A stretch of 45,677 bases of DNA from Oscillospiraceae bacterium (GTDB taxonomy: Bacteria > Bacillota > Clostridia > Oscillospirales > CAG-272). The notes beneath the pieces are model-generated. The model ran no database searches. It was not told where the DNA came from and worked only from the letters and a program-made list of their open reading frames with translations. The position numbers were made by a program, and so were the translations under genes. This document shows, piece by piece, positions 1 through 45,677 of this stretch; position 1 is the stretch's first letter; every line of letters begins with the position of its first letter. The stretch is taken from assembly GCA_015065135.1 (NCBI GenBank), contig SVQY01000015.1, positions 1-45,677 of the forward strand, given 5' to 3'.

Positions 1-3
1 TGC

Positions 4-9
4 TATAAT
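4..9 (+). promoter_or_regulatory. -10 box of the SRP RNA promoter
   Basis: A perfect TATAAT lies about 22 nt before the first base of the SRP RNA closing helix. The matching -35 element would fall outside the window. Transcription is expected to begin near position 16. Confidence 0.6.
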
Positions 10-30
10 AGTAAAGGTAAGCTGTGAAAT

Positions 31-305
31 AAGGCCATACCAGCCGGGGAAGTAGCGGAGCCCTGCACCTGAAATCCGCTATAGCAGGGGTGGATCCCAT
101 CCTTGAGGACCGAAGCGATGCGGTCCGGAGCGTACCCTTTCGTGATGAAGAGTGGGTCTTGCGCAATCAGACGCCGTGAACCATGTCAGGTGGGGAACCA
201 AGCAGCATTAAGCGGCCCATCTGATGTGCCGCGAGGGCGCCTGCTCCGAGCGGGAGGTGCGATTTCCGCGCAAAGGTGACGTTCGATTGGAAGGTGTATG
301 GTCTT
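31..305 (+). ncRNA. ffs: Signal recognition particle RNA, large bacterial type with Alu domain
   Basis: RNA scaffold of the signal recognition particle, which binds Ffh and targets nascent membrane proteins to the translocase. The universally conserved helix-8 region is visible around 172-232: GAACCATGTCAGG, then GGAAC and AGCAGCATTAAG, then ATGTGCCGCGAGGG. The 5' part (about 40-90) matches the Alu domain of Bacillus-type scRNA: CGGGGAAGTAGCGG, CCCTGCACCTG, then ATCCGCTATAGCAGGG. The ends pair as a closing helix, GGCCATAC at 33-40 with GTATGGTC at 296-303, followed by a T-rich tract. At about 275 nt it is the long Bacillota form rather than the ~110-nt 4.5S form. It sits just upstream of dnaX, a common arrangement. 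Ends are approximate. Confidence 0.93.
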
Positions 306-350
306 ATTTTGCAGCTTATTTTTATACCTTTTCGAAAGGGGGCCATTGCC

Positions 351-1991
351 ATGCATCAGGCATTATATCGTAAATGGAGACCGCAGACCTTTGATGACGT
401 ATGCGGTCAGGAGCATATTACCTCCGTGCTGCGGTACGAGGTCATGCAAAACGCCCTCTCCCACGCCTTTTTGTTCTGCGGCTCCCGTGGCACCGGCAAG
501 ACCACCTGCGCCAAGATCCTGGCCAAGGCGGTCAACTGCGAGGCGCCCGTAGAGGGCAGCCCCTGCGGAAAATGCGCTGCCTGCCGCAGCATTGACAGCG
601 GCGCTGCCACCGACGTACTGGAAATGGACGCTGCCTCCAACAACGGCGTTGACAACATCCGCGACATCCGTGACGAGGTGGCCTACACCCCCTCGGCACT
701 GCGCTACCGCGTTTATATCGTGGATGAGGTCCATATGCTTTCGCCAAGCGCCTTCAACGCGCTGCTGAAAACGCTGGAGGAGCCCCCTGCACACGTGATC
801 TTCATTCTGGCGACCACCGAGCTGCACAAGCTCCCTGCCACCATCATCTCCCGTTGCCAGCGCTTTGATTTCCGCCGTATCGCCCTTCCCGTTCTGGCAG
901 GACGCATCTCCTATATTGCCGAGCAGGAGGGGATGGAGCTGGAGGCCGCCGCCGCCGAGCGCATTGCGCGCATGGCGCAGGGTGGTATGCGAGATGCCAT
1001 CAGCCTGCTGGAGCTTTGCGGCAGCGCCCGTCGCAGGATCGACGTGGAGACCGTAAACGAAATGATGGGCTCCGGCGGCCGTGACGAGATGCTGGAGATC
1101 GTGAGCGCCGTGATCGGGGGCGATTACGATAAGATCTTTTCCGCCGTCAACGAGGCGGTATCCTCCTCCCGTGATCTTGCTGTTTTCTGGCAGGATCTGA
1201 TTGCCGTCTACCGCGATCTGCTGGTCGTCAAAACTACCGAAAACGCCTCTCGCTATCTGGATCTGACCGATGCGGAGGCCGCCAAGCTGAGCGCCCTTGC
1301 GGCCAACATCAAAAAGGGCACGCTGCTGGCCCATTGCCGCCTTTTGGAGGATGCGCTCTTTGCCATGCAAAAGGCCAACGCGGTCAAGCGCATGGTAGCC
1401 GAGCTGACCCTGGTACGGATGTGCGATCCTGCGCTGGACACCTCCGCTGAGGGAATGCTTTCCCGTCTGGAGCGGCTGGAGGATGCCATCGCCGCCGGTG
1501 TGCCCGTATCCGCAGCGCCCCCCAAAAAGCAGCCTGCCGAGGAGAAGCCTGCGACACAGGCACCCGAGGCGCCCGCAGCGCCCACCGTGGCAGCCGCCCC
1601 CAAGGCCGAGCCGCCCCGCGCGCCGACCGCTCCTAAAGCCTCTGCGCCACAGCCCGCAACAGGCGGACGTGTGCTGCACCGCATCCGCGGCTTTATGAAC
1701 TGTGTGGAGCGCGTGCGCCGCGAAAACACGATGCTCGGCTCCTTCATTGCCGATGCAAAGGCCTTTCTCACCGACGATGGCTCAGTGGTCATTCAGCTGA
1801 CCAATCCCTTCTCGCTGATGATGCTGGACAATGCCGATGCGCGCGCGCTGCTTTGCCGATGCATCGCCCCCGATATAGGTCAAGCTCCCACCCCCTCGCA
1901 GCTGGTCTTTGAGACCCCGGATCCTGCGGCAGCCGCCAAGGATACCGTGCTGGACGATCTTTTGGATGCAGCAGGCGGAAAAAGCGAATGA
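351..1991 (+). CDS. dnaX: DNA polymerase III subunit gamma/tau
   Basis: Clamp-loader ATPase that loads the beta sliding clamp and couples polymerase to helicase. The 546-residue product opens MHQALYRKWRPQTF, the classic DnaX start. Walker A GSRGTGKTT and Walker B DEVHML are present, with a zinc-binding cysteine cluster (NCEAP, then CGKCAAC) between them and the sensor-like LATTELHKLP and ISRCQRF. A proline/alanine-rich linker (about residues 390-450) leads to a tau-like C-terminal domain. The start at 351 has GAAAGGGGG 8 nt upstream. An in-frame start at 276 lies inside the SRP RNA and would add a non-homologous extension, so it is rejected. It heads the dnaX-ebfC-recR recombination/replication cluster. 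Confidence 0.95.
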   Translation: MHQALYRKWRPQTFDDVCGQEHITSVLRYEVMQNALSHAFLFCGSRGTGKTTCAKILAKAVNCEAPVEGSPCGKCAACRSIDSGAATDVLEMDAASNNGVDNIRDIRDEVAYTPSALRYRVYIVDEVHMLSPSAFNALLKTLEEPPAHVIFILATTELHKLPATIISRCQRFDFRRIALPVLAGRISYIAEQEGMELEAAAAERIARMAQGGMRDAISLLELCGSARRRIDVETVNEMMGSGGRDEMLEIVSAVIGGDYDKIFSAVNEAVSSSRDLAVFWQDLIAVYRDLLVVKTTENASRYLDLTDAEAAKLSALAANIKKGTLLAHCRLLEDALFAMQKANAVKRMVAELTLVRMCDPALDTSAEGMLSRLERLEDAIAAGVPVSAAPPKKQPAEEKPATQAPEAPAAPTVAAAPKAEPPRAPTAPKASAPQPATGGRVLHRIRGFMNCVERVRRENTMLGSFIADAKAFLTDDGSVVIQLTNPFSLMMLDNADARALLCRCIAPDIGQAPTPSQLVFETPDPAAAAKDTVLDDLLDAAGGKSE

Positions 1992-2040
1992 TCCGACAAC
2001 GGTACTGAATTTTTAAGACAAGCAAAGGAGAATATACATT

Positions 2041-2400
2041 ATGAAAGCCAACTATCAAAGAAGCGGAGGCGCACAGAATCTCAACGCCATGATCCAGCAG
2101 GCACAGAAGATGCAGGAGGATATGGCCAATCTGCAGGCAGAGCTGGAGGAGCGCGAGTACGAGGTCTCCGCCGGCGGCGGTGCCGTGACGGTCAAGATCA
2201 ACGGCAAGAAGCAGATCCAGGCACTGGAGATCGCCCCCGAGATCGTAGATCCCGACGATATCGAGACCCTTTCCGACATTTTGGTCGCCGCTGTAAACGA
2301 GGCCATCAAGCGCGTGGAGGAGACCTCTGCTGCCGAGATGGAGAAGATCACCGGCGCTATGAACCTCCCCGGCATGCCCGGTATGCCCGGATTGTTCTGA
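2041..2400 (+). CDS. ebfC: Nucleoid-associated protein, YbaB/EbfC family
   Basis: Small dimeric DNA-binding protein of 119 residues. It has the family hallmarks: an N-terminal helix rich in Gln/Met (MIQQAQKMQEDMA), the central GGGAVTVKINGKKQIQALEI strand region, and a C-terminal tail with repeated GMPGMPG. Its position between dnaX and recR is conserved across bacteria and supports the assignment. The RBS AAAGGAG lies 10 nt upstream, and the stop is one base before recR. Confidence 0.95.
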   Translation: MKANYQRSGGAQNLNAMIQQAQKMQEDMANLQAELEEREYEVSAGGGAVTVKINGKKQIQALEIAPEIVDPDDIETLSDILVAAVNEAIKRVEETSAAEMEKITGAMNLPGMPGMPGLF

Positions 2401-2401
2401 T

Positions 2402-3001
2402 ATGTCCGGCATCGAAGCACTCGACGTTCTGGCCGAGCAATTTGCGCGGCTGCCCGGCATCGGCCGCAAGAGCGCTCAGCGCCTTGCCTATGCGGTGCTG
2501 AAATACAGTCCGGAGGAGATCGCCGCCTTCACCTCGGCTATGACCGAAGCCAAGGAGAAGATCCACCGCTGCCCCATCTGTCAGAATCTGACCGACCGCG
2601 AGATCTGCCCCGTTTGTGCCGATCAGGGCAGAGACAGATCTGTGATCTGCGTGGTGGAGGATGCCCGTGCGGTCATGGCATTTGAGCGCGTACGCTCCTT
2701 CAGCGGCGTTTACCACGTGCTGCACGGCCTCATCTCTCCGATGAGCGGTGTGACCCCGGATGCGCTTACCCTGCGCGAGCTGCTGGCACGGCTGGAGGAC
2801 ACCTCGATCCGCGAGGTGATCGTAGCGACCGGCGCCACCACCGAGGGCGAGGCCACCGCCATGTATATCGCACGGCTGCTCTCCCCTCTTGGCGTAAAGG
2901 TCACCAGACTGGCCCACGGCATCCCCTTTGGCGGAGAACTGGAATATGCGGACGAGATCACCCTCTCCCGCGCTTTGGAGGGCAGAAGGGATTTTGAATG
3001 A
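2402..3001 (+). CDS. recR: Recombination mediator protein RecR
   Basis: RecFOR-pathway protein that forms a DNA clamp and helps load RecA on gapped DNA. The 199-residue length is typical. Seen in order: an N-terminal helix-hairpin-helix (LPGIGRKSAQRLAY), a C4 zinc finger (CPICQNL..CPVC), a Toprim domain starting VICVVEDARAVMAFE, and the Walker-like C-terminal GIPFGGELEYADEITL. It starts one base after the ebfC stop, so translation is probably coupled. Its TGA overlaps a possible ATG of the next gene (ATGA at 2998). Confidence 0.96.
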   Translation: MSGIEALDVLAEQFARLPGIGRKSAQRLAYAVLKYSPEEIAAFTSAMTEAKEKIHRCPICQNLTDREICPVCADQGRDRSVICVVEDARAVMAFERVRSFSGVYHVLHGLISPMSGVTPDALTLRELLARLEDTSIREVIVATGATTEGEATAMYIARLLSPLGVKVTRLAHGIPFGGELEYADEITLSRALEGRRDFE

Positions 3002-3021
3002 TCTCCCGAAACGGAGTATGT

Positions 3022-5334
3022 ATGACGAATTTCACCATTCACTCTATACTGAAAAGCAATAAAATATTGGCAAAAAGGGAAAAGACCGATCGTCTTTTCC
3101 CTTTTGCTGCAGGTAGCTTTGATTACCGCGGCCCGCTGGATAGCGCCATCCGCTTTATTGAGGATGCCCAGCTGCTGGATCGCTCACTTTGGGAAAAATT
3201 CGTGCGTGTGTTTACCGAGCAGCCAAAGCCGGACACCGCCGACAAGGGCTGGCGCGGCGAATACTGGGGCAAGATGATGCGCGGCGGCTGCATCACCTAT
3301 CAGTACACCCAAGATCCTGCCCTTTACAAGGCTCTGACCGCCGCCGTAGAGCTGATGCTGCAGGCCCCCGAGGCCGATGGCCGTATTTCCGCTTACGACC
3401 GGGAGGCCGAGTTTGACGGCTGGGATATGTGGTGCCGCAAATACGTGATGCTGGGTCTGGAGTATTTTCTGGAGATCTGCACCGACGAGGTCCTGGCCGC
3501 CCGTATCCTGCCCGTGATCTGCGGTGAAGCAGATCATATCCTCGCCCATATCGGCGAGGGCAAGCTGGATATCACCACGACCACCACTCATTGGCAGGGG
3601 GTCAATTCCTCCTCGATATTGGAACCGATGGTGCGTCTTTACGACCTCACGGGCGAGCAGCGCTATCTGGATTTCGCCACCTATATCGTGGAGCGCGGTG
3701 CCGCCGAGCGGCAAAACCTCTTTGAAATGGCTTATGCCGATGAAAAAGCCCCCCACGAATGGGAGGTCATCAAGGCCTATGAGATCATGTCCTGCTTTGA
3801 GGGGCTCATCGAATATTACCGCGTAACGGGCATTGAAAAATGGCGTATTGCCGCCTTGAACTTCGGGCGACGTGTGTATGAGCAGGAGGTCAGCATCATC
3901 GGCAGCTGCGGCTGCTGGCACGAGTTGTTTGACCATGCAAAAAAGCGCCAGCTGACTACCGTTTACACCGGGCAGATGCAGGAGACCTGCGTGACCGTTA
4001 CCTGGATGAAGCTCTGTTTGCAGCTGCTCTGCCTTTCGGGCGAGGGCCGCTATGCCGACGAGATCGAGCGCGCGGCCTACAACGCTCTGCTCGGTGCCGT
4101 TAATCTGGACAAAAACAATGTCAACGGCGGTTTTCCCTTTGACAGCTACAGCCCTCTTGTGATGGGCACGCGCGGCCGCTATGTCGGTGGCCGCAAGCAG
4201 CTTTCCGACGGCTCGGAATACGGCTGCTGCGCCTGCATCGGCTCTGCCGGCATGGGGCTGATCCCCCTTTCCTCGATGTTGCTTCGCCAGGACGGCGTAG
4301 CCGTCAATCTGTACCTGCCGGGCACTGCTGCTACCCACACCCCCGACGGAGCAGCACTGGAGATCGCCGTTAAGACCGATTACCCCGCAAGCGGCGCGGT
4401 CACCCTCACGCTGGACACCACTTCTGAGCAGCCCTTTACGCTGGCGTTGCGCATTCCCGCCTGGAGCCAACGCACCACTATGGCGCTCAACGGCGTGATG
4501 CAAGACGTGACCTCCGGCAGCTACGCTGAGATCAGCCGTGTTTGGAAATGCGGCGACACGGTAGAGCTTTTCCTGGATATGCGCACCGAGGTGCTGCACC
4601 CGGACGAGGAGGGCCTGCCCGATGCCAATTCTCCCTACCACGTGGCGCTGCGCCGCGGGCCGCTGATCCTGGCGCGTGACGCACGCCTTGACGACGATCT
4701 GCACAAGCCCGTCTCTATCGCCGAGGACGAGAACGGATACGCCTGTGAGGTGCTGGAGCATCACCCGGAGCTTCTTTGCAACCACGCCTTTCTGATCAGG
4801 CAGACCGACGGCTCCTATCTGCCCGTTATTGACTACGCCTCGGCCGGTCGCACCTGGGATAATCGCTCGCTGATGAGCGCCTGGATGCACACCAGGGTCT
4901 ATCTGCCCTTTGATGAAAGCAAGCCCTTTGAAATGCTCCTTTCCTGCTATATGGCCTCGGGACAGATGCCCTCCAAGGAGGGAGACGCCGTTACCAAGGC
5001 GCATATCGGCGAGGGAGAGGATGGCATTCTCCGCTCCCCTGTGGCCGACGGCAGACTGATCCTGCAGATCACCGACCGCAAGGAGGCGAGCTGCCGCCTG
5101 ACTGCCCCCGACGGCCGTCAGCTGACCGTGACCGACGAGGGGCTGCTGACCCTTTCCAAAAAAGGGACCCGCTTTGCCCTGCATTGGCAGGGACATAACT
5201 GCTACGCCCTGACCGATCCGGAGGGCCGTTGGCTGGAATACGGTCGCGAAAAGCATAGCACACCGCTGTTTATGAACCGTCGCTCTCTGATCCCCCGCCA
5301 CTTGTTCGATTTTGTGAATATAGAAGAAAGATAA
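3022..5334 (+). CDS. Glycoside hydrolase family 127 protein (beta-L-arabinofuranosidase-like)
   Basis: Predicted cytoplasmic retaining glycosidase acting on beta-L-arabinofuranosyl residues of plant glycans. The 770-residue product has the (alpha/alpha)6 barrel hallmarks of the former DUF1680. The Zn-thiolate catalytic set known from Bifidobacterium HypBA1 is visible: E321-T-C323 and the adjacent pair C402-C403, matching the E-x-C...CC pattern in which the first Cys of the pair is the nucleophile. The following CIGSAGMG is diverged from the common CPPN-type sequence, so substrate is uncertain. No signal peptide is present. The start at 3022 has GGAG 5 nt upstream; an alternative start at 2998 (ATGA overlap with recR, AGAAGGGA upstream) would add eight residues. 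It is followed after 14 nt by a beta-propeller-like gene, probably co-transcribed. Confidence 0.86.
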   Translation: MTNFTIHSILKSNKILAKREKTDRLFPFAAGSFDYRGPLDSAIRFIEDAQLLDRSLWEKFVRVFTEQPKPDTADKGWRGEYWGKMMRGGCITYQYTQDPALYKALTAAVELMLQAPEADGRISAYDREAEFDGWDMWCRKYVMLGLEYFLEICTDEVLAARILPVICGEADHILAHIGEGKLDITTTTTHWQGVNSSSILEPMVRLYDLTGEQRYLDFATYIVERGAAERQNLFEMAYADEKAPHEWEVIKAYEIMSCFEGLIEYYRVTGIEKWRIAALNFGRRVYEQEVSIIGSCGCWHELFDHAKKRQLTTVYTGQMQETCVTVTWMKLCLQLLCLSGEGRYADEIERAAYNALLGAVNLDKNNVNGGFPFDSYSPLVMGTRGRYVGGRKQLSDGSEYGCCACIGSAGMGLIPLSSMLLRQDGVAVNLYLPGTAATHTPDGAALEIAVKTDYPASGAVTLTLDTTSEQPFTLALRIPAWSQRTTMALNGVMQDVTSGSYAEISRVWKCGDTVELFLDMRTEVLHPDEEGLPDANSPYHVALRRGPLILARDARLDDDLHKPVSIAEDENGYACEVLEHHPELLCNHAFLIRQTDGSYLPVIDYASAGRTWDNRSLMSAWMHTRVYLPFDESKPFEMLLSCYMASGQMPSKEGDAVTKAHIGEGEDGILRSPVADGRLILQITDRKEASCRLTAPDGRQLTVTDEGLLTLSKKGTRFALHWQGHNCYALTDPEGRWLEYGREKHSTPLFMNRRSLIPRHLFDFVNIEER

Positions 5335-5348
5335 GAAGGGAGCCTGCT

Positions 5349-6149
5349 ATGACAGAAAAAAGTGTTCCGTTTCATGCAAAAAGGCTTCCCGCATTGCTTC
5401 AAAACGGAGAAATTCTGAGCTGCAGCCACGAAATACTGGCAAAGATCGATTATCCGGCTCCTCAGCTGCGCGGCTTTCAGGGCGGCTGCTCGGATGGAGA
5501 TCGCTACTACTATCAGATCGTGATGCACTACGACCTCCCCGACCGTCTGCGCGACTACGGCAGAGTCGCCAAGGTGGATCTGCAAACGGGCGAGGTCATC
5601 AAATGGAGCCAGGACCTCTATCTGGACCACGCCAACGATATGACCTATCATCCTGCCACCAATCGGGTGCTGGTCTGCCACAACAAGCCGCGCTATACCC
5701 ATATTTCCTATCTGGACGGGGATACGCTGGAGATCGTAGACGAGGCGGAGACCCCCTTCCCCATTTACGCCATTGATTATAACCAAAAGCGAGACCGATA
5801 CGTAGTGGGGCTTTCCGGCAGACGGGAATTCTGCTTTCTGAACGCCGATCTTACCCCTGTGGACGGACGCACCTTCCGCACCGTTCCCTCTACCGATCGC
5901 TGCACCAAGCAGGGCATCTGCGCGGACGATGAGCTGCTCTACTTTATCTTGTGGGATGGCAAGCACAAGGAGGAGCCGGATTTTCAGAATCGGATCGCCG
6001 TCTACGACTGGGAGGGCGCATTCCGCGGCCTGCTTCACTTTAACGTGGGCGTGCAGGAGCCCGAAAGCATCAGCATCCGAAAGGGTGAGATCCTGGCAGT
6101 CTGCGGCGAAACGCACCCCGTTATTTACCGATTTACCCCCCAAACGTGA
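5349..6149 (+). CDS. Beta-propeller-like protein of unknown function
   Basis: I do not recognise a named family. The 266-residue product has no signal peptide or membrane segment. Its sequence alternates short strands with turn motifs such as VDLQTGEVIKW, NDMTYHPATNRVLVCHNK, YLDGDTLEIVDEAE and AIDYNQKRDRYVVGLSG, spaced about 45-50 residues, which suggests blades of a 5- or 6-bladed propeller (SMP-30/YncE-like architecture). GAAGGGAG lies upstream of the start. It probably shares a transcript with the GH127 gene, so a role in binding or processing arabinose-containing sugars is possible but unproven. Transcription ends at the hairpin at 6155. Confidence 0.6.
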   Translation: MTEKSVPFHAKRLPALLQNGEILSCSHEILAKIDYPAPQLRGFQGGCSDGDRYYYQIVMHYDLPDRLRDYGRVAKVDLQTGEVIKWSQDLYLDHANDMTYHPATNRVLVCHNKPRYTHISYLDGDTLEIVDEAETPFPIYAIDYNQKRDRYVVGLSGRREFCFLNADLTPVDGRTFRTVPSTDRCTKQGICADDELLYFILWDGKHKEEPDFQNRIAVYDWEGAFRGLLHFNVGVQEPESISIRKGEILAVCGETHPVIYRFTPQT

Positions 6150-6154
6150 TGAGA

Positions 6155-6187
6155 AAAGGCACCCTTTCGGGTGCCTTTTCTTTATTT
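6155..6187 (+). terminator. Rho-independent terminator
   Basis: The stem GGCACC/GGTGCC with a CTTTCG loop is flanked by AAAA and followed by TTTTCTTTATTT. It lies right after the stop of the beta-propeller-like gene. Confidence 0.8.
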
Positions 6188-6350
6188 GGATCGGCACTTT
6201 CTTTTCAGCCGCTTTTCTCTTTGCCTGTACAAGGCACAAAGAGAAAAGCTAACAAAAGAGAAATGCCGTTTTGTGGGGCTACGCGCCCCACCCCCTCGCA
6301 ATCTTTTTGAAAAAAGATTGACCAAAAACTTTTGCGCAAGGGGGAACGGC
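6188..6350. repeat. Hairpin-rich intergenic segment
   Basis: No protein gene is supported between 6150 and 6552. This part holds three inverted repeats in a row: a 13-bp stem 6211-6223/6237-6249 (GCTTTTCTCTTTG and its complement), a 7-bp stem 6273-6279/6285-6291 (GTGGGGC/GCCCCAC), and 6299-6308/6311-6320 (CAATCTTTTT/AAAAAGATTG). Open frames crossing it are low-complexity and start inside the repeats. It lies between convergent genes (beta-propeller-like + and argF -) and may also terminate the arg operon. Confidence 0.6.
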
Positions 6351-6430
6351 GCACCGAAGCAGACGGGCGACGGCGTACTTGGCGTACGTCGAGATCGTCT
6401 GCAAGGAGCAACACAGCTCTGCGCGGAATT
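6351..6430. repeat. Dispersed structured repeat, copy 1
   Basis: An 80-bp unit starting GCACCGAAGCAGACGGGCGA, about 94% identical to copy 2 at 6464-6543 with a 113-bp period. The core CGTACTTGGCGTACGTCG can form a small stem. A diverged relative lies between argJ and argB. Confidence 0.75.
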
Positions 6431-6463
6431 CCAAAGACAAGCAAAAAACGCGCAGAGCAAGAC

Positions 6464-6543
6464 GCACCGGAGCAGACGGGCGACGGCGTACTTGGCGTAC
6501 GTCGAGGTCGTCTGCGAGGAGCAACACAGCACTGCGCGGAATT
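6464..6543. repeat. Dispersed structured repeat, copy 2
   Basis: The second copy of the 80-bp unit ends 9 bp before the argF stop codon. Differences from copy 1 are scattered single bases. Confidence 0.75.
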
Positions 6544-6552
6544 TTGCTTGCC

Positions 6553-7536
6553 TTATAAGGTAGCGGCCATGACAGCCTTGATAGTATGCATACGGTTCTC
6601 GGCCTCGTCAAAGACGATAGACTTGGGACCCTCGATGACCTCGTGGGTCACCTCCATGCAATCGATGCCAAACTGCTCGTAGATCTCGCGACCGATGACG
6701 GTGCCCAGATCGTGGAAGGCAGGCAGGCAGTGCATAAAGCGGCTCTGCTCACCGGCATGATCCATCAACTCCTTGGTCACACGGTAAGGGGAAAGGTCCT
6801 TGATGCGCTCGGCAAAGACCTCCTTGGGCTCGCCCATAGAGACCCACACATCGGTATAAAGCACGTCGGCATTCTCCACCGCCTTCATGGGATCCTCCTC
6901 AAAGGTGATGGTGGCACCCGTCTCCTTGGCAACAGCAAGGCACTGCTCTACCAGCGCACTCTCGGGCCAATACTTCTTGGGGGCAGCGGCAACAAAATGC
7001 ATGCCCATCTTGGCGCAGCCCACCATCAGCGAGTTGCCCATATTGTAGCGGGCATCGCCCAGATACACCAGCTTCTTGCCCTTCAGAGAGCCGCAATGCT
7101 CACGGATAGTGAGAAAATCGGCAAGGATCTGGGTGGGGTGGAACTCGTTGGTGAGACCGTTCCAGACCGGCACGCCGGCGTAGGCGGCCAGCTCCTCTAC
7201 GATGGTCTGACCGAAGCCGCGGTACTCGATGCCGTCAAACATTCTGCCAAGCACCCGGGCAGTATCCGGGATGCTCTCCTTTTTGCCGATCTGGGAGCCG
7301 GTAGGATCCAGATAGACGGGATGCATACCAAGATCGGCTGCAGCCACCTCAAAGGCGCAACGGGTGCGGGTACTGGTCTTTTCGAAAATGAGTGCAATGC
7401 TCTTGCCCTCGCACAGGCGGTGCGGAACGCCCGCCTTCTTTTTGGCCTTCAGCTCTGCCGCCAGATCAATGAGGTAAGCGATCTCCTCGGGGGTGTAATC
7501 CAGCAGCTTCAGAAAATGTCTTCCCTTTAAATTCAT
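6553..7536 (-). CDS. argF: Ornithine carbamoyltransferase
   Basis: Converts ornithine and carbamoyl phosphate to citrulline in arginine synthesis; cytoplasmic. The 327-residue product carries the family signatures: carbamoyl-phosphate loop [19 protein letters not shown] in [11 protein letters not shown], and the catalytic-Cys motif HCLPAFHD. The start at 7536 is preceded by AAGGAGA. It is the last gene of the argGHCJBDF operon, 9 nt after argD. The arcB catabolic isozyme is close in sequence, but the biosynthetic context favours argF. Confidence 0.95.
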
Positions 7537-7545
7537 AGTATCTCC

Positions 7546-8712
7546 TTATTCGGCGATCACCGAGCGAATGATCTCGGCGGCCTTTTGCAGTTGTTCCATT
7601 GGAATGTTCAGCGCAGGAAGCAGACGCACCTTGCTCTTGGCGGTCAGACAAAGAACGCCCTTTGCCATACAGGCCTTGACCACCTCTCCCGCAGGCTTTT
7701 CGGTTTCAATGCCAACCATCAAGCCCATACCGCTGACCGACTTAACACCGGGCAGATCGGTGAAAAAGCGCTTCAGGAATTCACCCTTTTCGGCGACCTC
7801 ACGCAGCAGCGCATCGTCGATACGGGAGATCACGTTGCAGGCACCTGCGGAGGCGATGGGGTTGCCACCATAAGTAGAGCCGTGATCGCCAAATCCCAAT
7901 ACGTTCTGTACTTTTTCGCCCAAAATGCAGGCACCGATGGGCAGACCGCCGCCAAGACCCTTGGCGGTAGTAACCACGTCGGGGGTGATGCCGTAGTGCA
8001 TATAGGCATAGAATTTGCCGGTACGTCCGTTGCCCGTCTGCACCTCATCGATCATCAGCACCACGTCGTTTTTCTCGCAAAGCGCCGCCACACCGCGGAT
8101 GAAATCGCCATCCACCACGTTCACGCCGCCCTCGCCCTGAATACACTCCATCAGAATGCCGGCGACCTTGTAATTGGCCAGGATCTCTTCAAACTCCTGC
8201 AGATCACCCGCCTCCAGATGCACAAAGCCGGGGGTAAGAGGCTGAAACAGTTCGTGATAATGCTCCTGACCGGTTGCCGCAAGGGTGGTCAGCGTTCTGC
8301 CGTGGAAGCTGTTTTTCAGGGTCACGATCACGTTGTATTCGGGGCCCTTTTTCTCGGCGGCATATTTGCGCGCCACCTTGATGGCGCACTCGTTGGCCTC
8401 GGCGCCCGAATTGCCGAAAAAGACCTTTTTGAGACCCGTTTTGGCACATAATGCCTCTGCCAGCTTAGCGCAGGGCTCGGTGTAATAGAGATTGGAGGTG
8501 TGCTGCACCAGAGAAAGCTGCGCGATCACCGCCGCCTGCCACGCCTTGTCGGCAATGCCGAAGGCAGTCACGCCGATGCCGCTGCCAAGATCGATATATT
8601 CCTTCCCCTCAGTATCGTATACGATGGAGCCCTCACCACGTACGATCTCTACCGGGAAACGGGCATAGGTGCCCGCTACGTATTGCTTATCCAGCGATTG
8701 TAATGTGCCCAT
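7546..8712 (-). CDS. argD: Acetylornithine aminotransferase
   Basis: PLP-dependent class III aminotransferase making N-acetylornithine from N-acetylglutamate semialdehyde. The 388 residues show YIDLGSGIGVTAFG near the N-terminus, FFGNSGAEANECAIKVAR (phosphate-binding region), the cofactor aspartate in MIDEVQTGNGRTG, and the Schiff-base lysine in TTAKGLGGGLPIGA. It lies 2 nt after the argB stop, indicating translational coupling. ArgD enzymes can also act in lysine synthesis; that cannot be judged here. Confidence 0.95.
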   Translation of the reverse strand: MGTLQSLDKQYVAGTYARFPVEIVRGEGSIVYDTEGKEYIDLGSGIGVTAFGIADKAWQAAVIAQLSLVQHTSNLYYTEPCAKLAEALCAKTGLKKVFFGNSGAEANECAIKVARKYAAEKKGPEYNVIVTLKNSFHGRTLTTLAATGQEHYHELFQPLTPGFVHLEAGDLQEFEEILANYKVAGILMECIQGEGGVNVVDGDFIRGVAALCEKNDVVLMIDEVQTGNGRTGKFYAYMHYGITPDVVTTAKGLGGGLPIGACILGEKVQNVLGFGDHGSTYGGNPIASAGACNVISRIDDALLREVAEKGEFLKRFFTDLPGVKSVSGMGLMVGIETEKPAGEVVKACMAKGVLCLTAKSKVRLLPALNIPMEQLQKAAEIIRSVIAE

Positions 8713-8714
8713 CG

Positions 8715-9584
8715 TTATTCTCCCTTGACCATCGTACCGGCGCCCTCGTTGGTCAGCAGCTCCATCAGGATCGAGTGCGGCACGCGACCATCCATAATGG
8801 TCACATTCTTCACGCCCTTATGGATCGCCTCGATGCAGCAATCCACCTTAGGGATCATACCGCCCGAGATCACACCGTTCTCATACAGCTTCGCTGCTTC
8901 GTCGATGGTGATCTGGGGGATCAGCGTGGAGGGATCATCCTTGTCGCGCAAAATGCCGGCGATATCGGTCATCATGATCAGACGCTCTGCGCCAAGGGCA
9001 CCTGCGATATAGGCTGCGGCGGTGTCGCCGTTGATATTATACACGTTACCCTGTCGGTCGCTTGCCACGGTAGACACAACGGGGATGTAGTTCTTTTCCA
9101 GAATGTCGGTGATAGGCTGGGGACGGATCTTGGTGATCTTGCCCACAAAGCCAAGGCGCTCATCCTTGATCTGTGCCTCGATGAGGCCGCCGTCGATACC
9201 GGAAAGACCGATGGCGTGACCGCCCTTGGACTGCAGCAGGGTCACCAGCGACTTGTTGACCTTACCGGCCAGCACCATCTGCACGATGTCCACGGTCTCC
9301 TTATCGGTCACGCGCAGGCCATCCACAAACTCGGGCTTTTTGCCCAGCTTGCTCATCATATCGCTGATCTCGGGACCGCCGCCGTGCACCAGCACCACCT
9401 TGACACCGATCAGCCAAAGCAGCGCGATATCCTCCATCACCTGCTCCTTGAGCTGCTCGTTGATCATGGCGTTGCCGCCGTACTTGACAACAATGACCTT
9501 GCCGTTAAACTTCTTGATATAGGGCAGCGCCTGGGTCAGCACCTCGGCGCGCTGCGCATTGGAAAAATGATTGTCGATGCTCAT
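8715..9584 (-). CDS. argB: Acetylglutamate kinase
   Basis: Phosphorylates N-acetylglutamate, usually the arginine-feedback-controlled step when argJ is present. The 289-residue amino-acid-kinase fold shows VVKYGGNAM at the N-terminus, LVHGGGPEIS (substrate-binding glycine loop), and YNINGDTAAAYIAGALGAERLIMMTDIAGIL near the ATP site. The N-terminal extension (MSIDNHFSNAQRAEVLTQALPYIKKF) resembles the arginine-sensitive hexameric kinases, so feedback inhibition is likely but inferred. A 205-bp gap with a repeat element separates it from argJ. Confidence 0.95.
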   Translation of the reverse strand: MSIDNHFSNAQRAEVLTQALPYIKKFNGKVIVVKYGGNAMINEQLKEQVMEDIALLWLIGVKVVLVHGGGPEISDMMSKLGKKPEFVDGLRVTDKETVDIVQMVLAGKVNKSLVTLLQSKGGHAIGLSGIDGGLIEAQIKDERLGFVGKITKIRPQPITDILEKNYIPVVSTVASDRQGNVYNINGDTAAAYIAGALGAERLIMMTDIAGILRDKDDPSTLIPQITIDEAAKLYENGVISGGMIPKVDCCIEAIHKGVKNVTIMDGRVPHSILMELLTNEGAGTMVKGE

Positions 9585-9670
9585 GATTTCCTCTTAAAAT
9601 ATGTGTTTTTTGATACCGTTTTGGGGGTAATGCGGAACGCGTAGCTTTTGCGCCGCTCTCCCGGCTTCGC

Positions 9671-9794
9671 CCTGATGGAAAAGAAGCAAGCAGAGCAAGG
9701 CGCGCGAGCCCGAAACGCCGATGGTGTAGTGACCTACTCCGAGGTGTTGAGGGCAAAGCGGAACGCAGCTATGCGCCGCTTATTTTCCATCAGG
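9671..9794. repeat. Repeat element between argJ and argB with 17-bp inverted ends
   Basis: The ends 9671-9687 and 9778-9794 are inverted copies (CCTGATGGAAAANAAGC, 16 of 17 matching). The right arm overlaps the argJ stop codon. The interior (GAGCAAGGCGCGCGAG, GTGTAGTGACCTACTCC, GGAACGCAGC) aligns with the units at 6351 and 6464. A partial direct copy of its right side, GCGGAACGC..GCGCCGCTCT, lies at 9632-9660. It breaks the otherwise tight operon without adding a reading frame. Confidence 0.65.
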
Positions 9795-11004
9795 TTCTGT
9801 AATCCCCGTTGATTTTTACGTAGTCATAGGTCAGATCGCAGCCAAAGGCCGTGGCGGCAAACGCACCGCTGTTCAGCCACACCAGGATCTCGATCTCCTT
9901 CTCCAGCAGGATCTCCTTGGCGATCTCCTCGGAGAATTCCACGCCCGCACCGTTCTTGCAGACCTCCACGGTACCCTTGACCGAGCGGAAGGAAACATCC
10001 ACCTTCTGCACGTCCACATCGGCACCGCTGTAGCCGATGGCGCACAGTACGCGGCCCCAGTTGGCGTCAGCGCCAAACATAGCGGCCTTCAGCAGGCTGG
10101 AGCAGATCACGCTCTTGGCAACCGTCTTGGCGGTCTGCTCGGTGGCAGCGCCCTCGACCTTGCACTCCAGCAGCTTGGTGGCGCCCTCGCCGTCACCGGC
10201 GATCATGCGGCACAGATATACGGTCACGGTGTTCAGTGCCTTCATAAAGGTGGCAAAATCCGCACCGTCCTCGGTGATCTCCTTGTTCCCTGCCATACCG
10301 TTGGCAAGGATGCTGACCATATCGTTGGTAGAGGTATCCCCATCCACGCTGGTCATATTGAAGGTGTTCTGCACGTCGTGCTTCAGCGCCTTTTCCAGCA
10401 TCTCGGCGGAAATAGCCGCATCGGTGGTGAGGAACACCAGCATCGTGGCCATATTGGGATGGATCATGCCGCTACCCTTGGCAATGCCGCCCAGATGGCA
10501 GACCTTGCCGCCCAGCTCGAACTCCACGGCGATCTCCTTCTTGACGGTATCGGTGGTCATAATGCCCTCTGCCGCGTCGGTTGCGCCCTCCACGGACAGC
10601 GCCTGCGCCAGCATGGGAATGCCTGCGGCAATGGGCTCGATATTGAGGGGCTGACCGATAACGCCGGTAGAGGCGACCACCACGTCAGCGGCGGCAATGC
10701 CCAGCTCCTTAGCCACCAGATCACTCATCTGCTCGGCGATCTCAATGCCGTTGGCATTACAGGTATTGGCGTTACCGCTGTTGCAGATCACCGCCTGTGC
10801 AAAGCCATCGGCAATGTGATTCTTGGTTACGGTCAGGGGCGCGCCCTTCACCAGATTGGTGGTGTACACCGCTGCTGCATGGGCACGGCATTCGCTGAGG
10901 ATCAGCGCGATATCCTTCTTGGTACGGTTCTTGCGGATACCGCAATGCACACCGCTTGCGGTAAAGCCTTTTGCGGCGCAAATGCCGCCGGAAACAGTTT
11001 TCAT
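9790..11004 (-). CDS. argJ: Bifunctional glutamate N-acetyltransferase / N-acetylglutamate synthase
   Basis: Transfers acetyl from acetylornithine to glutamate, closing the cyclic pathway so that no argE deacetylase is needed. The 404-residue precursor starts MKTVSGGICAAKGF. The autoprocessing site is visible in MIHPNMATMLVF: cleavage before the Thr yields alpha and beta chains, and that Thr becomes the nucleophile. The oxyanion-hole threonines are in STGVIGQPL. The C-terminus FGCDLTYDYVKINGDYRT is typical. Whether it is truly bifunctional (using acetyl-CoA) cannot be read from sequence alone. Confidence 0.95.
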   Translation of the reverse strand: MKTVSGGICAAKGFTASGVHCGIRKNRTKKDIALILSECRAHAAAVYTTNLVKGAPLTVTKNHIADGFAQAVICNSGNANTCNANGIEIAEQMSDLVAKELGIAAADVVVASTGVIGQPLNIEPIAAGIPMLAQALSVEGATDAAEGIMTTDTVKKEIAVEFELGGKVCHLGGIAKGSGMIHPNMATMLVFLTTDAAISAEMLEKALKHDVQNTFNMTSVDGDTSTNDMVSILANGMAGNKEITEDGADFATFMKALNTVTVYLCRMIAGDGEGATKLLECKVEGAATEQTAKTVAKSVICSSLLKAAMFGADANWGRVLCAIGYSGADVDVQKVDVSFRSVKGTVEVCKNGAGVEFSEEIAKEILLEKEIEILVWLNSGAFAATAFGCDLTYDYVKINGDYRT

Positions 11005-11010
11005 CGTCTT

Positions 11011-11937
11011 TTATTCTCCTACTACAAGCCCGGTGGTCTCATCCACACCGAGCAGAATGTTCATGTTCTGAATAGCTGCGCCCGAGGCGCCCTTGCCGAG
11101 ATTGTCAAAGCGGGCAACCAGCAGGATGCGATCCCCGTTGCCGCAAACGCGCACCTCCATATCGTCTCTGCCCGAGAAGGCATTGGCCGAAAGGAAGCCG
11201 CCCTCGGTATCTTCTTCCGCAAAACGAACCAGCTTGCCCGTGTAGGTCTCGCGGTAGACCGCCTTGATATCCTCCACCGTTCCCGTAAGATCCTTTGCAA
11301 AGACCGGAACGGTCACCTCCATGCCGCTGTAGAAATCCCCCACGATGGGGCAGAAAACAGGAGGAGTGGTAAGATCCGCAAGCAGCTTCATCTCGGGCAG
11401 ATGCTTGTGGGTCTGCGCAAGGCCGTACTGGCGGGGGGCACCCAGCAGCTTGCTTCTGCCCTCCCCCTCATACTCGGCGATCATCTTCTTGCCGCCGCCG
11501 GAGTAGCCGGTCAGCGAAAAGCAAGTGAGATCAGCATCCTTTTTAAGAATTCCCGCCCGCGAAAGAGGTGCAGTCAGCGCGAGAAAGCCGCTGGCGTGAC
11601 AGCCGGGATTGGCAACGCGCCTGGCAGAAGCGACACGATCATAGCCCGTGAGCTCCGCAAAGCCGTAGACCCAATCGGGATTCGTGCGGTGCGCCGTGGA
11701 GGTGTCAATGATCTTGACCTTGCTATCTCCCGCCAGCGCCACGGCCTCCACAGCCGCCGCATCGGGCAGGCACAAAAACGCGATATCTGCGGCATGCAGC
11801 ATTTCCCTGCGGGCATTTTCATCCTTACGCACCGCGTCGGGCAGGATCAGAAGCTCCAGATCGGAGCGGTCGGCCAGGCGCTCATGAATGCGCAAGCCCG
11901 TGGTGCCGGCAGAGCCGTCGATAAATACCTTTGTCAT
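11011..11937 (-). CDS. argC: N-acetyl-gamma-glutamyl-phosphate reductase, short (type 2) form
   Basis: NADPH-dependent reduction of acetylglutamyl phosphate. At 308 residues this is the shorter ArgC branch rather than the ~345-residue form. It shows VFIDGSAGTTGLRIHERL (nucleotide binding), LPDAAAVEAVAL, the active-site cysteine in VANPGCHASGFLALTAPL, and GYSGGGKKMIAEYE. The start overlaps the argH stop as ATGA (11934-11937), so translation is coupled. Confidence 0.94.
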   Translation of the reverse strand: MTKVFIDGSAGTTGLRIHERLADRSDLELLILPDAVRKDENARREMLHAADIAFLCLPDAAAVEAVALAGDSKVKIIDTSTAHRTNPDWVYGFAELTGYDRVASARRVANPGCHASGFLALTAPLSRAGILKKDADLTCFSLTGYSGGGKKMIAEYEGEGRSKLLGAPRQYGLAQTHKHLPEMKLLADLTTPPVFCPIVGDFYSGMEVTVPVFAKDLTGTVEDIKAVYRETYTGKLVRFAEEDTEGGFLSANAFSGRDDMEVRVCGNGDRILLVARFDNLGKGASGAAIQNMNILLGVDETTGLVVGE

Positions 11938-13310
11938 TTTGCAAGTGCCTCCTTTACATAGGCGATCTGCGATTGCACGGAGGCAAGCGAGGTGCCGCCC
12001 TCGGAAATGCGGGTCTCCACGCAGGTGCGCAGAGAAATGGCATCATACAGATCCTCGCCGAACAGCTCGCTATAGGCGAGATAGTCCGTAAGAGGCAGCT
12101 CCTCCAGCACGGTACCCTCGGCAATACACTTGGCAACCAGCTGCCCCGAGATCTTGTACGCGCTGCGGAAGGGCATCCCCTTCTTCACCAGATAGTCGGC
12201 AAGGTCGGTGGCATTGATAAAGCCCTTCTGTGCCGCACGCAGCATATTTTCCTTGTTGGCCTGCATGGTGGCGACCATGCCGTCAAAGACCTGCAGGCAC
12301 ATCTTCACGGTATCCACCGCGTCGAAAATGCTTTCCTTATCCTCCTGCATATCCTTGTTGTAGGCAAGCGGAATGCCCTTGAGCGTAGTAAGCAGCGCCA
12401 TCAGATCGCCGTAAACACGACCCGTCTTGCCGCGCACCAGCTCGGCCATATCGGGGTTCTTCTTTTGCGGCATGATGGAGGAGCCTGTGGTATAGGCATC
12501 GGAAAGCTCCACGAATTTGAACTCCCAGCTGCACCAGAGGATGATCTCCTCCGAAAAGCGGGAAAGGTGCATCATCAGCACCGAGAGCGCGGAGAGCATC
12601 TCCAGCGCGAAATCACGGTCCGAAACACCGTCCAGACTGTTGCGGCAGATGCCGTCAAAGCCGAGGCGCTCTGCCTCAAAGCGGCGATCGGTATCATAGG
12701 TGGTGCCGGCCAGCGCGCAGCAGCCGATGGGAGACATATTCATACGCCGACGGCAATCCGAAAGTCTATCCAGATCGCGCAGCAGCATCATGGCGTAGGC
12801 CATCAGATGGTGGCCAAAGAGGATGGGCTGCGCCCGCTGCAGATGGGTATAGCCGGGCATGATCACGTCGGCATATTCCTCCGCCTTATCGGTAACGGTG
12901 GCCACCAGGGCACGGGTCAGCGCGGCGATCTCATCGATCTCGGCGCGCAGATACATCCGCAGATCCAGCGCAACCTGATCGTTACGGGATCTGGCGGTGT
13001 GCAGCTTTTTGCCCACGTCTCCCAGTCGCTCGGTCAGCACCTGCTCCACGAACATATGGATATCCTCGGCGGTCATATCGATCTCCAGCTTCCCCGCCTC
13101 CAGATCGGCGAGAATACCCGAAAGCCCGTCGATCAGGGTCTCCGCCTCGCGCTGCGAGATGATGCCCTTGGCACCGAGCATAGCAGCGTGCACCATACTG
13201 CCGGTGATATCCTGACGGTACATTCTGCTGTCAAAGCGGATCGAGGAATTGAAATCATCCGCGATCTGATCAGTCTTGCCGGCGGTCCTTCCGGCCCACA
13301 TTTTTGCCAT
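11934..13310 (-). CDS. argH: Argininosuccinate lyase
   Basis: Releases arginine and fumarate from argininosuccinate. The 458-residue product begins MAKMWAGRTAGKTDQIADDFNSSIRFD, the usual ArgH opening, followed by EDIHMFVEQVLTERLG, HTARSRNDQVALDLR, and the fumarase-superfamily signature GSSIMPQKKNPDMAEL with the catalytic Ser. GTYDTDRRFEAERLGF is also present. It lies between argG and argC. Confidence 0.96.
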   Translation of the reverse strand: MAKMWAGRTAGKTDQIADDFNSSIRFDSRMYRQDITGSMVHAAMLGAKGIISQREAETLIDGLSGILADLEAGKLEIDMTAEDIHMFVEQVLTERLGDVGKKLHTARSRNDQVALDLRMYLRAEIDEIAALTRALVATVTDKAEEYADVIMPGYTHLQRAQPILFGHHLMAYAMMLLRDLDRLSDCRRRMNMSPIGCCALAGTTYDTDRRFEAERLGFDGICRNSLDGVSDRDFALEMLSALSVLMMHLSRFSEEIILWCSWEFKFVELSDAYTTGSSIMPQKKNPDMAELVRGKTGRVYGDLMALLTTLKGIPLAYNKDMQEDKESIFDAVDTVKMCLQVFDGMVATMQANKENMLRAAQKGFINATDLADYLVKKGMPFRSAYKISGQLVAKCIAEGTVLEELPLTDYLAYSELFGEDLYDAISLRTCVETRISEGGTSLASVQSQIAYVKEALAK

Positions 13311-13336
13311 TTTTTATCTCCTTATAGAACACCATA

Positions 13337-13366
13337 GGACTGCCGCGCCAATCGGTACGGCAGTCC
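13337..13366 (-). other. Intercistronic hairpin between argG and argH
   Basis: Nine-bp arms GGACTGCCG/CGGCAGTCC enclose a 12-nt loop in the 72-nt argG-argH gap. No T-run follows in the operon direction, so it looks more like an mRNA-processing or stability element than a terminator. Confidence 0.45.
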
Positions 13367-13382
13367 AAAAAGGGGTTGCGAA

Positions 13383-14606
13383 TTATTTCAGCTTGCCCTG
13401 ATCGGCAAGTGCCTGTACCTGGATCGGCAGGCCAAAGAGGTTGATGAAGCCCTCGGCATCCTTCTGATTGTAATCGCTCTCGCCAAAGGTCGCGATCTCC
13501 TCGCTATAGAGGGTGTAGGGGCTCCAGGTGCCGGCGTTGATCATATTGCCCTTGTAGAGCTTCAGTCTTACCTTACCGGTCACGCGCTCCTGAGTCTTGT
13601 CCACAAATGCGGCAAGTGCCTCACGCAGGGTGGTGAACCACTGGCCGTTGTAGACCAGCTCACCGTAGGTCACGGCCAGCTTCTGCTTCTCGTGCATGGT
13701 GTACTTATCAAGGCAAAGGGTCTCCAGCACACTGTGTGCCTTGTAAAGGATGGCTCCACCGGGGGTCTCGTACACGCCGCGGCACTTCATACCGACCAGA
13801 CGGTTCTCTACGATGTCCAGCAGGCCGATGCCGTTTTCGCCGCCGATCTTGTTAAGGGCGAGAATGATGTTCTTGGCGCTCATCTTCTCGCCGTTGAGAG
13901 CTACGGGAACGCCCTTCTCAAACTCCAGCTCCACGTAGGTGGGCTTATCGGGAGCGACGATGGGAGAAACACCCATTTCCAGGAAGCCGGGCTTCTCGTA
14001 CTGGGGCTCGTTGCCGGTGTCCTCCAGATCCAGACCCTCGTGAGAGAGGTGCCAGAGGTTCTTATCCTTGGAATAGTTGGTCTCGCGGTTGATCTTCAGA
14101 GGAACGTTGTGTGCCTCTGCGTAATCGATCTCCTCCTCACGGGACTTGATGGTCCACTCACGCCAGGGAGCGATGATGGGCATATCGGGCGCGAAATGCT
14201 TGATGGTCAGCTCAAAGCGGACCTGGTCGTTGCCCTTGCCGGTGCAGCCGTGAGCGATGGCATCGGCACCCTCCTTGATGGCGATGTCTACCAGCGCCTT
14301 CGCAATGCAGGGACGGGCGTGGCTGGTGCCAAGCAGATATTCTTCGTAAAGAGCGCCCGCCTTAACGCAGGGAATGATGTAATTATCTACGTAATCGTCG
14401 GTCAGATCCAGCACGTAGCACTTGGAAGCGCCGGTCTTGATGGCCTTTTCCTCCAGGCCCTCCAGCTCGTCAGCCTGACCCACATTACCCGAAACGGCAA
14501 TGACCTCGCAGTTATTATAGTTTTCCTTGAGCCACGGAATGATGATAGAGGTATCCAGACCGCCGGAATATGCGAGAACGACTTTTTTGATGTTTTTCTT
14601 ATCCAT
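13383..14606 (-). CDS. argG: Argininosuccinate synthase
   Basis: ATP-dependent ligation of citrulline and aspartate. The 407-residue product starts [20 protein letters not shown], with the N-type PP-loop SGGLDTS; later [13 protein letters not shown] and [19 protein letters not shown] are diagnostic. The start at 14606 has GCGGAGG 7 nt upstream. An upstream in-frame ATG at 14684 sits in the -35 box of the promoter and is rejected. It is the first gene of the operon and directly follows an ArgR-like box. Confidence 0.96.
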
Positions 14607-14618
14607 GATTTGCCTCCG

Positions 14619-14632
14619 CGAATAAATATTCA
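14619..14632 (-). promoter_or_regulatory. Probable ArgR operator (ARG box) in the argG leader
   Basis: TGAATATTTATTCG on the minus strand closely matches the ArgR half-site consensus TGNATWWWWATNCA. It lies between the predicted transcription start (about 14649) and the argG RBS, a position suited to repression by arginine-bound ArgR. No argR gene is in the window. Confidence 0.65.
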
Positions 14633-14655
14633 TGTGATTTTTCACTACGCGAATT

Positions 14656-14684
14656 ATTATACTGCCCCTCTGCGGCATTGTCAA
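14656..14684 (-). promoter_or_regulatory. Sigma-A promoter of the arginine operon
   Basis: TTGACA (14679-14684) and TATAAT (14656-14661), read on the minus strand, are separated by exactly 17 bp. Both hexamers are perfect consensus. It is the only strong promoter seen upstream of argGHCJBDF. Confidence 0.85.
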
Positions 14685-14765
14685 GCCTTTTTATAAAAAT
14701 AATTTATTAAAATTGCTTTTTCGGTCATAATGCCCTGCGCCACAAGAAAAAGCACCTCTGTTTTG

Positions 14766-14779
14766 TGCATATTTATTCG
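14766..14779 (-). promoter_or_regulatory. Second ArgR-like box upstream of the argG promoter
   Basis: TGCATATTTATTCG (plus strand) is ARG-box-like, and TGAAT..ATTCA-like sequence continues to 14810. It sits about 85 bp upstream of the -35, so ArgR hexamers could bridge it to the box at 14619. Confidence 0.45.
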
Positions 14780-14829
14780 CTATTTTGAATAAACAAGGGC
14801 TTTTTATTCACTCGCCACCTGCCGCCCAC

Positions 14830-14866
14830 AAAAAATCAATGCGGAGCGCATCGTGATGCGCTCCGC
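14830..14866 (-). terminator. Terminator after the Gfo/Idh/MocA gene
   Basis: On the minus strand GCGGAGCGCATC pairs with GATGCGCTCCGC around a tiny loop (14841-14866), followed by ATTGATTTTTT. It lies 13 bp beyond the stop codon at 14879. Confidence 0.7.
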
Positions 14867-14878
14867 CCGGATCTCTTT

Positions 14879-16126
14879 TTATTCGATCTCTTCCATAAGC
14901 TTGTCGTAAGCTGCCATTTCCTCCGCAGAGGGATGATCCTCCGCGTGGGAGGAGGCGCACAGCGTCGGCTCCTCGCCATTTGCTCCCCAGAAGGGGGAAA
15001 GATGATCGTTTTCGTATCTGACGCGATCCTCCTCCCTCCTGAAATCGGGGATGTCGTAGGGCATCCCCCTCTCCAGCAGGCTTCTGTGCGCCAGAATACC
15101 CACCGACGACATTGTGGTGGCGGCGTAAACGTCAAATACGGGCTTTTGATGCTCCCGGATGCAACGGAAGAATTCCCGGATCACAAAAAAGTCGCCGCCG
15201 CCGTGCCCCGTCTGCTCGATCAGCTCCCGATCCTTGTCATTCCACTCGGGCATATAGCAGCTCTTGCGCTCCGCCCCCTCGGGAATGCTCCATTTATTAT
15301 AACGCAGCATCACCCTGCCCTCTCCGCCGCGCAGGTTTTCGATCTGACCGTTCACACCGCAGATACGGTAGGAGTTCCCATGCGCCCCAAAGGCGGCGCA
15401 GCCCGTGATGCGGAATACCGAGTCATCATCGTTGAGGCAGGTGATGATGGCAGCGCGATCGCCTACGGCAAGCCCCATCAACCCCTCCTTTTCAAAGGGT
15501 GCATAAACAGGCATGGCGGTAATACGCACGGGAGTGGCACCCGTGATATACATCAGCGGTGCAAGAGAATGCGTGACATAATAGGTGCGCGGCAGGAAAT
15601 TGCGCCAATGCCTGGCATAGGGGCGCAGCTCCTTGATGTATTTGAGGTCGGCGGGATCAACGGGGTGATTGTATTCGCCCTCCGCAAAAAGCAGCTTGCC
15701 GAGAGAACCGCCCGCAACAACGCGCTTCATCTCCTGATTGAATTTCATATAAGGATAGTTTTCGGCAAGCGCGTAGATGGCATCGCTCTTCTCGGCAGCA
15801 CGTACCAATGCCACGCCCTCGGCCATGGTGCCGTTAGCCGTGCACTCAGAAAGCACGTGAATATTCCGCTCCAGCGCCTTGATGGCAAAGGGGGCGTGTT
15901 GGTGGAAAAAGTTGCAAAGGAAAATGGCCTCCAGCCCCTTGTGCTCGACGAAGGCATCAAAATCCGTATAGGTTGCCACATCCTTGCCGAGGTGCTTCTT
16001 AGCCTCCTCCAGCTTGGCGACGTCACGGTCACAGACCGCCACCACGTCACCGTTATTGGCCAAAATGGACTGATAAAAGCCGGAGCCGCGGCCAAGGCCG
16101 AAAATGCCGAATTTAATGGTCCTCAT
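14879..16126 (-). CDS. Gfo/Idh/MocA-family NAD(P)-dependent oxidoreductase
   Basis: Probable sugar or cyclitol dehydrogenase of 415 residues, cytoplasmic. The N-terminal Rossmann fold shows FGIFGLGRGSGFYQSI, then VAVCDRD, IFLCNFFHQHAPFAIKAL and NIHVLSECT, where the usual EKP motif reads SEC. A lysine equivalent is therefore absent at the standard position, which is common in the C-terminally extended 'hydrolase-like' members. The C-terminal part has GHGGGDFFVIREFF, a conserved His/Asp region. GGAGG lies 8 nt before the ATG at 16126; an adjacent ATG at 16129 is also possible. It is divergent from an AraC regulator, which probably controls it. Confidence 0.82.
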   Translation of the reverse strand: MRTIKFGIFGLGRGSGFYQSILANNGDVVAVCDRDVAKLEEAKKHLGKDVATYTDFDAFVEHKGLEAIFLCNFFHQHAPFAIKALERNIHVLSECTANGTMAEGVALVRAAEKSDAIYALAENYPYMKFNQEMKRVVAGGSLGKLLFAEGEYNHPVDPADLKYIKELRPYARHWRNFLPRTYYVTHSLAPLMYITGATPVRITAMPVYAPFEKEGLMGLAVGDRAAIITCLNDDDSVFRITGCAAFGAHGNSYRICGVNGQIENLRGGEGRVMLRYNKWSIPEGAERKSCYMPEWNDKDRELIEQTGHGGGDFFVIREFFRCIREHQKPVFDVYAATTMSSVGILAHRSLLERGMPYDIPDFRREEDRVRYENDHLSPFWGANGEEPTLCASSHAEDHPSAEEMAAYDKLMEEIE

Positions 16127-16185
16127 CATAATATCCTCCACATATCCTTCCTTGTCCTCATTATAACACAACTTCCACCGTATTA

Positions 16186-16202
16186 TATGGAAAAATTCCA
16201 TA
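16186..16202. promoter_or_regulatory. Perfect 17-bp palindrome, candidate operator
   Basis: TATGGAAAAATTCCATA has 7-bp arms around AAA and lies in the 150-bp divergent region between the oxidoreductase and the AraC gene. It is placed where a regulator could act on both promoters. Confidence 0.5.
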
Positions 16203-16219
16203 AATATATAGATTTTTTC

Positions 16220-16249
16220 TTGACCTTGCCACCCTTTTGGGATTATAAT
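16220..16249 (+). promoter_or_regulatory. Sigma-A promoter of the AraC gene
   Basis: TTGACC (16220-16225) and TATAAT (16244-16249) are 18 bp apart, 28 bp before the start codon at 16278. Confidence 0.7.
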
Positions 16250-16277
16250 ACAGGTATCCTGCCGAGAGGAGACTGCT

Positions 16278-17069
16278 ATGGAGCACAACATCTGTAAATT
16301 CAACATCAGCGCCTCAAGCGATCTGATCTGCGATCATTTCGTGTACGAAACAAGATTGGCGCAGTCTGAGATCAAAAGCAGTCAAAAGCACCTGCTGGGT
16401 CTGGTGACCGCAGGCGAGGGCCTGCTGTGCAAGCCGCAGAGCAATCATACGCTGTATGCAGGCTGCCTGTTTGTGATCGAGCGAGGCGAGCGCTTTTCGA
16501 TCACGGGGCACACCGATCTGAAATACATCTACATCTGCTTTTCGGGCAGACGCGCCGACGAGCTGCTGGAGCGCATCGGCTTTTCTGCTGCCGATTGTGT
16601 GTTTGAAGGCTATGAGACTCTCATCGATTTCTGGACGGACTGCCTCCACCGTGCCGATGACAGCAATATCGACCTGCTTACCGAGGCGGCGGTGCTATAT
16701 GCACTCGCCCGTCTGCGCCCCGATCGCACCAGACAAAGCGATCTGCTCACAAGGATCGTACAGATGACCAACGAGCAGTTCACAAGGTCGGATCTCTCGC
16801 TCTCCGCTCTGGCAGAGCAGCTGGGCTACGATGCCAAGTATCTCTCCTCGCTTTTCAAAAAACAAAAGGGAGTAACGTTCACCGCCTATCTGCGGGAGCT
16901 GCGCATCCGCCGCGCCGTTTTTCTGATGGAGCAGGGAGTGGTCAGCGTCAAGAACATTGCTCTGCTCTCCGGCTTTGGCGATGCCCTGTATTTTTCCCGT
17001 GTATTCAAGGAGAGCGAGGGGCTCCCCCCCAAGGCATACCTCGCACGCCTGCAAAAAGAACCCGGCTGA
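16278..17069 (+). CDS. AraC/XylS-family transcriptional regulator
   Basis: A 263-residue regulator with an N-terminal cupin-like sensor (FVIERGERFSITGHTDLKYIYICFSG) and a C-terminal double helix-turn-helix from about residue 160. The first HTH is SLSALAEQLGYDAKYLSSLFKKQKG. The second is VKNIALLSGFGDALYFSRVFKESEGLPPKAYL, with the conserved GF..YFSR.FK pattern. AGAGGAG precedes the start. It is transcribed away from the oxidoreductase at 14879-16126, its likely target. The ligand is unknown. Confidence 0.88.
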   Translation: MEHNICKFNISASSDLICDHFVYETRLAQSEIKSSQKHLLGLVTAGEGLLCKPQSNHTLYAGCLFVIERGERFSITGHTDLKYIYICFSGRRADELLERIGFSAADCVFEGYETLIDFWTDCLHRADDSNIDLLTEAAVLYALARLRPDRTRQSDLLTRIVQMTNEQFTRSDLSLSALAEQLGYDAKYLSSLFKKQKGVTFTAYLRELRIRRAVFLMEQGVVSVKNIALLSGFGDALYFSRVFKESEGLPPKAYLARLQKEPG

Positions 17070-17085
17070 TCCGCGCGCGGATTTC

Positions 17086-17114
17086 TTGACAAGCCCTTAC
17101 CTGCATGTTATAAT
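17086..17114 (+). promoter_or_regulatory. Sigma-A promoter of the siroheme-reductase/importer operon
   Basis: TTGACA (17086-17091) and TATAAT (17109-17114) are separated by exactly 17 bp, and the start codon is 31 bp downstream. Both hexamers are perfect. Confidence 0.82.
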
Positions 17115-17145
17115 AAATCTATCTGAATATGTAAGGAGAACCATT

Positions 17146-18087
17146 ATGCGCTACGATCCTTCTATCTATCCGAAATGCACCGTTCCTGCCGCCGAGGTCA
17201 ACCGTGTCAAAGGACTTGGCTTCCTGCGTGACAAGACCACTCCCGACTGCTTCAACGCCCGTGTGATCACCCGCAACGGCAAGATCACCGCCGACGAGAT
17301 GTATGCCATTGCCGATGCGGCACGCCGCTTTGGCACCGGTGAGGTGGCCTTTACCACGAGACAGACCGCCGAGGTGCAGGGCATCTCCTTTGAAAACATC
17401 CAGCCCTTCTGCCATTTTCTCTCGATGCACGGTCTGATGGTGGGCGGCACCGGCCCCCGTGTGCGCCCCGTGGTCTCCTGCAAGGGCACCACATGTGTGT
17501 TTGGTCTCATTGACACCTTCTCGCTTTCAAGAAAGATCCACGAGCTGTATTACGTGGGCTACCACGCCGTCAAGCTGCCCCACAAATTCAAGATCGCCGT
17601 GGGCGGCTGCCCCAACAACTGTGTCAAGCCGGATCTGAACGACGTGGGCGTGATCGGCGCGTGGAAGCCGGTGCTCGTTCCCGATGCCTGCAAGGGCTGC
17701 GGTGCCTGCGTGAAGGCGTGTCCCATCGGGGTCGCCACCCTGCAGGAGGGCAAATTTGCCAACACCAAGGACTGCAACAAGTGCGGCCGCTGCGTGCGCG
17801 CCTGCCACGTGGGCGGTCTGGACTATATCCCCGGCTACCGCCTGACCGTTGGCGGCAGATGGGGCAAGCAGGTGGCAAGAGGACAGGCTCTCAGCCATCT
17901 CTTCACCTCCGAGGAGGAGGTGCTGGCCGCCGTAGAAAAGGCGATCCTTCTCTTCCGCGATAAGGGCGTTGCCGGTGAGCGCTTTGCCGACACCGTTGCC
18001 CGTATCGGCTTGGAGGAGGCCGAGCGCCTGATCCTTTCCGACGAGCTGCTGCAGCGAAAGGATGAGATCCTTGAAAAGGCTCTGTAA
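17146..18087 (+). CDS. Half-size siroheme/[4Fe-4S] sulfite/nitrite reductase-like protein with inserted ferredoxin domain
   Basis: A 313-residue redox protein with AsrC/Fsr-like architecture: an N-terminal ferredoxin-like half (VAFTTRQTAEVQGI, substrate/siroheme region), C112-KGTT-C117, GGC155-PNN-C159, then two [4Fe-4S] ferredoxin motifs (C182, C185, C188, C192 and C210, C213, C216, C220) and a short tail. The family's siroheme-cluster ligands are normally C-x5-C plus C-x3-C; here the first spacing is C-x4-C. No AsrA/AsrB or flavin subunit lies nearby. The start at 17146 has TAAGGAG upstream; the frame is open further upstream but overlaps the AraC gene. The next gene starts 26 nt inside it, so it is tied to the importer. 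Electron acceptor is unknown. Confidence 0.8.
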   Translation: MRYDPSIYPKCTVPAAEVNRVKGLGFLRDKTTPDCFNARVITRNGKITADEMYAIADAARRFGTGEVAFTTRQTAEVQGISFENIQPFCHFLSMHGLMVGGTGPRVRPVVSCKGTTCVFGLIDTFSLSRKIHELYYVGYHAVKLPHKFKIAVGGCPNNCVKPDLNDVGVIGAWKPVLVPDACKGCGACVKACPIGVATLQEGKFANTKDCNKCGRCVRACHVGGLDYIPGYRLTVGGRWGKQVARGQALSHLFTSEEEVLAAVEKAILLFRDKGVAGERFADTVARIGLEEAERLILSDELLQRKDEILEKAL

Positions 18088-18994
18088 GCTGCTGGCCTTG
18101 TCGCTGGCACTATTGCTGTTGGTCTCCTGTACCCCTGCCATCAACGGGCCCGCAGGAGATCACGGCATTGCCTTTACCGACAGCACAGGGCAGGAGGTGG
18201 TGCTGCAAAGCGCCCCCACACGGGTGGCTGTGCTCTTTTCCTCTCTTGCCGAGATCTGGATACTCGCCGGCGGTGAGATCTCCGTTACGGTTGGAGAGAC
18301 GGTGGAGCGCGGCATCGCAGAGGAGGGCGTGATCCTGGCCGATGACGGTGCCGGGAAAACGGTCAACACCGAGGTGCTGCTCGCCGCCGCCCCCGATCTG
18401 GTCATTCTTTCTGCCGACATTCCGGCGCAGGTCGAGGCCGCCGCAGCATTGCGCGCCGCCGGCGTACCCGCGGCGCTTTTTCGCGTAGAGACCTTTACAG
18501 AATATCTTTCGGTGCTGCACATCTGTGCCGACCTTTGCGGCACAGATGCATACCGCACCTACGGCACCGCACAGCAGGCGCAAATCGAGGCGCTTTGTGC
18601 CGAAAAGCCCTTTGCCGGGCGAAGGATCCTTTTTATCCGTGCGGGTACCACTGCAAGATCGGTCAAGGCCAAGGGCAGCGCCGATCATTTTGCCGCCGCG
18701 ATGCTGCGTGAGCTTGGCGCCGAGAACATTGCCGACAACGCACCGATCCTTATTGACGGGCTCTCTATGGAGGTGATCCTGCAGGAGGATCCCGACTATA
18801 TCTTTTTCATCGCTATGGGTGACGAGGAAGCCTCCGGGGCATATGTCACCGAAATGCTGCAAAAAGAGGAGTGGCAGGCGCTGGGCGCAGTACAACGCGG
18901 CAGTTTTTGCTATCTGCCAAAGGAGCTGTTTCATTACAAGCCCTGTGACCGCTGGGCCGAAGCCTACACTTATCTCGCGACACTGGAAAAGTAA
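18062..18994 (+). CDS. FecB/BtuF-type substrate-binding lipoprotein of an ABC importer
   Basis: A 310-residue periplasmic-binding-protein class III (Peripla_BP_2) product. The signal peptide ends in lipobox LLLVSC, so it should be anchored outside the membrane. It has the family pattern: TDSTGQEVVLQSAPTRVAVL, then NTEVLLAAAPDLVILSADIP, and a C-terminal LGAVQRGSFCYLPKELF. The ligand is likely an iron chelate, corrinoid or tetrapyrrole. It overlaps the reductase gene by 26 nt. An alternative TTG start at 18071 has better RBS spacing (AAAGGA) and still keeps the signal peptide. Confidence 0.87.
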   Translation: MRSLKRLCKLLALSLALLLLVSCTPAINGPAGDHGIAFTDSTGQEVVLQSAPTRVAVLFSSLAEIWILAGGEISVTVGETVERGIAEEGVILADDGAGKTVNTEVLLAAAPDLVILSADIPAQVEAAAALRAAGVPAALFRVETFTEYLSVLHICADLCGTDAYRTYGTAQQAQIEALCAEKPFAGRRILFIRAGTTARSVKAKGSADHFAAAMLRELGAENIADNAPILIDGLSMEVILQEDPDYIFFIAMGDEEASGAYVTEMLQKEEWQALGAVQRGSFCYLPKELFHYKPCDRWAEAYTYLATLEK

Positions 18995-19045
18995 TAAAAA
19001 TCGCATACCGTTTACTATATTTTTTTAAAAAAGGAGCGTGATACC

Positions 19046-20041
19046 GTGAAGCAATGTCGCAGGGATACTCTGCTGATCGGCGGTGCGCTCCTTTTGCTTT
19101 TGCTCTCTTTTTTCCTTTCCCTGCGCCTTGGCAGCACCAGAATATCCGCTGCGGATTTCTGGGGCGCGCTGCTTGGTCGTGAATCTGCCAGAAGCGCCGC
19201 GCTGATCCTGCGCGCGCTGCGCTTGCCCCGCGCGCTGGCAGGGCTTTTTGCAGGGGTGGGGCTGGCGCTCTCGGGCAGCCTGCTGCAGCACGCTACCGAT
19301 AATCCTTTGGCCGCCCCCAACGTGCTTGGCATCAATGCAGGCGCGGGTTTTTTTGTGATCGCCGCTATGGCGATCTTCCCCACCGCATTTGCTATCTATC
19401 CCCTCGCCGCCTTTCTCGGTGCCATGTTGTCTGCCCTGCTGATCTTGGGCGTTTCCGCCAAGGCGCATATGGGCAGGACCGCTATCGTTCTGTGCGGTGT
19501 AGCACTCTCGGCTCTCTTTGGCGCGGGCATCTCCTTTTTCTCGGTGCTGGATGCCGATCTGCTGGCCTCCTACACCGATTTTTCGGTGGGTGGTCTGCGC
19601 GGCGTTACGATGGGCGAGCTTTGGTCACCAATGGCCATCATCCTGCTCTGCCTTATTGGCGCTATGCTGCTCTGCCGCCAGCTGACCCTTTTTTGCCTTG
19701 GCGACAGTCTGGCACACTCGCTCGGCGTTTCGGTAAAGCGGGTGCGACTGCTTGCACTGCTATTGGCGGCTGCATCTGCCGCCGCTGCCGTCTCCTTTGC
19801 CGGTCTGCTCGGCTTTGTGGGTCTACTGGTACCGCACACCGCGCGCCGCCTTTCGGGCAATCGGCTGCGAACCGAGCTGCTGCTCTCCCCGATGGGCGGT
19901 GGCATCCTGCTGCTGCTTGCCGATCTTGTGGGGCGCATGCTCTTTTCGCCCACCGAGGTACCGGTGGGCATCTTCACCGCCCTTTTGGGCGTTCCCTTCT
20001 TTATATTCCTGCTGCTGGGAGGGAGGAACCGTCATGCTTGA
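19046..20041 (+). CDS. FecCD-family ABC importer permease
   Basis: A 331-residue inner-membrane subunit with about nine or ten hydrophobic segments. The family signatures LRLPRALAGLFAGVGLALSGSLLQHATDNPLAAPNVLGINAGAGF and the C-terminal FAGLLGFVGLLVPHTARRLSGN are clear (shown here in parts). It starts with GTG, preceded by AAGGAG. It overlaps the ATPase start by 8 nt. It should dimerise and receive ligand from the lipoprotein encoded upstream. Confidence 0.92.
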   Translation: MKQCRRDTLLIGGALLLLLLSFFLSLRLGSTRISAADFWGALLGRESARSAALILRALRLPRALAGLFAGVGLALSGSLLQHATDNPLAAPNVLGINAGAGFFVIAAMAIFPTAFAIYPLAAFLGAMLSALLILGVSAKAHMGRTAIVLCGVALSALFGAGISFFSVLDADLLASYTDFSVGGLRGVTMGELWSPMAIILLCLIGAMLLCRQLTLFCLGDSLAHSLGVSVKRVRLLALLLAAASAAAAVSFAGLLGFVGLLVPHTARRLSGNRLRTELLLSPMGGGILLLLADLVGRMLFSPTEVPVGIFTALLGVPFFIFLLLGGRNRHA

Positions 20042-20779
20042 GCTCAGAAACGTTACAGCCGGCTATCACCGCGACCACCCCGTGCTCCGTGGCCTTTCGC
20101 TGACGGTAAATGCCGGGGAGATCACCGTTCTTTTGGGCAGAAACGGCAGCGGAAAATCCACGTTTTTGCATACCGTTATGGGGGAAATCGCACACAGCGG
20201 TGAAATTTTGCTGGGTGGCATTCCCTCGCCTCACTAAAGCCACGGGAGCGCGCCAAGCGCCTTTCCCTGCTGCCGCAGCATCTGCCAAGCCCCGCTCTTT
20301 CGGTGCGCGAAACGGTGGCAATGGGGCTTTCGGCCTCTGTTGCCCGATTGGGCGCTGCCGAATGGCAGCAGGTCACAGAAAAGCTGCAGCTGTTGGGCAT
20401 TGCAGAGCTCGCTGAGCGGCCGGTCCGCACCCTATCGGGCGGCGAGCGCCAAAAGGTCTTTCTCGCTCTCTCACTTTTGCAAAATGCTGACGTGCTGCTA
20501 CTGGACGAGCCTGCCACCTACACCGATGCCCCGTATGCCGCGCAGCTACACGAGCTACTGCGCGCTGAGTGCGCACGGGGCAAGACCCTGCTGCTGGTGA
20601 TGCACGACGTGGGAGCCGCTCTGGAGCTTGCCGACCGCGTGGCAGTGCTGGAAAACGGCTCTCTCTCCTTTTACGGCACGCCCCACGAGGCGCTGGCAAA
20701 GGAAATCCCCGAAAAACACTTTGGGCTTACCCGATATGCCGCCAAACGGGGTGAGAAAACCGCTTATTTCTTCCGATAA
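20034..20779 (+). pseudogene. FecE/BtuD-type ABC importer ATPase with a frameshift
   Basis: Translation from ATG 20034 gives MLELRNVTAGYH and Walker A LLGRNGSGKST, then stops at 20235-20237 (TAA) after GGIPSPH. The rest of a normal ATPase continues in the -1 frame: LKPRERAKRLSLLPQHLP from about 20234, then VRETVAMGL, signature LSGGERQK, Walker B VLLLDEPAT, and the switch histidine in LLLVMHDVG, to 20779. A single lost base near 20225-20234 would explain the break and restores an ordinary ~248-residue protein. Options are a real mutation that disables the importer, a sequencing/assembly error, or recoding; no slippery heptamer is visible, so recoding is least likely. Confidence 0.85.
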
Positions 20780-20783
20780 AGGT

Positions 20784-20819
20784 AAAAGGACCGCCGATGT
20801 GTCGGCGGTCCTTTTTATT
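20784..20819. terminator. Bidirectional terminator between convergent genes
   Basis: The stem AAAAGGACCGCCGA / TCGGCGGTCCTTTT with loop TGTG is followed by TTATTT. It can end both the importer operon (+) and the AraC gene (-), whose stop codon abuts it. Confidence 0.85.
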
Positions 20820-21649
20820 TATTCATATTGCTCCAGCAGCCGTCTGCGATAGGCGGCGGGGGTGTAGCCCGTTGCCTCGCGAAACACCTTATTAAAATGC
20901 GATTGCGAGCAAAAGCCGGTCTCCAGCGCGATCTCCAGCATCGACTTTTCACCGGCAGCAATGAGGCGCTTGGCACGGCGCACACGCTTATCGGTCACGT
21001 AAGCAAAGGGGGTCACTCCCACCTCCCGCAAAAAGACCGTGTGCAGATAGTTGGGGGAAACGTGCAGCGCTGCGGCGACTGTTTTCAAAGAGCAATCCTC
21101 CGCATAATGCTCGTTGATATATTCGTAAGCATCGGCAGCAATGCGGTGGATCGGCGTTTTGGCGGTCACGTTGACACTCCCCTGCCAGAGTCGCGCCAGG
21201 CGATGCAGGATCTCCAGCAGAATGGCATTGCTGTAAACGCCGTTCGCCACCTCGCGCTCCGGCGCGCCACCGATCAGCAGGCTGCAGAGCTTGGCAAACA
21301 GAGCCATCAGCTCCTCCACCTCGCTCTCCTCCTCCAGATACAGACAATCGGGCGCGGCGGCAAGCAGCGCGTCGATCTCCTGATCCTTCTGAGGTTGAAT
21401 GCGAATATAGCTACAGCGCACCGGAAATTCGCTGTAACGGATCTGCCCCGGCTTGGCACAAAGCAGCATCCCTCTTTTGGTCGGATAGATACCCTCCTCC
21501 ACATGGCTGATGCCTCCCTCGCGATGGAACAGCTCCAGCTCAAAATTGGCTACGCGCCGCCCCGGGCTGACGGTCTTGCTGCCCCGCAGAACGGTACTGT
21601 CAAACACACCACATTGCAGCTCATCTCTCGGCAAAAACATTTCTTTCAC
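20819..21649 (-). CDS. AraC-family transcriptional regulator
   Basis: A 276-residue regulator with an N-terminal sensing domain and a C-terminal double HTH: SLKTVAAALHVSPNYLHTVF, then MLEIALETGFCSQSHFNKVFREATGYTPAAYR (given in two motifs). The GF.S.SHF.K.F..ATG.TP..YR pattern is highly typical. It is divergent from the glycosidase cluster starting at 21777, its likely target. N-terminal sequence similarity to the AraC protein at 16278 is not obvious by eye. Confidence 0.88.
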   Translation of the reverse strand: MKEMFLPRDELQCGVFDSTVLRGSKTVSPGRRVANFELELFHREGGISHVEEGIYPTKRGMLLCAKPGQIRYSEFPVRCSYIRIQPQKDQEIDALLAAAPDCLYLEEESEVEELMALFAKLCSLLIGGAPEREVANGVYSNAILLEILHRLARLWQGSVNVTAKTPIHRIAADAYEYINEHYAEDCSLKTVAAALHVSPNYLHTVFLREVGVTPFAYVTDKRVRRAKRLIAAGEKSMLEIALETGFCSQSHFNKVFREATGYTPAAYRRRLLEQYE

Positions 21650-21691
21650 CTCAAATCGTAAGATTTTGACAAAACAGAATTAATATATGAC

Positions 21692-21720
21692 TATTCACGG
21701 CCACTATTTAATGATATAAT
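21692..21720 (+). promoter_or_regulatory. Probable promoter of the glycosidase cluster
   Basis: A perfect TATAAT at 21715-21720 has a weak -35 (TATTCA, 21692-21697) 17 bp upstream. A weak -35 with a good -10 fits activator dependence, as expected beside a divergent AraC gene. Confidence 0.5.
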
Positions 21721-21776
21721 GACAAAGGAGACAAATTCATTATACCGAAAATCTTTTGATTTGTAAAGGAGTTTTT

Positions 21777-23204
21777 ATGGAAAGACTGCAGCTTATTGGC
21801 AAGCTGCCGGTGGCAGGCGCCAAGGAGATCCCCTTCTCCCGTGTCGGCATCGGCTTTGAAAAGCTGGACCGCGACGTGTTCGACCCCGAAAAGGCCTATG
21901 ACAAGGTAGCCGGCATCGGCGTGAAAAAGATCCGCATCCAGTCCGGCTGGGCACGCACCGAAAGGATCGAGGGCGTTTACGATTTCGCGTGGTTGGACAA
22001 GATCGTGGACAATCTGCTCTCCCGTGGGCTGGAGCCCTGGATCTGCCTTTGCTACGGCAATCCGATCTACACCGAGCTCGCCAAGCCCGTGTTCGGCGCG
22101 GTGGGCTGTCCGCCCATTGCCACCGAGCGGGAGCTGAACGCCTGGCTCGCCTACGTGAAGGCGACCGTCGCCCATTTTAAGGGACGTGTCACGATTTTTG
22201 AGATCTGGAACGAGCCGGACTGCAACTATTCCTGGCGTCACTGTGAGAACGAGGAGATCGACCACAACCGCAACGCGGATGAATACGGGCGGTTTGCGCT
22301 GGCCACCGCCAAGGCCATCAAGGAGACCGACAGCGCCGCCCGCACCATGGGCTTTGCCCTTGGGCACGCGTGGGATATTGAGTACGTCAACCGCGCCCTT
22401 TCCACGGGGCTATATCAGTACCTCGATCTGGTCTCCTTCCACGCCTATACCCCCAGCGAGCTGAACCGCCGCAGCAGTGCCCATCGCCTGAGACTGCTGC
22501 TGGATAGCTTTGATCCGAAGATCGGGCTTGTGCAGGGCGAGACGGGTGCCCAGTCCCGCAGCGACGGCAACGGCGCCATGAAGGGCTTTGCCTGGACCCT
22601 CGAAAAGCAGGTCAAGGCGCTGCTGCGCGGTCTTGTGATGGATCTTGCCGAGGGCGTGGAGTTTACCTCTTATTTTTCAACGATGGATATGATCGAAGCG
22701 CTCCGCGGTCGCCTGGCGGACAAGGCCTCCTACATGGACTTCGGCTACTTTGGTGTGATCGGCGCGGAATTTGATGAAAACGGACGCGCCAGCGGTGAAT
22801 ATAAGGAAAAGCCCTCCTATTACGCCTTGCAGGCCCTGGCCTACCTCATGCGGGGCAATGCGAAGCCCTATACCTTCCCTTGGCGTTCCTTCTCCCTGCC
22901 CTCCAAGCGTGTGAACGGGCAGGATTGCACCGATAGCACAAGACAAGGCGAGACCTTTCTGCTGGATGACGGCAAAAAGGCGCTGATCTACTGGAACGCC
23001 ACCGATCTGCTGACCGCCACCTATGAGGGCACCACCTCCTTTGAGGTCTTTGGCGTGAAGGCAGATACCGTAAAGCTGCTGGATCTGAAAAACGGCAATA
23101 TCTACGCTCTGCCCGACACTATGGTAGAGGATCTGGGGCTTGGTGGCGTACGCCTCAAGAACCTGCCGCTCACCGACTGTCCGCTGGCTCTGCTTTTTGA
23201 TTGA
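21777..23204 (+). CDS. Clan GH-A glycoside hydrolase (GH39-like)
   Basis: A 475-residue TIM-barrel glycosidase with no signal peptide. The acid/base motif IWNEPD (E146) follows VTIFE, and the probable nucleophile is E255 in VQGETGAQ; the 109-residue spacing fits retaining GH-A enzymes. RIQSGWARTERIEGVYDF near the N-terminus resembles GH39 beta-xylosidase/iduronidase families. The C-terminal ~110 residues look like a small beta domain. The start at 21777 has AAAGGAG 5 nt upstream; an upstream in-frame ATG at 21756 lacks an RBS. It is the first gene of a six-gene catabolic cluster. Exact substrate is not known. Confidence 0.78.
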   Translation: MERLQLIGKLPVAGAKEIPFSRVGIGFEKLDRDVFDPEKAYDKVAGIGVKKIRIQSGWARTERIEGVYDFAWLDKIVDNLLSRGLEPWICLCYGNPIYTELAKPVFGAVGCPPIATERELNAWLAYVKATVAHFKGRVTIFEIWNEPDCNYSWRHCENEEIDHNRNADEYGRFALATAKAIKETDSAARTMGFALGHAWDIEYVNRALSTGLYQYLDLVSFHAYTPSELNRRSSAHRLRLLLDSFDPKIGLVQGETGAQSRSDGNGAMKGFAWTLEKQVKALLRGLVMDLAEGVEFTSYFSTMDMIEALRGRLADKASYMDFGYFGVIGAEFDENGRASGEYKEKPSYYALQALAYLMRGNAKPYTFPWRSFSLPSKRVNGQDCTDSTRQGETFLLDDGKKALIYWNATDLLTATYEGTTSFEVFGVKADTVKLLDLKNGNIYALPDTMVEDLGLGGVRLKNLPLTDCPLALLFD

Positions 23205-23216
23205 AAGGAGAAACAT

Positions 23217-23900
23217 ATGAAGATCACCTGGCTTGGACAAGCGGGTCTGCTGTTTGAAAAAAACGGCAAGACCGTGATGATCGACCCTTATCTTTCCAAC
23301 TCGGTAGTCAAGGTCAATCCTCTGAACTTCCGCCGCGTGCCCGTGGAGGAAAAATTCTTTGACATGACCCCCGACGTGATGATCTTTACCCACGATCATC
23401 TGGACCACTACGACCCCGAGACCGCGCCCCGCTTTTTTGCAAAGACCGACAAGCAGATGCTGGTGCTCTGCCCCGCCTCGGTATGGCAAAAGGCAAGAAC
23501 TCACGGGGGCGGACACAACTACGTGCAGTTCGACCGTCTTACCGAATGGACGGCATACGGTATGAGATTTTCCGCCGTACACGCCGAGCACAGCGACCCT
23601 CACGCCATCGGCGCGATCATCGAGGATCTCGACACGGGCAAGACCTATTACGTCACCGGCGATACCCTTTATAACAAGCGGATCTTTGCCGATCTGCCGA
23701 GCGACATTGACGTGATCTTCCTGCCCGTCAACGGCATCGGCAACAACATGAACGAGGTGGATGCCGTCCGCTTTTTCAAGGCAAGCGGCGCCAAGGTGGC
23801 GGTCCCCTTGCACGTGGGGATGTTTGACGAAAAGACACCCGATCTTTTCAAGGCAGAGCCCCGTGTGCTGCCCGAAATATACAAAGAGATCAAGCTGTGA
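23217..23900 (+). CDS. UlaG-like metallo-beta-lactamase-fold hydrolase
   Basis: A 227-residue cytoplasmic metallohydrolase. The metal-binding motif H59-D-H61-L-D63-H64 is intact, followed by the family's EHSDPHAIGA, the aspartate in YVTGDTLYN, and the C-terminal VAVPLHVGMFDE. It belongs to the group that includes L-ascorbate-6-phosphate lactonase UlaG and small lactonases. Given its neighbours, a sugar-lactone hydrolase role is plausible: a dehydrogenase makes a lactone, this enzyme opens it, and the dehydratase at 25044 acts on the aldonate. That pathway is inferred. Confidence 0.75.
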   Translation: MKITWLGQAGLLFEKNGKTVMIDPYLSNSVVKVNPLNFRRVPVEEKFFDMTPDVMIFTHDHLDHYDPETAPRFFAKTDKQMLVLCPASVWQKARTHGGGHNYVQFDRLTEWTAYGMRFSAVHAEHSDPHAIGAIIEDLDTGKTYYVTGDTLYNKRIFADLPSDIDVIFLPVNGIGNNMNEVDAVRFFKASGAKVAVPLHVGMFDEKTPDLFKAEPRVLPEIYKEIKL

Positions 23901-23909
23901 GGTAATGAT

Positions 23910-24731
23910 ATGAAGATTTTTGAAGTAAAGGACCACGCCCCCAGCCTGTTGCCCGACGGCTACGATTTTGAGCTGGTATGGTCGGATGAATTTGACGGCG
24001 ACACTCTGGATGAAACCAAATGGGATTACCGCCTTTGCATGATGGGCAAGCGGCATCCCGCCTGGACCGATAAGGGTGTAAAAATTGAGAACGGGTGTGC
24101 CGTTTTCAGCATTTTTGAGGAGAACGGTGAGATCGTTTCCTCCCAGCTGCAGACCGGCTACAACTTTATGGATCAACCCGTGGAGAAGACCACCTTCGGC
24201 AGAGATCACCTCCAGTGGCAGATCGGCAAGCTTCATGAGAACAAGTTTACGCACAAATTCGGCTATTACGAGTGCTATTGCAAGCTCCAGCAGCTGCCCG
24301 GCTGGTGGTCGGCCTTCTGGATCCAGTCCCCCATCATCGGTGCATCTCTTGATTCCAAAAAGACCGGCACCGAGATCGACGTGATGGAGTGCTTCAAGCC
24401 CGACGGCACCATTGCCGCCCACAACGCCTTTACCGGGGGCTACGGCCTGGATATGCATCGCGCCAAGGTAGGCGGCAAGCAGGTAGACCCGAGCGAGTTC
24501 CACTATTTCGGCTTTCTGTGGTTGCCCGACAAATACGTATTTTATATTGACGGTGTTGAGGACGGTGTGATCACCGATCACCTCTCGCACACCGAGGAGT
24601 TCATTCTCATTTCCACCGAGACAAAGGGCTACCGCCACGAGGATCATCTCCCCACCGAGGAGGCAAAGGCGACCGCCAAAGCAGGCGACGTATTTTTGGT
24701 GGATCACGTCCGCGTGTTTGATATCAAGTAA
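23910..24731 (+). CDS. Glycoside hydrolase family 16 protein
   Basis: A 273-residue beta-jelly-roll glycosidase. The GH16 catalytic motif is perfect: G-T-E155-I-D157-V-M-E160, with E155 as nucleophile and E160 as acid/base. Flanking GYYECYCKLQQLPGWWSAFW and the later FHYFGFLWLPDKYVFYIDG are family-typical. The N-terminal SDEFDGDTLDETKWDY is the usual GH16 opening. There is no signal peptide, which is unusual because most GH16 enzymes are secreted; it may act on imported oligosaccharides. GH16 covers beta-glucans, agars and galactans, so the substrate is open. Confidence 0.86.
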   Translation: MKIFEVKDHAPSLLPDGYDFELVWSDEFDGDTLDETKWDYRLCMMGKRHPAWTDKGVKIENGCAVFSIFEENGEIVSSQLQTGYNFMDQPVEKTTFGRDHLQWQIGKLHENKFTHKFGYYECYCKLQQLPGWWSAFWIQSPIIGASLDSKKTGTEIDVMECFKPDGTIAAHNAFTGGYGLDMHRAKVGGKQVDPSEFHYFGFLWLPDKYVFYIDGVEDGVITDHLSHTEEFILISTETKGYRHEDHLPTEEAKATAKAGDVFLVDHVRVFDIK

Positions 24732-24772
24732 GGACAAATCGGGATTTATCGGAGAGTTGTTTGTGTTTGAAG

Positions 24773-24957
24773 ACTACTCTTCCACCACTTCGTGGTCCCC
24801 CTTCCCTCACAAGGGAAGGCTGCTAAATTTGTCGCCTTAAATAACACCGCTTATTTTAAGCATTGCACCGTATCATCTGTCTGTCGTTGAAAGTTTCAAT
24901 TCTATAAGCCTTCCCTTGTGAGGGAAGGTGGCACCCGTAGGGTGACGGAAGAGTAGT
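24773..24957. repeat. MITE-like inverted-repeat element
   Basis: The 312-bp gap 24732-25043 has no gene but holds a ~185-bp element. Its outer ends ACTACTCTTCC (24773) and GGAAGAGTAGT (to 24957) are perfect inverted copies. Inner arms CCTTCCCTCACAAGGGAAGG and CCTTCCCTTGTGAGGGAAGG are inverted copies of each other and are themselves palindromic. Small hairpins (ACCAC-TTC-GTGGT and CACCC-GTA-GGGTG) sit in each arm. The AT-rich centre has no reading frame. Structure and size suit a non-autonomous element mobilised in trans, and the sequence resembles repeats common in gut Bacillota. Confidence 0.75.
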
Positions 24958-25043
24958 TACCACACAAGATGAAACTCCCCAATAAACCAAATTTGAATAT
25001 TTCAGCAACCCAATTTATATACAACAAAAGTAGGAGAAAACCA

Positions 25044-26204
25044 ATGAAAGTAACCGACGTAAAGGTATTCGCCGTCGACTGCTTCCGCACCAACTGGATG
25101 TTCGTGAAGGTCTACACCGACGAGGGTGTGACCGGTGTGGGCGAGGCGACCCTGGAATACAAGGAAAAGGCGCTGATCGGCGCCGTGGAGCATATCAAGG
25201 AGTATCTGGTGGGCAAAAACCCCCTGGATATCGAAAAGCATTATCACGATATTTACCGCGATGCCTACTGGCGGGGCGGCGCGGTGCTGATGTCCGCCCT
25301 CTCCGCCGTGGAAATGGCGCTGTGGGATATTCTCGGCAAGCACTTAGGCGTGCCTGTGTATCAGCTGCTGGGCGGCAAGGTACACGACAAGGTGCGCATC
25401 TACGTGAACGGCTGGTTCTCGGGCGCAAGAGAGCCCGAGGAGTTCGGCGAAAAGGCCAAGATCGCCGTGCAACGCGGCATCACCGCCATGAAGTGGGATC
25501 CCTTCGGCAAATCCTATCTGGAGATCTCCAACGCCGATCTGGACAAGGCTCTGCGCTGCGTGGCTGCCGTCCGCGAGGCGGTGGGCGACAAGGTAGACCT
25601 GCTCATCGAGGGTCACGGCCGCTTCAACGTGCCCACGGGCATCAAGATCGCCAAGGAGCTGGAGCAGTTCAAGCCCATGCTCTTTGAGGAGCCCGTTCCC
25701 CCCGATAATCTGGAGGCGCTCAAGGCCGTCCGTGACAAATCCCCCGTGGCCATTTCCGCAGGCGAGCGTCTGTATACTCTGCGCTCCTTCAAGGATCTCT
25801 TTGAGATGCGCGCCGCCGACTACATCCAGCCCGACATCAGCCACGCGGGCGGCATTATGGAGCTGAAAAAGATCGCCGCTGCCGCCGAGGCCTACTACAT
25901 TCCCTTCGCGCCCCACAACCCCTCCGGCCCCGTGGCCAACGCCGCCACCCTGCAGCTGGCCGCCTGCTGCCCCAACTTCTCCATTCTTGAAATTATGTAC
26001 AGCGACGTGACCTGGCGCGCCGACGTCACCAACGAAGCTCTGGAGTACAAGGACGGCTATATCACCATTCCCGACAAGCCCGGTCTTGGCATCGAAATTA
26101 ACGAGGAGGAGTGCCTGAAGCACCCCTATTCGGTGCATACGCTCCGTCACTACACGGGCGCCCTCACCGACATCCGTCCTCCCGAAACCGCGTTTTATTT
26201 TTAA
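25044..26204 (+). CDS. Mandelate racemase/enolase-superfamily sugar-acid dehydratase (D-galactonate dehydratase-like)
   Basis: A 386-residue cytoplasmic enzyme that should remove water from an aldonate to give a 2-keto-3-deoxy sugar acid. Metal-ligand and acid/base positions are E189 (IEGHGRF), E215 (FEEPV), E241 (AGERL), with H191 and H291 (APHNPSGPVA). From memory these match E. coli DgoD D183, E209, E235, H185 and H285 with one constant offset of six. The first ligand is Glu instead of Asp. YWRGGAVLMSALSAVEMALWDI (in parts) and QPDISHAGG also fit. The start at 25044 has TAGGAG upstream. The next gene begins 2 nt after the stop. Exact substrate is uncertain. Confidence 0.82.
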   Translation: MKVTDVKVFAVDCFRTNWMFVKVYTDEGVTGVGEATLEYKEKALIGAVEHIKEYLVGKNPLDIEKHYHDIYRDAYWRGGAVLMSALSAVEMALWDILGKHLGVPVYQLLGGKVHDKVRIYVNGWFSGAREPEEFGEKAKIAVQRGITAMKWDPFGKSYLEISNADLDKALRCVAAVREAVGDKVDLLIEGHGRFNVPTGIKIAKELEQFKPMLFEEPVPPDNLEALKAVRDKSPVAISAGERLYTLRSFKDLFEMRAADYIQPDISHAGGIMELKKIAAAAEAYYIPFAPHNPSGPVANAATLQLAACCPNFSILEIMYSDVTWRADVTNEALEYKDGYITIPDKPGLGIEINEEECLKHPYSVHTLRHYTGALTDIRPPETAFYF

Positions 26205-26206
26205 TA

Positions 26207-28300
26207 ATGAAAGCAAAAATATGTTCCAAAAACGGGAATTTCGGCATCGAGATCAACGGCAAAAAATACCCCTTTGCTGCGACCCGCTCCTTTCGCCCCG
26301 AAGGACGCATATTGCAGGATTTTTCGGATCACGGTCTGAAATTTTTCAACATTTTCCCCAGCGGCATTATGACCGCGCTGGAAAAGCGCACCGTTCCTTA
26401 TTCGCAATTTGGCCCCGTTTGGGTGGGAGAGAACGAATACGATTGGGATAATCTGCGCGCACAGTGCCACGAGATTTTTGACAGCATCTCCCCCGACGCC
26501 TACGTCTCGGTCAACGTACACCTGGATCCACCCCCGTGGTACGTAAAGCAACACCCCGAGCTGGTCGACCATTGGGAGCAGATGATACAGAACCTTGGCA
26601 GCGAGGGGTGGCGGAAAGCCGCCGCAGACTATCTGTGCGCGCTGATCGATAAGCTGGACGAGTGGTATCCCGAGCGTATCTACGCCATCTTTTTGATGTG
26701 CGGCGGCACCACCGAATGGTACTCTTACCACGTGGACAAGGTCATCGATGCCCCCACAGAGGTACAAAGACAAGCCTTTCGTGATTTTTGCAAGGATCAA
26801 AAAGCCGAAATCCCGCCGCGAGAGGTGCTCCACGCAGCTGCCGACGGTGTGATCCGCTCTGGGGCGGAAAACGCCGAAGCCATCCGCTATTGGGAATTTA
26901 CCAACGAGCTGGTCACCGAAACCATTCTGCATTTTGCCAAAATTGCCAAAGAGCACACCGGCGGCACACGCTTGGTGGGACTGTTTTCGGGACACATTTA
27001 CGGCCAAAATCTGGATTTTGCCGTGCAAACCTCCTACAATCGGCTGGACCAGCTGCTGAACAGTCCCCACATTGATATGCTGTTTTGCCCGGCCTCCTAT
27101 TTGTTCCGCAAGCTGGACTCCACCAGCGGCATCCGCGTGCCCGTGGACTCCATCTCCTGTCACGGCAAGCTCTTTTCCCATGAGATCGACAGCTCCACCC
27201 ATCTGTTAAAGAAATCCACCGAGGCTGCCGCCCTTTCTCATGCGGTGGGACGGGATGAGGCATTTACCTGCTCTGCCGACACGGTGGCATACATTCGCCG
27301 CGAGGTGGGTATGGTACTGGCCAAGGGACAGGGCTACTGGTGGTTTGATATGTTCTCGGGGTACTATGACGATCCTGCCCTGATGGACGAGATCGCACAG
27401 CTGCGCCGCATACAGGAGCAGGTCTGCACGCTACCCCGCCGATCTGTCAGCGAGGTGGTAGAGATGCCGGATACCGCATCCAACTATCACCTGAAAACGA
27501 ACGTCTATTACCCTATGGTCGAGCATCAGACTAACGCGCTGAACGCTGCGGGCGCACCTTGGGACATGGGAATGACCTTTGATTTTGATTGCCCCGCCTT
27601 TGATGAGGAACAATACAAGCTCTATTTCTTCCCCGCCCTGTTTGCACCAAGCAAGGCAGTTTGCGATAGAATCGCTGCCCTGCGCCAAAAGGGCAAAAAT
27701 ATGCTCTATTGCCACGCACCCTACTATGCGATTGACGGTACACTTTCGATAGACAATATGGAAAAGCATACCGGCATCCGATTTGAGCGGTGCGAGCCGG
27801 CCGATAACACGGTGCGACTTTGCTTCCCCGGTGCCGAGCACGTGACCTTTTCCTTTACCAATCAGACGGTCAAGGGAGACATATGGCATCACAAGGGCTG
27901 CGAGCAGATAGGGCCGCTCTTCTCCCCCCAAAACCTTGACGTGGTGCTGGGGCGCTTTGCGGAAAACGGCAAGCCCGCCTGCGGACTCAAATTCCGCCCC
28001 GACGGCGGTTTTGACGCCTTCTCCGCCTGCGCGCCGATGCCCGTAGAGCTGATACGGGAATTTTATCGCTATGCTCACGTCTTTTTTTACACAGATCGAC
28101 CGATGCCCGTCTACACAAGCAGCAGCTTTGCCTGCCTTTACAGCTTTGAGGGCGGCGAGGTCAGGCTATACCGTCCCGAGCCGTCGGTTCTGACCGACTG
28201 CTTTACGGGAGAGAAAATACGGGTCGATGCGAAAGGGACACCCGTTATTTTCACACCGCACGAAACAAAATTCTATACCGTTTGCCTACTAAAGGAGTAA
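26207..28300 (+). CDS. Large GH-A-like putative glycoside hydrolase
   Basis: A 697-residue protein without signal peptide. The N-terminal ~430 residues look like a (beta/alpha)8 barrel related to GH42-type enzymes: VNVHLDPPPWYV (strand 2 region), CGGTTEW (E170, candidate acid/base), YWEFTNELVTE, then GYWWFDMFSGYYDDPALM. The next ~200 residues resemble the Rossmann-like trimerisation domain (LYFFPALFAPSKAVCDRIAALRQKGKN), and the last ~60 a small beta domain. I cannot place it in a numbered GH family. It starts 2 nt after the dehydratase stop with no clear RBS of its own, so translational coupling is likely. An in-frame start at 26111 lies within the dehydratase gene and is not supported. Confidence 0.68.
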   Translation: MKAKICSKNGNFGIEINGKKYPFAATRSFRPEGRILQDFSDHGLKFFNIFPSGIMTALEKRTVPYSQFGPVWVGENEYDWDNLRAQCHEIFDSISPDAYVSVNVHLDPPPWYVKQHPELVDHWEQMIQNLGSEGWRKAAADYLCALIDKLDEWYPERIYAIFLMCGGTTEWYSYHVDKVIDAPTEVQRQAFRDFCKDQKAEIPPREVLHAAADGVIRSGAENAEAIRYWEFTNELVTETILHFAKIAKEHTGGTRLVGLFSGHIYGQNLDFAVQTSYNRLDQLLNSPHIDMLFCPASYLFRKLDSTSGIRVPVDSISCHGKLFSHEIDSSTHLLKKSTEAAALSHAVGRDEAFTCSADTVAYIRREVGMVLAKGQGYWWFDMFSGYYDDPALMDEIAQLRRIQEQVCTLPRRSVSEVVEMPDTASNYHLKTNVYYPMVEHQTNALNAAGAPWDMGMTFDFDCPAFDEEQYKLYFFPALFAPSKAVCDRIAALRQKGKNMLYCHAPYYAIDGTLSIDNMEKHTGIRFERCEPADNTVRLCFPGAEHVTFSFTNQTVKGDIWHHKGCEQIGPLFSPQNLDVVLGRFAENGKPACGLKFRPDGGFDAFSACAPMPVELIREFYRYAHVFFYTDRPMPVYTSSSFACLYSFEGGEVRLYRPEPSVLTDCFTGEKIRVDAKGTPVIFTPHETKFYTVCLLKE

Positions 28301-28303
28301 TAT

Positions 28304-29086
28304 ATGAAAAAAAACGCACTCATTACAGGCGCCTGCATCAACACGGGCGTCGCCATTGTGGAAAAATTTGCCGCCGAGGGCTATGACGTGGTCTTTACCG
28401 GCAGAAGCGAGGAAAAGGTACGCGCCGCCGAGGCCGCTTACCGTAAGAAATTCCCCGAGGTGAAGATCCTCGGCTACGCCATCGATTCCTTGATTGACCC
28501 CACAACGGTAGACGAAAAAGCCGTTTCCAACCTGTTTGCCGACCTGGATGCCAAGGGCATTTTTGTGGAAACGCTTGTGCTGAATGCTGCCGATCAAGGC
28601 CTTGGCATAAAGATCTTTGAAAGCCCCCTCACCGATCTCATGAAGGTGATCAACACCAACGTGGTGTGGAATTTCTGTCTGTGCGAGCATGCTGCCAAGC
28701 GCATGAAGGAGCAGGGCGGCGGCAATATCGTCTTTCTCAACTCCAACACCGCCTACCGCGCCATCCCCGATCGCGTGGCCTACGTGGCCTCCAAGGGCGG
28801 CCAGCTGGGTCTGATGCGCGCACTGGCGCTGGATCTTGGCAAGTACAATATCCGCGTGAACGCGGTGCTGCCCGGCATGATCCGCACCGAGCGTTGGAAG
28901 ACGAACCCCGACTTTTACAAAACGGTGCCCTCCCGTTACACCCCCATCGGAGACGTGGCGGACGGTGCCGACGTGGCGGATGCGGTCTACTACTTTGCCG
29001 CCCACGCCCGTAACACCACCGGTGCGGAGCTTGTGGTAGACGGCGGCAACACCATCCAGCTCTACCCCATCATTCCGCAGGAATAA
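28304..29086 (+). CDS. Short-chain dehydrogenase/reductase
   Basis: A 260-residue classical SDR. Seen: nucleotide-binding ALITGACINTGVAIVEKF, VLNAADQG in place of NNAG, NTNVVWNF, the catalytic Ser region VFLNSNTAYR, Tyr/Lys in VAYVASKGG (YxxxK), and the C-terminal TTGAELVVDGGNTI. It is the last gene of the cluster, with AAAGGAG before the start. In context it may oxidise a sugar to its lactone or reduce a keto-deoxy acid. Confidence 0.88.
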   Translation: MKKNALITGACINTGVAIVEKFAAEGYDVVFTGRSEEKVRAAEAAYRKKFPEVKILGYAIDSLIDPTTVDEKAVSNLFADLDAKGIFVETLVLNAADQGLGIKIFESPLTDLMKVINTNVVWNFCLCEHAAKRMKEQGGGNIVFLNSNTAYRAIPDRVAYVASKGGQLGLMRALALDLGKYNIRVNAVLPGMIRTERWKTNPDFYKTVPSRYTPIGDVADGADVADAVYYFAAHARNTTGAELVVDGGNTIQLYPIIPQE

Positions 29087-29128
29087 AAAGAAAAGAGATG
29101 GGATCTGCAGATCCCATCTCTTTTCTTT
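29087..29128 (+). terminator. Terminator as a 42-bp perfect palindrome
   Basis: Arms of 21 bp (29087-29107 and 29108-29128) are perfectly complementary with centre CTGCAG. The right arm ends CTCTTTTCTTT. It follows the SDR stop directly and closes the glycosidase cluster; the reverse direction could also terminate. Confidence 0.75.
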
Positions 29129-29137
29129 ACCTATGAC

Positions 29138-29166
29138 TTGACAAAAAAAGCAAACCGTGTTATGAT
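29138..29166 (+). promoter_or_regulatory. Promoter of the tRNA-Leu transcript
   Basis: TTGACA (29138-29143) and TATGAT (29161-29166) are 17 bp apart. Transcription would start near 29173, leaving a ~90-nt leader before the tRNA. Confidence 0.78.
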
Positions 29167-29176
29167 ATTAAAGCAT

Positions 29177-29259
29177 TCCATGCGGGTGTAGGCGGTCCAT
29201 TCCGCACGATCACCTCGCAAAACTCCATGCGGGTGTAGGCGGTCCATTCCGCCACACCC
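29177..29259 (+). repeat. Duplicated tRNA-5'-like leader units
   Basis: A 29-bp sequence (TCCATGCGGGTGTAGGCGGT then CCATTCCGC) occurs identically at 29177-29205 and 29224-29252. It resembles the tRNA 5' end GCGGGTGTGGCGGAATTGG at 29263. Copy 2 can form a stem GGGTGT(A)GGCGG / CCGCCACACCC (to 29259). The same CCGCCACACCC is a perfect 11-nt complement of the tRNA 5' region. Confidence 0.7.
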
Positions 29260-29262
29260 TAT

Positions 29263-29345
29263 GCGGGTGTGGCGGAATTGGCAGACGCGCCAGATTTAGG
29301 ATCTGGTGGTTATCCGTGCAGGTTCAAGTCCTGTCACCCGTACCA
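29263..29345 (+). tRNA. tRNA-Leu (anticodon UAG)
   Basis: Acceptor GCGGGTG pairs with CACCCGT (one G-U). The anticodon stem CCAGA/TCTGG (290-294, 302-306 in the 29 kb range) encloses TTTAGGA with anticodon TAG at 29297-29299, reading CUA codons. The long variable arm is typical of Leu. The T-arm GCAGG-TTCAAGT-CCTGT is present, and CCA is genomically encoded (29343-29345). Confidence 0.96.
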
Positions 29346-29388
29346 AAAAAAGCAAGGGCACCGTTTGGTGCCCTTGCTTTTTTTGGTA
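29341..29388 (+). terminator. Terminator fused to the tRNA 3' end
   Basis: Two perfectly complementary 22-bp arms (29341-29362 and 29367-29388) enclose loop GTTT. The core GCAAGGGCACC/GGTGCCCTTGC is followed by seven T. The left arm includes the tRNA's last bases and CCA. Confidence 0.85.
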
Positions 29389-29893
29389 CTGATTACGGCG
29401 AGAACCTGCCTCGCCGCAAGGCGATAGCAGGGCAAGTTTGCTTGCAAACTTGATAGCAACCGCAGGTTGCGTGGCAAGTAGGCGCGTAGCGCCGTCCTGT
29501 CACCCTCCTCCTCCGGCACCGTTTGGTGCCCTTGCTTTTTTGGTACTGATGACGGCGAGAACCTGCCTCGCCGCAAGGCGATAGCAGGGCAAGTTTGCTT
29601 GCAAACTTGATGGCAACCGCAGGTTGCGTGGCAAGTAGGCGCGTAGCGCCGTCCTGTCATCCTCCTCCTCTGGCACCGTTTGGTGCCCTTGCTTTTTTGG
29701 TACTGATGACGGTGAGAACCTGCCTCGCCGCAAGGCGATAGCAGGGCAAGTTTGCTTGCAAACTTGATAGCAACCGCAGGTTGCGTGGCAAGTAGGCGCG
29801 TAGCGCCGCCCTGTCACCCTCCTCCGCTAGCACCGTTTGGTGCCCTTGCTTTTTTGGTACCGATGACGGCGAGAACCTGCCTCGCCGCAAGGC
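29357..29893. repeat. 157-bp tandem repeat array, about 3.4 copies
   Basis: Units begin at 29357, 29515, 29672 and 29829 (last one partial) and are nearly identical. Each holds a series of short perfect hairpins: CGCC-GCAA-GGCG, CAAGTTTGC-TT-GCAAACTTG, GCAACC-GCA-GGTTGC, GGCGC-GTA-GCGCC and GGCACC-GTTT-GGTGCC, the last followed by CTTGCTTTTTT. The first unit starts inside the tRNA terminator. Open frames on the minus strand over this array are by-products of the repetition; the period is not a multiple of three and no RBS is seen. Confidence 0.85.
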
Positions 29894-29907
29894 GTAATAC
29901 GCAAAAC

Positions 29908-29930
29908 AAAAAAAGAGGCCTCGCGCCTCT
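29908..29930 (-). terminator. Intrinsic terminator of the minus-strand RNA
   Basis: On the minus strand AGAGGC-GCGAG-GCCTCT is followed by six T (plus-strand A-run 29908-29913). The opposite direction has no T-run, which fixes the strand. Confidence 0.75.
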
Positions 29931-29942
29931 CTCGTCGAAATC

Positions 29943-29990
29943 GAAATGACCCTTGATCATGTTTCTTTACACACGATCAAGGGTCATTTC
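29943..29990 (-). other. 16-bp perfect inverted repeat near the RNA 3' end
   Basis: GAAATGACCCTTGATC (29943-29958) and its exact complement (29975-29990) enclose a 16-nt loop. On the minus strand the 5' arm overlaps the stop codon of the nine-codon frame 29984-30013, so translation could affect folding. Confidence 0.7.
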
Positions 29991-30325
29991 TGTTCACTCT
30001 TGATATCTAACATCTTTTGTGATCCTCTCTTTCTGTTTTCTATCCGTTGCGTTTCATTGATCTACCACATCGCAAACACATTTTTTCGTTCTCTAAAGGA
30101 GAATACTTTTGTTTCGGTCGTATTCGTATGATCGCAAGGGATGCTCGGCGGAGGCCTTTCCGACACCCGTCGGCTGACACAAAGCCTCAAGCTTTTTCGC
30201 GCTCCATCTATGTTTCAGCGTAACACCGCCGTGTTTTTTCCTCCCAGTTTATTTGCCTTGCTTTGATTTGGCGATTGGGACGTTGGTTACTTGTACATTG
30301 GACTGTACCTCCTTTCTTCGCTTTC

Positions 30326-30354
30326 AGTATATCACATTTGCAAGTGCTTTGCAA
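30326..30354 (-). promoter_or_regulatory. Promoter of the minus-strand RNA
   Basis: TTGCAA (30349-30354) and TATACT (30326-30331), read on the minus strand, are spaced exactly 17 bp. TGA precedes the -10, giving an extended -10. Confidence 0.65.
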
Positions 30355-30429
30355 TTGGCAGATTGTAAGAAATAAACAAGAATTTTTTATACAAATAGCA
30401 GAAATTGACCCTTTTGCACAATTTGCCTC

Positions 30430-30459
30430 TTTACAAGCACCTATTCCTTGTGATATAAT
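30430..30459 (+). promoter_or_regulatory. Promoter of the small plus-strand RNA
   Basis: TTTACA (30430-30435) and an extended -10 TGATATAAT (TATAAT 30454-30459) are spaced 18 bp. It is back-to-back with the promoter at 30326. Confidence 0.68.
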
Positions 30460-30465
30460 AGATTT

Positions 30466-30536
30466 GTGATGGTGCAAAAAACCGCACATTCAAAGGCTGC
30501 ATCTGCAAGTGGGGGCGAAAAGCCTCCTCTTTTTTT
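30466..30536 (+). ncRNA. Candidate ~70-nt small RNA upstream of galT
   Basis: It begins about 7 nt after a strong extended -10 and ends at a terminator-like hairpin GGGGGC-GAAAA-GCCTCC (30511-30527) followed by TCTTTTTTT. A 5' hairpin GTGC-AAAAAACC-GCAC is visible. The galT promoter lies downstream of its terminator, so it looks free-standing rather than a galT leader. A 73-codon frame starting in it runs through the terminator and both galT control sites and is not credible. Family unknown. Confidence 0.5.
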
Positions 30537-30568
30537 GCAAAAAAATTCTAAAATAACGCTTTCCCCCT

Positions 30569-30597
30569 TTGACAAAGTGCATATGGAATGTTATAAT
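30569..30597 (+). promoter_or_regulatory. Sigma-A promoter of galT
   Basis: TTGACA (30569-30574) and TATAAT (30592-30597) are perfect hexamers at 17-bp spacing, 29 bp before the galT start. Confidence 0.85.
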
Positions 30598-30626
30598 AAA
30601 ATCAGTAATAAGCAAGGAGAGCATCT

Positions 30627-32129
30627 ATGTCGAACATCTGTTTTTACATCAAAGAACTTGTGGCCTATGCAGCCGACAAGGCACTGATCTGTGAGGCCGA
30701 CCGCACCTGGGCCACCAACGCTCTGATGGGTGCGCTGAAGGTCTCTGATATGACCGATGACGGCACCGCCGTGACCGGTCGCCCTCTGGAGGAGATCCTG
30801 AAGGATATTTTGGATTATGCGGTTGCGGAAAAGCTAATCGAAAGCGACTCCGTGGTCTACCGCGATCTGTTCGATACCTCCCTGATGGGCCTGCTGACCC
30901 CGCGCCCCTCCGAGGTCATTTCCACCTTCCGGTCGCTCCACCGCGAGGACCCCGAAAAGGCCACCGATTATTTCTACGATCTGGCACGCAACTCGGACTA
31001 CATCCGCACCTATCGTGTAAAAAAGGATCTGAAGTGGGTCTATGCCAGCGAGTACGGCAATATTGATATCACCGTCAACCTGTCCAAGCCCGAAAAGGAC
31101 CCCAAGGCCATCGCCGCCGCCAAGCTGCTGCCCCCCAAGAGCTACCCCAAGTGCCTGCTCTGCCACGAGAACGAGGGCTACGCCGGTACTCTTTCTCATC
31201 CGGCACGCCAGAACATCCGTCTGATCCCGATGCAGATGGCCGGCCAGGATTGGTTCCTGCAGTATTCTCCCTACGTCTATTATAACGAGCATTGCATCGC
31301 TCTCTCCGCCGCACACACCCCGATGAAGATCGACCGCTCCTCCTTTGTGAAGCTGCTCGACTTTGTGGAGCAGTTCCCCCATTATTTCCTTGGCTCCAAT
31401 GCGGACCTGCCCATTGTGGGTGGCTCGATCCTCTCTCACGACCATATGCAGGGCGGTCACTACTCCTTTGCAATGGAAAAGGCACCCATCGAGCATCCCC
31501 TGACCTTCAAGGGCTTTGAGGATGTTACCGCCGGCATCGTGCGCTGGCCGATGTCTGTGATCCGTATCAACGGTACCGACAAGACGCGCCTCATAGAGTT
31601 GGCTGACAGGATCCTGCACGCGTGGCGCGGCTATACCGACGAGGCAGCCTTTATCTTTGCCGAGACCGACGGCGAGCCTCACAACACCATCACCCCCATC
31701 GGCCGCATCCGTGACGGCAGATTTGAGCTGGATCTGGTGCTGCGCAACAACATCACCACCGAGGAGCATCCTCTCGGCGTTTACCACCCCCACGCGGATC
31801 TTCACAATATCAAAAAGGAAAATATCGGCCTCATCGAGGTCATGGGTCTGGCCGTGCTGCCCGCACGCTTGAAGGACGAGATCGCCACCATGTGCGATGC
31901 CATTCTGCAGGGCAAGGATTTTGCCGAGGATGAGACCATTGCCAAGCACAAGGAATGGTTCCTGAAATTTAAGGATAATTACACCTTTACCCCCGAAACG
32001 GTACGCGAAATCATTGAAAAAGAGATCGGCGCCACCTTTGTCAAGGTGCTGACCGATGCAGGCGTTTACAAGCGCGATGCAGCAGGCCTTGCCGCCTTCC
32101 TCCGCTTCGTGGATGCCGTTAATCAGTAA
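30627..32129 (+). CDS. galT: UDP-glucose--hexose-1-phosphate uridylyltransferase (class II GalT)
   Basis: Leloir-pathway enzyme exchanging UMP between UDP-glucose and galactose-1-phosphate. The 500-residue length and the sequence (AYAADKALI near the start, LLTPRPSEVISTF, DFAR-like YDLARNSDYIRT, CLLCHENEGYAG, GGSILSHDHMQGG) are those of the Firmicutes-type enzyme rather than the ~350-residue enterobacterial form. The nucleophilic His is likely in the HDHMQGG region. AAGGAG precedes the start. No galK or galE is adjacent. It shares a transcript with the kinase-like gene 14 nt downstream. Confidence 0.95.
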   Translation: MSNICFYIKELVAYAADKALICEADRTWATNALMGALKVSDMTDDGTAVTGRPLEEILKDILDYAVAEKLIESDSVVYRDLFDTSLMGLLTPRPSEVISTFRSLHREDPEKATDYFYDLARNSDYIRTYRVKKDLKWVYASEYGNIDITVNLSKPEKDPKAIAAAKLLPPKSYPKCLLCHENEGYAGTLSHPARQNIRLIPMQMAGQDWFLQYSPYVYYNEHCIALSAAHTPMKIDRSSFVKLLDFVEQFPHYFLGSNADLPIVGGSILSHDHMQGGHYSFAMEKAPIEHPLTFKGFEDVTAGIVRWPMSVIRINGTDKTRLIELADRILHAWRGYTDEAAFIFAETDGEPHNTITPIGRIRDGRFELDLVLRNNITTEEHPLGVYHPHADLHNIKKENIGLIEVMGLAVLPARLKDEIATMCDAILQGKDFAEDETIAKHKEWFLKFKDNYTFTPETVREIIEKEIGATFVKVLTDAGVYKRDAAGLAAFLRFVDAVNQ

Positions 32130-32143
32130 GGAGGACAGGAATT

Positions 32144-32770
32144 ATGGCAAAGTTTACCATTACCATCGCACGCGGCTTTGGCAGCGGCGGCCGCACCATC
32201 GGCAGAATGCTGGCTGAGCGCCTTGGCATCGCCTGGTACGATCAGGATCTGATCAAGCTGGCATCCGAGGAGAGCGGCATCAACATCGATCTGTTCGGCA
32301 AGGCCGACGAGAGCAAGCGAGCCAAGCTCTTCGGTAAATACGATGGCAGCTTCGGCGAAAAGATCATCTCTCCCTCCAGCGGCGAGTTTACCTCTGATGA
32401 CAATCTGTTCAACTATCAGGCCAAGATCATCAAGAGCCTGCACGGCAAGGAGAGCTGCATCATCGTGGGTCGCTGCGCCGACTATATCCTGCGAGATGAG
32501 CCAAACGTGCTGCGCGTGTTCGTTTATGCCTCCAAGGAAAAGTGCATCGAGACGGTTGCCAATCTCTACAACCTTTCCGATAAAGAGGCCGAGCGCCAGA
32601 TCGACCGCATCGACCGCGCCCGTAGCACCTACTACCGCTACTACACCGGCCAGGAGTGGGATAACGCCCGCAACTACGACCTGTGCCTGAACTCCGAGAT
32701 CCTGGGCTTTGACCGCTGCGTGGATCTGATCGAGCAGTATCTGAAGGTCCTTTACGGCGAAAATATGTAA
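32144..32770 (+). CDS. Cytidylate kinase-like family protein
   Basis: A 208-residue P-loop protein of the Cytidylate_kin2 type. The nucleotide-binding loop reads ARGFGSGGRTIGRMLAERLG, a modified Walker A, followed by WYDQDLI. CIIVGRCADYIL and later RIDRARSTYYRYYTG are typical of this family. The true substrate of these proteins is not established; they are distinct from canonical Cmk. Co-transcribed with galT; a strong terminator follows. Confidence 0.85.
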   Translation: MAKFTITIARGFGSGGRTIGRMLAERLGIAWYDQDLIKLASEESGINIDLFGKADESKRAKLFGKYDGSFGEKIISPSSGEFTSDDNLFNYQAKIIKSLHGKESCIIVGRCADYILRDEPNVLRVFVYASKEKCIETVANLYNLSDKEAERQIDRIDRARSTYYRYYTGQEWDNARNYDLCLNSEILGFDRCVDLIEQYLKVLYGENM

Positions 32771-32775
32771 TCCGA

Positions 32776-32809
32776 AAAAGCCGCTTGCCGAAATCGGCAA
32801 GCGGCTTTT
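32776..32809 (+). terminator. Terminator after galT operon
   Basis: A perfect 15-bp stem AAAAGCCGCTTGCCG / CGGCAAGCGGCTTTT with loop AAAT. T-run ends the stem. The next gene starts 28 bp downstream, so its own promoter must be inside or upstream of this hairpin, or it depends on read-through. Confidence 0.8.
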
Positions 32810-32836
32810 ATCACCATAACACAGGAGTATCTGCAA

Positions 32837-34894
32837 ATGACAAAGATATTTTTCAAAAAGAAGCTGATTGCCCTCATTCTTGCGTGCGTGATGATCGTCA
32901 CCTCCCTTGCCCTTGTCTCCTGCAAGGACGGTCGGGACGGCATTGACGGCAAGAACGGCACAGACGGCAAGGACGGTACCGCCTGGCTGACGGGTACTGA
33001 GAGCCCCGGCACCACCGCAGGCAAGGACGGCGATTTTTATTTTGATATAGACAGCTACGATCTGTATCAGAAAAAGGATGGACAGTGGAGCCTGCTGCAA
33101 AACGACTTCGGCAAGCCCGGCGTGAACGGTATAGACGGCACGACGCCGACCGTTACCATTAACAGCAGCGGCTACTGGGTCATCAACGGCTCTGCCACCT
33201 CGGTAAAGGCGCAGGGCACGGACGGTGCAGCCGGCACGCCGGGCAGCACGCCTACCGTTACCATCAACAGTAACGGCTACTGGGTCATCAACGGCACCCC
33301 CTCCGGCGTGAAGGCAAGAGCGCTTGACATTACCGTGGCTGCAGCTGCCCCCTCCGCCCCCAAGACAAGCGATCTGTTCTTGAACAACGTCACCTGGGAG
33401 CTATTCCAGTATGACGGCACGACGTGGGTCTCCAAGGGCAGGATCGGTGCCGTGCAGGAGCCCGAGAAAAAGCCGGTGGTCGATCTTGTGATCTTTATGG
33501 GACAATCCAATATGGCGGGCCGCGGCGTTGCCGCAGAGGCTCCCACCGTTGCCGAGGGGCACGGCTATGAGTTCCGCGCCGTATCCGACCCCACCAAGCT
33601 CTATCCCATCACCGAGCCCTTTGGTGTGAACGAAAACAGAGGCGTGATCTCGGAGACCACCAAAACAGGCTCTCTCGTTTCCGCCTTTGCGGAAAGCTAT
33701 TACGCCTATACCGGCGTGCCGATCGTAGGCGTTTCTGCCTCCAAGGGCGGTCAGAAGATCTCCTTCTGGGCAACCGACGGAGACGCGCTGAACGAAACGA
33801 TCACCCGTTACAATGCCGCCAAGACCTATCTCCAAAGCAACGGCTACACCGTGCGCCATCAGTATATGGTCTGGCTGCAGGGCGAGACCGACGGTGCGCA
33901 GGACACGGCGGGTGCTACCTATAAAAATGCCCTTGTAAAGCTATTTGGTGAAATGCAAAAGCAGGGCGTGGAAAAGGCGATGGTCATCCGTATCGGCGAG
34001 CGTCAATCGGACGAGACCAAGCACGACGCCATCATTCTGGCGCAGACCGAGCTTTGCCGCGAGCACGACGATTTTGTGATGATCTCGGGCAAGCTGGCAG
34101 GCGTTGCGGGCGCGGATATGAAGGACGACGCCCACTTCAAGCAGTCCACCTACAATGAGGTCGGTGCAGAGGCAGGCAAAAATGCCGCTTACCACGCAAA
34201 CACCGGCATGGAGCCCTATTTCTGGGACCCCGAATACAACAATTATTACCCCTTCGGCAGCAGCGGCTCTGCTGATGCAGGCAATGAGGCAGAAACGGTG
34301 GATCGGTTGATCGTTGACGTCTCCGACCCCGATTCGGGTTACGATTTCAGCAAGGTCGGCACCGTTTCGAATGGAAAAGTGACGGTCAGCACAAACAACA
34401 GCGATAAATCCTTGGAGCTTACCGAAACGGTGATCCTATCCGACGATTACAGCTGGACCTGCGAGTTTATCGCAGGCAATTTCACCGGAACGGGTGGCGT
34501 CATCGCCTGCTCGGGCACCAACGGTGCAGGCTTCATCAACCTGCCCTACAGAAACGCCGATATTTCCACCACGTCTGCCGGCTTCCGCTTCCGTGACGAG
34601 AGCAATACCTTCCAGATCGATATGAAGCTTCCTGACGATTACGACAAGACCGTCCTTCATCACTTCGCGCTGGTCTACAACGCCACCACAAGGGCCTTTA
34701 AGGCTTACATCGACTACGTGGAATGCGAGATCGTCTATACCAAGGGCACCGCGGGCGATTTCTTTACCGACACGCAGCTTGACCACGTGCTGGGCGGCTA
34801 TCCTACGGAATCCAACGCCAAATGCGATTTCTGCTACTTTGCCTTTTACAAAAAGGCGCTGAGCACAAGCGAGATGCATACCCTCGCCAGCTGA
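32837..34894 (+). CDS. Collagen-like SASA/SGNH carbohydrate esterase lipoprotein with C-terminal LamG-like domain
   Basis: A 685-residue surface lipoprotein. The signal peptide ends in LALVSC29. A collagen-like run follows (KDGRDGIDGKNGTDGKDG), then two copies of a TPTVTINS-GYWVING module (coded near 33142 and 33250). The central domain is a sialate O-acetylesterase-type (SASA/CE6) esterase: IFMGQSNMAGRG with nucleophile S224, MVWLQGETDG, and the catalytic pair in D430-D-A-H433-F. The last ~190 residues form a LamG/concanavalin-like beta domain (HHFALVYNATTRAFKAYIDY). It probably deacetylates host or plant glycans at the cell surface; the collagen-like part acts as stalk. Deacetylase substrate is inferred. 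Confidence 0.83.
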   Translation: MTKIFFKKKLIALILACVMIVTSLALVSCKDGRDGIDGKNGTDGKDGTAWLTGTESPGTTAGKDGDFYFDIDSYDLYQKKDGQWSLLQNDFGKPGVNGIDGTTPTVTINSSGYWVINGSATSVKAQGTDGAAGTPGSTPTVTINSNGYWVINGTPSGVKARALDITVAAAAPSAPKTSDLFLNNVTWELFQYDGTTWVSKGRIGAVQEPEKKPVVDLVIFMGQSNMAGRGVAAEAPTVAEGHGYEFRAVSDPTKLYPITEPFGVNENRGVISETTKTGSLVSAFAESYYAYTGVPIVGVSASKGGQKISFWATDGDALNETITRYNAAKTYLQSNGYTVRHQYMVWLQGETDGAQDTAGATYKNALVKLFGEMQKQGVEKAMVIRIGERQSDETKHDAIILAQTELCREHDDFVMISGKLAGVAGADMKDDAHFKQSTYNEVGAEAGKNAAYHANTGMEPYFWDPEYNNYYPFGSSGSADAGNEAETVDRLIVDVSDPDSGYDFSKVGTVSNGKVTVSTNNSDKSLELTETVILSDDYSWTCEFIAGNFTGTGGVIACSGTNGAGFINLPYRNADISTTSAGFRFRDESNTFQIDMKLPDDYDKTVLHHFALVYNATTRAFKAYIDYVECEIVYTKGTAGDFFTDTQLDHVLGGYPTESNAKCDFCYFAFYKKALSTSEMHTLAS

Positions 34895-34898
34895 CACT

Positions 34899-34935
34899 AA
34901 AAAAGCCAAACGTTGTAAAACGGTTGGCTTTTTTT
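34899..34935. terminator. Bidirectional terminator between convergent genes
   Basis: AAAAAAGCCAAACGTT-GTAA-AACGGTTGGCTTTTTT, with one mismatch, gives T-runs in both directions. It serves the esterase gene (+) and the transporter/dehydrogenase operon (-). Confidence 0.8.
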
Positions 34936-34950
34936 ATGCCCGTTTGGGGG

Positions 34951-36231
34951 TTAATTGATAAAATCCATCGGATCGATACCCATCACGGGGAACAGATGGG
35001 TCAGCAGCAATCTGCTCTTGATATAGGGGTGATAGCGAAGCCCCTTTGCCAGCAGCGCCTCATCCACGTGGATATCGGCAAGCTCGGTAGCAGCGCCCGC
35101 CATTTGCATCTCGGCGCGCAGCTCCGCCTCATCGGGCAAGCACTCCTCTGCCAGCGCACGGATCTCCTGCCATTTGTCACAAAGCAGCCGGCGATCCACC
35201 TTGGCGGCAAGGGCCAAGGCATTGAGCTTCTCTACCTCGGGGATCTGCGCCGCATCAAAGCCGACGCAGACCTCCTCAAGGGTGGGCAGAGCCGTTGTGG
35301 CATCGATTTTTTCGACCCGTTTGGCTATGTTTTTGTAGATACGTATCATCAAAAGGCTGGCAACGCCCACCTTTTTGCCGTGAAACTCCGGCCAGATGCC
35401 GCGGGTCAGCTTGTAGCACTCCCAGTAATGGGAAAGGGCGTGCTCCGCCCCCGATGCGGGGCGGGAGGATGCCGCCAGCTTCATGGCGAGACCCGAAAGC
35501 ACCAGCGACTCCATAATGGCCCCTGCCGCCTCCTCGTCCTCTGCGGTCACGCGGTCGGCAAGGGCGCGCATACGGCGCACGCTATCCAGGGTCAGCTCGG
35601 CAATGGCGGGGCAATAATGCTCCCCTGTCAGCAGCTGCGACACGCGCCAATCGAAAATGCCCAGATACTTGGCGATCATATCTCCAAAGCCCGCAGCCTT
35701 CAGCTCGGTGGGCGCCTTGGCCAGAATGCGGGTATCCGCCAGGATCAGGCAGGGCTGCGCACCGCTCCAGGAGCTTTTGAAGTTGTTTGCCACAATGGGT
35801 GCCAGATCTGCCGCAAAGCCGTCCATCGAGGGGGCGGTGGCAAAGATGCAGAAGGGCTTCGCCTTCGTTTTTGCCGCCACGCGGCAGATATCATTGAGCG
35901 AGCCGGTGCCCACCGAGAGGATGCCGTCCACATCATCACAAAGGCTCTCCACCTCCCGCACCTGCTCGTCACGGGCATAAAGCAGATTCTGATAGATCAG
36001 CTTTTTTACGGCAAAGCCGGATCGCTCCAGCGACGGTAAAATCCCCTCTGCCGCTCGCAGCGTATTGTCATCCGCCACCAGCAGCAGGCGGTCGCCAAAG
36101 CCGGCCTCGCGCAGCAGCGCGCCTGCCCTGTTGGTTACACCGGAGCCGATCTCCACCGCCTTTAAATCAAAGGTGTGCTTTTGCCCACAGGGGCAGTTTT
36201 CCAGTTTTTTCAGTATTCCCTTCAGATCCAT
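34951..36231 (-). CDS. araM: sn-glycerol-1-phosphate dehydrogenase (AraM/EgsA family)
   Basis: A 426-residue NAD(P)H-dependent enzyme related to Bacillus subtilis AraM, which makes glycerol-1-phosphate, the archaeal-type enantiomer. Nucleotide-binding GTGSLNDICR with preceding DDVDGILSVG, substrate-site TAPSMDGFAA, metal-binding Asp/His in GFGDMIAKYLGIFDW, and SGAEHALSHYWE. GGAGG lies 6 nt before the start. It follows the transporter gene by 18 nt on the same transcript. No PcrB homologue is in the window. A related polyol dehydrogenase activity is the main alternative. Confidence 0.84.
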   Translation of the reverse strand: MDLKGILKKLENCPCGQKHTFDLKAVEIGSGVTNRAGALLREAGFGDRLLLVADDNTLRAAEGILPSLERSGFAVKKLIYQNLLYARDEQVREVESLCDDVDGILSVGTGSLNDICRVAAKTKAKPFCIFATAPSMDGFAADLAPIVANNFKSSWSGAQPCLILADTRILAKAPTELKAAGFGDMIAKYLGIFDWRVSQLLTGEHYCPAIAELTLDSVRRMRALADRVTAEDEEAAGAIMESLVLSGLAMKLAASSRPASGAEHALSHYWECYKLTRGIWPEFHGKKVGVASLLMIRIYKNIAKRVEKIDATTALPTLEEVCVGFDAAQIPEVEKLNALALAAKVDRRLLCDKWQEIRALAEECLPDEAELRAEMQMAGAATELADIHVDEALLAKGLRYHPYIKSRLLLTHLFPVMGIDPMDFIN

Positions 36232-36249
36232 TTAAAGCCTCCACATATA

Positions 36250-37557
36250 TCACAAAAATAGCATAACGAGCGAAAGACCGCCAAGAGAAGCCAGCAGGGT
36301 CGGTATCGAAAGCGCCGCACCGTAAAGCACGAAGCGCCCAAAGGAAAGCGACACCCGATGCTGCTTGAGCAGCGCCATCCACATAATGCCGGCAAGCGCA
36401 CCCATCGGTGTGAAAAACGCACCCACATTAGAGCCGATCACCGCCGCATACAATGCCGGCAGCGAGGCTACACCATCCATAGAAACGATGGTGGAAAAAA
36501 GCACGCTCATAGGGATATTGTTCAACAGATTAGCGGATAGAAAGGCCAGAATGCCCGACCGCCATAGCTCACCCTGCCCCAGCACCACCGAGCGCAGCAC
36601 GTCGGTGGCTCCTACACGCCCCAATGCCATGACAACCACAAACATCGCAAGCACAAAGGGGATCACATCGTAGGGAGCGCGCTTGAAGCTATGCTTCACA
36701 ACCGCCATACCGCGGCGACGGATGAGCAGCTCCGGAATAGCCGAAAGATAGAGCAGCACGCAGGCCACTGCGGCGATCAGCCACATCGGCATATCCAGAT
36801 AAGAGGATAGTACTAAAAAAAGGATACAACCGCCGAGCGCCACAAGACCGAGGATCACGGTGGGCTTGTCCGAAAGGTGACTTTCTTCATTCTGGGGTCG
36901 CATCGGGCGCTCCAGCTTACGGCCAAACAACGCCCAAAGCATAAAGATGGACATCGCACCGCCAAAAAGTGTGGGGAGCGCCATCACGCCAAAATAGGTC
37001 GCAAAGTCAATGTAGTTCCCCGCCGCCAGATAGATGTTGGTGGGGTTGCCGATGATCAGCGCCATGCTCCAGGTATTTGCCGCCACAAATTCGGCGATCA
37101 GATAGGGAACGGGGTCGATTTCGGCGTGTTTTGCAAAATAGCAGATAAAGGGCGTGAAGGTCAGCACAACGATGTCGTTGGAGGTAAAGACCGTCAGCAC
37201 CGACACCGCCAGATAGAGCATAATGAACAGCTTTTTCTGACTGCTGCCTGCGTGGCGAAGCACCCTGCCCGCCAGGTAGCGGAAAAAGCCTGCCTCGTCC
37301 AGGAAAACAGACATCAGCGTCATGGAAAAGAAAAGGATCAGTATCTTGATCGGGTTCACGGCGCTATCCGCCGTCAGTCCCGCATACGCCTCTCCGAGCG
37401 GGATCCATTTTCCTACGATCAGGATCAGTGCCCCCACCAGGGGCGCTATCCAGTAGATGCGCCAGGAGGGATGCCTTGCGTGCAGCATCGGCTCAAGCAG
37501 AGCCAGCGCCGCCGTGGCAAGCACCGTCACCAGCGAAATGATAATCACCGCAGTCAT
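36250..37557 (-). CDS. ArsB/NhaD (IT superfamily) anion or arsenite transporter
   Basis: A 435-residue membrane protein with about 11-12 hydrophobic segments. Family landmarks are SNDIVVLTFTPFICYF, IGNPTNIYLA and the second-half repeat LLNNIPMSVLFS and IGSNVGAFFTPMGALAGIMW, typical of ArsB-like pumps. No ArsA or ArsR is adjacent, so arsenite is not certain; dicarboxylate or another anion is possible. The longer frame starts with GTG at 37587, only about 3 nt from the predicted transcription start, so ATG 37557 is preferred. It is the first gene of an operon with araM. Confidence 0.8.
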   Translation of the reverse strand: MTAVIIISLVTVLATAALALLEPMLHARHPSWRIYWIAPLVGALILIVGKWIPLGEAYAGLTADSAVNPIKILILFFSMTLMSVFLDEAGFFRYLAGRVLRHAGSSQKKLFIMLYLAVSVLTVFTSNDIVVLTFTPFICYFAKHAEIDPVPYLIAEFVAANTWSMALIIGNPTNIYLAAGNYIDFATYFGVMALPTLFGGAMSIFMLWALFGRKLERPMRPQNEESHLSDKPTVILGLVALGGCILFLVLSSYLDMPMWLIAAVACVLLYLSAIPELLIRRRGMAVVKHSFKRAPYDVIPFVLAMFVVVMALGRVGATDVLRSVVLGQGELWRSGILAFLSANLLNNIPMSVLFSTIVSMDGVASLPALYAAVIGSNVGAFFTPMGALAGIMWMALLKQHRVSLSFGRFVLYGAALSIPTLLASLGGLSLVMLFL

Positions 37558-37589
37558 AAATCCATCTCTTTTCTTTTCAAGCTGCACTT

Positions 37590-37618
37590 ACTATATCACA
37601 CAAAAAGCCTGATTGCAA
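37590..37618 (-). promoter_or_regulatory. Promoter of the transporter-araM operon
   Basis: TTGCAA (37613-37618) and TATAGT (37590-37595), minus strand, are spaced 17 bp, with TGA before the -10. It decides against the GTG start at 37587. Confidence 0.65.
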
Positions 37619-37641
37619 GAGGTTTTCGACATTTTTTCATT

Positions 37642-38208
37642 TTATGAAAAAGGTAACCGTCTGCCGGTATACAGTCCTGCGAAGCAAGAAGGGATCATCC
37701 CGGCACAGGCGACCCCCTCGATGCGCAAAAAGCGCTTCTGCGGCGCATCGTATTCCGAAAGCGGTCGGTTATACACGTCATTGGAGTGCGCAGAGACCAG
37801 CAGCTCCCCCTCCCGCACGGCGGTGATCAACAGCGTATGATAAAAGTCCCCTGCCGCATCCGCCAGCTGGACCACATCACCCGGCGTGACCTCCTCCCGG
37901 GTCGCAGCGCGACCAAAAGGGCCGATGCCGCCATTGGCGCGCAAAAAAGCCGGCACACGGGTAAAGAAATCCCAAAAATATTCTACGCCGGTAAAGGCGG
38001 GTGCGCGATCATTGACGGAGCGGTAATACCAGCCGAAGTCCGGTGTAAAATTCATGACGCAGCTCCCCGCCAGCACGCATTGCGAAACAAAATTGGTACA
38101 ATCACCGCCGATACCGGTGAAGTTATAAAACAACGGATTGCGGTCTTTCGCCCACCTGGCGGCATACGTCACCGCCGCCTCGCGCAGATAGGGTCTTACC
38201 GTGATCAT
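37642..38208 (-). CDS. Amidase-domain protein (Amidase_6-like, CHAP/NlpC-type fold)
   Basis: A 188-residue protein. The probable catalytic Cys is in GIGGDCTNFVSQCVLAG, the His in ELLVSAHSNDVYNRPL, with VTPGDVVQLADAAGDFYHTLLI between; this is the pattern of the 'putative amidase domain' often seen in clostridial cell-wall or spore proteins. No signal peptide is visible, unlike many relatives, so it may act inside the cell or forespore, or the N-terminus may be atypical. GAGGGGTGA lies upstream of the ATG. Confidence 0.78.
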   Translation of the reverse strand: MITVRPYLREAAVTYAARWAKDRNPLFYNFTGIGGDCTNFVSQCVLAGSCVMNFTPDFGWYYRSVNDRAPAFTGVEYFWDFFTRVPAFLRANGGIGPFGRAATREEVTPGDVVQLADAAGDFYHTLLITAVREGELLVSAHSNDVYNRPLSEYDAPQKRFLRIEGVACAGMIPSCFAGLYTGRRLPFS

Positions 38209-38260
38209 ATTGCATCACCCCTCTGCCGTCAGTATATGAAAAAGGACACGAAAAGGTGCA

Positions 38261-38306
38261 AAAAAACGCCGCACGTGTCAGCTTTTTGCTAACACGTGCG
38301 GCGTTT
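38261..38306 (-). terminator. Terminator after the CvpA-like gene
   Basis: On the minus strand AACGCCGCACGTGT pairs perfectly with ACACGTGCGGCGTT (14 bp) and is followed by T6. It begins 4 bp after the stop codon at 38310. Confidence 0.82.
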
Positions 38307-38309
38307 GGA

Positions 38310-39806
38310 TCACGCTGCCTCGTCAATGTACTGACCAATATTGGGCAGGTCACCAAGATGTGCGATCAGACGATCGGTGATCTCGGGCACCGAAAGAGAG
38401 GTCAGCTCCTCACCGGTGAACTCCTCCTTCAACGCATCGGCGATGATCTCTGTTGCAGCCTCGGGAATATCCACCTGATGCTCGGCAAGCACGTTGTTCA
38501 CGTTCTCTGCCAAAGCTTCTACATTCACGTTGCCCTCGTTATCCACCGCACCCTTCAGTGCGCCGGATATAGCGTCCATCAGCTCGCCGTGCTCCTCCAG
38601 ATATTTGGCAGGATCGCCCAGCTGCTTGACCAACAAACGCATAGCTGCGTTGGAAATGGCCTCGTTTACCGGCCGCATACGGGTATTGGCCTGCAGCAGC
38701 TGCTGTGTCTCGTCCAAAAAGCCGGAGGTAACCAGATAGGCCACCAGATCATCGGTCTGCTCGACGCTGTTGATCTTTTCCAATATGCCATATTCGATCA
38801 TCAGGTCGATCAGATCGGCAAAGAAATCCAGATCGCTGCCAAAGCTCTCGCTATCGGTGGTGGCAAGCACCTTCAGGAGGCCGTCGAGAATGATCTCCAC
38901 GCTCTCATCCCCCACCGCAGGCTTGGCCACACTCATAAAGGTGTCACCCTGCAGCCACGCCCCGGCAATGGTGCTGATGGCGTCGCTGCCAATGCCGGAA
39001 AGCAGTACCGAATGCTCTACACTACCGATCATGGCATGGATGCTCTGCGACTCGGTCTCGCCGTATTCCGCCAAGGGCTTTTCGGTCAGTCGGATGCCGC
39101 TGTTCACGGCACCGACCACAGCAAACCACTCATTCTCCAGCTCCACCGTCTCCCCGTTCCATTCGGCAGACGAAAGATGACAAAACAGCTTGCTGCCAAG
39201 AAGATCGTAAGCCTGCGCGGCGATCGGCGCCGTTGCCGCAGGAGCAAGATATTGCTCGTTGTACTCCTCCAGCTCCATCTCGCCCATACGGGCGGTAACG
39301 GCATCCGCCTCGCTCAGCGTACGGCTGAGCAGCTGCGTGTAGCCCATCACCGGCGTAACAAAGGCGACCAGCCCCACCACACCGATCACAAGACCGAGAG
39401 CGGCACCGCAGGTGGTGCGGATCAGCGCACCCTCCTTTTTGATATGTAACAGCTTGCATAGAATGAAATAGATCAGCCACGTGATAAGCTTAAGCACCAT
39501 GTAGCAAAGCAGGAGCAGGATCGGACCGACCAGCATTTGCGCCACGGCATCCACCGATTCCAGCATTTCGGGGTTTTCCCCAAAAAAGCTGCTGAGATCC
39601 GGATTGGAGGACAGTAGCTCCTGTATTTTCGGCACCAACGCAGCACCAACGGCATCCGACAGAGCACCTGCCACAAAAAAGGCTGCCACTGCCGCCACCG
39701 CGATCAGCACAAGCCGCAAAAGACCGCGCTTGAGCCCACGGCTCATTCCCACGATCACATTGATCCCCAGAATCAGCACGGCAGCACCCAAAACGATATA
39801 TTGCAC
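38310..39806 (-). CDS. CvpA-like multi-pass membrane protein with a large C-terminal domain
   Basis: A 498-residue protein. An N-terminal hydrophobic hairpin (YIVLGAAVLILGINVIVGMS then LVLIAVAAVAAFFVAGAL) resembles CvpA/colicin V production proteins, with the family-like GLKRGLLR after the first segment. Two more membrane segments follow near residues 90-155 (LVGPILLLLCYMVLKLITWL and LGLVIGVVGLVAFVTPVMGY). The remaining ~340 residues are acidic and helical, without a recognised domain. The GTG start at 39806 has AAAGGAG 9 nt upstream; a TTG at 39815 directly abuts that RBS and is less likely. It has its own promoter and terminator. Confidence 0.65.
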   Translation of the reverse strand: MQYIVLGAAVLILGINVIVGMSRGLKRGLLRLVLIAVAAVAAFFVAGALSDAVGAALVPKIQELLSSNPDLSSFFGENPEMLESVDAVAQMLVGPILLLLCYMVLKLITWLIYFILCKLLHIKKEGALIRTTCGAALGLVIGVVGLVAFVTPVMGYTQLLSRTLSEADAVTARMGEMELEEYNEQYLAPAATAPIAAQAYDLLGSKLFCHLSSAEWNGETVELENEWFAVVGAVNSGIRLTEKPLAEYGETESQSIHAMIGSVEHSVLLSGIGSDAISTIAGAWLQGDTFMSVAKPAVGDESVEIILDGLLKVLATTDSESFGSDLDFFADLIDLMIEYGILEKINSVEQTDDLVAYLVTSGFLDETQQLLQANTRMRPVNEAISNAAMRLLVKQLGDPAKYLEEHGELMDAISGALKGAVDNEGNVNVEALAENVNNVLAEHQVDIPEAATEIIADALKEEFTGEELTSLSVPEITDRLIAHLGDLPNIGQYIDEAA

Positions 39807-39842
39807 GCGTTTCAACTCCTTTGATATAGACTATGTGGAATA

Positions 39843-39871
39843 ATTATACTCGCTTGACCGTTTTTTGTCAA
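39843..39871 (-). promoter_or_regulatory. Sigma-A promoter of the CvpA-like gene
   Basis: TTGACA (39866-39871) and TATAAT (39843-39848), minus strand, are perfect hexamers at 17-bp spacing in the 74-bp gap after the oxidoreductase gene. Confidence 0.83.
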
Positions 39872-39880
39872 CAACCGCAC

Positions 39881-40939
39881 TCAGAGCGTGACGGTTCTGC
39901 CCTCCTTGGCCGAGCGATAAATGGCCTCGATCACAGCAAGGCTCTTCATAGCCTCCAGCGGCATGATCTCGGGGTCGCGGCCGTCTCTCACCGCAAGGAT
40001 CATATCCTCCACCACATGTCGGTGACCGTACAGCTTTTCCGGCTCCTTGGCGGAGGCCACGCGGTTACCGCCGCCAAAGCGCTCCAGCATCAGCTCCTCC
40101 TCTTCCTCCTCGTCCAGCTCATCCACAGGCTCGCTCATTCTCCAGAGCTTCAGGCGATCCGCATCGGCCTCTATGCTGCCGCCCGTGCCGTAAAGACAGA
40201 TCTCGGTGGACACGCCGGGATAGGCACAGGTGGTGCTGACAAAGGTGCCCATCGCACCGTTTTTGAAGCGCACGGTGCTGGCGGTCACATCCTCGGTCTT
40301 GATGTCGTGATTGGCGATCTGCATATGTGAGGTCACCGATGCCACATCGCCCATGAGCCATTGCATCAGATCCACCGTGTGGGAGGCCTGATTGATCAGC
40401 GAGCCGCCGCCATCCATTTCCCAGGTGCCTCTCCAGCCACCGCGATCATAATAGCGCTGCTCGCGAAACCACTTGACCGCGAAGGTGCCAAGAAACAGCT
40501 GCCCGATACGGCCGCTGTCAATGGCCTCGCGGATGGGATACATATTGAGATTGAAGCGGTTCTGCAGGACCACACCGCAGCACTTGCCGGTGCGCAGTCT
40601 TGCCTCCTCAATGCGCATAGCGCGCTCGCAGGTAATATCAATCGGCTTTTCCACCAGCACGTGCTTGCCCGCCTCCATTGCGCGCACCGCATAGTCTGCG
40701 TGCAAAGCGCTGGGCAGGCAGACGCTGACGATATCCACCGCAGGGTCTGCCAGCAGCTGCGCCGCATCGGTATACAGCTTTGCGCCCGGATACATTGCGC
40801 CGATCTTTTGCAGCAGCGCCTCGTCCCGATCGCAAAGAGCCACCAGTTGAGCATTCTCACTCTTGGCGGCAGCCTCAGCATGGGCCTTTCCGATACCAAG
40901 TCCCAGCACTGCATATCCGATCTTTTTTACGTTTTTCAT
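39881..40939 (-). CDS. Gfo/Idh/MocA-family oxidoreductase
   Basis: A 352-residue NAD(P)-dependent sugar or cyclitol dehydrogenase. Rossmann motif GYAVLGLGIGKAHAEAA, then VCLPSALHADYAVRAMEAGKHVLVEKPID with the catalytic-Lys EKP motif, and the C-terminal GGGSLINQASHTVDLMQWL with the conserved HxxD. It differs from the family member at 14879, which lacks EKP. The start at 40939 has GAGGGA upstream; an ATG at 40954 would overlap ddl and lacks an RBS. It follows ddl by 11 nt in a prmC-ddl-oxidoreductase operon. Confidence 0.86.
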   Translation of the reverse strand: MKNVKKIGYAVLGLGIGKAHAEAAAKSENAQLVALCDRDEALLQKIGAMYPGAKLYTDAAQLLADPAVDIVSVCLPSALHADYAVRAMEAGKHVLVEKPIDITCERAMRIEEARLRTGKCCGVVLQNRFNLNMYPIREAIDSGRIGQLFLGTFAVKWFREQRYYDRGGWRGTWEMDGGGSLINQASHTVDLMQWLMGDVASVTSHMQIANHDIKTEDVTASTVRFKNGAMGTFVSTTCAYPGVSTEICLYGTGGSIEADADRLKLWRMSEPVDELDEEEEEELMLERFGGGNRVASAKEPEKLYGHRHVVEDMILAVRDGRDPEIMPLEAMKSLAVIEAIYRSAKEGRTVTL

Positions 40940-40950
40940 GATACGTTCCC

Positions 40951-41844
40951 TCATTTTTTGATTTTTCGCAAGGCGGCAAGCGCCGCCATTTGTTCACATA
41001 ACGCTTCAAAGGTAATGCCCTTTGCCGCTGCCGCTAACGGAAAGAGACTGGTCGCCGTCATACCCGGCAGGGTGTTGGCCTCCAGAAAGCGAGGCACACC
41101 GTCGGCGTCCTCCTTGAAATCCAGCCTCGCGTAGTCCCGCAGCCCCAGAGCGCGGAAGGCGACCGTAGCAAGGCAAAAAAGGCGATCCCGCTCTGCCGCC
41201 GTGATCGGCGCGGGGCAAAGCTCCTCGGCAGCCCCCGACTGATATTTGTGCGCGTAGTCATACAGGCCGCCACGCGGACGGATCTCCACAACGGGCAGAC
41301 AGCATTCCTCCAGAATACCTACGGTAAATTCTCTGCCCGGCAGGTATTCCTCGCACAAAAAGCCCGTGAACGGGGTGAGTTTCCGCCACTCTGCATCGGT
41401 TTTTACCAAAGAAAATCCAATGCTGGAGCCACCCTCCGCAGGCTTGACGACAAAGGGGTAAGATAGGGGCGGCACCGCCTGCTTTTTATCAAGCAAAGTG
41501 CCCTTGGCGACCGGAACGCCAAAGGCGGCTACCGCCGCCTTGGCACGCGGCTTTGCCATCGCCAGCGCGGCACCGTCACCGCCCGTGCCGGTATAGTGTC
41601 GGGTCCCGTTTTGATCCAGCACTCGTTGCAGCTCTCCGTTCTCGCCGGCACCGCCGTGCAAAGCCAAAAAGACCGCGTCCGCTGCGCCGCATTTTTGCAG
41701 CAGCTCTGCCGAAACAACACCGTTCCAATCGGTCGCAGATACGTGCGCGCCACGCGCACGCAGGGCGGCGGCTACACGGGCACCGGAGCAAAGCGAGACC
41801 GCTCGCTCTCCGCCAACACCGCCACAAAGAACCTCAACGTTCAT
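40951..41844 (-). CDS. ddl: D-alanine--D-alanine ligase
   Basis: Makes the D-Ala-D-Ala dipeptide for peptidoglycan. The 297-residue ATP-grasp protein shows VLCGGVGGERAVSLCSG, FLALHGGAGENGELQ, YTGTGGDGAALAMAKP, FVVKPAEGGSSIGF and LEANTLPGMTATSLFP, where EANTLPG matches the usual EVNTLPG metal/ATP motif. GGAGGT lies 6 nt upstream of the ATG at 41844; a longer start at 41880 has no RBS. A hairpin overlaps that RBS. Confidence 0.93.
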   Translation of the reverse strand: MNVEVLCGGVGGERAVSLCSGARVAAALRARGAHVSATDWNGVVSAELLQKCGAADAVFLALHGGAGENGELQRVLDQNGTRHYTGTGGDGAALAMAKPRAKAAVAAFGVPVAKGTLLDKKQAVPPLSYPFVVKPAEGGSSIGFSLVKTDAEWRKLTPFTGFLCEEYLPGREFTVGILEECCLPVVEIRPRGGLYDYAHKYQSGAAEELCPAPITAAERDRLFCLATVAFRALGLRDYARLDFKEDADGVPRFLEANTLPGMTATSLFPLAAAAKGITFEALCEQMAALAALRKIKK

Positions 41845-41851
41845 AGCAGCA

Positions 41852-41876
41852 CCTCCAAAGGAGGCCTCAGGGCCTC
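41852..41876 (-). promoter_or_regulatory. Competing hairpins over the ddl ribosome binding site
   Basis: On the minus strand the RBS GGAGG (41852-41856) can pair with CCTCC (41860-41864) across a 3-nt loop. The same CCTCC overlaps the arm GGCCTC (41861-41866) of a second hairpin, GAGGCC-CTGA-GGCCTC. The two folds exclude each other, so translation could be tuned. Confidence 0.4.
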
Positions 41877-41909
41877 TCACCCAAGGGTATGCCGCCGCGC
41901 GTATTTTGG

Positions 41910-42683
41910 TTATTTTTTCAAATACACCACGCGGTCATTTCCGCCAAGATCCCTGTAAACGGTATGAGAAAAGCCGTGTTTTTCGGATAACGCACGCAGG
42001 TCGTCCGCCTGATCGTAGCCGATCTCCAAAAGCAAAAATCCGTCCGGCTTCAAAAGCATGCTCCAGCGCTCCAGAATACTTCTGTAAAAGTCCAGGCCGT
42101 CCGCACCGCCGCGCAAAGCCGCCGCCGGCTCGTGCTGCACCTCGCGCTGCAGCACAGGCACCACATCATCGCGGATATAAGGCGGATTGGAGAGGATGGC
42201 ATCAAACTTTTGCATCGCCAGCTCACCTTCGGGCAAACGAAGCACATCGGCGATCCGACAGGTCATCCGCGCTGCTACGCCGTTTCGATCGGCATTGCGC
42301 GCCGCCAAGGCTAAGGTCCTTTCAAACAGATCCACCGCCGTGCATCTGGTATCCGGTCGCTCACACAAGGTGGAGATCGCAATGCAGCCGCTACCGGTGC
42401 AAAGATCCAGAAACTGCGCACCCTCTGGCAGCATTCCGATCGCCTTCTCCACCAATAACTCGGTATCCGCACGCGGAATGAGGCAATCCTCGCTGACCTC
42501 GTAGCGCTGGCGATAAAAATCCCATTCGCCCAGCAAATATTGCAGCGGATAACCGTTGCAGCGGCGCTCGACGGCATTTTCCAACGCCTCGCCGCTCATA
42601 GATGCACAAAGCTGCATCGCTTCAAAAAGCGCATTTTCTATGCCTGCAGCCCGCAGCTTTTCTTGTATTTGCGCTCTTGTCAC
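41910..42683 (-). CDS. prmC: Peptide chain release factor N5-glutamine methyltransferase
   Basis: Methylates the GGQ glutamine of release factors using S-adenosylmethionine. The 257-residue product has the N-terminal helical domain and PLQYLLGEWDFYRQRYEVSEDCLIPRADTELLVE (in parts), SAM motif FLDLCTGSGCIAISTL, and the catalytic NPPY in AILSNPPYIRDD. The start is GTG at 42683 with GGAGG 7 nt upstream; a longer in-frame ATG at 42749 has no RBS and gives a non-homologous extension. prfA is not adjacent. Confidence 0.93.
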   Translation of the reverse strand: MTRAQIQEKLRAAGIENALFEAMQLCASMSGEALENAVERRCNGYPLQYLLGEWDFYRQRYEVSEDCLIPRADTELLVEKAIGMLPEGAQFLDLCTGSGCIAISTLCERPDTRCTAVDLFERTLALAARNADRNGVAARMTCRIADVLRLPEGELAMQKFDAILSNPPYIRDDVVPVLQREVQHEPAAALRGGADGLDFYRSILERWSMLLKPDGFLLLEIGYDQADDLRALSEKHGFSHTVYRDLGGNDRVVYLKK

Positions 42684-42735
42684 GGTTGCACCTCCGTTAT
42701 ATTGCAACAAATTTGTAAAAATGTAAGAATTCCTA

Positions 42736-42763
42736 TTGCTTTTTTTCAAAAATATGATACAAT
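42736..42763 (+). promoter_or_regulatory. Promoter of the small membrane protein gene
   Basis: TTGCTT (42736-42741) and TACAAT (42758-42763) are 16 bp apart, about 50 bp before the start at 42815. Confidence 0.5.
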
Positions 42764-42814
42764 GAATTCATAAGGCACCCATTGGGTGACCAAAAGCAAA
42801 AGGAGGTTACTCTA

Positions 42815-43078
42815 ATGGAAGAAAAAAAGACAAATTACGGCAAGATCATTGCCATCACCATGGCTGTCGTTGCAGCCGCCAGCGCCATCGCTTACGTCAT
42901 CTACCGTCTGTGCCGCAATTTCTTTACCTTCTGCGATTCCTACCGCGAGGATGAGATCGAGGACACGGATTTCGATTTCGATGAGATCGATGAAGAAGAG
43001 CTTGACGACAATTTTATCATCGTTGACGACGACGAGACTGCTGAAGAGGCACCCGCCGAGGAAACGACCGAGGCTTAA
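42815..43078 (+). CDS. Small single-pass membrane protein with an acidic tail
   Basis: An 87-residue protein of unknown function. One membrane segment (IIAITMAVVAAASAIAYVIY) follows a short charged N-terminus; the rest is strongly acidic (EDEIEDTDFDFDEIDEEELDD and a Glu/Ala-rich end). The RBS AAAGGAGGT is optimal, and an in-frame start at 42782 lacks one. The gene is monocistronic with its own promoter and terminator. The abundance of acidic residues might serve to contact a basic partner or divalent cations, but this is speculative. Confidence 0.72.
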   Translation: MEEKKTNYGKIIAITMAVVAAASAIAYVIYRLCRNFFTFCDSYREDEIEDTDFDFDEIDEEELDDNFIIVDDDETAEEAPAEETTEA

Positions 43079-43086
43079 TGCTCTTT

Positions 43087-43126
43087 AAAGAAAACCGCAC
43101 GCACCGGCGTGCGGTTTTCTTTTTTT
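43087..43126 (+). terminator. Terminator after the small membrane protein gene
   Basis: A perfect 16-bp stem AAAGAAAACCGCACGC / GCGTGCGGTTTTCTTT with loop ACCG, then a T-run. It may also act on the convergent SGNH gene. Confidence 0.85.
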
Positions 43127-43128
43127 AC

Positions 43129-44409
43129 TCAGCCTTCCTTTGCCGCAAGGAAAGCCTGATACTGCTCGGCAATAAACTTTTCAAATCTCGGCTCCACCAG
43201 GATCATACCATCGGTATTCAGGTGGCTGATATCACCGGTATTCTGACTATACTTTTCGCGGAAGGAATAGCGATCTATATCCACACCGGAAAGCTCCACG
43301 TTGCTGGCGTCAAAGCAGGGCAAGCCGTGCCGCTCGAACACCGCCAGCATGGCATCCGCATATTGCTGCTGCGTCTCGTCGTTTCTGGTCTCCTCGTGCG
43401 CCCAGCAGGTGATGCCAATGATCAGCGCGTTGGGATATTTCGCCTGCAGCTGCTCGATGCAGCTGTTCACACCGCCGCAGAAGGTGGTAAAAACGGTGTC
43501 ATCCGGCTCACCGACCGATATGCTGCTTTCGCAAAAGTCGTTGCGGCCGCCCTCCAACAGCACAATGTCGGGGCTACCCGACGGCATCTGCGAGATACGA
43601 CTGCACATCGGCATATAGCCGCCTATCGCCACCGAGCTGCCGCCAATACCGTGATTGACGAATTCCATACCATATTTCTGTGCCATCAGATTGGGCCAGA
43701 CATACTGCTTGCCGTTAGTGCTACCGCCAAAATAGCTGTCGCCCATAGCATAAAGCGTAATACCCTCCAGCCCCTCATACCAGGAGGTCTCTTTGGCGGT
43801 CTCCAAAAATTCCGCTACCTTGATATCCTTGAGAATATTGGTCTTGGAGGTCAGCAGCGTGCCGGTTTCAAAGGTCTGCTCCACATACACCCGAGGAAAG
43901 TCCAGCTTGCGGGTATTCCGCTTGGTCTGCCCCGAGGCGTAGCAAAGGCGGATCTTTTCGTCTTTATAGGAGCTGATGTAGGTATAGGTCGCGTATTCGT
44001 CGCGCTTGATCTCGGCGATCTCGCCGGAACGTCCGTCCACACCGGTATAGTTGTCGCCCGGGTGATCAATGACCCATTTGCCGTCCTTTTCCTCCCAATG
44101 CGACAGCACAAAGACCTCCTCGGTAGCATATTCGCCACCGTCCGGAGCATCCTCGCCGTTGTAATCGGTAAAGGTCAGGCGCATACCGGGCTCCTCCAAC
44201 GTGATGATATCGGTATAGGAATAGCCCTCCAGCCCATCCAGAATGGTCAGCGGAGATTCCTCATGCAGATCCGACGTGACCATACCCATATGCCATTTGA
44301 CCGCGATCTCGTTTTCCTCCAGATCGGGGCTGCAGCCGCTCATCAACGGCGCCACCATCAACGCGATCAACAAAGCGGCAAGAGCGCGCACTCTTCCAGA
44401 ACGTTTCAT
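43129..44409 (-). CDS. SGNH/GDSL-family hydrolase lipoprotein
   Basis: A 426-residue exported esterase-like protein. The signal peptide ends in lipobox PLMSGC26. A ~200-residue N-terminal region is a probable beta-rich domain of unknown family. The SGNH fold follows: block I AMGDSYFGG (S225), block II GIGGSS, block III GGRND (N290), block V DISH (D393, H396). It is likely a surface deacetylase or lipase-like enzyme; substrate unknown. GGAGG lies 6 nt before the start and inside the end of the upstream dehydrogenase gene, so the two are co-transcribed. Confidence 0.8.
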   Translation of the reverse strand: MKRSGRVRALAALLIALMVAPLMSGCSPDLEENEIAVKWHMGMVTSDLHEESPLTILDGLEGYSYTDIITLEEPGMRLTFTDYNGEDAPDGGEYATEEVFVLSHWEEKDGKWVIDHPGDNYTGVDGRSGEIAEIKRDEYATYTYISSYKDEKIRLCYASGQTKRNTRKLDFPRVYVEQTFETGTLLTSKTNILKDIKVAEFLETAKETSWYEGLEGITLYAMGDSYFGGSTNGKQYVWPNLMAQKYGMEFVNHGIGGSSVAIGGYMPMCSRISQMPSGSPDIVLLEGGRNDFCESSISVGEPDDTVFTTFCGGVNSCIEQLQAKYPNALIIGITCWAHEETRNDETQQQYADAMLAVFERHGLPCFDASNVELSGVDIDRYSFREKYSQNTGDISHLNTDGMILVEPRFEKFIAEQYQAFLAAKEG

Positions 44410-44410
44410 C

Positions 44411-45421
44411 TCAATCCTCCTTCGCCACAAAGGTGACCTTGGTAAAGAACTCCTTTTTGTCGCGCATCATTTCCAACGCCTCGTTGCAGCGCTCCAGCGG
44501 ATAACGATGTGTGATCAGCGCCTCAAACGCCATATCGCCTGCAGCCATTGCCTCAGCAACCGCCTTCCAGTCATTAACGCGATCATTGTAGGAGGAGTTC
44601 CAGGTGCCGCACATAGTGATCTCCCGGCGCAGGATCTCGGAGTACACACCCTTATCGATGGTCATATCCCCAAAGGGATTGCCCATCAGCACCAATCTGC
44701 CATTGGGGGCCAACGCCTTGACCGCATTGTTGAGTGCAGCGGAAGCACCGGTACCCTCCAAAGCGCACTGGCAAGCGCCATCGCGCGCCTGATCATAAGC
44801 CTCAAAGCCAAACTGACGGGCAAAAGCCAGCTTTTCCTCACTGATATCCACCACGCGCACCAGGCCCGCGCCCGCCTTTTTTGCCCACTGTGCGGCAAGC
44901 AGACCGATAGGACCGGCACCAAAGATCACCACAGTATCGCCCAGCGTGATCTGCATACGGCGCACCGCGGCGCGTGCCACGGCTGCGGGCTCCAGCAAGG
45001 AGGCCTCGGCATAGGAGATCTTATCGTCCAGCAGCACCAGATTACGCTTGTCTACTGCCAGATATTCCGCAAAGGCACCGTCGCGACGGGAGCCGTAATA
45101 ATCATAATCGGCGCATTTGACATACTCTCCCACCTGGCAGGCGGCGCACTTGCGGCAGGGCAACAACGGAAACACAGCTGCCTTGCGCCCCAGCAACGCA
45201 GGATCATCGCTCTCTACGATCTTACCGGCAAACTCGTGCCCCGGAATGGTAGGAAAATGATAGGTGCCCTTCGTAAAAACGCGCGGAATATCCGAGCCGC
45301 AGACACCGGCAGCCATCACCTGCAAAAGCACCTCACCCTCACCCGGAACGGGGCGAGCCACATCCTCATAGCGCAGATCCGCAACAGCGTGAAGCACCGC
45401 TGCCTTCATCGTTTTTGCCAT
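44411..45421 (-). CDS. Zinc-dependent medium-chain alcohol/polyol dehydrogenase (GatD-like)
   Basis: A 336-residue MDR enzyme. Catalytic zinc ligands are in GVCGSD and GHEFAG; structural zinc cysteines follow in PLLPCRKCAACQVGEYVKC. The NAD-binding motif is VVIFGAGPIGLLAAQWA. CGSDIPRVF and YDYYGSRRDGAFAEY strongly resemble galactitol-1-phosphate 5-dehydrogenase GatD, so a polyol (phosphate) substrate is likely, though other sugars are possible. GGAGG lies 7 nt before the start at 45421; the longer frame from 45469 covers the promoter. Its partner downstream encodes an SGNH lipoprotein. Confidence 0.86.
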   Translation of the reverse strand: MAKTMKAAVLHAVADLRYEDVARPVPGEGEVLLQVMAAGVCGSDIPRVFTKGTYHFPTIPGHEFAGKIVESDDPALLGRKAAVFPLLPCRKCAACQVGEYVKCADYDYYGSRRDGAFAEYLAVDKRNLVLLDDKISYAEASLLEPAAVARAAVRRMQITLGDTVVIFGAGPIGLLAAQWAKKAGAGLVRVVDISEEKLAFARQFGFEAYDQARDGACQCALEGTGASAALNNAVKALAPNGRLVLMGNPFGDMTIDKGVYSEILRREITMCGTWNSSYNDRVNDWKAVAEAMAAGDMAFEALITHRYPLERCNEALEMMRDKKEFFTKVTFVAKED

Positions 45422-45457
45422 TGTAAGTCCTCCCTTGGAAAAATCTTGTACAGCTTC

Positions 45458-45486
45458 ATTATACATCATTTGCCGTGCTTTGTAAA
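45458..45486 (-). promoter_or_regulatory. Promoter of the dehydrogenase-SGNH operon
   Basis: TTTACA (45481-45486) and TATAAT (45458-45463), minus strand, are spaced exactly 17 bp, 37 bp before the start. Confidence 0.8.
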
Positions 45487-45501
45487 TAGAAAAAGCCGAA
45501 T

Positions 45502-45534
45502 AAAAAGCACCGCAACCAAAGTTGCGGTGCTTTT
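45502..45534 (-). terminator. Terminator of the upstream minus-strand gene
   Basis: A perfect 14-bp stem AAAAGCACCGCAAC / GTTGCGGTGCTTTT is followed by a T-run on the minus strand. It is 10 bp after the stop of the partial gene at 45544. Confidence 0.82.
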
Positions 45535-45543
45535 GAAAATAAC

Positions 45544-45677
45544 TTACACGAGGCTATCTACGATCTGTGCAAGCTTTGCATCCAGGGATCTCTTGTAAGA
45601 GCCGTAGGTAGAAGCCCAGGAAGCGCCGTTTACAGCGGTTCTGGAGGGCATCTCGCTCATATACGCCATATCGTTTG
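45544..45677 (-). CDS. C-terminus of a probable extracellular solute-binding protein (partial)
   Basis: A frame open to the window edge ends at TAA 45544-45546. Its last 44 residues include AVNGASWASTYGSYK and the tail LDAKLAQIVDSLV. This looks like the C-terminal helix of sugar ABC-transporter binding proteins. The start is outside the window, so identity is tentative. If right, a sugar importer lies just beyond and would supply the glycan-degrading enzymes here. Confidence 0.6.
   Translation of the reverse strand, partial: NDMAYMSEMPSRTAVNGASWASTYGSYKRSLDAKLAQIVDSLV

Follow-up and report, generated by a model that had tools for sequence, protein, structure and literature searches.

The locus and its transcription unit

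The window analysed here, the whole 45,677-nt stretch of DNA from an Oscillospiraceae bacterium, carries on its minus strand at 29908..30354 what looks, from its sequence signals, like a real free-standing RNA gene. Specifically, a promoter search finds a sigma-70-type promoter, TTGCAA-17-TATACT with a TG before the −10 box, at 30326..30354 (minus strand), and a terminator search finds at 29911..29933 (minus strand) an intrinsic terminator, the second that the RNA has in this genome. The first terminator hairpin, of 20 bp, has a poor T-tract in the window (UUUCGAUUUCG). Both the promoter and the terminator had been claimed in an earlier sequence-only reading of this DNA, and both are present, read in the direction of transcription at 30354..30326 and 29933..29911. 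Around the locus (29700-30640) four promoter-like sites were found versus a mean of 1.2 in 50 shuffles, and the same search found four terminator-like sites versus a shuffle mean of 1.3. The predicted RNA (29908..30320, minus strand) is about 410 nt long, with its start placed ~7 nt past the −10 box and its end at the terminators. The minus strand of these 413 nt folds at −130.6 kcal/mol versus a shuffle mean of −96.4 (z −6.87) and none of 100 shuffles is as stable, so that the ~410-nt structured stretch described earlier is borne out. The statement that there is no credible protein holds at a limit of 60 aa: the one minus-strand ORF of at least 60 aa listed as overlapping the RNA (30489-30208, 93 aa) has its start codon ahead of the promoter. 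On the plus strand, two listed ORFs of 61 and 68 aa share part of the RNA stretch.

Downstream of the RNA (3′) in the window come the second terminator and then a tRNA on the opposite strand. A tandem array (29357-29894; 157-bp unit, 3.4 copies, 96% matches) lies between the RNA gene and this plus-strand tRNA-Leu, which is located within 29180-29345 and beside which two copies of a TGCGGGTGTAGGCGGTCCATTCCGC-like stretch were seen by eye. Upstream of a divergent gene (30627-32129) there are plus-strand promoter matches at 30430-30459 and 30569-30597 (11 and 12 of 12) with a terminator-like hairpin between them (30511-30528); a short leader or a second small transcript is possible on the plus strand of 30430-30597. 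The large bacterial SRP RNA is found at the start of the window (35-301, 167 bits).

The sequence-only reading had left the RNA unassigned, and it stays so: none of the 4227 families of Rfam 15 reaches its gathering cut-off at the locus, the only matches at cut-off in the window being the SRP RNA and tRNA-Leu. Nine sub-threshold matches lie near the locus, HOXB13-AS1 among them and mir-2363 the best (31.6 bits versus a cut-off of 90), and no plausible bacterial class is found among the nine. The absence of tmRNA, RNase P RNA and 6S RNA noticed earlier agrees with the covariance scan. More specifically, there is neither a covariance match nor an ARAGORN call for tmRNA at the locus, and the canonical tmRNA of the genome sits on another contig (G000:C34, 148 bits, over the cut-off). 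There is no covariance match at the locus for 6S RNA or for RNase P RNA either; a 6S-like candidate lies elsewhere in the genome (G000:C13, 42.5 bits, just below the cut-off of 46.4). A known orphan class such as raiA had also been suggested, and the all-family scan does not support this: no model, including any for raiA that release 15 may contain, matched at the locus. In the open-licence PMC literature searched no paper contains the peptide string MLDIKSEQK, and we recognised there no description of a mini-ORF combined with a terminator-overlapping ORF in a free-standing RNA. The family is undescribed in Rfam 15 or in the literature searched.

Relatives, distribution and gene context

BLASTN gave matches in 23 of 59 genomes (all genome counts include the window's own genome), and a degenerate pattern for the 3′ module found at least 116 stretches in GTDB genomes. 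The 80 listed of these at least 116 matches all come from MAGs whose titles give Clostridia, Oscillospiraceae or Eubacteriales bacterium, in one case Candidatus Faecousia faecavium; ruminant gut samples are named in many of the titles. One degenerate pattern run on the BLASTN and pattern loci gave 152 matches, and the 124 that are distinct over 290 nt form the 124-member set, in which invariance is partly due to selection because a single pattern defined the set. Addition of 10 divergent loci gave a 134-member set, in which L150 repeats L086 and from which L030 and L163 were left out.

From 56 of 111 thinned sequences a covariance model of the 3′ module (R1) was made. In the genus it has matches in 18 of 21 genomes (5 of the 6 good-quality ones), and in the family in 33 of 118. 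In the class, 15 of 291 genomes match at E 0.01; 12 of them were judged real, loci L160, L161 and L162 in the other three were read as chance terminator hairpins, and locus L157 is unreadable in the orientation used. A phylum-wide draw gave one match in 299 genomes at E 1e-8, the window's own genome. It is important to note that searches over 40 genomes used stricter filters and lost weak matches. Counting without opposite-strand covariance matches on the same hairpin, there is one strong copy per positive genome in the genus, with an extra weak match in G020 and G004, while G027 has three copies in tandem and G032 three on different contigs. In loci L015 (G027:C45) and L186 (G394:C8) the 3′ module occurs in tandem, ~550-590 bp apart. 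Conservation outside close strains and covariation had been named earlier as the tests of a functional RNA. Both were found: matches extend across the genus, the family and the 12 class-level genomes judged real, and covarying helices are present in the 3′ stem and in the core of relatives. We consider it highly probable that this is a real family of conserved RNA genes carrying tiny ORFs, present in uncultured Clostridia. Occurrence in the family is patchy, with a match in 20 of 60 sampled genera, which suggests that the RNA is dispensable. The degenerate pattern has no match in IMG/VR and BLASTN of the 3′ module against plasmids and phages has none; a phage or plasmid element was rejected on this lack of matches in phage, plasmid and viral collections.

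Of the 70 members with enough flank, 39 have a nearest downstream ORF on the strand of the RNA and 31 have one on the opposite strand; for the nearest upstream ORF the numbers are 42 and 27, again in members with enough flank. The mixed downstream orientation makes the RNA look free-standing, as had been claimed from the window alone, and the RNA is distinct from the tmRNA and the 6S-like RNA of the genome. ORFs were called mechanically and therefore single neighbour assignments are rough. No neighbour family is found at more than 8 of 120 loci, and the one that reaches this number occurs on either side of the RNA and on either strand. A partial exception is a protein that, from its sequence, we take to be MnmG/GidA-like: in seven loci (L058, L075, L082, L088, L114, L128 and L133) its gene precedes the RNA on the same strand, at a distance of 671-1703 nt from the 3′ ORF, which looks like local synteny in one lineage. 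The 42 listed same-strand downstream ORFs, some of them maybe spurious, are diverse by eye apart from the loci with metF or metH, names that we assign presumptively from sequence. Presumed metF adjoins the RNA in L103, L107, L109 and L118 and presumed metH is near it in L103, L107 and L109, on the opposite strand in L103. A cis-regulator of a downstream gene was considered and rejected on the mixed orientation and the lack of a widely shared downstream family.

Two short reading frames and a folded core

Comparison with relatives points to a mini-ORF near the predicted 5′ end, ATG TAC AAG TAA (MYK; ATGTACAAGTAA), at 30287..30298 on the minus strand. Its GGAGG Shine-Dalgarno, found by motif search, is at 30308..30312 (minus strand), with GG(n)CC directly before the AAUG. 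The arrangement of a Shine-Dalgarno and an ORF of a few codons close to the 5′ end is that of a minigene. In the genome GGAGGTACRGTCCRATG has one exact copy; the 11 more at 2-3 mismatches are no excess, because a reversed-pattern control gives 19. In relatives a −10-like box recurs 17-35 nt before the mini-ORF AUG. The motif was first seen by eye as GGAGGUAC(A/G)GUCC-AAUG-nnn-nnn-UAA, and the form tested was [AG]GG-n(3-7)-CC-nATG with a −10-like box at most 50 nt upstream and no stop required. This motif is present in 105 of 134 members. In 103 of the 105 promoter-linked motifs an in-frame stop follows after one (8) or two (95) sense codons, versus an equally early stop in 2 and 0 of the 105 in the two other frames and after 138 of the 623 other ATGs found in this region. 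After thinning to <80% identity the early in-frame stop is found in 92 of 94, versus 2 and 0 in the other frames. The 103 mini-ORFs use 10 second and 21 third codons, giving 39 different peptides, and the stop is UAA in 93 of them. Some members have tandem mini-ORFs, in one to three copies; inner copies stop after two codons in 11 of 12, counted with a pattern that misses GGAAGG-type copies. Since codons 2 and 3 vary but the early stop is kept, these comparisons indicate that selection acts on how long the ORF is and not on the peptide that it encodes.

Two of the 105 motifs break the rule: the first copy in L015 has 10 sense codons after the ATG, and L064 has 8, with the usual stop out of frame. 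Among the 29 members without the motif, nine are cut by the locus end, seven were recovered by a looser pattern or reading (L045, L048, L065, L117, L125, L131 with a TTG start, and L149) and 13 remain. Six of these 13 were read: L124 has a variant mini-ORF, L021, L043, L105 and L116 have no mini-ORF after the promoter-like box, and in L133 the promoter-linked element is not recognisable. In L043, L105 and L116 a purine stretch of the GAGATACC type still follows the promoter, but there is no AUG mini-ORF; these members could reveal what the Shine-Dalgarno does without an ORF.

The 3′ ORF, ATG TTA GAT ATC AAG AGT GAA CAG AAA TGA (MLDIKSEQK), was located by comparison at 29984..30013 on the minus strand, with a GAGG Shine-Dalgarno (30024..30027, minus strand) 10 nt before the ATG; the spacing is 10 or 11 in 124 of 134 members. 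In-frame ORFs of 8-10 sense codons running into the hairpin were found in 17 of 18 divergent loci, a set less biased than the 124-member set but read with a script that sought ORFs of exactly this length; L024 gave none. These ORFs start with ATG, GTG or TTG. Whole codons are inserted (MKLDLKSEQK, MKLDFKSEQK, MTLDIKSEQK) or deleted (MLDIKNHK), and synonymous changes occur (TTA/CTA, AAG/AAA, ATC/ATT, AAA/AAG). L163 has MSEPKNEQK and L164 has MAEPKSEEN. The stop is mostly UGA, and UAA in L030, L152 and L156 comes with a matching change in the opposite arm.

The stop codon of the 3′ ORF lies within a 3′ hairpin (29943..29990, minus strand), identified by folding and covariation. The sequence-only reading had reported here a perfect stem of 16 bp; the stem is real but its length is 20 bp (29990-29971 with 29962-29943; −34.1 kcal/mol, z −11.6). 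The overlap of the MLDIKSEQK stop with the stem was correctly seen. In an alignment of 56 relatives 98.4% of the cells of an 18-bp stem are paired, and 9 of its 18 pairs show changes on both sides; none of 500 shuffles reaches the observed values and a slid register destroys the pairing. In all 56 the stop codon is within the stem. At least five T are found in the 9 nt after the stem's arm in 121 of 131 members, which makes the 3′ hairpin usually a terminator.

Both frames had been noticed earlier (MYK at 30298-30287 and MLDIKSEQK at 30013-29984) as small features of a non-coding RNA. They are present as described, but comparison turns them into a conserved core of the gene, and judging from this conservation both are very probably translated. 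The MYK AUG had also been placed in a hairpin arm; a 5-bp hairpin exists there, but it is not significant alone (23 of 200 shuffles fold equally well).

Between the two ORFs length and content vary strongly among members. The long-range helix P1 pairs CCUUGCG (30133..30139, minus strand) with CGCAACGG (30044..30051, minus strand), with one bulge. The P1 of the window differs from that of relatives, CCUUUUGC/GCAAAAGG, and still pairs. P1 was aligned in the window and 40 of 45 members picked by a CCTTTT motif, so that this choice accounts for part of the invariance of the left strand; 97.3% of cells are paired in these 41 sequences. As searched, the P1 motif is found in 45 of 134 members, and L159 is nearly without the upstream half. 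Covariation points to a second hairpin, H2, UUCUC-CUUUA-GAGAA (30089..30103, minus strand), with 5 of 6 pairs changed on both sides and 76.4% of cells paired in the same 41 sequences. For P1 and H2 together, three of five measures beat 500 of 500 shuffles (cells paired, covariation score, and both-side-changed cells with 33 versus 13.6), 34 and 36 of 500 shuffles attain the observed values of the remaining two, and slid registers are worse. H2 is moderately supported, since the RNAalifold consensus on a similar set has P1 only and the alignment-free longest stem is 5.4 versus 4.6 in shuffles. In the window the H2 loop CUCCUUU could pair with AAAGGAG, the Shine-Dalgarno of the mini-ORF; this idea was rejected on relatives, whose H2, e.g. 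UCUCGUUAGAGA, does not keep the match. Further upstream, motif search gave an ACAC-GGCG-GUGU hairpin with a candidate pseudoknot GCG:CGC followed by ACAUAGA (30207..30234, minus strand). The motif CAC-G(RCG)-GUG...(CGY) is present in 40 of 121 members versus 5 of 1210 shuffles, and the loop base and its partner are concordant in 45 of 45 occurrences (G-C 40, A-U 5). The pseudoknot is only a proposal, because folding of this region alone gives an alternative hairpin, CGGCG/CGCUG, as the minimum-energy structure.

Possible roles and comparison with known systems

Comparison of members gives a minimal ORF behind a Shine-Dalgarno in most of them, a folded middle and a 9-10-codon ORF ending in the terminator stem. 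Our preferred reading, put forward tentatively and with somewhat less than half of our confidence, is that these structured RNAs form a new class, free-standing and in part translated, with ribosome protection at the 5′ end and a translation-coupled 3′ hairpin. Ribosomes on the minimal ORF would occupy the first ~30-40 nt of the transcript and shield it from a 5′ exonuclease (RNase J-type), and the immediate stop would free them before the core is unfolded. A published precedent is an mRNA that is shielded from RNase E by the ribosome occupying its six-codon mini-ORF, and minigenes are described in the same source as acting in cis (PMC8708949). For B. subtilis, PMC3997798 describes how long downstream RNA is made more stable by a ribosome binding site close to the 5′ end, and a strong Shine-Dalgarno can be enough there even if no start codon follows; such stabilisation by the Shine-Dalgarno alone leaves the kept start and stop unexplained. 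The two rule-breaking motifs of 105 (first copy of L015, L064) and the members without a 5′ ORF also speak against protection. At the other end of the RNA, the ribosome that finishes MLDIKSEQK would open the lower part of the hairpin. As a ribosome at the last codon or stop must open the lower stem, translation of the 3′ ORF and the hairpin would be mutually exclusive, and RNA release, length or 3′ stability could be made dependent on 3′ ORF translation.

It is also possible, though we find it doubtful, that the minimal translation cycle is itself the conserved functional part, the RNA being a device that senses or governs ribosome initiation and termination in Clostridia. At its 5′ end such a device would carry between one and three ORFs on which ribosomes dock, their length fixed and their sequence arbitrary; a folded core would follow, and then a 3′ ORF of nine or ten codons whose termination opens the hairpin.

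Other explanations put the weight on single parts. If MLDIKSEQK were a leader or arrest peptide controlling the overlapping terminator and thereby a downstream gene, the stop codon inside the stem in 56 of 56 aligned members and the T-tract in 121 of 131 would be expected, and the anatomy is indeed like that of ribosome-mediated attenuators. The short ORF overlapping a terminator is there, but a conserved same-strand downstream gene is not: of 70 members, 39 have their nearest downstream ORF in the same orientation and 31 in the opposite one, the largest neighbour family (8 of 120 loci, both sides and strands) is not widely shared downstream, and in the window the second terminator and the opposite-strand tRNA come next. 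Gene order has already weakened this explanation, which we regard as quite improbable. Binding of a ligand by the core could gate translation of the 9-codon ORF, as has been proposed for the Downstream-peptide/yfr6 RNAs, and P1, H2 and the candidate pseudoknot do lie upstream of a conserved short ORF; the Downstream-peptide motif is a precedent for structured RNA before a short ORF (PMC2864571). The variable middle (pseudoknot motif in 40 of 121 and P1 motif in 45 of 134 members, L159 nearly without the upstream half) and the lack of a ligand candidate make riboswitch-like action rather improbable. An ordinary base-pairing small RNA with incidental RBS-like sequences has the poorest prospects and is very unlikely, since codon logic is kept in the form of in-frame stops, alternative starts, synonymous changes and whole-codon indels, even if purine-rich SD-like stretches could pair with pyrimidine-rich targets and some members have no AUG.

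The minimal ORFs might instead act in trans, as minigenes that tie up ribosomes, initiator tRNA or termination factors by repeated initiation and termination or by peptidyl-tRNA drop-off on the one to three tandem copies, so that the RNA tunes translation capacity. A strong Shine-Dalgarno, 2-3 codons and UAA in 93 of 103 mini-ORFs match features of toxic minigenes, but in the available sections of the same source the minigene acted in cis and was overproduced without growth inhibition (PMC8708949). Tandem copies in some members and the unconserved peptide sequence fit such a brake on translation; the conserved 3′ ORF and the folded core would be left without a role, and there is one gene per genome in the genus, weak second matches aside. 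We consider it unlikely.

An RNA family that occurs in several families of Clostridia and is marked by the length, rather than the sequence, of a 2-3-codon ORF would be a sign that minimal ORFs are kept in bacteria as parts of RNAs. The family offers natural material for testing whether minigenes serve in protection, ribosome docking or translation sensing. Note that searches for non-coding RNAs and ORF callers with a length cut-off can both miss such genes.

Several known systems share parts of this anatomy. In ribosome-mediated attenuators a leader-peptide ORF overlaps an intrinsic terminator, as the 3′ ORF does here, but the present RNA has no shared regulated downstream gene. tmRNA (RF00023) is similar in length and has a short ORF ending in a hairpin, whereas it has no match at the locus. 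ROOL, GOLLD, OLE and raiA are likewise free-standing structured RNAs, ornate orphans of unclear function; the RNA described here differs in its tiny ORFs and has no Rfam 15 match at the locus. Downstream-peptide/yfr6 RNA is also short and combines a structured part with a small conserved ORF, but it is cyanobacterial, its ORFs are typically 17-100 aa and a mini-ORF goes unmentioned in the available sections of PMC2864571. The 5′ stabilisers of Firmicutes such as STAB-SD make an RNA more stable through a ribosome bound close to its 5′ end, as we propose here, but the start codon is unneeded there (PMC3997798), whereas a start, one or two codons and a stop are kept in most members of our family. 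The minigenes axe-txe mg2 and the six-codon mini-ORF of EHEC LEE4 have a strong Shine-Dalgarno with an ORF of 2-6 codons and a proposed protection of RNA in cis (PMC8708949, available sections); they are located in leaders of protein genes, while here the minimal ORF belongs to a free-standing RNA, is kept across bacterial families and is sometimes in tandem. The single pieces, minigenes, terminator-overlapping ORFs and orphan structured RNAs, have precedents; for their combination in a free-standing gene, neither the Rfam 15 families at their cut-offs nor the open-licence PMC literature searched gave a counterpart.
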